From positions 1 through 41,245 of the forward strand of contig NZ_JQKD01000044.1 of NCBI RefSeq assembly GCF_000745855.1: DNA of 41,245 nt, read 5' to 3'. Within the stretch, counting starts at the first letter, position 1. Every line of letters begins with the position of its first letter. Source of the stretch: Xenophilus azovorans DSM 13620. GTDB lineage: Bacteria > Pseudomonadota > Gammaproteobacteria > Burkholderiales > Burkholderiaceae_C. Both the position numbers and the translations under genes were made by a program. This document shows, one piece after another, positions 1 through 41,245 of this stretch. The notes under the pieces were generated by a model, which saw only the letters and a list, made by a program, of their open reading frames with translations, made no database searches and was not told the origin of the DNA.

Positions 1-357
1 AACCGCACGCCGCTGGTGCCGCAGGACCGTTTCGCCATCGGCGGGCGCTACACGGTGCGCGGCTTCGACGGGGAGACCAGCCTGATGGCCGAGCGCGGCT
101 GGCTCGTGCGCAACGACGTGGGCTGGGCGATGGGAGCGAGCGGCGCGGAACTCTACGCGGGGCTGGACTACGGCCACGTGGGCGGCGCGAGCGTGAAGTA
201 CCTGCTGGGCAACCACCTGGCCGGCGCCGTGATCGGCGTGCGCGGCGCCTTCAAGCGCCTGAGCTACGACGTGTTCGTCGGTGCGCCGGTGTGGAAGCCC
301 GAGGGGTACCGCACGGGCAGGGTCACGGGCGGGGTCAATCTGAATGTGAGCTTCTGA
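1..357 (+). CDS. TpsB/ShlB-FhaC-HecB type outer-membrane transporter, C-terminal fragment
   Basis: The reading frame is open from base 1, so the 5' end lies outside the window and only the last 118 residues are visible. The segment FAIGGRYTVRGFDGE is the signature of the C-terminal beta-barrel of two-partner-secretion transporters (ShlB/FhaC/HecB), where the VRGF/Y motif lies on the barrel loop that folds into the pore. The rest alternates polar and hydrophobic residues like amphipathic strands and ends in Phe (NLNVSF), the usual outer-membrane recognition signature. In the family this barrel exports a large TpsA exoprotein across the outer membrane. No TpsA partner is visible, since the neighbour downstream is an unrelated lipoprotein. 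The family assignment is fairly secure; the substrate is unknown. Confidence 0.82.
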   Translation, partial: NRTPLVPQDRFAIGGRYTVRGFDGETSLMAERGWLVRNDVGWAMGASGAELYAGLDYGHVGGASVKYLLGNHLAGAVIGVRGAFKRLSYDVFVGAPVWKPEGYRTGRVTGGVNLNVSF

Positions 358-452
358 CGGCGCGGGAAGCATCGCGATCCAGCGCATGGGAAAGGGGCGG
401 CTCCCAGGTTGCAAGTCCGCCCATTTCAATCATCACTCAGGGGGAAAAATCG

Positions 453-1475
453 ATGAACTCAAGACGCGCTCTCGCTGGCCACATGCCAGCCCATGTGAAG
501 TCGGCCTTGGCGTTGGCCATTGCCGTGCTCGGTTTGGCCGGCTGCGGGGGAGGAGGCGGCGGCGGGGGCGTGGCATTTCCGGGGATTGCGGCAGCGCCCG
601 TTCCGGCGCCTGCTCCGGCCCCTGCGTCATCACCGGCTCCGACGCCGACGCCTTCACCGGAGCCTTCGCCCGAACCCGAACCCGAACCTGCGTCGGATCC
701 GAGTACCTGTATCGCAGCCCCACAGGCCGGTTCGACGGCCGAGGTCGGCAATGCGACCGAGGGCATCTGGTACCAGGCCGGCGTTGTCAACGGTTTCGCT
801 GCCAAGCTGGGTCTGAGCTTCGTGGAGCCTTCGGATTCGGCGATGGGCCTGTACGTCGAGGAACAGGACAATCCCGCAAGCATCGGCGTGTATTCGGGGC
901 AGATGGCATTCGATGCGAATGCCGGCACTTGGCAGTTCAGCTCGGGAGTCATCAGGGCGCCCGGCACCGGGGCCAGCCAGGCGCTCACTGGCGGCGGCGC
1001 CTACGTTGGGCGCAGTTCGATCACCGGGACGTACGCTGCGGGCGGCGGGGCACAACAGACGTTCATTCCCTGGACCTACGACCTGGAATCGAATTCGCTG
1101 GCGATGACGCCCGAATTCCTGGCCCGTCATTGGGGTGGCTACGGGCTCGGAGACTTCGTCATCGCGGCCGACGGATCAGCCAGCGGCAGCACCATGAGCG
1201 GCCATCCCTACGGTGCATGCTCGTTCACGGGAACGGTCCGGCTCGCCGAGCCTTCGACGAAGAAGAACCGGCTGGAGGTCGCCCTGACCTTCACCAATGC
1301 CGCCCAGTTGGGCCAGCAGGCTTGCATTCTGAATGGGGCGCTGACGGGGCGGGGATTTGTCCACGTCAATCAGAACTTGAACAACGGCACATGCACCCGC
1401 AGCAACTACATCGATATCTTCCTGAGAGCGCCTGACGGCCGCTTTTCTTCCAGTTTGTTTTTCGTGATGCTCTGA
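453..1475 (+). CDS. Putative lipoprotein with Gly run and Pro-rich linker, function unknown
   Basis: 340 residues. The ATG at 453 is preferred over an upstream in-frame start because a G-rich ribosome site (about 440-444) lies just before it and translation then opens with a signal peptide. Residues 1-32 are a type II signal: basic N-terminus, Ala/Leu-rich core and lipobox LAGC. A run of eight glycines follows, then a Pro/Ala/Thr/Glu-rich linker (about residues 45-85) that probably spans periplasm or cell surface. The remaining ~250 residues contain several Cys and Gly/Ser-rich beta-like stretches that I cannot assign to a family. Base composition is somewhat less GC-rich than the core genes downstream, hinting at accessory DNA. 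It may be a surface lipoprotein; that is inference from the leader and linker only. Confidence 0.72.
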   Translation: MNSRRALAGHMPAHVKSALALAIAVLGLAGCGGGGGGGGVAFPGIAAAPVPAPAPAPASSPAPTPTPSPEPSPEPEPEPASDPSTCIAAPQAGSTAEVGNATEGIWYQAGVVNGFAAKLGLSFVEPSDSAMGLYVEEQDNPASIGVYSGQMAFDANAGTWQFSSGVIRAPGTGASQALTGGGAYVGRSSITGTYAAGGGAQQTFIPWTYDLESNSLAMTPEFLARHWGGYGLGDFVIAADGSASGSTMSGHPYGACSFTGTVRLAEPSTKKNRLEVALTFTNAAQLGQQACILNGALTGRGFVHVNQNLNNGTCTRSNYIDIFLRAPDGRFSSSLFFVML

Positions 1476-1534
1476 CCATGCTGGCATATCAGGCCGCATC
1501 GGCGATCAAAACAGAAGGACTTGGAGGGAGGCCC

Positions 1535-2230
1535 ATGAGAAAGATGACCGTGACTTTGATCTTCTCGGCTGCCGCCGCGCTCGCAGGCTGCGTCAGCCCG
1601 ACGCCCTACCGCGCCGCCGGCGCCGAGGGCCAGGCACTCGGCTACACGAGCGCGAAGCTGTCGGACCAGCTCTACCGCGTGCGCTTCGACGGCACGGCGC
1701 GCACGCCGGCGCGCTGGGCCGATGCTTTCGTGCTGTTCCGCAGCGCGGAGGTCGCCAGGGAGGCGGGCGCCCCGGCGTTCAGGATCATCGAGGGCACGGT
1801 CGATCCGGCGGTGCTGTCGGGGGACGATGTCTTCGGCCGCTCCGATCCAGAAGCCGATGTGCATGTGAGCGTGGTCGCCCGGGCGCGCGAGCCGATGGGC
1901 GACCGCGTGGTGACGGCCCCGCCGCTGCCGCTGCAGCGCACGGCCGGCGCGATGCCGGTGTTCCGCGCCCCGGCGCCCGTCTTCCGGATGCCGCCGCCCG
2001 CGCTGCCCAAGGCGCGGGCGCCGGTCTACATCTACACGCCCGGCTACTACGGCGGACCGCCGCCCCTGCAGGCGCGGTCGGTGCTGATCGAGCTGCGCGC
2101 CGATCTCAAGGACCGGGACGACAGGACCTTCGACACCGAGGAGGTCCTGCAGAAGCTGGGGCCGCGCATCAAGCGTCCTGCACCCGCATCGGAGGCCGGC
2201 CGCCCGGCTGTGTCCGGCGCATCGCTGTAA
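1535..2230 (+). CDS. CC0125/CC1285-like lipoprotein
   Basis: 231 residues. The ATG at 1535 is chosen because it follows GGAGGGAGG directly and gives a lipoprotein signal peptide with lipobox LAGC (Cys near residue 18). An in-frame ATG at 1478 would add 19 residues in front of the signal and is unlikely. The segment GYTSAKLSDQLYRVRF followed by a LFRSAEVAREAG helix resembles the short periplasmic lipoproteins known as the CC0125/CC1285 family, whose role is unknown. A proline-rich region and a YTPGYYGGPPP patch follow, then a C-terminal charged helix. It lies 59 nt after the preceding lipoprotein gene on the same strand and could share its transcript. Family resemblance is moderate. Confidence 0.7.
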   Translation: MRKMTVTLIFSAAAALAGCVSPTPYRAAGAEGQALGYTSAKLSDQLYRVRFDGTARTPARWADAFVLFRSAEVAREAGAPAFRIIEGTVDPAVLSGDDVFGRSDPEADVHVSVVARAREPMGDRVVTAPPLPLQRTAGAMPVFRAPAPVFRMPPPALPKARAPVYIYTPGYYGGPPPLQARSVLIELRADLKDRDDRTFDTEEVLQKLGPRIKRPAPASEAGRPAVSGASL

Positions 2231-2324
2231 CGCTCGCCCCTGCGGGCTGTGGCGGGGTCGGCGGCGATTCCTCGCAACTTGCCCGTGCGCGCGGCGCTCT
2301 TGCTCTTGCCGGACGGGAATGAGC

Positions 2325-3044
2325 TCAGAATCGTTCCTGACCGCGCAGGCAGCGCCACTGCCCCGCCGCCAGCCCCGCCAGCGGCAGGCGGCCGATGCGC
2401 AGGCGCTTGAGCGTGGCGACGGCCAGGCCCGCCGCGCGGCACAGGGCCTCGATCTGGCCGGGATCGGGGCCGTGCAGGACCACGCGCAGGCCGGTGCGGC
2501 CCTCGCGCCGGCTGCCGATGCTGGCGCGCGCCGGGCGCAGGCGCGGCAGCAGGGCCGGGTCCGCCTCGCCGTCGATCTCCACCGTGTACTCGTGCTCCAC
2601 CAGCGGCGCGTCGTCGAGCAGGCGCCGGGCGACGCCCGGCACCTGGGTGAAGACGACCAGCCCGCTTTCGTGCGTGGCCAGCGGCGCCACGCAGCGCTGG
2701 CCTATGAACAGGCCCGGCACGGCGGGCCGCCCGTGCAGCGCGTCGGCCGCGTCGCGCTGCAGGCGCGACCACAGCTTCGGGTCGGCGCAGTCGATGCCGG
2801 CCGGCTTGTGCAGCAGCAGGGTGGCCGGCGCCGGCGGGGCGGCGGACGCGCCGGGCGTCACGCTCACGCGCTGGTGGGCCATCACCCGCTGCTGCGGCGC
2901 GGTGGCCGGCTGGCCGTCGATGCTCACCGCGCCCTGCGCGACGAGCTGCTCGGCCTCGCGGCGCGAGCAGCCCAGTTGCGCGGCCAGGCGCTTGGAAAGG
3001 CGTTCGCCGCCGGCGGCCGCGGCGTCTGCGGTGGCGTCGTTCAC
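2325..3044 (-). CDS. S4-domain RNA-binding protein of pseudouridine-synthase type, catalytic Asp apparently lost
   Basis: 239 residues, starting with GTG whose bases overlap the TGA of the upstream NUDIX-MBL gene (GTGA), so the two are translationally coupled. Residues 15-65 form an S4 RNA-binding domain (SKRLAAQLGCSRREAEQLV). The rest follows the RsuA/RluF/RluB fold: LLLHKPAGI, a central loop, EYTVEIDG and the C-terminal ALCRAAGLAVATLKRLRIG. In active members the central loop reads G-R-L-D-x-x-T/S-x-G-L with the catalytic Asp. Here the aligned stretch is APLATHESGLVVF, with Ala where Asp is expected. The protein may bind rRNA without isomerising uridine, or use another residue. Similar degenerate members exist, as far as I recall, in other beta- and gamma-proteobacteria. 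Confidence 0.8.
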   Translation of the reverse strand: MNDATADAAAAGGERLSKRLAAQLGCSRREAEQLVAQGAVSIDGQPATAPQQRVMAHQRVSVTPGASAAPPAPATLLLHKPAGIDCADPKLWSRLQRDAADALHGRPAVPGLFIGQRCVAPLATHESGLVVFTQVPGVARRLLDDAPLVEHEYTVEIDGEADPALLPRLRPARASIGSRREGRTGLRVVLHGPDPGQIEALCRAAGLAVATLKRLRIGRLPLAGLAAGQWRCLRGQERF

Positions 3045-4798
3045 AGGCGCGTGGGCCAGGTTTCGGGCTGCGTCGGCGGCCCGTGGGGCGATTCGGGCAG
3101 CGCGCCGGGCTGGGAGGGCAGGGCGCCGGGCTGCGAGGCCAGTTCGCGGATGCGCTCGACGTGCGCCTGCAGCGAGCGCGCCGCCACCGGCCACAGCTCG
3201 CGCGGCGTGTCGGCGTAGGCCAGCGGCAGCCAGTCCTCCACGCTGCCCAGCGGCAGGCGGCGCATGGCGGCCGCCACCTTGGCCTCGCGCTGCAGGCGGT
3301 GCGACTTCAGCCGCGCGATGGCGCCGCGCGCGAAGCCCAGCACGTGGCCGTGCGCCGGCAGGATGAACTCGACGCGCAGCTCGGCGCACACGTCGTCCAG
3401 CACGTCCAGCGACTGCAGGTACTCGTTCATGTTGCCGTCGGGCGGGTCGATCACCGTGGTGCTGCCGTTGAGGATGTGGTCGCCCGAGAAGAGCAGGCCG
3501 TCTTCCTCCAGCGCCAGGCACAGGTGGTTGGCGGCGTGGCCGGGGGTGTGGATGACGCGCAGCGTGTGCGTGACGCGGCGGCCGGAGCCGTCTTCCAGCA
3601 GCCGGCCGTTGAGCACCAGCCGCTCGTGGTTGTGCAGCACCTGGTCGGGCGTGAATCGGGCGCTGGCGCGTGCCGTGGGCGCCGAGGGCAGGCCGAGGAT
3701 GGGCGGGTTGGTCTCCTTGCACATCGCCTGCAGCGGCGCGGCGCCGGGCGAGTGGTCGGCGTGCGAGTGCGTGCAGACGATGGCGCGGACGTTGCCGCCT
3801 GTGGCGCGCCACAGGCGCCCGACGTGGCCGAAGTCGTTCGGCCCCGGGTCGATGACGACGTAGCCGCTCTCGGGCTCGCCGACGATGTAGCTGTTGGTGC
3901 CGGGCCCGGTCATCGCGCTCGGGTTGGGCGCCGTCAGGCGCTGCACGTTGCGCAGCAGCGGCACCGGCTGGGCGGTCTGCCAGTCCAGGCCGTGCAGGAG
4001 CTGGCCGTCGGGGCACACCAGGGCCAGCTCGCCGTAGGGGTTCTCGTGTTCCATGTAGCGCGTGGTCTGGCCGCGCAGCAGGCCGCCGCGCGGGCAGCTG
4101 TTCCACAGGGGCTTCTCGCGCTGGCAGGCGTCCAGCACGTCGTCCACGCGGGCGAAGGCGGCCAGCCGGCGCAGCGTGCGCACGGTCGGGAAGATCATGC
4201 TGAACGCGCCCTCGTCGTGGCGCGCCAGCGCCTCGGCGGGGCGCACCCAGCAGGGCTCGAACTGCTCGGCCTCGTCCGCCGCGGGCTGCTGGCCCTCGGG
4301 CATGCGCGCCACCAGGAAGAGCACGTCGAAGCGCTTGGGCAGGTCGCGGTCGGTGATCCAGTGGGCCAGCGTGAAGACGCGGTCGGTCGTCAGGTGCAGC
4401 CCGCGCGCGGTGCACTGCTGCTCGAAGCGGCCGGCGGCGGTGGCGGCGCGGTCCATCGCGGCCACCTCGGCGGCGCTCACGGCGCGGCCGTTCTCATGCT
4501 CGGCCAGCAGCACGCCCAGTTCCTCGAAGCATTCGCGCACGGCGGCCACGGCGTGGGTGAGCTGGGCCCGCGGCTGGGTGCGGCGGCGCAGCGCGATGCG
4601 CCGGGCCCGCTCGTCGGCCCCGTCGACGCGCCCGCCGGGGAAGACGTAGGCGCCGGGCGCGAAGCTGGCGCGCTCCGAGCGGCGGGTCATCAGCACCTCC
4701 AGCCCGGCCGGCGTGTCGCGCAGCAGCAGCAGGGTGGCCGCGGCATGGGCGGGCGCAGGCTCGCGCAGCGCGTGGAGCTGTTGGGTGGGCCGGACCAT
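3041..4798 (-). CDS. NUDIX hydrolase fused to metallo-beta-lactamase-fold hydrolase
   Basis: 585 residues in two domains. Residues 1 to ~260 are a NUDIX domain: FPGGRVDG near residue 55 and the box core RECFEELGVLL near residue 90, with a longer than usual insert between the Gly and the RE motif. Residues ~280-520 are a metallo-beta-lactamase fold: TGPGTNSYIVG, VIDPGP, the zinc motif THSHADHSPG, HTPGHAANHLCL, LFSGDHIL and ILPAHGHV. The MBL half resembles the LACTB2-like group. A Pro/Gly-rich tail with a short tandem (two copies of SQPGALP) closes the protein. Substrates are unknown; the fusion suggests clean-up of acyl-CoA or nucleotide thioesters, which is speculation. A GATAAT box lies 6 nt before the ATG, so the message may be leaderless. 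Confidence 0.9.
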   Translation of the reverse strand: MVRPTQQLHALREPAPAHAAATLLLLRDTPAGLEVLMTRRSERASFAPGAYVFPGGRVDGADERARRIALRRRTQPRAQLTHAVAAVRECFEELGVLLAEHENGRAVSAAEVAAMDRAATAAGRFEQQCTARGLHLTTDRVFTLAHWITDRDLPKRFDVLFLVARMPEGQQPAADEAEQFEPCWVRPAEALARHDEGAFSMIFPTVRTLRRLAAFARVDDVLDACQREKPLWNSCPRGGLLRGQTTRYMEHENPYGELALVCPDGQLLHGLDWQTAQPVPLLRNVQRLTAPNPSAMTGPGTNSYIVGEPESGYVVIDPGPNDFGHVGRLWRATGGNVRAIVCTHSHADHSPGAAPLQAMCKETNPPILGLPSAPTARASARFTPDQVLHNHERLVLNGRLLEDGSGRRVTHTLRVIHTPGHAANHLCLALEEDGLLFSGDHILNGSTTVIDPPDGNMNEYLQSLDVLDDVCAELRVEFILPAHGHVLGFARGAIARLKSHRLQREAKVAAAMRRLPLGSVEDWLPLAYADTPRELWPVAARSLQAHVERIRELASQPGALPSQPGALPESPHGPPTQPETWPTRL

Positions 4799-4804
4799 CG
4801 GCGC

Positions 4805-4810
4805 ATTATC
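4805..4810 (-). promoter_or_regulatory. Candidate -10 box of a leaderless promoter for the NUDIX-MBL gene
   Basis: On the minus strand GATAAT is followed by GCGCCG and then the ATG at 4798. With a start site about 7 nt after the -10 hexamer, transcription would begin at or next to the start codon. No Shine-Dalgarno sequence precedes the ATG. dapF and lpxC show the same layout. No convincing -35 was found, so this is an inference from position and sequence only. Confidence 0.45.
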
Positions 4811-4848
4811 CGCAGGCCCGGTGACACGCGCTGGCCGGCGGGCGTTCG

Positions 4849-6030
4849 TCAGCGCGCGCCGTCTGCGGCGCAGCCGCGGCCGGCGCGCAGGGCCTCGGCG
4901 CGGGCGGCGGTGTCGGGGTGGCTGCTGAACCAGTCGGCGGCGCCGGGGCTGCGCGGCTGCGGCGTCTCGGGCGCCTCCTCCTGGCCGGGCGGGCGCCCGG
5001 CCACGGCGGGCGGGCCGTCGATGTCCATCAGCAGGTCGGCCATCGGCGCGATCGGCAGCCCGGCGCGCGCCATCATCGCGACGGCGAAGCAGTCGGCCTC
5101 GCGCTCGTGGCTGCGCCGGTAGGCCAGGCTGGTGAGCACGGTGCTGGCGGTGGCGACCATGCTCGACACGTCGCCCAGCGCCAGCCCCAGCCCGATGTTG
5201 AGCACGCCCTGCTCGACCACCAGCCGCGTGCCGTGGCGGTGCACCACGTGGCCGATCTCGTGGGCCAGCACGCCGACGAGCGCGTCGTCGGTCAGGCCGG
5301 CCTTGTCGGCCGCGCGCACCAGCGCGTCGGTCATCACGATCTGCCCGCCGGGCAGCGCGAAGGCGTTGGGCGGCATGCCGGAGCGGAAGGCGAGCTGCAG
5401 CTTCGGCGCGTAGCCGCGGTAGCGGCGCAGTGCGGGCGCATCGCCCGCGCCGGCCCGGCCGAGCACGGCCGCCAGCGCATCGAAGCGCGCGCGCAGCGCC
5501 GCCTGGCGCTCGGCCGGCAGCCGGCTGGGGCGCAGCCAGCCGTCGTCCAGTTGTTCCATCGCCTCGCGGCTGATGGTCTCTTCCCAGCCCAGCGGCACGA
5601 AGCGCGTGAGCTGCGTCGCGGCCCAGGGGGTGCCGTAGCGGTAGAACAGGCCCAGCCCCAGCACCGCCGCCAGCAGCACGGCGACGAAGACCTGCCAGCG
5701 CGTCTGCATGCGCTGCGCCAGGCCTGGCCGGGCGCCGGCGGCTTCCAGCGCCGCGTGCCAGCGGGCGCCGTCGTCGATCTCCAGGCTGCCCGCGCCATGC
5801 AGGCCCACCACCACGGTGGCCTGCGCGCGGCTGGGGCGCCAGGCCTCGGGCCAGTCCACCGCATCGTGGGCGAAGGGCGAGGGCGGCACCGCCACGCCGG
5901 GCGCCAGCGCATGCAGGCGCAGCGACGGGCCGCGCGGGCCGGGCTCCAGGCCCACCAGCACCGGCTGCGGCCGGCTGCTGACGCCGTCGTACCAGCGGGC
6001 GCGCAGCAGGTCGGGCGCGAGGTCGTTCAT
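4849..6030 (-). CDS. M48-family membrane-anchored zinc metalloprotease
   Basis: 393 residues. The zinc motif is HEIGH (residues 257-261) inside VLAHEIGHVVHRHG. The third ligand is the Glu of SHEREADCFA about 50 residues later, matching the HtpX/Oma1/BepA-like M48 group. One membrane segment lies at about 111-130. The N-terminal ~100 residues hold no recognised domain and resemble the extra cytoplasmic N-terminal part seen in Burkholderiales members. The region NAFALPGGQIVMTDALV is the usual M48 strand-loop before the active helix. It is probably an inner-membrane protease with its active site facing the periplasm, perhaps for quality control of envelope proteins; the substrate is inferred only. 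No Shine-Dalgarno is evident before the ATG. Confidence 0.88.
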   Translation of the reverse strand: MNDLAPDLLRARWYDGVSSRPQPVLVGLEPGPRGPSLRLHALAPGVAVPPSPFAHDAVDWPEAWRPSRAQATVVVGLHGAGSLEIDDGARWHAALEAAGARPGLAQRMQTRWQVFVAVLLAAVLGLGLFYRYGTPWAATQLTRFVPLGWEETISREAMEQLDDGWLRPSRLPAERQAALRARFDALAAVLGRAGAGDAPALRRYRGYAPKLQLAFRSGMPPNAFALPGGQIVMTDALVRAADKAGLTDDALVGVLAHEIGHVVHRHGTRLVVEQGVLNIGLGLALGDVSSMVATASTVLTSLAYRRSHEREADCFAVAMMARAGLPIAPMADLLMDIDGPPAVAGRPPGQEEAPETPQPRSPGAADWFSSHPDTAARAEALRAGRGCAADGAR

Positions 6031-6083
6031 GCGGCGACTGGGCAGTGCATTGCGGGACGGGTCCGTGCCCGTTGCGGATCGAA

Positions 6084-6201
6084 AGGCCGCGGAGCAGGCC
6101 GTGCGGGAACATCCGCGGAACTGGCTTCGCCAGGCCGCAGGATGTGCCCCCGTGAGGGGGTGCCGAAGCGGAACGAAGTCCGCGCAGGCTGGGGGTGGGC
6201 C
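6084..6201 (-). repeat. Dispersed palindromic repeat, family B, copy 1
   Basis: The gap between the YjgN and M48 genes holds a ~118-nt element whose minus-strand sequence matches the + strand at 16016-16173. Shared blocks include CCCAGCCTGCGCGGACTTCG, CACATCCTGCGGCC, TTCCGCGGATGTTCCCGCA and GGCCTGCTCCGCGGCC. It contains a hyphenated C-run/G-run palindrome and a GGCTTCGCC-type hairpin. A more diverged copy lies at about 19384-19490. All copies are between genes. Confidence 0.85.
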
Positions 6202-6205
6202 ATTT

Positions 6206-7588
6206 CTAACCGATCATGTCCAGGCCGAGGGCATCGGCCACGGCGTCGCCGAAACCGCCGCGCTGCTGCTCCTGCTCCAGCGCGCCCACCAGCGGTTCCA
6301 GCCCGCCGCGGACGTGCAGCGTGACCGATTCGGTCTTCATCCGGTATTCGGCCACGCGGGCGAAGGGGCGGTAGAAGCCGCCGGTGATCATCGACAGCAG
6401 GATGTTCCGGATGCGCAGCCAGACGAAGGCGCTGGTGCGCAGGTCGGTGCGGAAGCGCGCCATGTGGCTGACGCCGATGTTGTTCCACATGAGCTGGAAC
6501 ATGCGCGCCTCGCGGTAGGCCAGGGCGGGCGAGGCCGCCAGGAAGAAGGCGAAGCCCAGGATGACGAAGCCGACGATCACCAGCAGGATCACCGTCGTCC
6601 TGCCGCGCGAGGCGCCCAGCGCGGACAGCCCGCCGTGGGCCAGCGCGGCGATGCCGGCGATGGCCGCGGCCAGCACCGCCAGCGCCAGCAGCGTGGCCAG
6701 GAAGAAGCCCAGCGTGGCCAGCCAGATGCGCACGAAGTCGCCGAAGGTCGGCTTCCAGCGCCCGGCCTGCCCGCCGATGCCCGCCCGCTCGATCAGCAGG
6801 CGCTTGTAGTTGAACTCCAGCCGGACGAAGCACAGCAGGCTCAGCACGGCGGCGGCGAGCGCGACGCCGGCCATCGCCCAGGTGGGGCGGGGCAGCGGCG
6901 GCGTATCGGCCTCGGGCGGCGGCTCGTCCTCCTCGTCCACGTCGAGGTCTTCGTCGTCGGCGGACGGCGCATCGCCCGACGGCGCCTGCGCTGCGTCGGC
7001 GGACACGGCCTGCTGCGCGGCCGGGCCGGCAGGCGGGTCTTCCGTCATCCGCGACATGGCCAGCCCCGCCGCCAGCCACACCGCCGCCACCGCGAACACC
7101 GGCCAGCTGGCGCGGTACACCTCGCCCCAGCCGGCCGTGAAGCGCAGCCGCAGGCCGCGCCAGCGCGTGTGGCCCAGGCGGAATCGCATCGCGCTGCCCC
7201 AGAGGAAGGGCGCGAGCAGCACGCCGCCGGCGACGATGACGCCGTACAGCAGCGCCTGCCCCGTCTCGGAGGCCACGTTCAGCGCGATGTAGAAGGCCGC
7301 GAACAGCAGGAAGCCGAACACCATGCTGCGGATGCCGGCGGTGAACTCCAGCGGGCTGCCGGCCACCAGCGTGTGGCCGTAGAAGTAGCGGATGGTGCGC
7401 CGCCGCGCCCAGGGCGTGAACAGGCCCAGCGTCACGATGGTCAGCAGGATGTTGACGATCCACACCCCGAAGTACACGCCGCCGTCGCCTGTGAAGGCCA
7501 TCGGCCACGACTCGATGCCGCCGGTCTGGGACAGCGGCGGCGCTTCCTGCGGAGCGAAGCCGGGCTCCGTGCGGTGGTCCTCTTGCAT
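6206..7588 (-). CDS. YjgN/DUF898 family polytopic membrane protein
   Basis: 460 residues. Start chosen at 7588 because AAGGAAGGGG lies about 8-10 nt upstream on the minus strand. The family hallmark is the N-terminal half: FTGDGGVYFGVWIVNILLTIVTLGLFTPWARRR followed by RYFYGHT and a second similar motif near the C-terminus (FVWLRIRNILLSMITGGFYRPFARVAEYR). I count about seven hydrophobic segments. Between segments 4 and 5 there is an acidic, low-complexity loop (about residues 225-275, with runs of Asp, Glu and Pro) that probably faces the cytoplasm. No function is established for DUF898; the repeated TLGLFTPWA/TGGFYRPFA motifs suggest an internal duplication. It is transcribed away from corA with a 148-nt divergent gap. 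Confidence 0.85.
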   Translation of the reverse strand: MQEDHRTEPGFAPQEAPPLSQTGGIESWPMAFTGDGGVYFGVWIVNILLTIVTLGLFTPWARRRTIRYFYGHTLVAGSPLEFTAGIRSMVFGFLLFAAFYIALNVASETGQALLYGVIVAGGVLLAPFLWGSAMRFRLGHTRWRGLRLRFTAGWGEVYRASWPVFAVAAVWLAAGLAMSRMTEDPPAGPAAQQAVSADAAQAPSGDAPSADDEDLDVDEEDEPPPEADTPPLPRPTWAMAGVALAAAVLSLLCFVRLEFNYKRLLIERAGIGGQAGRWKPTFGDFVRIWLATLGFFLATLLALAVLAAAIAGIAALAHGGLSALGASRGRTTVILLVIVGFVILGFAFFLAASPALAYREARMFQLMWNNIGVSHMARFRTDLRTSAFVWLRIRNILLSMITGGFYRPFARVAEYRMKTESVTLHVRGGLEPLVGALEQEQQRGGFGDAVADALGLDMIG

Positions 7589-7736
7589 GCGTGCGTTCCC
7601 CTTCCTTCTGTCCTTCGTCTTCCGCTCCCCTCCGGGAACGGACGCAGTGTAGGGGCGGGCGGCCGGGGCTCCCGGCCTACGCGCAGCCGGCGGCCGCGGT
7701 GGCACGATGGCGCCCTCGACACTTTCGCGCACCACC
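7589..7736. promoter_or_regulatory. Divergent intergenic region between the YjgN gene and corA
   Basis: This 148-nt gap must hold promoters for two genes reading away from each other. It carries the minus-strand ribosome site (about 7596-7606) and a perfect 7-bp hairpin GGCCGGG-GCT-CCCGGCC at 7662-7678. I see no convincing -35/-10 pair on either strand. An in-frame ATG at 7707 could extend CorA by 10 residues but has no ribosome site. Confidence 0.4.
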
Positions 7737-8714
7737 ATGCTCATCAACTGCGTCGCCTACCAGCACGGCCGCAAGCTGGCCGACATCGGCGTCGCCGACA
7801 TCCCCCGCCACCGGGGGCAGCCCGGCGTCTTCGTCTGGGTGGCGCTGCAGGACGCCACGGCCGAGGAGATGACCGCGCTGCAGAAGGCGCTCGGCCTGCA
7901 TCCGCTGGCGGTGGAGGACGCGCTCACCGGCCACCAACTGCCCAAGGTGGAGGAGTACGGCGACGCGCTCTTCGTGACGATGCACCTGCTCGACCTGGAC
8001 GGCGAGGGCGAGCGCCGGCGCCTGCGGGTGGGCGAGGTGAGCGTGTTCGCCGGGCCGGACTACCTGCTCTCGGTGCGCAGCCGCAGCACGCAGAGCCTGG
8101 CGCGGGTGCGCGAGCGCTGCGAGCGCGAGCCCGACCTGCTGGCGCACGGCCCGGGCTTCGTGCTCTATGCGCTGATGGACGAGGTGGTGGACCGCTATTT
8201 CCCCTTCATCGAGCGGCTGGAGGACGAGATCGAGGCGATCGAGAAGACCATCTTCACCCAGGACGCGGGCCGCCAGACGGTGCAGCGGCTGTACGGCCTG
8301 AAGCGCCGGCTGCGCGTGCTCAAGCACGCGGTGGCGCCGCTGCTGGAGGCGGCCGGCCGGCTCTACGGCGGCCGCGTGCCGCCGCTGTGCCTGGGCGTGC
8401 AGGACTACTTCCGCGACGTGGTGGACCACCTGCTGCGCATCAACGGCTCGGTCGAGACCATCCGCGAGGGCATCACCACGGCGATCCAGGTGAACCTGTC
8501 GCTGGTCACCATCGAGGACGGCGAGGTGACCAAGCGGCTGGCGGCCTGGGCGGCGGTCTTCGCGGTGTGCACCGCCTTTGCCGGCGTGTGGGGCATGAAC
8601 TTCGAGTTCATGCCGGAGCTGAAATGGCACTTCGGCTACCCGGCGGCGCTGGGGCTGATGGCGTCGGTATGCGGGGTGCTGTACTGGCGCTTCCGCAAGG
8701 CGGGCTGGCTGTGA
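7737..8714 (+). CDS. corA: CorA-like Mg2+/Co2+ transporter
   Basis: 325 residues, the usual CorA length. The N-terminal two thirds is the cytoplasmic alpha/beta funnel domain (WVALQDATAEEM, HPLAVEDAL, PKVEEYGDALFVTMHLL) followed by the long stalk helix (FIERLEDEIEAIEKTIF). Two C-terminal membrane helices flank the selectivity motif GMN (about residues 285-287, within AGVWGMNFEFMPEL). This is the pore signature of pentameric divalent-cation channels. The ATG at 7737 gives MLINCVAYQ, typical for Burkholderiales members; no strong ribosome site is visible. The final TGA overlaps the GTG of the amidohydrolase (GTGA), so the two genes are likely co-translated although their roles look unrelated. 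Cation preference cannot be read from sequence. Confidence 0.93.
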   Translation: MLINCVAYQHGRKLADIGVADIPRHRGQPGVFVWVALQDATAEEMTALQKALGLHPLAVEDALTGHQLPKVEEYGDALFVTMHLLDLDGEGERRRLRVGEVSVFAGPDYLLSVRSRSTQSLARVRERCEREPDLLAHGPGFVLYALMDEVVDRYFPFIERLEDEIEAIEKTIFTQDAGRQTVQRLYGLKRRLRVLKHAVAPLLEAAGRLYGGRVPPLCLGVQDYFRDVVDHLLRINGSVETIREGITTAIQVNLSLVTIEDGEVTKRLAAWAAVFAVCTAFAGVWGMNFEFMPELKWHFGYPAALGLMASVCGVLYWRFRKAGWL

Positions 8715-9919
8715 GCCGCGCCCTGCTGGTGCGCGACGTCCGCCCCCACGGCGCGGCGCCGGTCGACGTGCTGGTGCAGGGCGGCCGCATCGCCGCCGTC
8801 GGCCCCGGCCTGGCCGCGCCGCCCGGCGCACGGGTGGAGGAGGGCGGCGGCGCCTTGCTGCTGCCCGGCCTGGTCGAAAGCCACACGCACCTGGACAAGA
8901 CGCTCTGGGGCTTGCCCTGGTACCGCAACGAGGTCGGCTCGCGGCTCACGGACAAGATCGACAACGAGCGCGCCTTCCGCGCCGGCAGCGGCCACGACGC
9001 CGCCGTGCAGTCGATGGCGCTGGCCCGCGCCTTCCTGGCGGCCGGCACCACGCGCATCCGCACGCACGTGGACATCGACACGCAGGCCGGCCTGCAGCAC
9101 CTCGAAGGCGTGCAGCGCACGCAGGCGGCGCTGGCGCCCTGGCAGCAGATCCAGACCGTGGCCTTCCCGCAGTCGGGCCTGCTCGGCCGGCCCGGCACGG
9201 CGGAACTGCTCGATGCCGCCCTGGCCGCCGGCGCCGACGTGCTCGGCGGCCTGGACCCCTGCGCCATCGACGGCGACCCGGTGCGCTCGCTCGATGTGCT
9301 CTTCGGTTTGGCCGACAAGCACGGCAAGCCGCTGGACATCCACCTGCACGAGCCCGGCGCGATGGGCGCCTTCTCGCTCGGCCTGATCCTCGACCGCACC
9401 GCGGCGCTGGGCCTGCAGGGCCGCGTGGCCGTCAGCCATGCCTTCTGCCTGGGCGAGCTGCCGGCGGCCGAGTGCAACGCGCTGCTGGCGCGCATCGCGG
9501 CGCTGGGCGTGGTGCTGGTCACCAGCGCGCCGCCCTCGCGGCCGGTGCCGCCGCTCATGGCCTGCCGCGCCGCGGGCATCGCCGTGGCCGGCGGCAACGA
9601 CGGCATCCGCGACACCTGGACCCCCTACGGCACGCCCGACATGCTGGAGCGCGCCATGCTCATCGGCCTGCGCTACAACCTGCGCCGCGACGACGAGATC
9701 GACGTGGCCTTGGACTGCGTGACGCGCGCCGGTGCGCTGGCCTGCGGCTTCGAGCGTCACGGCCTGGTGCCCGGCGACCGGGCCGACCTGGTGCTGCTCG
9801 ACGCGCAGACCGTCGCGCACGCCGTGGTGGCGCGGCCGCCGCGGCGGCTGGTGGTGGCGGGCGGGCAGGTGGTGGCGCGCGGCGGCGCACTGCTGCCCGG
9901 CCTGCCGGGCGCCGGATAA
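8711..9919 (+). CDS. Cytosine-deaminase-like amidohydrolase
   Basis: 402 residues starting with GTG that overlaps the corA stop by 4 nt. The metal-dependent amidohydrolase TIM barrel is clear: [12 protein letters not shown] (metal HxH, residues near 57-61), [28 protein letters not shown] and [13 protein letters not shown] with the metal Asp. Strands at both ends form the small beta-sandwich ([31 protein letters not shown]). The HTHLDK motif and overall order match the CodA/isocytosine-deaminase-like subgroup, which hydrolyses exocyclic amines of pyrimidines or triazines. The substrate is not fixed by sequence; N-acyl or s-triazine compounds are alternatives. It precedes dapF by 7 nt, its TAA stop forming part of dapF's possible -10 box. 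Confidence 0.85.
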
Positions 9920-9920
9920 T
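9915..9920 (+). promoter_or_regulatory. Candidate -10 box of a leaderless promoter for dapF
   Basis: GATAAT ends 6 nt before the dapF ATG and no Shine-Dalgarno is visible, the same layout as for the NUDIX-MBL gene and lpxC. The TAA inside the box is also the stop codon of the preceding gene, so coincidence is possible. No clear -35 was found. Confidence 0.35.
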
Positions 9921-9926
9921 CCCGCC

Positions 9927-10805
9927 ATGCGAATCCGCTTCACCAAGATGCAGGGCGCGGGCAACGACTTCGTCGTGCTCGACGAGACGAAGGGCCCGCT
10001 GGGCCTCTCGCCCGGGCAGTACCGCTTCCTGGCCGACCGGCACTTCGGCGTCGGCGCGGACCAGATCCTCAGCGTGCGTCCGGCCACGGCCGAGGGCATC
10101 GACTTCCAGTACGTCATCCACAACGCCGACGGCGGCGAGGTCGAGCAGTGCGGCAACGGCGCGCGCTGTTTCCTGCGCTTCGTGCGCGAGCAGGGGCTGA
10201 CCGACAAGGACGTGGTGCGGGTGCAGACCCTCTCGGGCGTGATCGCGCCGCGCATGAACGCCGACGGCCGCGTCACCGTGGACATGGGCGCGCCCGTCTT
10301 CGAGCCGGCGCGCGTGCCCTTCGACACCGCCGGGCTGGACCCGCGGCCCGAGGGCGGCTGGCAGACCTGGCACCTGGCCCTGTCCACCGAGGCCGAGGGC
10401 GCCATCGTCGCCGTGGCCGTGCTGTCGATGGGCAACCCGCACGCGGTGCAGGTGGTGGACGACATCGAGACCGCCCCGGTGGCCGAACAGGGCCCGCTGA
10501 TCGAGCACCACCCGCGCTTCCCGCAGCGCGTGAACGCCGGCTTCCTGCAGGTGGTGGACCGCAGCCATGCGCGGCTGCGCGTGTACGAGCGCGGCGCCGG
10601 CGAGACGCTGGCCTGCGGCACCGGCGCCTGCGCGGCCGTGGTGGCGGGCATCCGCCTGGGCCGCTTCGACCGCCGCGTCGACGTCGAGACGCGCGGCGGC
10701 ATCCTCACCATCGAGTGGGCCGGCGGCGCGTCCGACCCGGTCTTCATGACCGGCCCGGCCGTCACCGTGTTCTCCGGCGAGATCGACGTGCCCGAGGGCA
10801 TCTGA
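9927..10805 (+). CDS. dapF: Diaminopimelate epimerase
   Basis: 292 residues. DapF converts LL- to meso-diaminopimelate, used for lysine and as the MurE substrate made later in this window. The two catalytic cysteines are present: Cys75 in EQCGNGARC and the second near residue 230 in [14 protein letters not shown]. The opening [20 protein letters not shown] and the internal HNADGGE, MGNPHAV and ERGAGET motifs are all standard. The two halves repeat the same fold. The order dapF, (lipoprotein), DUF484, xerC is the classic proteobacterial arrangement with one extra gene inserted. ATG at 9927 is fixed by the conserved N-terminus. Confidence 0.97.
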
Positions 10806-10826
10806 GCGCCTGAGCGTCTTCCGCCC

Positions 10827-11354
10827 ATGCGCCGCCTGCCCCTGCGCAAGCTCCTGCTGGTCGCTGCCCTGGGCGCGACGCTGGCGCTGGCCGGCTGCTT
10901 CTGGCTGGCGCTGCGCACGCGCACGCTGGACGCCGGCGCGATGGAGCCCTTCGCCTCCGTCGTCGGCCGCGACCTGCCGCTGCTGCGCGAGGTACGCATC
11001 GTGCGCACCCGCGCGCCCGACGTGATCGAGCGGCCCTTCCGCCTGATCGCGGACCCGCGGCAGCCGGCGTCCGACGACGAGCCGGCGCCCATCGCCGTCC
11101 CCGCGGGCACCGTGGTGCGCTTCGACGCGGCGCGGCTGGTGCGCGGCGGCGTGAGCGGCGCGACGCATCCCGTCTTGCTGGGCACGCTGCGCCTGGGCGA
11201 CACGGCCTACCCGCTTGAATACAGTTGGGGGGAGCGGCGCTTCCTGGACGCCGAAGGCCGGGTGTCGCAAGGCCCCCCGCTGCGCTTCCTCTTTCCGCTG
11301 GCGCCCTGGCAGCAGGCGGCCGATCCGACGATCCACACCTTCCCGGAACCATGA
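10827..11354 (+). CDS. Small putative lipoprotein
   Basis: 175 residues. The N-terminus has three Arg, a hydrophobic Leu/Ala core and lipobox LAGC at about residue 24, so export and lipidation are likely. No known domain is recognised in the rest, which has short beta-like stretches (REVRIVRTRAPDVIERPFRLIA; GTVVRFDAARLVRGG). The stop TGA overlaps the ATG of the DUF484 gene (ATGA), tying it to the dapF-DUF484-xerC operon. It lies 21 nt after dapF with no obvious ribosome site. Function unknown; presence inside this operon suggests a housekeeping rather than acquired role. Confidence 0.7.
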   Translation: MRRLPLRKLLLVAALGATLALAGCFWLALRTRTLDAGAMEPFASVVGRDLPLLREVRIVRTRAPDVIERPFRLIADPRQPASDDEPAPIAVPAGTVVRFDAARLVRGGVSGATHPVLLGTLRLGDTAYPLEYSWGERRFLDAEGRVSQGPPLRFLFPLAPWQQAADPTIHTFPEP

Positions 11355-12019
11355 ACCCGATCACCGAAGACGACATCGCCAACTACCTCGCCAACACGCC
11401 CGACTTCTTCGAGCGCCACGCGCAGCTGCTGGCCCAGGTGCAGCTCACCAGCCCGCACGGCAGCCGCGCCGTCAGCCTGCAGGAACGGCAGGCCGAGATG
11501 CTGCGCGACAAGATCAAGGCGCTGGAGCACCGGATCATCGAGATGGTGCGCGCCGGCACCGAGAACGTCGTCACCGCCGACCGCCTGCAGCGCTGGACGC
11601 GCGACCTGCTCACCTGGCGCGACCCGCGCGGCCTGCCCTGGGAGATCATCAACGGCCTGCACACCCAGTTCATGGTGCCGCAGACCGGCATCAAGCTGTG
11701 GGACCTGGACCCGGCCTACGCCGACGAGAGCTATGCGCAGAACGTGAGCGACGACCTCAAGGCCCTCACCGAATCGCTGACCACGCCCTACGTCGGCCTG
11801 AACTCCGGCTTCGAGGCGGCGTCGTGGCTCAACGACCCGCAGCAGGCCGTCTCGCTGGCGCTGGTGCCGCTGCGCGCCGAGCCCGGCCAGGGCGCCTTCG
11901 GCCTGCTGGTGCTGGCCTCGCCCGATGCCCAGCGCTATCACGCCGACATGGGCACCGACTTCCTGGAGCGCATCGCGCAGCTCGCCGCGGCGGCGCTCAC
12001 CCGGCTGCGCGCCGCTTGA
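11351..12019 (+). CDS. DUF484 family protein
   Basis: 222 residues. The start MNPITEDDIANYLANTPDFFERHAQLL and the following LTSPHGSRAVSLQERQAEMLRDKIKALEHRI helix are the hallmark of DUF484, a GAF-like fold protein of unknown function found next to dapF and xerC in many proteobacteria. A coiled helix (about residues 38-68) separates the N-terminal hairpin from the GAF-like part (LALVPLRAEPGQGAFGLLVLASPDAQRYH). ATGA overlap with the lipoprotein before it and TTGA overlap with the DUF218 gene after it show translational coupling on both sides. The family assignment is secure. Confidence 0.9.
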   Translation: MNPITEDDIANYLANTPDFFERHAQLLAQVQLTSPHGSRAVSLQERQAEMLRDKIKALEHRIIEMVRAGTENVVTADRLQRWTRDLLTWRDPRGLPWEIINGLHTQFMVPQTGIKLWDLDPAYADESYAQNVSDDLKALTESLTTPYVGLNSGFEAASWLNDPQQAVSLALVPLRAEPGQGAFGLLVLASPDAQRYHADMGTDFLERIAQLAAAALTRLRAA

Positions 12020-12624
12020 AGCCGCGCCGGGCCGCCGCGCTGCTGCTCGCCCTGGGGCTCGCGGGGTGGGGCGGGATGGCCCTCGTGGTCGCGCGCCACG
12101 GCGAGGCGGCCCTGCGCCATCCGCCCGCGCGCCCCGCCGACGCCGCGCTGGTGCTGGGCAACCGCGCCTGGCTCGACGGCGCCCCCAACCCCTGCCTGGC
12201 CTCGCGCGTCGAGGCGGCCGTGGCGCTGGCCCGCGGCGGCCTGGTGCGCCAGCTCGTGATGAGCGGCGGCGAGGACAGCGAGGACGGCCGCATCGAGGCC
12301 GACGAGATGGAAGGCATGGCCCGGGCGGCCGGCTACGCCGGCGCGGTGCTGCGCGAGCGCGCCTCGCAGTCCACGCGCGAGAACCTGCGCCTGGCCTGGC
12401 CGCTGCTGGTGGACGCCGGCGTGCGCAGCGTCATCGTCGTCACCGAGCCGGGCCACCTCTGGCGCACCGAGCGGCTGGCCCGCGCCAGCGGCTTCGACCG
12501 CGCCTTCGACGTGCAGTACGCCGCCACCCCTGTTGCCTGCCGGCGCAGCGCCTGGCGCGCCGTGCAGGCGGTGCTGCGCGAGCCGCTGGCCATCGTCCAC
12601 AATGCCCTGCATGGCCATTTCTGA
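12016..12624 (+). CDS. DUF218 (YdcF/SanA/ElyC-like) membrane-anchored protein
   Basis: 202 residues. The only sensible start is the TTG at 12016, which overlaps the TGA of the DUF484 gene (TTGA) and puts an N-terminal hydrophobic anchor (about residues 7-30) in frame. The DUF218 motifs follow: AALVLGNRAWLDGAPNPCLASRVEAA, LVMSGGEDSEDGRIEADEM, ERASQSTRENL and VIVVTEPGHLWRTERLAR. Members such as ElyC and SanA affect cell-envelope integrity, and ElyC has been linked to lipid-carrier use for envelope polymers. Such a role would suit this neighbourhood but is inference. The gene overlaps the start of xerC by 14 nt, so it sits as an extra member of the DUF484-xerC pair. Confidence 0.85.
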   Translation: MKPRRAAALLLALGLAGWGGMALVVARHGEAALRHPPARPADAALVLGNRAWLDGAPNPCLASRVEAAVALARGGLVRQLVMSGGEDSEDGRIEADEMEGMARAAGYAGAVLRERASQSTRENLRLAWPLLVDAGVRSVIVVTEPGHLWRTERLARASGFDRAFDVQYAATPVACRRSAWRAVQAVLREPLAIVHNALHGHF

Positions 12625-13561
12625 CGCCGATGTTGATGCCGATGCGGCGCTGATCGAGCGCTACCTGGCGCATCAGCGCGTGCAGCGCCGGCTGGCCGAA
12701 CGCACCACCGAGCTGTACGCCGTGCACCTGGCCGACCTGGCGCGGCGCGCGCAGGAGGCGGGCCTGGCGCTGGCGCAGGTGCAGCCGGCCCAGGTGCGCC
12801 GCTGGATGGCCCAACTGCACGCCGCCGGCCATGCGCCGCGCGGCATCGCGCTGGTGCTGTCGTGCTGGCGCGGCTTCTACCGCTGGCTGGGCCACGAGGG
12901 CCGGATCGCCGCCAACCCGGTGCAGGACGTGCACGCGCCCAAGGCCGCCCGCCCGCTGCCCAAGGCGCTGGGCGTGGACGACGCCGTGCGCCTGGCCGAG
13001 CACCGCGATCCCGAGGCCGACCCGTGGACCGCCGCGCGCGACGCGGCCATCGTCGAGCTGCTCTACGGCTGCGGCCTGCGCGTGAGCGAACTGGTGGGGC
13101 TGGACCTGCAGCCCGGCAAGGAGGCGAAGGGCTGGGTCGACCTGGAGGCCGGCGAGGCCAGCGTGCTGGGCAAGGGCGGCAAGCGCCGCGCCGTGCCGGT
13201 GGGCGGCAAGGCGGCCGAGGCGCTGCGCGCCTGGCTGGCGGTGCGCGGCGAGGCGGCCGGCAGCGCGGGCGCGGCGGCCCTGTTCATCGGCGCGCGCGGC
13301 GCCCGCCTGTCGGCCCAGGCGGTGTGGAAGCTGCTGCGCGCGCGCAGCCTGCGCGCCGGCCTGGCGGCGCCGGTGCACCCGCACATGTTGCGCCACTCCT
13401 TCGCCAGCCACGTCCTGCAGTCCAGCGGCGACCTGCGCGCGGTGCAGGAACTGCTGGGCCACGCCAGCATCGCCACCACCCAGGTCTACACCCGGCTCGA
13501 CTTCCAGCACCTGGCGCGCGCCTACGACGCGGCGCATCCTCGCGCCAAGCTCAAGAAATGA
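12611..13561 (+). CDS. xerC: Tyrosine recombinase XerC
   Basis: 316 residues. With XerD it resolves chromosome dimers at dif during division. The N-terminal SAM-like DNA-binding domain spans about residues 12-100. The C-terminal catalytic domain has all expected residues: Arg157 (GCGLRVSEL), Lys188 (LGKGGKRR), His258 and Arg261 (HPHMLRHSF), His284 (LGHASIATT) and nucleophile Tyr293 (QVYTRLD). XerC rather than XerD or an integrase is chosen because of the dapF-DUF484-xerC gene order. ATG at 12611 lies within the end of the DUF218 gene, a 14-nt overlap. A CACAAT box 7 nt upstream of the ATG could supply a separate start site, but this is weak. Confidence 0.95.
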   Translation: MAISDADVDADAALIERYLAHQRVQRRLAERTTELYAVHLADLARRAQEAGLALAQVQPAQVRRWMAQLHAAGHAPRGIALVLSCWRGFYRWLGHEGRIAANPVQDVHAPKAARPLPKALGVDDAVRLAEHRDPEADPWTAARDAAIVELLYGCGLRVSELVGLDLQPGKEAKGWVDLEAGEASVLGKGGKRRAVPVGGKAAEALRAWLAVRGEAAGSAGAAALFIGARGARLSAQAVWKLLRARSLRAGLAAPVHPHMLRHSFASHVLQSSGDLRAVQELLGHASIATTQVYTRLDFQHLARAYDAAHPRAKLKK

Positions 13562-13567
13562 AATACC

Positions 13568-13635
13568 GCTCCCACGCTTCGCACGTCGTGTCGTCGTTGC
13601 CCCCCGAGGGGGCGCTTCAGCGCCCACGGGCGGCC
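13568..13635 (-). repeat. Palindromic repeat, family A, between xerC and rlmI
   Basis: Read on the minus strand this 68-nt stretch follows the same order of blocks as the two elements inside murD (29900 and 30257): a GGCCGCCC block, the C-run/G-run hairpin CCCCCTCGGGGGG, a GACACGACGTGC block and AGCGTGGGAGC. Spacers between blocks have diverged. Orientation is opposite to the murD copies. It lies entirely between genes here. Confidence 0.75.
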
Positions 13636-13649
13636 GGGCGGCGCTGAAG

Positions 13650-14852
13650 ATGAAGACCCTGCGCCTGAAGCCCGGCAAGGAGCGCTCGCTCCTGCGCCGC
13701 CACCCGTGGGTGTTCGACGCCGCCATCGCCAAGGGCGGCGGCGACCCGGGCGAGACGGTGCGCGTCGAATCGCACGACGGCCGCTTCCTGGCCTGGGCGG
13801 CGTGCAGCCCGCACTCGAAGATCCGCGCGCGGGCCTGGAGCTTCGACGAGGTGCAGCGCATCGACGCCGCCTTCCTGGCGGGGCGGGTGGCCCGCGCCGT
13901 GCAGGCCCGGGCGCTGTTCGGCATCGACAGCGACGGCGTGCGGCTGGTGCACGGCGAGGCCGACGGGCTGCCGGGCCTGATCGTGGACCGTTATGGCGAC
14001 ACGCTGGCGGCGCAGTTCCTCTCGGCCGGCGCCGAGCGCTGGAAAGGCGCGCTGGCCGACGCGCTGCTCGCGGCCACCGGGCTGGACAGGCTCTATGAAC
14101 GCTCCGACGCCAGCGGCCGCGAGCGCGAGGGGCTGCCGCCGGCCATCGGCTGGCTGCGCGGCAACGGCGCCACCGAACTGGCGATCCGCGAGCACGGCTG
14201 GCGCCTGACGCTGGACGTCGCCACCGGCCACAAGACCGGCTTCTACCTCGACCAGCGCGACAGCCGCCGCCGCTTCTCGGAGCTGGCCCGGCTGCGGCAT
14301 TTCCGCAGCGTGCTGAACTGCTATTGCTACACCGGCGGCTTCACCGTCGCGGCGGCCCACGGGCTGGCGGCGGCGGGCGCGCTCGAGGGCGCGGAACTGG
14401 TCTCGGTCGATTCCTCGCGCCCGGCGCTGGAGCGGGCCGAGGCGCACCTGGGGCTCAATGGCCTGGCGGGCGCGAAGGCCGAATTCCTCGATGCCGACGT
14501 CAACGCCACCCTGCGCCGCTTCATCGACGAGGGCCGGCGCTTCGACGCCATCGTGCTCGACCCGCCCAAGTTCGCGCCCACCGTGGCCCATGCCGAGCGC
14601 GCCGCCCGCGCCTACAAGGACATCAACCGCCTGGCCTTCAAGCTGCTGCCGCCGGGCGGCGTGCTGCTCACCTTCTCGTGCTCGGGCGGCATCTCGGCCG
14701 ACCTGTTCCACAAGATCGTGGCCTCCGCCGGCATCGACGCCGGGGTGGACGGCTACATCGCCGAGCGCCTGGGTGCCGCGCCCGACCACCCGATGACCAT
14801 CGAGTTCCCCGAGGGCGAGTACCTCAAGGGGCTGGTGGTGGTGCGCAAGTAG
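13650..14852 (+). CDS. rlmI: RlmI-like 23S rRNA (cytosine-C5) methyltransferase
   Basis: 400 residues. The N-terminal PUA-type domain (MKTLRLKPGKERSLLRRHPWVF ... GLPGLIVDRYGD) is followed by a class I methyltransferase: the SAM-binding LNCYCYTGGFTVAAA with acidic SVDSSRPALERA, then LDPPKFAP (about residue 304) and the catalytic-type Cys of FSCSGG (about residue 344). This matches RlmI, which makes m5C1962 in 23S rRNA in E. coli; the related RlmK/L or YccW names describe the same architecture. The C-terminus EYLKGLVVVRK is typical. It stands alone between xerC and the CobW gene, with a family A repeat just upstream and no strong ribosome site. Confidence 0.88.
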   Translation: MKTLRLKPGKERSLLRRHPWVFDAAIAKGGGDPGETVRVESHDGRFLAWAACSPHSKIRARAWSFDEVQRIDAAFLAGRVARAVQARALFGIDSDGVRLVHGEADGLPGLIVDRYGDTLAAQFLSAGAERWKGALADALLAATGLDRLYERSDASGREREGLPPAIGWLRGNGATELAIREHGWRLTLDVATGHKTGFYLDQRDSRRRFSELARLRHFRSVLNCYCYTGGFTVAAAHGLAAAGALEGAELVSVDSSRPALERAEAHLGLNGLAGAKAEFLDADVNATLRRFIDEGRRFDAIVLDPPKFAPTVAHAERAARAYKDINRLAFKLLPPGGVLLTFSCSGGISADLFHKIVASAGIDAGVDGYIAERLGAAPDHPMTIEFPEGEYLKGLVVVRK

Positions 14853-14910
14853 CCTGCCAGCCGGCCGGCGGCGGAGAAACCGCGCGCCGGCAGGGCTGCG
14901 GCGGCGGGCC

Positions 14911-14916
14911 TAAACT
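14911..14916 (+). promoter_or_regulatory. Candidate -10 box before the CobW-type gene
   Basis: TAAACT lies 37 nt before the CobW ATG in the 101-nt gap after rlmI. A CCTGCC/GGCAGG inverted repeat (about 14853-14895) precedes it and could end rlmI transcription, but there is no T-run. A GGAG ribosome site at 14942-14945 suits the ATG at 14954. No Zur-like operator was recognised. Confidence 0.35.
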
Positions 14917-14953
14917 TTCCGCCCTTTCCCCGCAGATCCCCGGAGCATCTCCC

Positions 14954-16015
14954 ATGGCCCTCATCCCCGCCACCATCCTCACCGGCTTCCTCGGCTCGGG
15001 CAAGACCACGCTGCTCAAGCGGGTGCTCACCGAGGCCCACGGCCAGAAGATCGCCGTGATCGAGAACGAGTTCGGCGAGGAGAACATCGACTCGGACATC
15101 CTCGTCACCGAGTCCAAGGAGCAGATCGTCCAGATGAGCAACGGCTGCATCTGCTGCACCATCCGCGAGGACCTGCGCGAGACGCTGCAGCTGCTGGCCG
15201 CCAAGAAGCGCAAGGGCCTGCTGGACTTCGAGCGCGTGGTGATCGAGACCACCGGCCTGGCCGACCCCGGCCCGGTGGCGCAGACCTTCTTCATGGACGA
15301 CGAGATCGCCGAGAGCTACCTGCTGGACTCCATCCTGACCCTGGTGGACGCCAAGCACGCCGCCCAGCAGCTCAACGACCGGCAGGAGGCGCGCCGCCAG
15401 GTGGGCTTCGCCGACCAGATCTTCGTCAGCAAGACCGACCTGGTGAGCGAGGAGGAGGCCGACGCGCTGATCCATCGCCTCAAGCACATGAACCCGCGCG
15501 CGCCGATCGAGAAGGTGCACTTCGGCGAGGTGCCGCTCGCCAAGGTGTTCGACCTGCGCGGCTTCAACCTCAACGCCAAGCTGGACATCGACCCCGACTT
15601 CCTCAAGGAAGACGAGCACGAGCACCACCACCATGACCACGACCATGCGCACGGCGAGCACTGCGACCACCCCTCGCACCAGCACGAGCACGGGCATGGC
15701 CACCACCATCATCACGACGACGACGTCAAGAGCTTCGTCTACAAGGCCGACCGCCCCTTCGATCCCGCCCGGCTGGAGGACTTCCTGGGCGCCGTCGTCA
15801 ACATCTACGGCCCGCGCATGCTGCGCTACAAGGGCGTGCTCGACATGAAGGGCACCGCGCGCAAGGTGATCTTCCAGGGCGTGCACCAGCTCATGGGCAG
15901 CGACCTGGGCCCCGAGTGGGCCGAGGGCGAACCGCGCATCAGCCGCATGGTCTTCATCGGCATCGACCTGCCGCGCGACATCCTGGAGCAGGGCCTGGAC
16001 CAGTGCCTGACCTGA
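14954..16015 (+). CDS. CobW/COG0523 family GTPase (metallochaperone type)
   Basis: 353 residues. The G3E GTPase motifs are present: Walker A GFLGSGKTT (residues 11-19), the metal-binding CICC (Cys65, Cys67, Cys68 in SNGCICCTI), ETTGLADP and the base-recognition SKTD in place of NKxD. Between the GTPase and the C-terminal CobW_C domain is a His-rich linker (about residues 219-256) with more than 20 His mixed with Asp and Glu, a likely metal-buffering segment. The C-terminal domain contains RMLRYKGVLDMKG and a GEPRISRMVFIG strand. Members such as YjiA, ZigA and ZNG1 deliver zinc or other metals; here the metal is inferred. It lies upstream of dksA with a separate leader, so co-regulation is not shown. 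Confidence 0.92.
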   Translation: MALIPATILTGFLGSGKTTLLKRVLTEAHGQKIAVIENEFGEENIDSDILVTESKEQIVQMSNGCICCTIREDLRETLQLLAAKKRKGLLDFERVVIETTGLADPGPVAQTFFMDDEIAESYLLDSILTLVDAKHAAQQLNDRQEARRQVGFADQIFVSKTDLVSEEEADALIHRLKHMNPRAPIEKVHFGEVPLAKVFDLRGFNLNAKLDIDPDFLKEDEHEHHHHDHDHAHGEHCDHPSHQHEHGHGHHHHHDDDVKSFVYKADRPFDPARLEDFLGAVVNIYGPRMLRYKGVLDMKGTARKVIFQGVHQLMGSDLGPEWAEGEPRISRMVFIGIDLPRDILEQGLDQCLT

Positions 16016-16173
16016 CCACCCCCAGCCTGCGCGGACTTCGTTCCGCTCCGGCAACCCCCTGCGAGGGGGCACATCCTGCGGCCCGGCCGAGCGCGGGGTC
16101 CCCGCGAAGCCTGTTTCGTGGGGTGCTTCGGTTCCGCGGATGTTCCCGCATGGCCTGCTCCGCGGCCTTCTGA
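16016..16173 (+). repeat. Dispersed palindromic repeat, family B, copy 2
   Basis: Immediately after the CobW stop. It matches the minus strand of 6084-6201 over both ends but carries an extra internal segment of roughly 45 nt (about 16093-16135) with its own GCGGGGTCCCCGC palindrome. The two ends are better conserved than the centre. Together with the leader that follows, it fills the 389-nt gene-free gap 16016-16404. Confidence 0.85.
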
Positions 16174-16404
16174 CGAGAGACGCAGGCGCGGGCCGCGCTG
16201 GAGACTTTCTCTATACAATCGCGCGCCTGTTTGGGACCCCCCTGGCCGCATCCCGCGGCCGGGCCGGTGTTCCGGCGACGTCCGGCATGCGCCCGGCCTC
16301 CCGGTTTCGGCGGTATAACCATCAGCCGCCGCCACCGGGGCCTTGCGCACCGGCGGCAGCGGCCCCTCGGGCCCCCACCAGTGCCCTTGGGAGGAGACCA
16401 CCCC
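16174..16404 (+). promoter_or_regulatory. dksA promoter and long GC-rich leader
   Basis: Two near-consensus -10 boxes are visible: TATACAAT at 16212-16219 and TATAAC at 16314-16319; neither has a clear -35. From the first, a leader of about 180 nt would precede dksA. It includes a perfect hairpin GGCCGC-ATCCC-GCGGCC (16244-16260) and further GC-rich inverted segments. The ribosome site GGGAGGAG (16389-16396) lies 8 nt before the GTG. A long structured leader would fit post-transcriptional control of dksA, but I see no known riboswitch pattern. Confidence 0.5.
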
Positions 16405-17172
16405 GTGAAAGCGCGATCCAGCCAGACCCAGGAGCCTGCGACCGTGAAGAAATCCGCCGTCAAGGCTTCCCCCGCGCCCGCCGCCGCCAAGGCGGCGCCT
16501 GCGCGCAAGACGGCCGCGGCGCCCACGGCCGCACCCGCCCCGGCTCCGGCCGCCGCGCCTGCTGCCGATGCGCCCGTGCCCCGTGCCCGCGCCTCGGCGC
16601 GGCTGGCGCAACTGACCGTTCCCTCCATGCCGCAGGCGGTGGCCTCGACCGCCGCCAAGGCCAGCTTCTCACAGACCATGTCCACTGCACTCGTTTCCCC
16701 GCCGCCCGTGGCCATCAAGAAAGACCCCAAGCTCGCCAACAACTGGAAGACCAAACCGGCCGAGGAACTCACCGACGCCGAGGTCATCGCCATGCCCGAC
16801 GGCGAGTACATGAACGAGAAGCAGATGGCCTTCTTCCGCCACAAGCTTCTGATGCTCAAGAAGGGCATCCTCGAGAACGCGGGCGAGACCACCGAGCACC
16901 TGCGCGAGGACACCGTCGTCGTGCCCGATCCGGCCGACCGCGCCACCATCGAGGAAGAGCACGCGCTGGAGCTGCGCACGCGCGACCGCGAGCGCAAGCT
17001 GCTCAAGAAGATCGAGCAGTCCATCGCGCGCATCGACGCCGGCGACTACGGCTACTGCGACGAGACCGGCGAGCCGATCGGCGTCGGCCGGCTGCTGGCG
17101 CGTCCCACCGCCACGCTGTCGCTGGAGGCGCAGCAGCGCCGCGAGCTCAAGCAGAAGATGTTCGGAGACTGA
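16405..17172 (+). CDS. dksA: DksA/TraR family RNA-polymerase-binding transcription factor, extended N-terminus, reduced zinc finger
   Basis: 255 residues, about 100 longer than E. coli DksA. The GTG at 16405 is chosen for its strong GGGAGGAG ribosome site; another in-frame GTG at 16444 lacks one. Residues 1-110 are Ala/Pro/Lys-rich and low in complexity. The DksA core starts at [28 protein letters not shown], followed by the coiled-coil with the acidic tip ([38 protein letters not shown]). The C-terminal finger reads [30 protein letters not shown], with one Cys where the classical protein has four, so zinc binding by the usual site is impossible. Cys-poor DksA types are known in alpha- and beta-proteobacteria. 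Role: ppGpp-linked control of rRNA and amino-acid genes. Confidence 0.92.
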
Positions 17173-17204
17173 ACGGCGCGGCTTCCGCTTCCGATCACGC
17201 GCGC

Positions 17205-18761
17205 ATGGCCAGGGAAGAAGGCAACCGGCTGCTGTCCAAGGTGGCCAAGTTCGTCCGCAATCCGCTCAAGGATTGGTCGGAACTGGATGCGCCCGAGGGC
17301 GGCGGCGCCGCAGCGCCCGACACCGGCTACAGCCGCGAGGCGCTCAAGGAGATGATCGAGCGCCGGCAGCGCAACGACTTCGTGCGCCGCCGCGAGTTCG
17401 ACATGCTGCGCAAGCTGCGCCAGCGCGAGGCCGCGGGCACGCGCGAGGGCGGCACGCCGTCCTCCTTCCAGCTCAACAGTTCCGGCAAGACCGACGGCCG
17501 CGCCCTCACGCTCAAGAAGATCGACGAGATCGAGGAGCAGATGTCGCAGCAGTGGTGGAAGGGCCGCGCCGGCGGCGAGGCTGCCGCGGCCGGCGCCTCG
17601 CAGCCGGACCCGCTGGCGGCCCAGCATGCCCGCGCCTATGCCGACACCGCGCCCGGCGCGCCGCCGCTGGACGAGGGCGAGGGCGGCGAGGCTGTCGCCG
17701 CCGTGCCCACCCATGCCCATGCGCTGGATTCATCCCGGCTGGTGTGCGATACCCCGGCGCAGGAGGCGGCGCTGCGCTTCGCCCAGGGCGACGACGCCGG
17801 GGCCGAGGGCCTGCTGCTGCAGGCCGTGGCCGGCAGCGGCAGCCATGCCGACGACGACGAGACCTGGCGCGCGCTGCTCGACCTGTACCGGGCCACGGGC
17901 GACGCCGAGAAGTTCGCCGCCAACAGCACGCGCTATGCGCAGCGCTTCAAGCGGCCCGCGCCGGAGTGGAGGTCGCTGCGCCTGCTGGCGCACCACAGCC
18001 AGCAGCAGAGCGCGGACGAGGGCACGGTCGACTGGTATGCGCCCGAGCAGCTGGGCCGCGAGGGCCTGCTGCAGCTCACGCGGGCCCTGTCGCAGGCCGG
18101 CGCCGTGTGGCGGCTGGACTGGCGGCTGCTTCGCGGCATCGACGGCGACGCGGTCGCCCCGCTGGGCACGCTGTTCGCGCACTGGGCCGATGCGCCGGTG
18201 CAACTGCGCTTCGCCGGCGCCGAGCGGCTGGTCGCCGTGCTGGCCGAGGCCACGCCGCTGACGGTGCGCGGCACCGACCTGGCGTGGTGGCAACTCTACC
18301 TGTCGGTGCTGCGGGTGATGAACCTGCCCGACGACTTCGAGCTGGTGGCGCTGAACTACTGCATCACCTACGAGGTGGCGCCGCCGGCATGGCGCGACCC
18401 GGCAGGCAGCTATGCCTCGCTGGACGCGCCGCGCGCGAGCCGGCCGGGCGGGCTGCGCCTGGCAGGCGACGCCACCGGGCCCGAGGTTCTGCCCGGGCAA
18501 CTCTCGGGCGAACTCGCCGGCGACCTGGGCGCGACCTGCCAGCGGCTGGACGCCGAGCTGGCGGGCGCCGATGCGCCGGTGGTGTCGTGCGCCTCGCTGC
18601 TGCGCGTGGACGTCGCCGCCGCGGGCAGCCTGCTGAACTGGGTGAAGGCCTACGACGCCAGGGGGCGCCGCATCGAGTTCGTCGACGTCCATCGCCTGCT
18701 GGCGGCCTTCCTCGGCGTGGCCGGCATCGCCGACCATGCCGTGGTGACGCCGCGCCACTGA
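17205..18761 (+). CDS. STAS-domain-like protein of unknown function, hslV neighbour
   Basis: 518 residues, starting 32 nt after dksA. Residues 1-110 are charged and helical ([39 protein letters not shown]). A low-complexity Ala/Gly/Asp region follows. Residues ~180-250 look like TPR-type helices ([49 protein letters not shown]). The C-terminal ~90 residues resemble a STAS/MlaB domain: [49 protein letters not shown] similar central stretch ([39 protein letters not shown]) suggests a second, diverged STAS-like copy. Its position between dksA and hslV appears conserved in this lineage, as I recall. Function unknown; a scaffold or sensor role is inference. Confidence 0.75.
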
Positions 18762-18795
18762 CCGCCGCACCCCCCGGGGCCGCGCGCCGCGGGCC

Positions 18796-18823
18796 TTGCA
18801 TCGGGGCGTTCCGGCCCCATCAT
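18796..18823 (+). promoter_or_regulatory. Candidate promoter of hslVU
   Basis: TTGCAT (18796-18801), a 16-nt spacer and CATCAT (18818-18823), followed by 6 nt and the hslV ATG. No heat-shock sigma-32 box is recognisable. The fit to sigma-70 is partial and there is no Shine-Dalgarno, so a leaderless message is possible. Confidence 0.3.
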
Positions 18824-18829
18824 GCTCCG

Positions 18830-19375
18830 ATGGAACAATTTCACGGCACCACCATCGTCAGCGTGCGCCGCGCCACCCCGCAGGGCGACCAGGTCGCCAT
18901 CGGCGGCGACGGCCAGGTCACGCTGGGCAACATCGTCATCAAGGGCTCGGCGCGCAAGGTGCGCACGCTGCACCACGGCAAGGTGCTGGCCGGCTTCGCC
19001 GGCGCCACCGCCGACGCCTTCACGCTGTTCGAGCGCTTCGAGGCCAAGCTGGAGAAACACCAGGGCCAACTGGCCCGCGCCGCCATCGAGCTGACCAAGG
19101 ACTGGCGCACCGACCGCGTGCTGCGCCGCCTGGAGGCGATGCTGGCCGTGGCCGACGCCACCACCTCGCTGATCATCACCGGCAACGGCGACGTGCTGGA
19201 GCCGGAGCAGGGCATCGTGGCCATCGGCTCGGGCGGCGCCTACGCCCATGCCGCCGCCAAGGCGCTGCTCGACAACACCGAGCTGCCGGCCGCGGACATC
19301 GTGCGCAAGTCCCTGGAGATCGCGGGGCAGTTGTGCATCTACACCAACATGCACCACACGATTGAAACGCTCTAA
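18830..19375 (+). CDS. hslV: HslV peptidase subunit of the HslUV protease
   Basis: 181 residues, the normal length. HslV forms the double-hexamer proteolytic core driven by the HslU unfoldase. The catalytic Thr is Thr7 in [14 protein letters not shown], exposed after removal of the first six residues. Other conserved stretches are [50 protein letters not shown] and [17 protein letters not shown], all as in E. coli HslV. It is transcribed with hslU, 151 nt downstream, separated by a diverged family B repeat. The start is fixed by the conserved N-terminal Thr context. Confidence 0.97.
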
Positions 19376-19383
19376 GGAGCGCG

Positions 19384-19490
19384 TCCCCCCAGTCTGCGCG
19401 CCGCGCGCTCCGCCAACCCCCCTTCTGCTGCGCGAAGGGGGGCGCACCCAGCGGCCTGGCAGAGCCAGTTCCGCGGGTGCCCTGGCGAAT
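19384..19490 (+). repeat. Diverged family B repeat between hslV and hslU
   Basis: The gap keeps the order of blocks seen at 16016 and 6084: CCCCCAGTCTGCGC, GCTCCGCCAACCCCCC, a G-run (AAGGGGGG), GCGGCCTGGCAGAGCCAG and TTCCGCGGGTG. Sequence identity is lower than between the other two copies. The C-run/G-run arms can still pair across the loop TTCTGCTGCGCG. Confidence 0.65.
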
Positions 19491-19526
19491 GCCTGTCCAT
19501 CCAGCCCTCACAGAGTCGAACACACC

Positions 19527-20852
19527 ATGTCCATGACACCGCAGGAAATCGTCTCCGAACTCGACAACCACATCGTCGGCCAGCGCGATGCCAAGCGCGC
19601 CGTTGCCATCGCCCTGCGCAACCGCTGGCGCCGCCAGCAGGTCGACGAGAAGCTGCGCGGCGAGATCACGCCCAAGAACATCCTGATGATCGGCCCCACC
19701 GGCGTGGGCAAGACCGAGATCGCGCGCCGCCTGGCCCGGCTGGCCGACGCGCCCTTCGTCAAGGTGGAGGCCACCAAGTTCACCGAGGTGGGCTACGTCG
19801 GCAAGGACGTGGATTCCATCGTCCGCGACCTGGCCGAGGTGGCCGTCAAGCAGACGCGCGAGGCCGAGGCTGCCAAGGTGCGCATGCGCGCCGAGGACGC
19901 GGCCGAGGAGCGCGTCCTCGACGCGCTGCTGCCCGGCGCCCGCGGCGCCGACGGCTCGGCGCAGGCCGACGGCGGCAACGCCACCCGCCAGGCCTTCCGC
20001 AAGAAGCTGCGCGAGGGGCAGCTCGACGACAAGGAGATCGAGATCGAAGTGGCCGAGCAGCGCGCGCCGCTGGAGATCATGGGCCCCGCCGGCATGGAGG
20101 AGATGACCGAGCAGCTGCGCGGCATGTTCAGCCAGCTCGGCGGCGGCCGGCGCAAGGCGCGCAAGCTGCGCATCGCCGAGGCGATGCGCCTGCTCACCGA
20201 CGAGGAGGCGGGCAAGCTGCTCAACGAGGAGGAGGTGCGCGCCCAGGCCATCGCCAACGCCGAGCAGAACGGCATCGTCTTCATCGACGAGATCGACAAG
20301 GTCGCCACCCGCAGCGAGGCGCAGGGCGCCGACGTCTCGCGCCAGGGCGTGCAGCGTGACCTGCTGCCCCTGGTGGAGGGCACGGCCGTCACCACCAAGT
20401 ACGGCGTGGTGCGCACCGACCACATCCTGTTCATCGCCAGCGGCGCCTTCCACATGAGCAAGCCCAGCGACCTGATCGCCGAGCTGCAGGGGCGCTTCCC
20501 GATCCGCGTCGAGCTGCAGTCGCTGTCGGTGGCGGACTTCGAGAGCATCCTCATCCAGACGCGCGCCTCGCTGGTCAAGCAGTACCAGGCGCTGCTGGGC
20601 ACCGAGGGCGTGACGCTGGAGTTCACGCCCGACGGCATCACCCGGCTGGCCACCATCGCCTTCGAGGTCAACGAGCGCACCGAGAACATCGGCGCCCGGC
20701 GCCTGTCGACCGTGATGGAGCGGCTGCTCGACGAGGTGAGCTTCGACGCCGCGAAGCTGGAAGGGCAGACCGTGCGCATCGACGCCGCCTACGTGGACGC
20801 GCGGCTGGCGGCACTAAGTCACGACGAGGACCTTTCCCGTTTCATCCTCTGA
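19527..20852 (+). CDS. hslU: HslU ATPase subunit of the HslUV protease
   Basis: 441 residues. AAA+ unfoldase that recognises and threads substrates into HslV. Walker A is GPTGVGKT (56-63), the pore loop GYVG lies in [18 protein letters not shown], Walker B is IVFIDEIDK (about 250-258) and the sensor/arginine region [16 protein letters not shown] is intact. The family-specific I domain lies at about residues 110-230 and contains charged helices. The C-terminal LSRFIL tail that docks into HslV to activate it is present. The conserved start [19 protein letters not shown] fixes the ATG at 19527. It ends 260 nt before mraZ, with two hairpins just after its stop. Confidence 0.97.
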
Positions 20853-20883
20853 GGCGAGGTGCGGGCGGCGCCCACGCTTCACG

Positions 20884-20913
20884 AAGCACTTTCAGTGCTC
20901 TCGCTAAGTGCTT
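20884..20913 (+). repeat. Stem-loop after hslU with two alternative foldings
   Basis: AAGCACTT (20884-20891) can pair with AAGTGCTT (20906-20913), or its AGCACT with the nearer AGTGCT (20894-20899) across a 3-nt loop. The two pairings exclude each other. The flanking CCCACGCTTC upstream resembles the outer end of family A repeats. There is no T-run, so it is not a classic terminator. Confidence 0.7.
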
Positions 20914-20920
20914 ACTTCTA

Positions 20921-20968
20921 AACGACTTTCGAGGTGATTTGCTTCGCAGATTGCCTCGCTAAGTCGTT
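20921..20968 (+). repeat. Long near-perfect hairpin upstream of the mraZ promoter
   Basis: AACGACTT (20921-20928) pairs with AAGTCGTT (20961-20968), CGAGG (20930-20934) with CCTCG (20954-20958), and pairing continues with G-U wobbles to TTTGC/GCAGA around a TTC loop (20943-20945). The only break is a 1/2-nt internal bulge. It lies 32 nt before the candidate mraZ -35. No T-run follows, so a role as terminator is unproven; its right arm shares TCGCTAAGT with the preceding stem-loop. Confidence 0.8.
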
Positions 20969-21000
20969 GATTCCATTACAAAAAATAGCGACGTGCCGCG

Positions 21001-21028
21001 TTGCGCGCCCATCCTTTCCTGCTACAGT
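21001..21028 (+). promoter_or_regulatory. Candidate dcw-cluster promoter in front of mraZ
   Basis: TTGCGC (21001-21006), a 16-nt spacer and TACAGT (21023-21028), preceded by an A-rich stretch (20979-20985). The predicted start site near 21035 leaves a leader of about 78 nt. The MraZ repeats overlap the -10 and start-site region, which is where a repressor would act. Match to sigma-70 consensus is moderate. Confidence 0.5.
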
Positions 21029-21060
21029 GCAAAAAAGTGCAGTTAAGTGGGAAAAAGTGA
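21026..21060 (+). promoter_or_regulatory. MraZ operator: four AGTG repeats with 10-nt period
   Basis: AGTG occurs at 21026, 21036, 21046 and 21056, exactly one helical turn apart, separated by A-rich spacers. Known MraZ sites are short G-rich direct repeats (TGGGN in E. coli, AAAGTG-type in mollicutes) with 10-nt spacing just upstream of mraZ. The third unit here reads AGTGGG. This supports autorepression of the dcw operon by ring-shaped MraZ oligomers. Confidence 0.85.
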
Positions 21061-21112
21061 CGGCAGCCTCGCCTTCACGCCCCGACAACTGCCGAATCGG
21101 GGTTTCGGGGTC

Positions 21113-21541
21113 GTGTTTCAGGGCGCTTCATCGCTGAGTCTGGATGCCAAGGGGCGGTTGTCGGTGCCGACCCGGCATCGCGACGTCCTGCTGGCGACGG
21201 CCGGCGGCCAGCTCACGATCACCCGCCACCCCCACGGCTGCCTGATGATCTTCCCGCGCCCCGCGTGGGAGCAATTCCGCGAGAAGATCGCCGCGCTGCC
21301 CATGAACGCGCAGTGGTACAAGCGCCTGTTCCTCGGCAACGCCATGGACGTGGACATGGACGGCACCGGACGCGTGCTGGTGTCGCCCGAGCTGCGGGCC
21401 GCCGCCGGCATCCAGCGCGAGACCCTGCTGCTGGGCATGGGCAGCCACTTCGAGCTGTGGGACAAGGCCACGCACGACGCCAAGGAGGCCGAGGCGCTGG
21501 CCGCCATGGATCCCCAGTCGCTGCAGGACCTGGCCTTCTGA
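21113..21541 (+). CDS. mraZ: Transcriptional regulator MraZ
   Basis: 142 residues. The GTG at 21113 gives [27 protein letters not shown], the conserved MraZ start; an upstream in-frame GTG at 21047 falls inside the operator repeats and is rejected. A second AbrB-like half ([28 protein letters not shown]) repeats the DxxGR motif, giving the tandem SpoVT-AbrB fold that assembles into rings and binds spaced direct repeats. It is the first gene of the dcw cluster and normally represses its own promoter. The stop is followed 12 nt later by the TTG of rsmH. Confidence 0.96.
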
Positions 21542-21553
21542 TGGGGCGGCCGC

Positions 21554-22480
21554 TTGAATACGCCCCTCGTCCACACCACGGTGCTGCTGCAGGAAGCCGT
21601 CGACGCCCTGCTGGGTGGGGCTGCGGCGCCCGGCGGCACCTTCGTGGACGCGACCTTCGGGCGCGGCGGCCACGCGCGCCGCATCCTGGAGCAACTGGGG
21701 CCGCAGGGCCGGCTGATCGCCTTCGACAAGGACCCGGAGGCGGTGGCGGAAGCGGGGCGCATCGCCGATGCGCGCTTTGCCATCCGGCACGAAGGCTTCA
21801 CGGGGCTGGGAGCGCTGCCCCCGGGCAGCGTGGCCGGGATCCTCATGGATCTCGGCGTCAGCTCCCCCCAGATCGACGACCCCGCACGGGGTTTTTCTTT
21901 TCGTTTCGACGGCCCCCTCGACATGCGCATGGACACCACGCGCGGCCAGAGCGCGGCCGAGTGGCTGGCGACGGCCGACACACAGCAGATTGCAGAGGTG
22001 ATTCGTGACTATGGCGAAGAACGGTTTGCTGTTCAGATTGCAAAGGCGATTGCTGCTCGCCGACAGGAACGGGGCCCAGTTTCAACCACCGCCGAGCTGG
22101 CCGAGCTCGTGGCTGGCGCGGTCAAAACCCGCGAGCCGGGCCAGAACCCTGCAACGCGCACATTTCAGGCTCTTCGGATTCACGTCAACGCCGAGCTTGA
22201 AGAGCTGCAACAGGCGCTAGGAGCGAGCCTGAACGTGCTGCAACCCGGAGGCCGGCTGGCGGTGATCAGCTTCCACTCGCTGGAAGACCGCATCGTCAAG
22301 CAGTTCATCGCCGCCCATTCGCGCGAGGTGTTCGACCGCCGCGCGCCCTTCGCCGCGCCCAAGGCGATGAAGCTGCGCGCGCTCGGGCGCGTGCGCCCGT
22401 CGGCGGCCGAGGTGGCGGCCAATCCGCGCGCGCGCAGCGCGATCCTGCGCGTGGCCGAACGCACGGAGGTGGCGGCTTGA
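21554..22480 (+). CDS. rsmH: 16S rRNA (cytosine1402-N4)-methyltransferase RsmH (MraW)
   Basis: 308 residues with a TTG start, the only start codon in frame between the mraZ stop and the conserved [16 protein letters not shown]-binding motifs: [26 protein letters not shown] and [20 protein letters not shown]. The inserted helical domain and the C-terminal [18 protein letters not shown] motif are intact, so the enzyme should methylate C1402 of 16S rRNA. Codon choice is odd in the middle: from about 21891 to 22230 many codons end in T or A, unlike both ends of the gene. A terminator-like hairpin plus T-run lies at 21878-21903. The stop overlaps ftsL (TTGA). Confidence 0.96.
21878..21903 (+). terminator. 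Terminator-like hairpin and T-run inside rsmH
   Basis: CCCC-GCAC-GGGG (21880-21891), extendable by A-T and G-T pairs, is followed at once by TTTTTCTTTT. The T-run falls on GGT TTT TCT TTT CGT, codons whose GC-ending synonyms dominate elsewhere in this cluster. By shape this is an intrinsic terminator on the coding strand, within the second gene of the dcw operon. The short stem would make it weak or conditional. Confidence 0.5.
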
Positions 22481-22854
22481 TCACGCGCCTGAACCTCTTC
22501 CTGCTGCTGGCCGTGATCGTCACGGCCATGGTGCTGGTGCACACCCAGTACCGTTCGCGCCAGCTCTACACGCAGCTGTACCGGGCGCAGAGCGAGGCGC
22601 GCACGCTGGAGACGGAGTTCGAGCGGCTGCAGGTGGACAAGCGGGCCCAGGCCACGCCGCTGCGCATCGAGAAGCTGGCCAAGGAGCAGCTCAGGATGCG
22701 CACCACCACGCCGGCCATCACCCAGTACGTGCGCGCCGACGGTACGGTGATCCCGGGCGTCGCCCCGCTGCCGCCGGAAGAGGCCGCGCGCCAGGCCGCC
22801 GCGGCGGCAGTCGCCGGCCGCGCCGGCGCGGCAACCGGCAGGAGCGGGCGATGA
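22477..22854 (+). CDS. ftsL: Cell division protein FtsL
   Basis: 125 residues. TTG start overlapping the rsmH TGA. One membrane helix at about residues 4-21 ([19 protein letters not shown]) is followed by a periplasmic coiled coil ([38 protein letters not shown]) containing the leucine-zipper-like stretch typical of FtsL. The Ala/Arg-rich tail (about residues 97-125) is longer than in E. coli and low in complexity. FtsL forms a complex with FtsB and FtsQ that activates FtsWI. Position between rsmH and ftsI is diagnostic, since sequence conservation in this family is low. ATGA overlap with ftsI. Confidence 0.93.
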
Positions 22855-24602
22855 GCACCAGCCGCAGCGTGCGCTACACCACCAGCCCCCTGCTGGCGAG
22901 CAAGACGCCGGTCTGGCGCAGCAAGTTCATCGTCGCCAGCATCGCGCTGGGCTTCGTGGTGCTGGCCGGGCGCGCGGTGTACGTGCAGGTGATCGGCAAC
23001 GACTTCTTCCTGCGCCAGGGCACGGTGCGCTTCGAGCGCACGCTGGCGCTGCCGGCCAACCGGGGCCGCATCCTCGACCGCAACGGGCTGATCCTCGCCT
23101 CCAGCGTCATCGCGCCCAGCATCTGGGCGATTCCCGAGGACATCGAGCGCGACGATCCGGACACCAAGGCCAGGCTGCGCCAGGTGGCCAAGCTGCTGGG
23201 CATGGCGCCCAAGGACCTGGACAAGAAGCTCGCCGACGAGGACAAGACCTTCGTGTGGATCCAGCGCCAGGTGGACGAGCCCATCGCCAAGCAGATCGCG
23301 GCGCTGAACATCAAGGGCCTGCACCAGACGCGCGAGTACAAGCGCCAGTACCCCGAGGGCGAGGCGGCCGCGCACGTGGTGGGCTTCACCAACGTGGAGG
23401 ACCACGGCCAGGAAGGCATCGAGCTGGCCTTCGACAAGGCGCTGGCCGGCCAGCCCGGCTCGCAGCGCGTCATCAAGGACCGCCTCGGCCGCGTGATCGA
23501 GGGCGTGGGCGAGGTGGTGCCGCCGGTGGACGGCAAGGACATTCAGCTCGCGATCGACAGCAAGGTGCAGTTCTTCGCCTACCAGAAACTGCGCGACGCC
23601 GTCACCGCCAACAAAGCCAGGGCGGGCAGCGTGGTGGTGCTCGACGCCGTCACCGGCGAGGTGCTGGCGCTGGCCAACTACCCCAGCTACTCGCCCGACA
23701 GGCGCCAGAACCTCACCGGCGAGCAACTGCGCAACCGCGCCCTCACCGACACCTTCGAGCCCGGCTCGACCATGAAGCCCATCACCGTGGCGATGGCGAT
23801 GGAGGCGGGCCGCATCAGGCCGCAGACCGTCATCGACACCTCGCCCGGGCGCTACCAGCTCGGCGGCTTCACCATCCGCGACACGCACAACTACGGCGCG
23901 CTCACGGTGGAGGGCGTGATCCAGAAGTCCAGCAACGTGGGCGCGCTGAAGATCGCGCAGAAGATGAGCCCGCACGAGATGTGGGACGTCTACACCGCGC
24001 TGGGCTACGGGCAGAAGCCGCAGATCGCCTTCCCCGGCGCCGTCAGCGGCCGGCTGCGCCCCTGGAAGACGTGGAAGCCGGTGGAGCAGGCCACCATGTC
24101 CTACGGCTACGGCCTGTCGGCCTCGCTGTTCCAGATGGCGCACTCGTACACCGCCTTCGCGCACGACGGCCGCGTCATCCCGGCCACCATCCTCAAGAGC
24201 AGCGAGCCGGCGGTGGGGGTGAAGGTGTTCTCGGCCGAGAACGCGCGCGCCGTGCGCAAGATGCTGCAGATGGCCGCCGGCCCCGGCGGCACCGGCCAGC
24301 GCGCGCAGACGGTGGGCTACTCGGTCGGCGGCAAGTCCGGCACGGCCCACAAGCAGGTGGGCAAGGGCTACGCCAGCAACAAGTACCGCGCCTGGTTCAC
24401 CGGCATGGCGCCGATCGACAAGCCGCGCATCATCGTGGCGGTGATGATCGACGAGCCCAGTGCCGGCCAGTACTACGGCGGCGCGGTGGCGGCGCCGGTG
24501 TTCAGCGAGGTGGTGCAGCAGACGCTGCGCATGATGAACGTGCCGCCGGACCTGGCCGTCAAGCCCCTGGTCGTGACCGAGGGCGTGGAGGAGAGCTTCT
24601 GA
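22851..24602 (+). CDS. ftsI: Peptidoglycan transpeptidase FtsI (PBP3)
   Basis: 583 residues. Septal class B penicillin-binding protein. A single N-terminal anchor at about 26-46 precedes the dimerisation/pedestal domain (RGRILDRNGLILASS). Catalytic motifs: SxxK with Ser306 (FEPGSTMKP), SxN at 360-362 (KSSNVGALK) and KSGT at 495-498 (GGKSGTAHK), the usual Thr of KTGT being Ser. It works with FtsW on lipid II at midcell. The start ATG overlaps the ftsL stop, and the stop overlaps the murE ATG by one base (TGATG). The pedestal-linker region REYKRQYPEGEAAAHVVGFT is also standard. Confidence 0.97.
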   Translation: MSTSRSVRYTTSPLLASKTPVWRSKFIVASIALGFVVLAGRAVYVQVIGNDFFLRQGTVRFERTLALPANRGRILDRNGLILASSVIAPSIWAIPEDIERDDPDTKARLRQVAKLLGMAPKDLDKKLADEDKTFVWIQRQVDEPIAKQIAALNIKGLHQTREYKRQYPEGEAAAHVVGFTNVEDHGQEGIELAFDKALAGQPGSQRVIKDRLGRVIEGVGEVVPPVDGKDIQLAIDSKVQFFAYQKLRDAVTANKARAGSVVVLDAVTGEVLALANYPSYSPDRRQNLTGEQLRNRALTDTFEPGSTMKPITVAMAMEAGRIRPQTVIDTSPGRYQLGGFTIRDTHNYGALTVEGVIQKSSNVGALKIAQKMSPHEMWDVYTALGYGQKPQIAFPGAVSGRLRPWKTWKPVEQATMSYGYGLSASLFQMAHSYTAFAHDGRVIPATILKSSEPAVGVKVFSAENARAVRKMLQMAAGPGGTGQRAQTVGYSVGGKSGTAHKQVGKGYASNKYRAWFTGMAPIDKPRIIVAVMIDEPSAGQYYGGAVAAPVFSEVVQQTLRMMNVPPDLAVKPLVVTEGVEESF

Positions 24603-26209
24603 TGGCCCTGCAGATGCTCCGCAGCCCCGACGAGGCCGCGCGCTGGCTACACCAGCGCGTGCAGGGCGACCTGTTCGCCGACAGCCGCCGCGTCGGCCGC
24701 GGCGACGGCTTCATCGCCTGGCCGGGCGCGGCCGTCGACGGGCGGCAGTTCGTCGGCGCGGCGCTGGCGCAGGGGGCGGCCGCCTGCCTGGTGGAGCACG
24801 AGGGCGCGGACGCCTTCGGCTTCGCGCGGGAGGGCGGCGCCGGCGGCGCGTCCGTCGCCGCCTATGCCGGCCTGAAGGCCGCCACCGGCCCGATCGCCGC
24901 CGCCTACTACGAGCAGCCCTCGCATGCGCTGGACGTGCTGGCCGTCACCGGCACCAACGGCAAGACCTCGACCGCCTGGTGGCTGGCGCAGGCGCTCACC
25001 GCCTGCACGGGCGCGGGGCCCTCGCCCTGCGCCGTCGTCGGCACCCTCGGCATGGGCGTGCCGCCGGCGCTGGAATACACCGGCCTGACCACGCCCGACC
25101 CCGTCATGCTGCAGCGGGCGCTGCGCCACTTCGTGCGCGCCGGCTTCGGCGCCTGCGCCATCGAGGCCTCCTCCATCGGCCTGGCCGAGCGGCGGCTGGA
25201 CGGCACGCGCATCGCGGTGGCCGTGTTCACCAACTTCACGCAGGACCACCTGGACTACCACGGCAGCATGGAGGCCTACTGGCAGGCCAAGGCGGAACTG
25301 TTCCGCTGGCCGGGCCTGCGCGCGGCGGTGGTCAACATCGACGACGTGAAGGGCGCCGCCCTGGTGAAGGACCTGCTGGACGCCGGCGCGGCACCGGGCC
25401 TGGACATCTGGACGCTCTCGTCCGCCGGCCACGGCGCGCGGCTCGAGGCGCGCGACGTCGGCCACGGCGGGCAGGGGCTGGCCTTCACCGTGGTGGAGGA
25501 CGGCATGGCGCCGGTGCGCCTGGCCACCGGCCTGATCGGCGACTACAACGTGGCGAACCTGCTGGGGGTCATCGGCACGCTGCGGGCGCTGGGCCTGTCG
25601 CTGGAAGCGGCCGTGGCTGCCTGCCGCGACCTGGGCAGCGTGCCCGGCCGCATGGAAATCGTGACAGCCCCCGGAAGCCGGCACGCCGGCTTCGTCCCCC
25701 AAGGGGAGCAGGAAGACTCGGGAGCGGCCCAGCGTCTTCCCGGGGGCGGCCAGCACGCGCCGCTGGCCGTGATCGACTACGCTCACACGCCCGACGCGCT
25801 GGACAAGGCGCTGGCCGGCCTGCGCGCCTTCGCGGCGCAGCGCGGCGGGCGGCTGTGGTGCGTCTTCGGCTGCGGCGGCGACCGCGACCCGCTCAAGCGC
25901 CCGATGATGGGCGCCGTGGCCGAGGCGCGCGCCGACGTGGTAGTGCTCACCAGCGACAACCCGCGCGGCGAGTCGCCCGATCGGATCCTGAGCCAGATCC
26001 TGCGCGGCCTGGCACGGCCGGAGGCGGCCCGCGTGCAGGTCGACCGCGCAGCGGCCATCGCCGAGACGATCGCCGAGGCCGACACGGCCGACGTGGTGCT
26101 GATCGCGGGCAAGGGCCACGAGGCCTGGCAGGAGATCGCCGGCCGGCGCCAGCCCTTCTCCGACCGCGTGCACGCCGAAGCGGCGCTGCGCGCCAGGAGC
26201 GCAGCATGA
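24602..26209 (+). CDS. murE: UDP-MurNAc-tripeptide synthetase MurE, with in-frame repeat insertion
   Basis: 535 residues, about 30-40 longer than usual. Adds diaminopimelate to UDP-MurNAc-L-Ala-D-Glu. ATP loop TGTNGKT at 116-122; TTPDPVMLQR, IEASSIGL, NFTQDHLDYHG and the substrate motif DNPR (about residue 452) mark the DAP-adding type; the C-terminal LIAGKGHEAWQE is intact. Residues 356-382 are not part of the family: they are encoded exactly by an 81-nt palindromic element inserted between PGRMEIV and PLAVIDYAHTPDALDKAL, just before the C-terminal ligand-binding domain. All catalytic motifs surround it unharmed, so the enzyme is probably active. Overlaps ftsI and murF. Confidence 0.96.
   Translation: MALQMLRSPDEAARWLHQRVQGDLFADSRRVGRGDGFIAWPGAAVDGRQFVGAALAQGAAACLVEHEGADAFGFAREGGAGGASVAAYAGLKAATGPIAAAYYEQPSHALDVLAVTGTNGKTSTAWWLAQALTACTGAGPSPCAVVGTLGMGVPPALEYTGLTTPDPVMLQRALRHFVRAGFGACAIEASSIGLAERRLDGTRIAVAVFTNFTQDHLDYHGSMEAYWQAKAELFRWPGLRAAVVNIDDVKGAALVKDLLDAGAAPGLDIWTLSSAGHGARLEARDVGHGGQGLAFTVVEDGMAPVRLATGLIGDYNVANLLGVIGTLRALGLSLEAAVAACRDLGSVPGRMEIVTAPGSRHAGFVPQGEQEDSGAAQRLPGGGQHAPLAVIDYAHTPDALDKALAGLRAFAAQRGGRLWCVFGCGGDRDPLKRPMMGAVAEARADVVVLTSDNPRGESPDRILSQILRGLARPEAARVQVDRAAAIAETIAEADTADVVLIAGKGHEAWQEIAGRRQPFSDRVHAEAALRARSAA
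25667..25747 (+). repeat. 81-nt multi-hairpin element inserted in frame in murE
   Basis: Outer arms GCCCCCGG (25667-25674) and CCGGGGGC (25740-25747) enclose three hairpins: AAGCCGGC-AC-GCCGGCTT (25675-25692), TCCCC-CAA-GGGGA (25695-25707) and GGAAGAC...GTCTTCC (25711-25740). The element begins on a codon boundary and is 27 codons long. Its third hairpin, including loop block GCGGCCCAGC, is related to the ftsA-ftsZ repeat. Confidence 0.85.
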
Positions 26210-27645
26210 CCGGCACGATGCTCTTCACCCTGCAGCAGGCGTTGGCCTGGGTGCCCGGCGCTCGCCTGGTGGGCGACGGCGCCACGCCGGTCGCCCGCGT
26301 CCACACCGACAGCCGTAGCCTCGCCGCCGGCGACCTGTTCGTGGCCCTGAAGGGCGAGCGCTTCGACGGCCATGCCTTCCTGCCCCAGGCGCGCGCGCAC
26401 GGCGCCGTGGCGGCCGTGGCGCAGGCCGGGCTGGCACAGGCCGGCCTGCCCGGTCTGGAGGTGCCCGACACGCTGGCCGCGCTCGGCGCCATCGCGCACG
26501 GCTGGCGGATGCAGTTCGAACTGCCGCTGATCGCCGTCACCGGCAGCAATGGCAAGACGACGGTGACGCAGATGATCGCGGCGATCCTGCGCACCTCGGC
26601 CGGCGCGCGCGCGCTGGCCACCGAAGGCAACTTCAACAACGAGGTCGGCCTGCCGCTGACGCTGATGCGCCTGCGGCCCGAGCACCGCCTGGCGGTGGTC
26701 GAGCTGGGCATGAACCACCCCGGCGAGATCGCGCGGCTGGCCGCCATCGCGCAGCCCACGGTGGCGCTGGTGAACAACGCACAGCGCGAGCACCAGGAAT
26801 TCATGGCCACGGTGGAGGCGGTGGCGCGCGAGAACGGCAGCGTGTTCGCTGCGCTGCCGCCGCAGGGCACCGCGATCTTCCCGGCCGGCGACGACTACAG
26901 CGAGCTGTGGGAATCGATGGCGCGCGAGGAGGCCGGGCGCCGCTGCATCCGCTTCGGCACTTCGGCCGATGCCGACATCGCGCTGGGCGAGGCGCACTGG
27001 CAGGGCGAGGCGTGGGCGCTGGAGATCCGCACGCCGCTGGGGCCGCTGGCGACGCACCTGCACATCGCGGGCCGCCACAACCTGCACAACGCGCTGGCGG
27101 CCACCGCCTGCGCGCTGGCGGCGGGCGTGTCGCTGGACGAGATCGCGCGCGGCCTGGCGGCCTTCGAGCCGGTCAAGGGCCGCTCGCGCAGCCGGCTGGT
27201 GGCGCGCGCCGGCGCCGCGCCGCTGACGCTGGTGGACGACAGCTACAACGCCAACCCCGATTCCGCACGCGCCGCCATCGACGTGCTGGCCGAACTGCCG
27301 GGCCCGCGCCTGCTGGTGCTGGGCGACATGGGCGAGGTCGGCGACCAGGGCCCGCAGTTCCATGCCGAGGTGGGCGAGTGGGCGCGCCGGCGCGGCATCG
27401 ACGCGGTGTACGGGCTGGGCGAGGCCTGCGCGCATGCCATCGCCGCCTTCGGCCGCGAGGGCCGCCACTTCGCCGACATCGATGCGCTCAACGCCGCGGT
27501 GCGCGAGCAGCTGCCCGCGTGGGGCAGCGTGCTGGTCAAGGGCTCGCGGTTCATGCGGATGGAGCGCGTGGTGCAGGCCGTCGAGGCGGCGCTCGCGCCC
27601 GCCCGCGACAACGACGACAACGAGGAGGCCGGCCATGGTGCATGA
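26206..27645 (+). CDS. murF: UDP-MurNAc-tripeptide--D-Ala-D-Ala ligase MurF
   Basis: 479 residues. Adds the D-Ala-D-Ala made by Ddl, completing the pentapeptide. N-terminal UDP-binding part with TDSRSLAAGDLFVALKGERFDGH, ATP loop GSNGKTT (113-119), FNNEVGLPLTLM, VELGMNHPGEI, the lysine-region stretch NAQREHQEF, and the C-terminal VDDSYNANPDSARAAIDVL with LVLGDMGEVG. All are canonical. The C-terminus ends in an acidic Asn/Asp/Glu-rich tail without known role. ATGA overlap with murE; the gap to mraY is 15 nt and lacks a clear ribosome site. Confidence 0.97.
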   Translation: MTGTMLFTLQQALAWVPGARLVGDGATPVARVHTDSRSLAAGDLFVALKGERFDGHAFLPQARAHGAVAAVAQAGLAQAGLPGLEVPDTLAALGAIAHGWRMQFELPLIAVTGSNGKTTVTQMIAAILRTSAGARALATEGNFNNEVGLPLTLMRLRPEHRLAVVELGMNHPGEIARLAAIAQPTVALVNNAQREHQEFMATVEAVARENGSVFAALPPQGTAIFPAGDDYSELWESMAREEAGRRCIRFGTSADADIALGEAHWQGEAWALEIRTPLGPLATHLHIAGRHNLHNALAATACALAAGVSLDEIARGLAAFEPVKGRSRSRLVARAGAAPLTLVDDSYNANPDSARAAIDVLAELPGPRLLVLGDMGEVGDQGPQFHAEVGEWARRRGIDAVYGLGEACAHAIAAFGREGRHFADIDALNAAVREQLPAWGSVLVKGSRFMRMERVVQAVEAALAPARDNDDNEEAGHGA

Positions 27646-27660
27646 ACCCGGCGCGCGCGC

Positions 27661-28839
27661 ATGCTGCTGAGCCTGACCCAATGGTTGCAGACCCTCTCGC
27701 CGGAGCTGGGCTTCCTGCGCGTGTTCCAGTACCTGACCTTCCGCGCGCTGATGGCGGCGGTGACCGCGCTGCTGTTCGGCCTGGCCGCGGGCCCCTGGGT
27801 GATCGGCCGCCTGACGGCGCTGAAGATCGGCCAGCCGGTGCGCGGCTACGCGATGGAGACGCACCTCTCCAAGAGCGGCACGCCCACCATGGGCGGCGTG
27901 CTGGTGCTGTTCTCGATCGCGCTGGCCACGCTGCTGTGGTTCGACCTGTCGAACCGCTTCGTGTGGGTCGTGCTGTGGGTCACGCTGGGCTTCGGCGCCA
28001 TCGGCTGGGTGGACGACTGGCGCAAGGTCGTCAACAAGGACCCGGAGGGCATGCGCTCGCGCGAGAAGTACTTCTGGCAGTCGCTGATCGGGCTGATAGC
28101 GGCCTTCTACCTGCTGTTCGCCATTTCCGAAAGCTCCAACGGCCGCGTGCTGGAGCTGTTCGTCAACTGGGTGAGTTCCGGCTTCGACATGGACTTCCCG
28201 CCCAAGACGCACCTGCTGCTGCCCTTCTTCAAGGAGATCAGCTATCCGCTGGGCGGCATCGGCTTCGTGATCCTGACCTACCTGGTCATCGTCGGCGCCA
28301 GCAACGCGGTCAACCTCACCGACGGGCTGGACGGGCTGGCCATCATGCCGGTGGTGATGGTCGGCTCGGCGCTGGGCGTGTTCGCCTACGTCACCGGCAG
28401 CGCCGTCTACAGCAAGTACCTGCTGTTCCCGCACATTCCCGGCTCGGGCGAGCTGCTGGTGTTCTGCTCCGCGATGGCGGGCGCGGGCCTGGCCTTCCTG
28501 TGGTTCAACACGCACCCGGCGCAGGTCTTCATGGGCGACGTGGGCGCGCTGGCGCTGGGCGGCGCGCTGGGCACGGTGGCCGTCATCGTGCGCCAGGAGA
28601 TCGTGTTCTTCGTGATGGGCGGCATCTTCGTGGTCGAGGCCATCTCGGTGATGGCACAGGTCAGCTACTTCAAATACACGAAGAAACGCTATGGCGAGGG
28701 CCGGCGCGTGCTGAAGATGGCACCCTTGCACCATCACTTCGAGAAGAGCGGCTGGCGCGAGACCCAGGTGGTGGTGCGCTTCTGGATCATCACCATGCTG
28801 CTGTGCCTGGTGGGGCTGTCCACCCTGAAGCTGAGGTGA
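27661..28839 (+). CDS. mraY: Phospho-MurNAc-pentapeptide transferase MraY
   Basis: 392 residues with about ten membrane helices. Transfers phospho-MurNAc-pentapeptide to undecaprenyl phosphate, forming lipid I on the inner face of the membrane. Conserved motifs: [12 protein letters not shown], the first acidic cluster GWVDDWRK, the second [33 protein letters not shown] and the [11 protein letters not shown] loop. All residues thought to hold Mg2+ and the uridine are present. The ATG at 27661 is the usual MLLSLTQWL start. Seven nt separate it from murD. Confidence 0.97.
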
Positions 28840-28846
28840 ACCGGCG

Positions 28847-30712
28847 ATGAAGCACCTCCAGGATCTGCACGTCCTCGTCCTCGGCCTCGGCGCGTCCGGG
28901 CTGGCGATGGCGCGCTGGTGCGCGCGCCACGGCGCGCAGGTGACGGTGGCCGACACGCGCGAGGCGCCGCCGCAGTTGGCCGTGCTGCGCGAGCAGTTGC
29001 CGCAGGTGAAGTTCGTCGGCGGCCCGTTCAGCGCGGCGCTGGTCGAAGGCACGCCGATCCGCGCCGTGTACCGCTCGCCCGGCCTGTCGCCGGCCGCCAT
29101 CGCGCCGGTGGCCGACGCGGCGCGCGCCATCGGGCTGCCGGTGGGCGGCGAGCTGGACCTGTTCGTGCAGGCGCTGGCCGATCTGCGCGAGGCCGACGAG
29201 ACGCCGCAGGCCGACGAAGTTCCGGAGGCCGAGGCACCGGCCGAAGCGCAGGCCGAGGAGGCCCCGGCCGCCGCCGAACCCGCCCCCGCATCCGACGACG
29301 AGGCGCCCGCGCCCGTCATCGCCCCGCCGCCGGCCGAAACCGGCTACCGCCCCGCCGTGCTCGCCGTCACCGGCACCAACGGCAAGACCACCGTCACCTC
29401 GCTCACCGGCCTGCTGGTCGAGCGGGCCGGGCGCACGGTGGCCGTGGCCGGCAACATCGGCCCCAGCCTGCTCGACACGCTGGCCGAGCGGATGGACGCG
29501 GGCGACCTGCCGCAGGCATGGGTGCTGGAGCTGTCCAGCTTCCAGCTCGACGGCGTGCGCGGCTTCGAGCCGACGGCCGCCACGGCGCTCAACATCACGC
29601 AGGACCACCTGGACTGGCATGGCGACATGGCGGCGTATGCGGCGGCCAAGGCGCGCATCTTCGGCGAGCGCGGCCTGATGGTGCTCAACCGCGACGACGA
29701 GGCGGTGATGGCGATGCTGCCGCCGCCGGTGCGCGCGAAGCTGCAGCGGCCGCAGCAGCGCGCGCACGTCACCTTCGGCAGCGGCCTGCCGCAGCGCCCG
29801 GGCGACTTCGGCATCGAGCGCGTCAACGGCATGGCCTGGCTGGTGCGCGCGCACGAGGCCGACGAGACGCAGAAGCGCAAGCGCGGCGCCGCGCGCCGCG
29901 CCGGGCCGCCCCAAGCAAGCGCGCACCCCCTCGGGGGGCAGCGAGGACACGCAGTGCCGAATGTGGGGGCTTCAAGTGATGAGGAAGAGATCCACCTGCA
30001 GCGCCTGATGCCCGCCGACGCGCTGCGCATCCGCGGCCAGCACAACGCCATGAACGCGCTGGCCGCGCTGGCGCTGGCCGTGGCCGCCGGCTGCCCGCTG
30101 GCGCCGATGCTCTACGGCCTGCGCGAGTACGCCGGCGAGCCGCACCGCGTGGAGCCGGTTGCGCTGGTCGACGACATCGAGTTCTTCGACGACAGCAAGG
30201 GCACCAACGTCGGCGCCACCGCGGCCGCGCTGCTGGGCCTGGGCGGCGAGCGCAGCGCCGGGCCGCCCCAAGCAAGCGAGAGCCCCCTTGGGGGGCAGCG
30301 AGGACACGAAGTGCCGAGCGTGGGGGCCGTCGTCCAGCGGCGCATCGTGCTGATCGCGGGCGGCGAGGGCAAGGGCCAGGACTTCGGCCCGCTGGCCGAA
30401 CCGGTGGGCCGCTACGCCCGCGCCGTGGTGCTGATCGGCCGCGACGCGCCGATCCTCCGCGCCGCGCTGGAAGGCACCGGCGTGCCGCTGCTGGACGCCG
30501 CGTCGATGGACGAGGCCGTGCTGCTGGCTGCGCGCCGCGCGCAGCCCGGCGACGCGGTGCTGCTGTCGCCCGCCTGCGCCAGCTTCGACATGTTCCGCGA
30601 CTACGCGCACCGCGCCGAGGTGTTCCGGGGCGCCGTGCAGGCGCTGGCCGACGACCCGGCGCCGATGCGCGAGGGCGCCGCCGCGCCCGTCGAGGGAGAG
30701 GACGCGACATGA
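28847..30712 (+). CDS. murD: UDP-MurNAc-L-Ala--D-Glu ligase MurD, enlarged by three insertions
   Basis: 621 residues against roughly 440-500 in the family. The N-terminal UDP-binding domain ([22 protein letters not shown]) is followed by an acidic Ala/Glu/Pro-rich insert at about 115-166. The ATPase domain then continues: TGTNGKTT (about 175-182), [27 protein letters not shown]. Two more inserts, residues 352-375 and 471-494, are encoded by two copies of the same palindromic repeat and read [20 protein letters not shown]. The second lies between [14 protein letters not shown] and [13 protein letters not shown] in the C-terminal domain. [12 protein letters not shown] is intact. Catalytic motifs are complete, so activity is expected. 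It ends overlapping ftsW (ATGA). Confidence 0.96.
29900..29971 (+). repeat. Family A palindromic repeat in murD, copy 1
   Basis: 72 nt starting on a codon boundary. Contains the central hairpin CCCCC-TC-GGGGG and ends CCCCA/TGGGG that can pair. It matches the copy at 30257 at 63 of the first 70 positions and has the same frame, giving 24 residues [16 protein letters not shown] then HAVPNVGA. Flanked by Arg/Lys-rich codons, also GC-rich. Confidence 0.92.
30257..30328 (+). repeat. Family A palindromic repeat in murD, copy 2
   Basis: Same length, orientation and codon phase as the copy at 29900. Differences cluster beside the central hairpin (CCCCC-TT-GGGGG) and in the third quarter. It encodes [16 protein letters not shown] then HEVPSVGA, between two conserved motifs of the MurD C-terminal domain. 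Confidence 0.92.
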
Positions 30713-32013
30713 GCAGCCCCGCCGCCGCCACGCCCAACGCCCGTCCGGGCTTCCTCTCGGGCCTCTCCGGCCTGTTCGGCCGCGCCCGCCGCGGCATGGA
30801 CGCGCTGCCCATGCACCTGCCGGTGCGCCTGGGCGGCAGCGACTTCACGCAGACCAAGGCCGCGCCGGTGCGCGTGCTGGGCTTCGACCAGGCGATGCTG
30901 TGGGTCATCGTCGCGCTGCTGGCCTGGGGCCTGGTGATGGTGTATTCGGCCTCCATCGCGCTGGGCGACAACCCGCGCTTCGCGCGCGCCAACTACGGCC
31001 AGGGCTTCTTCGTGCTGCGCCACGGCGCCTTCATCGCCATCGCCTTCATCGCCGGGCTGCTGGCCTTCCAGGTGCCGATGCGCCAGTGGGAGCGCATCGC
31101 GCCGTGGCTGTTCATCGTCTCCATCCTGCTGCTGGTGCTGGTGCTGATCCCGCACATCGGCCGCGTCGTCAACGGCGCGCGGCGCTGGCTGCCGCTGGGC
31201 CTCATGAACTTCCAGCCCTCGGAGCTGGCCAAGCTGGCGATGGTGCTCTACGCCTCCAGCTACATGGTGCGCAAGATGGAGATCAAGGAGCGCTTCTTCC
31301 GCGCCGTGATCCCGATGGCGCTGGCGGTGGTGGTGGTGGGCATGCTGCTGCTGGCCGAGCCGGACATGGGCGCCTTCGTGGTGATCGCGGTCATCGCCAT
31401 GGGCATCCTGTTCCTGGGCGGCGTGAACGCGCGCATGTTCTTCCTGATCGCCGCGCTGGTGGTGGTGGCCTTCGCCATCATGGTGGCGGCCAGCCCCTGG
31501 CGGCGCGAGCGCATCTTCGCGTACCTCGATCCCTTCAGCGAGGAGCACGCGCTGGGCAAGGGCTACCAGCTCTCGCACGCGCTCATCGCCATCGGCCGCG
31601 GCGAGATCTTCGGCGTCGGCCTGGGCGGCAGCGTCGAGAAGCTGCACTGGCTGCCCGAGGCGCACACCGACTTCCTGCTGGCCGTGCTGGGAGAGGAGTT
31701 CGGCCTGGTCGGCCTGCTGCTGATCATCTGCCTGTTCTTCTGGCTGACGCGCCGCATCATGCACATCGGCCGCCAGGCCATCGCGCTGGACCGCGTCTTC
31801 GCCGGCCTGGTGGCGCAGGGCGTGGGCATCTGGATGGGCTTCCAGGCCTTCATCAACGTGGGCGTGAACCTCGGCGCGCTGCCCACCAAGGGCCTGGGCC
31901 TGCCGCTGATGAGCTTCGGCGGCTCGGCCATGCTGCTGAACCTGATCGCCTTGGCGCTCGTGCTGCGGGTCGACTACGAAAACCGCGTCCTCATGCGCGG
32001 AGGCCGCGTATGA
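30709..32013 (+). CDS. ftsW: Septal peptidoglycan glycosyltransferase FtsW
   Basis: 434 residues, SEDS family. About ten membrane helices follow a ~55-residue cytoplasmic N-terminus. Diagnostic motifs: [101 protein letters not shown] with the catalytic-type Asp of AHTDF, and [19 protein letters not shown]. It polymerises lipid II with FtsI. The N-terminus is longer than in E. coli and has no known domain. The last codons, including the GGAGG that probably serves as the next ribosome site, are duplicated 83 nt downstream. Confidence 0.97.
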
Positions 32014-32099
32014 GGATGCGGTTTCACCAAAACCGCGTGCAGCGCGTAGCGCTGCGAGGCGCGTCAGCGCCGCTGATGCGCGGAGGCCGCGTATGAGGA
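31979..32099 (+). repeat. Local duplication with hairpins between ftsW and murG
   Basis: ATGCGCGGAGG and the following CCGCGTATGAGGA occur at 31993-32016 and again at 32076-32099. AAAACCGCGT occurs at 31979 and 32029. The offsets, 50 and 83 nt, differ by 33 nt, exactly 11 codons. The extra piece holds the perfect hairpins GCAGCGC-GTA-GCGCTGC (32039-32055) and GGCGC-GTCA-GCGCC (32058-32071); GCGGTTT/AAACCGC (32018-32036) makes a third. Confidence 0.9.
32010..32096 (+). CDS. 28-codon ORF linking ftsW and murG
   Basis: ATG at 32010 overlaps the ftsW TGA and the ORF's own TGA overlaps the murG ATG, both as ATGA. The GGAGG of the ftsW end (32000-32003 region) lies 6-7 nt before the start. The product would be a basic 28-residue peptide whose end LMRGGRV equals the end of FtsW, because the region is a duplication. 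It probably acts, if at all, by carrying ribosomes to murG; a peptide function is not suggested. Expression is not proven. Confidence 0.45.
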
Positions 32100-33163
32100 C
32101 AGCCCTGGTCATGGCAGGCGGCACCGGCGGCCACATCTTCCCCGGCCTGGCCGTGGCGGAAGAGCTGCGCGCGCGCGGCTGGCGCGTGCACTGGCTGGGC
32201 GCGCCGGGCAGCATGGAAGAGCGGCTGGTGCCGCCGCGCGGCTTCGCCTTCGAGCCGGTGCAGTTCGGCGGCGTGCGCGGCAAGGGCCTGCTCACGCTGG
32301 CGCTCCTGCCGCTCAAGCTGCTGCGCGCCTTCTGGCAGAGCATCGCGGTGGTGCGCCGCGTGAAGCCCGACGTGGTGGTCGGCCTGGGCGGCTACATCAC
32401 CTTCCCGGGCGGGATGATGGGCGTGCTGCTGGGCCGGCCGCTGGTGCTGCACGAGCAGAACTCGGTGGCCGGCATGGCCAACAAGGTGCTGGCCGGCGTG
32501 GCCGACCGGGTGTTCACCGCCTTCCCCCATGTCATGCCCAAGGCGAAGTGGGTGGGCAACCCGCTGCGCGAGGAATTCCTGCGCCAGAGCCCGCCCGCCG
32601 AGCGCTTCGCCGGCCGCAGCGGGCCGCTGAAGCTGCTGGTGGTCGGCGGCAGCCTGGGCGCCAAGGCGCTCAATGCCGTCGTGCCGAAGGCACTGGCGCG
32701 CATCGCGCCCGGGGAGCGGCCGATCGTGCTGCACCAGAGCGGCGAGAAGCAGATCGACGAACTGCGCGCCAACTACGCGGCCGCGGGCGTCGAGGCCGAG
32801 CTGACGCCCTTCATCGACAACCCGGCCGAGGCCTATGCCGAGGCCGACCTGATCGTGGCGCGCGCCGGCGCCAGCACGGTGACCGAGATCGCTGCCGTGG
32901 GCGCCGCCGCGCTGTTCGTTCCCTTTCCGTCGGCGGTCGACGACCACCAGACCACCAACGCCCGCTTCCTCGCCGACGCGGGCGCGGCCTGGCTGGTGCA
33001 GCAGACCGACCTGACCCCTGAACTGCTGTCCGACTTGCTCCTGAAAACCGAACGCCCGGCGCTGCTGGACCGCGCGCTCAAGGCCAAGACGCTCGAAAAG
33101 ACCGAAGCCACCCGGGAGGTGGCGAATGCCTGCGAGGAACTCGTGAAGGGAGGCCGCGCATGA
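32093..33163 (+). CDS. murG: UDP-GlcNAc--lipid I N-acetylglucosaminyltransferase MurG
   Basis: 356 residues, GT28/GT-B fold. Converts lipid I to lipid II at the inner membrane face. Gly-rich loop [12 protein letters not shown] near residues 9-20, [33 protein letters not shown], the second Gly loop [54 protein letters not shown] and the end LVQQTDL. All nucleotide-sugar binding motifs are in place. The start lies in the second copy of the ftsW-end duplication, which supplies GGAGG 7-8 nt upstream. The stop overlaps murC (ATGA). Confidence 0.97.
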
Positions 33164-34587
33164 AGCACGCGATCCGTCACATTCACTTCGTGGGCGTGGG
33201 CGGCTCCGGCATGAGCGGCATCGCCGAGGTGCTGCTGAACCTGGGCTACGCCATCTCCGGCTCCGACCTGGCCGACAGCGCGACGCTGCGCCGCCTGGCC
33301 GGGCTGGGCATCCGCACCTTCGTCGGTCACGCGGCGGCCCACATCGAGGGCGCCGACGCGGTGGTGACCTCCACCGCGGTCAAGCCCGACAACCCCGAGG
33401 TGGTCTCCGCGCGCGAGCGCCGCATCCCGGTGGTGCCGCGCGCCCTGATGCTGGCCGAGCTGATGCGCCTGAAGCAGGGCATCGCCATCGCCGGCACGCA
33501 CGGCAAGACCACCACCACCAGCCTGGCGGCCAGCGTGCTGGCGGCGGCGGGGCTCGATCCGACCTTCGTCATCGGCGGGCGCCTGAACAGCGCCGGCGCC
33601 AACGCGCGGCTGGGCGGCGGCGACTACATCGTGGTCGAGGCCGACGAGTCCGACGCCTCCTTCCTCAACCTGCTGCCCGTGATGGCGGTCGTCACCAACA
33701 TCGACGCCGACCACATGGAGACCTACGGCCACGACTTCGGCCGGCTGCAGCAGGCCTTCGTCGACTTCCTGCACCGCATGCCCTTCTACGGCGTGGCGAT
33801 CCTGTGCACCGACGATCCGGCGGTGCGCGGCATCGTGCCCCAGGTCACCTGCCCGGTGACCAGCTACGGCTTCGCCGAGGATGCGCAGGTGCGCGCCATC
33901 GACGTGCGCGCGGCCGGCGGCCAGATGCACTTCACCGCCCAGCGCCGCAACGGCGTGGTGCTGCCCGACCTGCCCGTCGTGCTCAACCTGCCGGGCGAGC
34001 ACAACGTGCGCAACGCGCTGGCGATCATCGCGATGGCGGTGGAGCTGGGCATCCCCGACGAGGCGGTGCAGCGCGGCCTGGCCGGCTTCAAGGGCGTGGG
34101 CCGGCGCTTCCAGCGCTACGGCGAGATCGCGGCGTCCGCCGGCGGCACCTTCACGCTGATCGACGACTACGGCCACCATCCGGTCGAGATGGCCGCCACC
34201 CTGGCCGCGGCGCGCGGCGCCTTCCCCGGCCGGCGGCTGGTGCTGGCCTTCCAGCCGCACCGTTACACCCGCACGCGCGACTGCTTCGAGGACTTCGTCA
34301 AGGTCATCGGCAGCGCAGACGCGGTGCTGCTGTCGGAGGTGTATGCCGCCGGCGAGGCGCCCATCGTGGCCGCCGACGGCCGCAGCCTGGCGCGCGCCCT
34401 GCGCGTGGCCGGCAAGGTGGAGCCGGTCTTCGTCGACGACATCGCCGCCATGCCGCAGGCCGTGCTGGACAACGCGCGCGACGGCGACGTGGTGCTGTGC
34501 ATGGGCGCCGGCTCCATCGGCGCGGTGCCGGGCAAGGTGGTCGCGCTGGCCGACGGCGCATCCATGCAGGAAGGACGGGCAGCATGA
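33160..34587 (+). CDS. murC: UDP-N-acetylmuramate--L-alanine ligase MurC
   Basis: 475 residues. First amino-acid ligase of the pathway. N-terminal Rossmann-type loop [30 protein letters not shown] loop GTHGKTTT (112-118), [13 protein letters not shown] with the Mg-binding Glu, [51 protein letters not shown] and [12 protein letters not shown]. All match the family along the full length, with no insertion, in contrast to MurD and MurE. ATGA overlaps on both sides link it to murG and ddl. Confidence 0.97.
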
Positions 34588-35573
34588 CCCCGATCGACCC
34601 CAAGGCCCTCGGCAAGGTGGCGGTGCTCTTCGGCGGCAGCTCCGCCGAACGCGAGGTGTCGCTCATGTCCGGCAGCGGCGTGCTGCTGGCGCTGCGCTCG
34701 CGCGGCGTCGACGCGCATGCCTTCGATCCCGCCGAGCGCGACCTCGCCGACCTGAAGCGCGAGGGCTTCGCGCGTTGCTTCATCGCGCTGCACGGCCGCC
34801 ACGGCGAGGACGGCACGGTGCAGGGCGCGCTGGAACTGCTGGGCATCCCCTACACCGGCTCCGGCGTCATGGCCTCCAGCGTGGCGATGGACAAGGTGAT
34901 GACCAAGCGCCTGTGGCAGGCCGACGGCCTGCCCACGCCGAAGTACGTGCGCCTGGCCGAAGACCAGCAGTCGCGCGAGCAGGTGCGCGCCGTGCCCGAC
35001 GTGCTGGGCCTGCCGTTGATCGTCAAGCCGCCGCGCGAGGGCTCCTCCATCGGCGTGACCAAGGTGCGCGGCTATTCCGAGATGCAGGACGCCGTGAAGC
35101 TGTCGGCGCGCTACGACCCCGACGTGCTGTGCGAGGAGTTCATCGAGGGCGAGGAAGTGACCTGTCCCGTGCTCGGCAGCGGCCTCGATGCCGTGGCGCT
35201 GCCGGTGGTGCGCATCGCCGCGCCCGAGGGCGCCTACGACTACCAGAACAAGTACTTCACCGACGAGGTGAAGTACCACTGCCCGGCCGGCCTGCCCGAC
35301 GCGCTGGAAGAGGAGATCCGCCACATCACCCTGGCCGCCTACCGCACGCTGGGCTGCCGTGGCTGGGGCCGGGCCGACCTGATGATCCGCGCCGGCGACC
35401 GCAAGCCCTTCCTGCTGGAGATGAACACCTCGCCCGGCATGACCAGCCACTCGCTGGTGCCGATGTCGGCGCGTGCCGCCGGCATCGACTACGAGGAGCT
35501 GTGCCTGCGCGTGCTGGCCACCGCCACGCTCGATTCGGCGCGGCCGACCTCCGCAGAGGAGGGCGCTGCCTGA
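34584..35573 (+). CDS. ddl: D-alanine--D-alanine ligase
   Basis: 329 residues, ATP-grasp family. Makes the D-Ala-D-Ala used by MurF. Motifs: [43 protein letters not shown], the lysine [63 protein letters not shown] and [16 protein letters not shown] with Mg-binding Glu and Asn. It is of the DdlB type by location and length. Overlaps murC (ATGA); 11 nt separate it from ftsQ. The NTSPGMT and EGS loops that close over substrate are unaltered. Confidence 0.97.
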
Positions 35574-35584
35574 GGCGTTCGACC

Positions 35585-36379
35585 ATGGCCGACACCCTGC
35601 CCGCACCCTTCGACGTCCGGCTCATGAACGTGCTGGCCACGCTGCTGTTCGCCCTGTTCGGCGTGATGCTGCTGGCCGCCGGCGCATGGTGGGTGCTGCG
35701 CCAGCCCTTCTTCCCGCTGGGGGGCATCAAGGTGGACGGCGACGTGACGCACAACAACGCCGTGACCCTGCGCGCCAACGTGACGCCGCAGTTGCGCGGC
35801 AACTTCTTCACCGTGGACCTGGCCCAGGCGCGCGCCGCCTTCGAGTCGGTGCCCTGGGTGCGCAAGGCGGTCGTGCGGCGCGAGTTCCCCGACCGGCTGC
35901 GCGCCACCCTGACCGAGCACCGGCCGGTGGCGCACTGGGGCGACGAGTCGGAGTCGCGCCTGGTCAACAGCTACGGCGAGGTGTTCGAGGCCAACAGCGC
36001 CGAGGCGGGCGACGACCTGCCGCGCCTGGCCGGCCCCGACGACCAGGCCGGCCACGTGCTGGGCATGTACCACGAGCTGGCGCCGCTGTTCGCGGCGGCC
36101 GAGCTGGACGTCGAGCAGCTGAGCCTGTCCAGCCGCGGAAGCTGGCAGGTGCGGCTGGACAACGGCGCCAGTATCGAGCTGGGGCGGGGCGACAGCGACG
36201 AGGTGACGGCGCGCGTGCAGCGCTTCCTGCGCAGCGTGCGCCACGTGGCGGCGCAGTACGGCCGCACCGTGGACGCCGTGGAAAGCGCCGACCTGCGCCA
36301 TGCCGACGCCTACGCCATCCGGCTGCGCGGCGTGACCGTGGCGCCGGAGGGCGGCACGCCCCCGGCACGGAAGAAATAG
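35585..36379 (+). CDS. ftsQ: Cell division protein FtsQ
   Basis: 264 residues. Short cytoplasmic N-terminus, one membrane helix at about 16-38 (LATLLFALFGVMLLAAGAWWVL), then the POTRA domain beginning FFPLGGIKVDGDVTHNNAVTLRANV and running to VRKAVVRREFPDRLRATLTEHRPVAHWG. The beta domain follows (RLVNSYGEVFEAN; LSLSSRGSWQVRLDNGASIELG). FtsQ joins FtsL and FtsB and recruits the septal synthase. The RHAD.YAIRLRGV tail ends the conserved part; the last residues are Lys/Pro-rich. Start ATG at 35585 has only a weak ribosome site, so translation may depend on coupling to ddl. Confidence 0.95.
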   Translation: MADTLPAPFDVRLMNVLATLLFALFGVMLLAAGAWWVLRQPFFPLGGIKVDGDVTHNNAVTLRANVTPQLRGNFFTVDLAQARAAFESVPWVRKAVVRREFPDRLRATLTEHRPVAHWGDESESRLVNSYGEVFEANSAEAGDDLPRLAGPDDQAGHVLGMYHELAPLFAAAELDVEQLSLSSRGSWQVRLDNGASIELGRGDSDEVTARVQRFLRSVRHVAAQYGRTVDAVESADLRHADAYAIRLRGVTVAPEGGTPPARKK

Positions 36380-36418
36380 CGAGAAGAGCGAAAGAAGGAA
36401 CCGCGAGGACATCTCACA

Positions 36419-37648
36419 ATGGCCAAAGACTACAAAGACCTGGTCGTCGGACTCGACATCGGCACCGCCAAGGTGATGGTGGTGGTGGCGGAGGTGCTGC
36501 CCGGTGGCGAGCTCAAGCTGGCCGGGCTGGGCGTGGCGCCGAGCAACGGCCTCAAGCGCGGCGTGGTGGTCAACATCGACGCCACCGTGCAGAGCATCCA
36601 GCAGGCGCTCAAGGAAGCCGAGTTCATGGCGGACTGCAAGATCAGCCGCGTCTACACCGGCATCACCGGCAGCCACATCCGCGGCATCAACTCCAGCGGC
36701 ATGGTGGCCGTCAAGGACAAGGAAGTCACCGCCACCGACGTCGCCCGCGTGGTCGAGACGGCGCGCGCCATCAACATCTCCAGCGACCAGCGCCTCCTGC
36801 TGGTGGAGCCGCAGGAGTTCGTGATCGACGGGCAGGACGTGAAGGAGCCCATCGGCATGAGCGGCATGCGGCTCGAAGCCAAGGTGCACATCGTCACCGG
36901 CGCTCAGAGCGCGGCCGAGAACATCATCAAGTGCGTGCGCCGCTGCGGGCTGGAGGTGGACCAGCTCATGCTCAACCCGCTGGCCTCCAGCCAGGCGGTG
37001 CTGACCGAGGACGAGCGCGAGCTGGGCGTGGTGCTGGTGGACATCGGTGCCGGCACCACCGACGTGGCCATCTTCACCGGCGGCGCGATCCGCCACACGG
37101 CCGTCATCCCGATCGCCGGCGACCTGATCACCAGCGACATCGCGATGGCGCTGCGCACGCCCACCAAGGACGCCGAGGACATCAAGGTCGAGAACGGCTT
37201 CGCCAAGCAACTGCTGGCCGACCCGGAGACGCAGGTGGAGGTGCCCGGCCTGGGCGACCGCGGCCCGCGCCTCCTGAGCAAGCAGGCGCTGGCCGGCGTG
37301 ATCGAGCCGCGCATCGAGGAGATCTTCTCGCTGGTGCAGCAGGTGGTGCGCGAGTCGGGCTACGAGGAAGTGCTCTCGTCCGGCGTGGTGCTCACCGGCG
37401 GCAGCGCGGTGATGCCCGGCATGGTCGAGCTGGCCGAGGACATCTTCCTCAAGCCCGTGCGCCGCGGCATCCCCAAGTATTCGAGCGCGCTGTCGGACAT
37501 GGTGGCCCAGCCGCGCGCGGCCACCGTCATGGGGCTGCTCGAGGAAGCGCGCCACGCCCGCATGCGCGGCTACAAGGTGGCACAGAAGAGTGGCTCGGTG
37601 AAGACGGCCTTCGGCCGCTTCAAGGACTTCATCGTGGGGAACTTCTGA
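36419..37648 (+). CDS. ftsA: Cell division protein FtsA
   Basis: 409 residues, actin/Hsp70 fold. Tethers FtsZ filaments to the membrane and signals to the synthases. Phosphate loops: VVGLDIGTAKVMVVVAE at about 8-24 and VVLVDIGAGTTDVAIFTGG at about 205-223; adenosine motif VVLTGGSAVMPG near 322-333. The 1C subdomain lies around residues 85-165 (AINISSDQRLLLVEPQEFVIDGQ). The C-terminal amphipathic membrane helix is present as FGRFKDFIVGNF. A purine-rich stretch with GAAGGAA at 36393-36399 lies upstream; the gap from ftsQ is 39 nt. ftsZ follows after a 262-nt repeat-bearing gap. Confidence 0.97.
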   Translation: MAKDYKDLVVGLDIGTAKVMVVVAEVLPGGELKLAGLGVAPSNGLKRGVVVNIDATVQSIQQALKEAEFMADCKISRVYTGITGSHIRGINSSGMVAVKDKEVTATDVARVVETARAINISSDQRLLLVEPQEFVIDGQDVKEPIGMSGMRLEAKVHIVTGAQSAAENIIKCVRRCGLEVDQLMLNPLASSQAVLTEDERELGVVLVDIGAGTTDVAIFTGGAIRHTAVIPIAGDLITSDIAMALRTPTKDAEDIKVENGFAKQLLADPETQVEVPGLGDRGPRLLSKQALAGVIEPRIEEIFSLVQQVVRESGYEEVLSSGVVLTGGSAVMPGMVELAEDIFLKPVRRGIPKYSSALSDMVAQPRAATVMGLLEEARHARMRGYKVAQKSGSVKTAFGRFKDFIVGNF

Positions 37649-37683
37649 TGCTCTATCCGCACGATCTCTGGTTGATGAACCGA

Positions 37684-37759
37684 GCCCCCAGGGCTGGGCG
37701 TTGCCCAGCCCGCCCCCCGAGGGGGGCAAGAAAACTTGGGGCGGCCCGGCGTTTTCTTG
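37684..37759 (+). repeat. Multi-hairpin repeat between ftsA and ftsZ
   Basis: Three hairpins in a row: GGGCTGGGC-GTT-GCCCAGCCC (37691-37711), GCCCCCC-GA-GGGGGGC (37712-37727) and AAGAAAAC...GTTTTCTT (37728-37758) with loop block GGGGCGGCCCGGC. The layout equals the murE element. The loop block also matches, in reverse, the GCCGGGCCGCCCCAAG end of the murD copies, so the families are related mosaics. Confidence 0.88.
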
Positions 37760-37910
37760 TGCGCAGTCCACCGCGCCATTTCAACGAGCGATGGCGAAGG
37801 CGCGGTCCACCGCCTTGATGCCCGGTGCGTTCACTCACGAATCACGAGCAAGACCAAAAAGCAACCTCTCTTTTCATACACGGCAACTGCAAGCAATCAA
37901 GGAGTCCATG
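37760..37910 (+). promoter_or_regulatory. ftsZ upstream region
   Basis: 151 nt, less GC-rich than its surroundings, leading to ribosome site AAGGAG at 37899-37904. The A/T-rich stretch 37846-37880 contains CATACA (37875-37880), a possible -10, but no convincing -35. A dedicated ftsZ promoter here would be usual for the cluster and would bypass the repeat upstream. Confidence 0.4.
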
Positions 37911-39107
37911 ATGCCCATCGAAATGATCGAAACCGAAGAGTTCAACCGGGGCACGCAGATCAAGGTGATCGGTGTCGGCGGCGGTGGCGGCAACGCCGTC
38001 GCGCACATGATCGAGCGCGGGGTGCAGGGCGTGGAGTTCATCTGCGCCAACACCGACGCCCAGGCGCTCAATCGCGGCCACTCGCACAAGTCCCTGCAGC
38101 TCGGCCTGACCGGCCGCGGCGCCGGCAGCAAGCCCCAGATCGGCCGCGAGTCGGCCGAGGTGGCGGTGGACGACATCCGCCAGGCCATCGAGGGCGCGCA
38201 CATGCTGTTCATCACCGCCGGCATGGGTGGCGGCACCGGCACCGGGGCGGCGCCGGTGATCGCCCGCGTGGCCAAGGAGATGGGCATCCTCACCGTCGGC
38301 GTGGTGACCAAGCCCTTCGACTGGGAAGGCGGCAAGCGCATGACCAACGCAGAGCAGGGCCTGGCCGAGCTGGAGGCGAACGTCGATTCGCTCATCGTCA
38401 TCCTGAACGAGAAGCTGCTCGACGTGCTGGGCGACGACGTGACGCAGGAAGAGGCCTTCGGCCACGCCAACGACGTGCTGAAGAACGCCGTCGGCGGCAT
38501 CGCCGAGATCATCAACGAGTACGGCCACGTGAACGTCGACTTCGAGGACGTGCGCACGGTGATGGGCGAGCCCGGCAAGGCCATGATGGGCACTGCCTCG
38601 GCCAGCGGCCCCGACCGCGCGCGCATCGCCTCCGAACAGGCCGTGGCCTGCCCGCTGCTGGAGGGCATCGACCTGTCCGGCGCCAAGGGCGTGCTGGTGC
38701 TGGTGACGGCGTCGAAGGCCTCGCTGAAGCTGTCGGAGTCGAAGCTGGCGATGAACACCATCCGCGCGTACGCCTCGCCGGACGCGCACGTCATCTACGG
38801 CGCCGCCTACGACGAGCGCCTGGGCGACGAGATGCGCGTGACGGTGGTGGCCACCGGGCTTTCGCGCCAGAACGCCGGCCGCGGCCAGCCCGAGCTGCAG
38901 GTCATCCGCACCGGCACCGACAACATCCCCTTCGGCGTGCCGAACGTGGGCACGGGGATGGGGCAGCAGCCGGCGTACGACCCGCTGACGGTGCCGCGCG
39001 TGTGGGGGACCAACCGCACGAACGCCGCCGCGAAGATCGATGCGCTGACGGCCGGCGGCATGGACGACTTCGAGATCCCCGCCTTCCTCCGCCGCCAAGC
39101 TGACTGA
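37911..39107 (+). CDS. ftsZ: Cell division protein FtsZ
   Basis: 398 residues. Tubulin-like GTPase that forms the Z ring. N-terminal nucleotide loop IKVIGVGGGGGNAVAHMI, the tubulin signature GMGGGTGTGAAP, the T7 synergy-loop region NVDFEDVRTVM with catalytic Asp, and the C-terminal peptide DDFEIPAFLRRQAD that binds FtsA and other partners. The linker is short and Gly/Thr-rich. Two adjacent ATG codons (37908 and 37911) are possible; the second is chosen because it lies 6 nt from AAGGAG, the first only 3 nt. Choosing the other adds one Met. A cruciform follows the stop. Confidence 0.97.
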   Translation: MPIEMIETEEFNRGTQIKVIGVGGGGGNAVAHMIERGVQGVEFICANTDAQALNRGHSHKSLQLGLTGRGAGSKPQIGRESAEVAVDDIRQAIEGAHMLFITAGMGGGTGTGAAPVIARVAKEMGILTVGVVTKPFDWEGGKRMTNAEQGLAELEANVDSLIVILNEKLLDVLGDDVTQEEAFGHANDVLKNAVGGIAEIINEYGHVNVDFEDVRTVMGEPGKAMMGTASASGPDRARIASEQAVACPLLEGIDLSGAKGVLVLVTASKASLKLSESKLAMNTIRAYASPDAHVIYGAAYDERLGDEMRVTVVATGLSRQNAGRGQPELQVIRTGTDNIPFGVPNVGTGMGQQPAYDPLTVPRVWGTNRTNAAAKIDALTAGGMDDFEIPAFLRRQAD

Positions 39108-39126
39108 CGGGGCATCAAGCTACTGC

Positions 39127-39200
39127 GCGGCCCGATCTTGCGCCTGCGGTCCTCGCCGTACGCGAGTACGGCTGCGGTCCTCGGCGCAACCTCGGGCCGC
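39127..39200 (+). repeat. Large nested palindrome between ftsZ and lpxC
   Basis: GCGGCCCGA (39127-39135) pairs with TCGGGCCGC (39192-39200), TTGCGCC (39138-39144) with GGCGCAA (39183-39189) and CCGTAC-GCGA-GTACGG closes the tip (39156-39171). Between the arms lies an 11-nt direct repeat TGCGGTCCTCG (39145 and 39173) forming an internal loop. It could end the dcw transcript, but no T-run follows on either strand. Confidence 0.88.
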
Positions 39201-39301
39201 TCGCTACGCTTGCTGCCCCATCAGTCGGTCCCGTTGGGCTTGCCCATGCTGACTATCGCTGCCATAGACAGGCTGAGGACGCGCCAGGAGAGGCCGGCAC
39301 C

Positions 39302-39307
39302 TAAAAT
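39302..39307 (+). promoter_or_regulatory. Candidate -10 box of a leaderless lpxC promoter
   Basis: TAAAAT ends 7 nt before the lpxC ATG with no Shine-Dalgarno between, as for dapF and the NUDIX-MBL gene. A second option is TTGCCC (39240-39245) with CATAGA (39263-39268) at 17-nt spacing, which would leave a 40-odd nt leader holding AGGAGAGG (39287-39294). Either could serve. Confidence 0.45.
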
Positions 39308-39314
39308 CGGCCGG

Positions 39315-40238
39315 ATGCTCCAGCAACGCACGCTCAAGTCCATCTCCCGCGCCGTCGGCGTGGGGCTGCACAGCGGGCAGCGGGTGGAGCTGACGCTGCG
39401 GCCGGCGCCGGCGGACACGGGCATCGTGTTCCGGCGGGTCGACCTGCCGGAGCCGGTCGACATCCCGATGAACGCGGAGGCGGTGACCGACACGCGGCTG
39501 GCCTCCACCGTCTCCAACGGCGGCGCCAAGGTGCAGACGGTGGAGCACATCATGTCGGCCTGCGCCGGCATCGGCATCGACAACCTCTACATCGACATCA
39601 CGGCCGACGAGGTGCCGATCCTCGACGGCTCGGCCGCCTCGTTCGTGTTCCTGCTGCAGAGCGCGGGCGTCGAGTTGCAGAAGGCGCCGCGCCGCTTCAT
39701 CGAGGTGCTGGCGCCGGTGGAGGTGCGCGAAGGCGAGGGCGCCAACGAGAAGTGGGCGCGGCTCGATCCGTACCACGGCTTCAGGCTCAGCTTCGAGATC
39801 GACTTCGACCACAAGGTCGTCAACTCGACCGGCCAGCGCTTCGAGTTCGACCTCGGCAGCGGCCAGTACAACCGCGACATCGCGCGTGCGCGCACCTTCG
39901 GCTTCACCAAGGAGGTGGAGTACATGCGCAGCAAGGGCCTGGCGCTGGGCGGCGGGCTGGACAACGCCATCGTCATGGACGACACCAAGGTGCTCAATGC
40001 CGGCGGGCTGCGCTACGACGACGAGTTCGTCAAACACAAGATCCTCGACGCGATGGGCGACCTGTACATCGTCGGCAAGCCGCTGCTGGCGGCCTACAGC
40101 GCCTTCCGCTCCGGCCACGCGCTGAACAACAAGCTGCTGCGCGCGCTGCTGGCGCAGCCCGAGGCGTACCGCGTCGTCACCTTCGACGACGAGCGCGCCG
40201 CGCCGCGCGGCTTTGCCGAGGTAGCGCGCGCCTGGTAG
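39315..40238 (+). CDS. lpxC: UDP-3-O-acyl-N-acetylglucosamine deacetylase LpxC
   Basis: 307 residues. Zinc deacetylase making the committed step of lipid A synthesis in the cytosol. Zinc ligands: His78 ([11 protein letters not shown]), His about 241 and Asp about 245 ([12 protein letters not shown]); general-acid His about 268 in RSGHALNN; catalytic Glu of [16 protein letters not shown] precedes. The start [21 protein letters not shown] is standard. Two homologous beta-alpha domains are complete. In this order (ftsZ-lpxC) it closes the dcw cluster as in other proteobacteria, but the nested palindrome and own promoter suggest separate transcription. Confidence 0.97.
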
Positions 40239-40262
40239 GGCGCTGCCGGCCGCCTCCTTCGC

Positions 40263-40439
40263 ATGCTGCTCTTCCGCTGGGCCATCCTGCTCCTGCTGCT
40301 GGTGGCGGGCGTGTGCTTCGCCTTCTACGCCGCCACCGGCCAGGTGAAATATCGCCGCATCGGCTGGGTGGTGCTCAAGTGGACGCTGCTCGCGGCGCTG
40401 GGCTTCTTCGCGGTGCTGATCGCGGAGCGGGTCGCCTGA
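40263..40439 (+). CDS. Small two-helix membrane protein downstream of lpxC
   Basis: 58 residues, 24 nt after lpxC. Two hydrophobic segments (about residues 6-23 and 36-54) are joined by a short basic loop GQVKYRRIG, predicting a hairpin with that loop probably in the cytoplasm. Codon third positions are G/C-rich as in true genes around it. It resembles small conserved hypothetical proteins of Burkholderiales found after lpxC, as I recall, but no function is known. Start ATG at 40263 has no strong ribosome site; co-transcription with lpxC is likely. Confidence 0.7.
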   Translation: MLLFRWAILLLLLVAGVCFAFYAATGQVKYRRIGWVVLKWTLLAALGFFAVLIAERVA

Positions 40440-40519
40440 GTCCGTTCTTCAGCTCTGCCGGCTTGGGACGCACGGCAACTGCTTTCTCCAGTTCCGGCGC
40501 AAACGATGCAGAGGACCCT

Positions 40520-40918
40520 ATGCGCCATCCTGTCGAAATGCTATTCGCTGAACTGACCTCTGTTCAGCCATTTCCCACAGGAGTCGTTGTGGTGCCTGAA
40601 CGGATTCCTGGCACGGCATTTTTTCCGGGTGGAGCAGGGCTTTGGGCGACCGCGCCTGGTCGGCCGTGGCCGTCTATGCCCACCGAGGGTGTGATGGTCC
40701 TGGGGCATGACTTCCACTCGCTGAATGCCTTCAAAGAAACGCTGGCGAGAGGTGGCGAAGTCGTCATTGGCGCTGACGGTGAGCCGCAATCGCATGTGCC
40801 AAGTTGGACAAACCTCTTGGGCATGTTGAAGGAATTCGGTATTCCGCCTGAACGATGCTTCTTTACCAATGCGTATATGGGCCTGCGCGACGCGAACTTG
40901 GCGACGGGAAAATTTCGG
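40520..40918 (+). pseudogene. Uracil-DNA-glycosylase-like gene, cut by an IS element
   Basis: From the ATG at 40520 a reading frame encodes VMVLGHDFHSLNAFKETL, a SWTNLLGMLKEFGI helix and ERCFFTNAYMGLRDA, the strand-helix-strand pattern and Asn-bearing motif of proteins annotated as uracil-DNA glycosylase family-like. Similarity stops at about ATGKF (near 40915), where IS256-type DNA begins; the frame then runs on without meaning to a stop at 41057-41059. About half of the expected ~230-250 residues are missing. Codons are less GC-rich than in lpxC, so the locus is probably acquired. The glycosylase label is tentative; a related DNA/RNA-metabolism protein is possible. Confidence 0.55.
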
Positions 40919-41245
40919 TCGTGTCCCAATTCGTGGTGTAAGTCCACAGCCCGGACGAGGCTGAGATGCACGGTACTCAGCGAGCCACAGCGGACAGCCG
41001 AGTGGGCGCAGTGTCGCTCAGGGTCTGCAGGCCTTCAAGTTGCATGTAGCGCCGGTTGAGCGACCACTCGTCGTTCTGCTCCAGCATCATGGCGCCGACC
41101 AGGCGCACGATGGACGCATCGTTGGGGAAGATGCCCACGACGTTGGTGCGTCGCTTGATCTCCGCGTTCAGCCGCTCCAGCGGGTTGGTGCTGTAGATCT
41201 GCGCCCAGTGCGCTCGCGGGAAGGTCATGAAGGCCAGCACGTCGT
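40919..41245 (-). mobile_element. IS256-family insertion sequence, end portion, running off the window
   Basis: One end of an insertion sequence whose transposase reads inward on the minus strand. The boundary is set near 40915-40922, where the glycosylase-like gene loses homology and the sequence changes to a TGTCCCAATTCGTGG block, the likely terminal inverted repeat. The other end and the 8-9 nt target duplication are outside the window, so the exact edge is uncertain by several bases. Confidence 0.75.
40977..41245 (-). CDS. IS256-family (Mutator-type) transposase, C-terminal part
   Basis: Partial: the frame is open to the window edge and its N-terminal part is missing. The ~88 visible residues contain FPRAHWAQIYSTNPLERLNAEIKRRTNVVGIFPNDASIVRLVGAMMLEQNDEWSLNRRYM in family-typical order. 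The TNPLERLN stretch carries the last acidic residue of the DDE triad and is the most conserved part of IS256/Mutator transposases. The C-terminus ends normally at TGA (40979-40977). Whether the rest of the gene is intact cannot be seen. Confidence 0.93.
   Translation of the reverse strand, partial: DVLAFMTFPRAHWAQIYSTNPLERLNAEIKRRTNVVGIFPNDASIVRLVGAMMLEQNDEWSLNRRYMQLEGLQTLSDTAPTRLSAVAR

Follow-up and report, generated by a model that had tools for sequence, protein, structure and literature searches.

Two in-frame copies of a hairpin-rich repeat in murD of Xenophilus azovorans DSM 13620 are probably recent and separate insertions

The window analyzed here, a 41,245-nt stretch of contig NZ_JQKD01000044.1 of Xenophilus azovorans DSM 13620, contains a murD gene that holds two copies of one palindromic repeat in the same orientation and reading phase. 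The gene murD is essential, and the question raised by this locus is how two such copies came to lie in it. The product was identified as MurD by the Pfam domains PF21799, PF08245 and PF02875 and by matches to solved MurD chains. A genome search with the MurD protein indicated a single murD in strain DSM 13620; the five other matches were four short element peptides and one weak match at C40:24845-25360, which, judged from its position, is a related Mur ligase. The cores of the two murD copies agree at 63 of 70 nt, one retrieves the other at E 4.9e-22 in a whole-genome search, and both begin on a codon boundary (29900-28847=1053 and 30257-28847=1410, each divisible by 3) and translate to AGPPQAS-type peptides. 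Coordinates and translation thus confirmed the identity, shared phase and codon-boundary starts given in a preliminary description of this DNA; its two near-identical peptides also stood, but the lengths are 27 and 29 residues by alignment with the MurD of a close relative (P0007), not 24 (Table 1). A separate feature of this protein is a long Ala/Glu/Pro-rich stretch between the N-terminal and middle domains (residues ~114-166), and similar stretches were seen at the same place in the MurDs P0030, P0072, P0074 and P0090.

Table 1. Positions in the window of murD, its two inserts, the repeat boxes and two intergenic copies.
Feature	Position	Strand	Phase or basis
murD ORF, 621 aa, holds both inserts	28847..30712	+	Pfam domains and solved MurD structures
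MurD site 3 (MLPPPV codons), without element in the window murD	29714..29731	+	
Insertion 1, 81 nt, 27 codons	29894..29974 (ends +/- few nt)	+	phase +1, alignment with P0007
Core repeat of murD copy 1	29899-29970	+	phase +1
Box A of copy 1, GCCGGGCCGCCCCAAG, left hairpin loop	29900..29915	+	
Box B of copy 1, CCCCCTCGGGGGGCAGCGA, central hairpin	29926..29944	+	
Insertion 2, 87 nt, 29 codons	30254..30340 (ends +/- few nt)	+	phase +1, alignment with P0007
Core repeat of murD copy 2	30256-30327	+	phase +1
Box A of copy 2	30257..30272	+	
Box B of copy 2, one mismatch	30283..30301	+	
Intergenic copy, end just before ATG at 13650	13568..13649	-	
Intergenic copy, arms CAAGAAAA/TTTTCTTG, downstream of ORF 36419-37648 (which we take to be ftsA-like)	37684..37759	-	

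Most probably, the two murD inserts arose recently and separately from a selfish, non-autonomous mobile repeat that is rich in hairpins, and purifying selection filtered its insertions. Direct observations are the number of copies, their occurrence or lack in close relatives, the in-frame state, the use of several phases and the filling of the same sites in distant MurDs. In the proposed mechanism, an enzyme would carry repeat copies to new places, with transposition as the presumed route, and within genes purifying selection would act as a filter, sparing just those insertions that preserve the frame and bring no stop codon. The G+C-rich, stop-poor repeat would then be translated and show up as a stretch of about 25-29 residues rich in Gly/Pro/Ala/Ser at a tolerant place of the protein, presumably without harm to the enzyme.

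The element is about 75-90 nt long and consists of an outer arm X, box A, an inner arm X', the box B hairpin (GCCCCC-TCG-GGGGGC), a third hairpin and a TGGGGGC end, with box A forming the loop of the left hairpin. At least 103 copies with boxes A and B were found in 90 fetched stretches plus the window, a count from which about ten listed box A matches were left out, and the earlier expectation of further copies in the genome was thereby borne out. Seven of 89 box A matches were first flagged without box B, and five of these joined the 103 under a looser box B rule. Among the matches outside the 103, L106 at 3061 and L148 failed the box B rule, and L066 at 4000, L083 and L104 at 4484 have box B together with a more divergent box A. 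With copy 2 as query and 40 scored out of 124 candidates, at least 41 genome matches were obtained. When up to 2 mismatches were allowed, box B occurred 56 times in the genome versus 0 for the reversed-pattern control; box A occurred 175 times versus 61 for its control. The body averaged 79 nt for in-gene copies (G+C 0.81) and 80 nt for the others (G+C 0.73), and tandem copies were 72-94 nt apart.

Of 36 genomes of the same family, Xenophilus azovorans DSM 13620 among them, 35 have box A with at most 1 mismatch. So do 8 of 24 genomes from elsewhere in the order, mostly at control level, with one exception of 9 matches. A stricter A-to-B pattern was found in 19 of 250 genomes of the order; the same family accounts for 6 of these (7 genomes searched) and other families for 13 (243 searched), four of the 13 having 15 to 54 copies each. 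Named carriers of the repeat include Variovorax, Acidovorax, Polaromonas, Xenophilus, Rhodoferax and similar genera. Even with E allowed up to 10, a search of Rfam gave no match at the murD repeats, and over eight sources the sole match above the gathering score was a tRNA.

Other repeats and subgroups were also observed. A second repeat family in the window (6083-6198, 16016-16169 and 19438-19479) has a similar layout of arms and loop, CCCCC hairpin and TGGGGG end with a different loop, and its copies at 6083-6198 and 16016-16169 are oppositely oriented. One subfamily of the main repeat lies in T-rich tracts with TTTTTTGT or TTTTTCAT on both sides (L106, L118, L119, L129 (8894), L131, L145, L147 and others), some copies directly following a terminator-like hairpin. 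Another adjoins CAT, the start codon of the other strand (L071, L074 (4953), L107, L151, L160, L214 and others), and in several of its copies CATnTCA-like words are common to both flanks.

The murD gene was compared with its relatives. The MurD P0007 is identical to the window MurD at 552 of 565 aligned residues (97.7%) and is without exactly both inserts, so both inserts look recent. Both are likewise absent from P0009 (518 of 557 residues identical), and sites 1 and 2 were without the element in 80 of 80 MurD relatives from named genome records, in line with the empty sites that the preliminary description had proposed to look for. Copy 2 shows 94% identity to two copies elsewhere and copy 1 shows 92% to two others, compared with 90% between copies 1 and 2; seven copies elsewhere are nearer to copy 2, and three nearer to copy 1, than the murD copies are to each other. 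Since neither murD copy has its closest match in the other, and a local duplicate would be expected to be nearly identical given the small divergence from P0007, the two murD inserts appear to be separate insertions from different donors. The opposite view, in which one of the two murD copies gave rise to the other by local duplication, can appeal to their location in one gene, their common phase and orientation and their close match; it is nevertheless very improbable, since in addition to the identities above the window MurD is the only one among the MurDs listed with the element at sites 1 and 2 together (P0002-P0004 have only site 2 filled, and 25 others have site 1 filled but site 2 empty). 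Of the two origins first considered, independent insertions or a copy event, the former is therefore retained and the latter is not.

The same comparison was extended to copies in other genes. Twenty-three of the 35 in-gene copies were searched against congeners, and 16 had congener matches among the matches listed; at all 16 of these alignable sites, at least one congener is without the element. Five of the 16 sites are also filled in some congener (L063, L072, L101, L109 and L111). The congener locus L262 has no element at the L063 site and has another copy elsewhere in its 601 nt.

The filling of the same MurD sites in other genera was determined in 200 rows, consisting of a protein search with MurD residues 340-505 (best 120 of 7996 matches) and the loci of 80 relatives; the two sets overlap partly (e.g., P0075 = L161, P0115 = L170), and the protein search is enriched for carriers because its query contained both inserts, in phase +1, at sites 1 and 2. 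Among these listed MurDs and the 80 relatives, the element was found at exactly the same sites, with 26 of 197 readable rows filled for site 1, 4 of 198 for site 2 (P0008 excluded) and 17 of 153 for site 3 (MLPPPV). Phase +1 was used by 25 of the 26 inserts at site 1, by 3 of 4 at site 2 according to the script (the fourth, P0003, by eye) and by 13 of 17 at site 3, which lies outside the query region and has both +1 and +2. A tandem pair occupies site 3 in P0048, and the site-1 insert of P0081 is in reverse orientation. The long site-2 segment of P0008 was rejected as an element, being a duplication of MurD's own sequence around its second GTNVGA, near site 2.

For a 97-row MurD tree, the insert columns were removed and all filled rows plus every third of the rest were kept. 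The minimum numbers of changes, which count gains and losses alike, were 9 at site 1 (26 filled of 95), 4 at site 2 (4 of 96) and 9 at site 3 (17 of 74); the 200-row FastTree gave 9, 5 (P0008 counted) and 12, respectively. A single clade of the four site-2 carriers was rejected (p-AU 2.4e-66). Such counts, being blind to the direction of change, would also suit an ancient filling of all three sites followed by precise loss in most lineages, and insert positions that agree to the residue fit that history as well. We consider it improbable, however: most sites are element-free (192 of 198 rows show the short length of 18 at site 2), the two phases at site 3 and the reverse insert at site 1 mean that separate events are needed, and repeated precise loss restoring a conserved protein would be unexpected of such elements. 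Under recent and separate insertion, reuse of the same MurD sites would reflect positions that the element accepts as targets and where the protein also tolerates an insert.

Whether the element is adapted to translation in one phase was judged from copies in other genes. By a codon score trained on the window genes, 35 of 103 copies lie inside one coding frame that is open on both sides, in frame; in-gene status comes from this score and not from annotation, "in frame" is partly a condition of the in-gene call, and 35 may be low, since borderline copies (e.g., L070, L073 twice, L092) fell under the threshold and were counted as "other". When translated, the in-gene copies form a stretch of about 26-28 residues, as bracketed by the script, with protein sequence before and after it. 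Read by eye, the targets are presumably uvrA, trpE, recJ, recG, pyruvate dehydrogenase E1 and ABC ATPases, among others. L079, which we take to be a valine tRNA synthetase gene (valS-like), has two copies (3056 and 3974) in two phases, -1 and -2. L064 and L072, apparently two different biotin-carboxylase-like genes, each have a copy at the same relative place, shortly before the RLQVEH motif. Four further copies (L074 at 3689, L082, L094 and L141) scored as coding on both sides, on the same strand in different phases; by eye, a TGA was seen on the 5' side of all four and an ATG on the 3' side of three, indicating that these copies sit between genes.

The phases of the 35 in-gene copies were +0 in 4, +1 (the murD phase) in 9, +2 in 8, -0 in 0, -1 in 3 and -2 in 11. 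The suggestion that the element has been selected for translation in the AGPPQAS phase draws on several of these data: phase +1 is used by the two murD copies and by most of the inserts in MurDs of other species, phase use among in-gene copies is uneven (chi-square p 0.011) with none in -0, and all six frames are open in 32 of 35 in-gene copies, above the 63% of dinucleotide shuffles (other copies 27 of 68, or 40%, versus 40%). Yet -2 and +2 are about as common as +1 among in-gene copies, the five copies of the murD copies' own variable-segment class use +1 and +2 at 3 to 2, the reverse-strand frames yield quite different peptides, and the +1 excess among MurD matches is clouded by the +1 inserts in the query and is mixed at site 3. 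With five of six phases in use, selection for one phase is mostly refuted and quite improbable; the expected bias among coding copies survives as uneven use of several phases, not as a preference for one. The shared +1 phase in murD is better explained by the position of the insertion sites.

It was also considered whether the inserts are removed from the protein or, as with the palindromic bypass elements of Magnusiomyces mitochondria, skipped in translation. The hairpin repeats present there and the essential nature of murD would be compatible with this, but in-gene copies keep the frame and stay open, which would be needless under skipping, and shuffled sequence folds as well as the murD copies do (z +0.45 and +0.30 for the two copies). 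This explanation is therefore extremely unlikely. RNA structure as a selected feature in murD was rejected on the same folding values; four other copies gave z of -3.1 (L119), -2.2 (L129), -1.8 (L063) and 0.0 (L101).

With respect to mobility, flanking direct repeats, a usual mark of transposition and the target-site duplication expected of a MITE, were counted as shared words of at least 6. They were in excess at intergenic copies, with 27 of 66 versus a mean of 11.3 and a maximum of 20 in shuffles; at in-gene copies they stayed within the range of shuffles, with 6 of 35 versus a mean of 4.3 and a maximum of 10. No box B was found beside Y1 transposase genes in 12 Y1 loci (3.3 kb each) from the family search, nor near Y1 genes in ~10-kb regions of Xenophilus azovorans DSM 13620 and three congeners. 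A Y1/RAYT transposase was accordingly rejected as the mover, as no copy lies beside the single-copy Y1 genes of the strain and its congeners. This result and the in-gene flanks count against the proposed insertion mechanism.

The left hairpin arms vary from copy to copy and yet stay complementary, which is the most novel feature of the family. The 103 copies have 55 distinct 7-nt outer arms, and 39 of the 55 representatives pair with the inner arm at 6 or 7 of 7 positions, whereas shuffled pairs (5000) gave a mean of 1.8 and a maximum of 8. The register is exact (78 of the 103 have offset 0, and no other offset has more than 4), and in the in-gene copies alone 22 of 32 distinct outer arms pair with the inner arm. 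The class of the murD copies pairs poorly in the common register (run of 1). Between species, coordinated two-sided arm changes were observed at orthologous filled sites (L063 versus L264 and L340; L101 versus L295 and L341), and the ortholog L297 has broken arm pairs. The arms are unchanged in the filled congeners of L072 and L109 and in two congeners of L111, with L307 differing in the outer arm.

The outer arm X at first looked like host flank, but in congener alignments X arrived with the insert at several in-gene sites (L069, both L079 sites, L081, L086 and L063). Only at some sites does X look target-derived (MurD site 3 in L177/L184/L189, L129, L077 and terminator-type intergenic copies). 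It is possible, though doubtful, that the left arms are rewritten copy by copy, the inner arm being re-templated from the outer on or after insertion (snap-back or template switch), so that the element could take on local sequence, form its hairpin wherever it lands and survive even where the coding sequence is essential, while independent insertions would return to preferred protein sites. At the few orthologous sites available, compensatory selection and template switching both fit the arm data. The copy-by-copy arms are a natural record of how short inverted repeats stay perfect.

Several known systems resemble this repeat. The Betaproteobacterial repeat element (BRE) is described in the accessible part of its report as 75-91 bp long with an average G+C of 69%, arranged in tandem arrays and hosted by Bordetella and Comamonadaceae, with 29 copies in Polaromonas sp. 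(PMC3110155). Size, high G+C, interspersed and tandem arrangement, hosts and in-gene copies all match the Xenophilus repeat, which is probably BRE or close kin, as compared by description and not by sequence. The accessible description differs in containing no analysis of reading frames, inserted peptides or within-gene site reuse (PMC3110155). Among the open-access papers searched, no report on reading frames or MurD inserts was listed for this repeat family.

Coding palindromes of nematomorph mitochondria are likewise hairpin arms in coding sequence that are kept complementary; their inverted repeats are perfect, with arms of up to 142 bp, and template switching was proposed for them in a text that also mentions the Magnusiomyces bypass elements (PMC6649704). 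They differ in that the accessible text does not describe a dispersed family whose members share a constant core.

In-frame palindromic repeats in genes are already known, double insertions in one gene included, from the excerpts available (PMC10969869, PMC3733652), mainly from Rickettsia and some REP-rich species. Here, one genome has dozens of in-frame copies, some in essential enzymes, and a near-identical sister allele without the inserts exists, so that the cost, the insertion mechanism and the fate of the peptide are testable by simple allele comparison. Rickettsia palindromic elements, as summarized in the available excerpt, are ~150 bp long, confined to Rickettsia and each said to encode a conserved peptide (PMC10969869). 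Like the Xenophilus repeat, they are palindromic repeats lying in frame in many unrelated genes, with the peptide fused to conserved proteins; unlike them, the Xenophilus repeat is G+C-rich, shorter, hosted by Burkholderiales and present in several phases and both orientations. According to the accessible text, the intragenic GTAG/CGTC-tagged REPs have tagged units of 20-40 bp and give inserts of 20-30 aa; Opitutus terrae and R. conorii provide cases of a gene with two of them, uvrA is one target, and recB of two Xanthomonas species is filled at about the same site (PMC3733652). The insert length, the double insertion in one gene and the presumed uvrA target are shared with the Xenophilus repeat, whereas its unit is ~80 nt, GTAG is rare (7 of 103 copies, with CGTC in 33 of 103, on either strand and anywhere in the stretch, ends not taken separately) and no Y1 transposase gene was found beside the copies. 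The best explanation for the two inserts in murD is probably a selfish element that works like the Rickettsia palindromic elements and the intragenic REPs.
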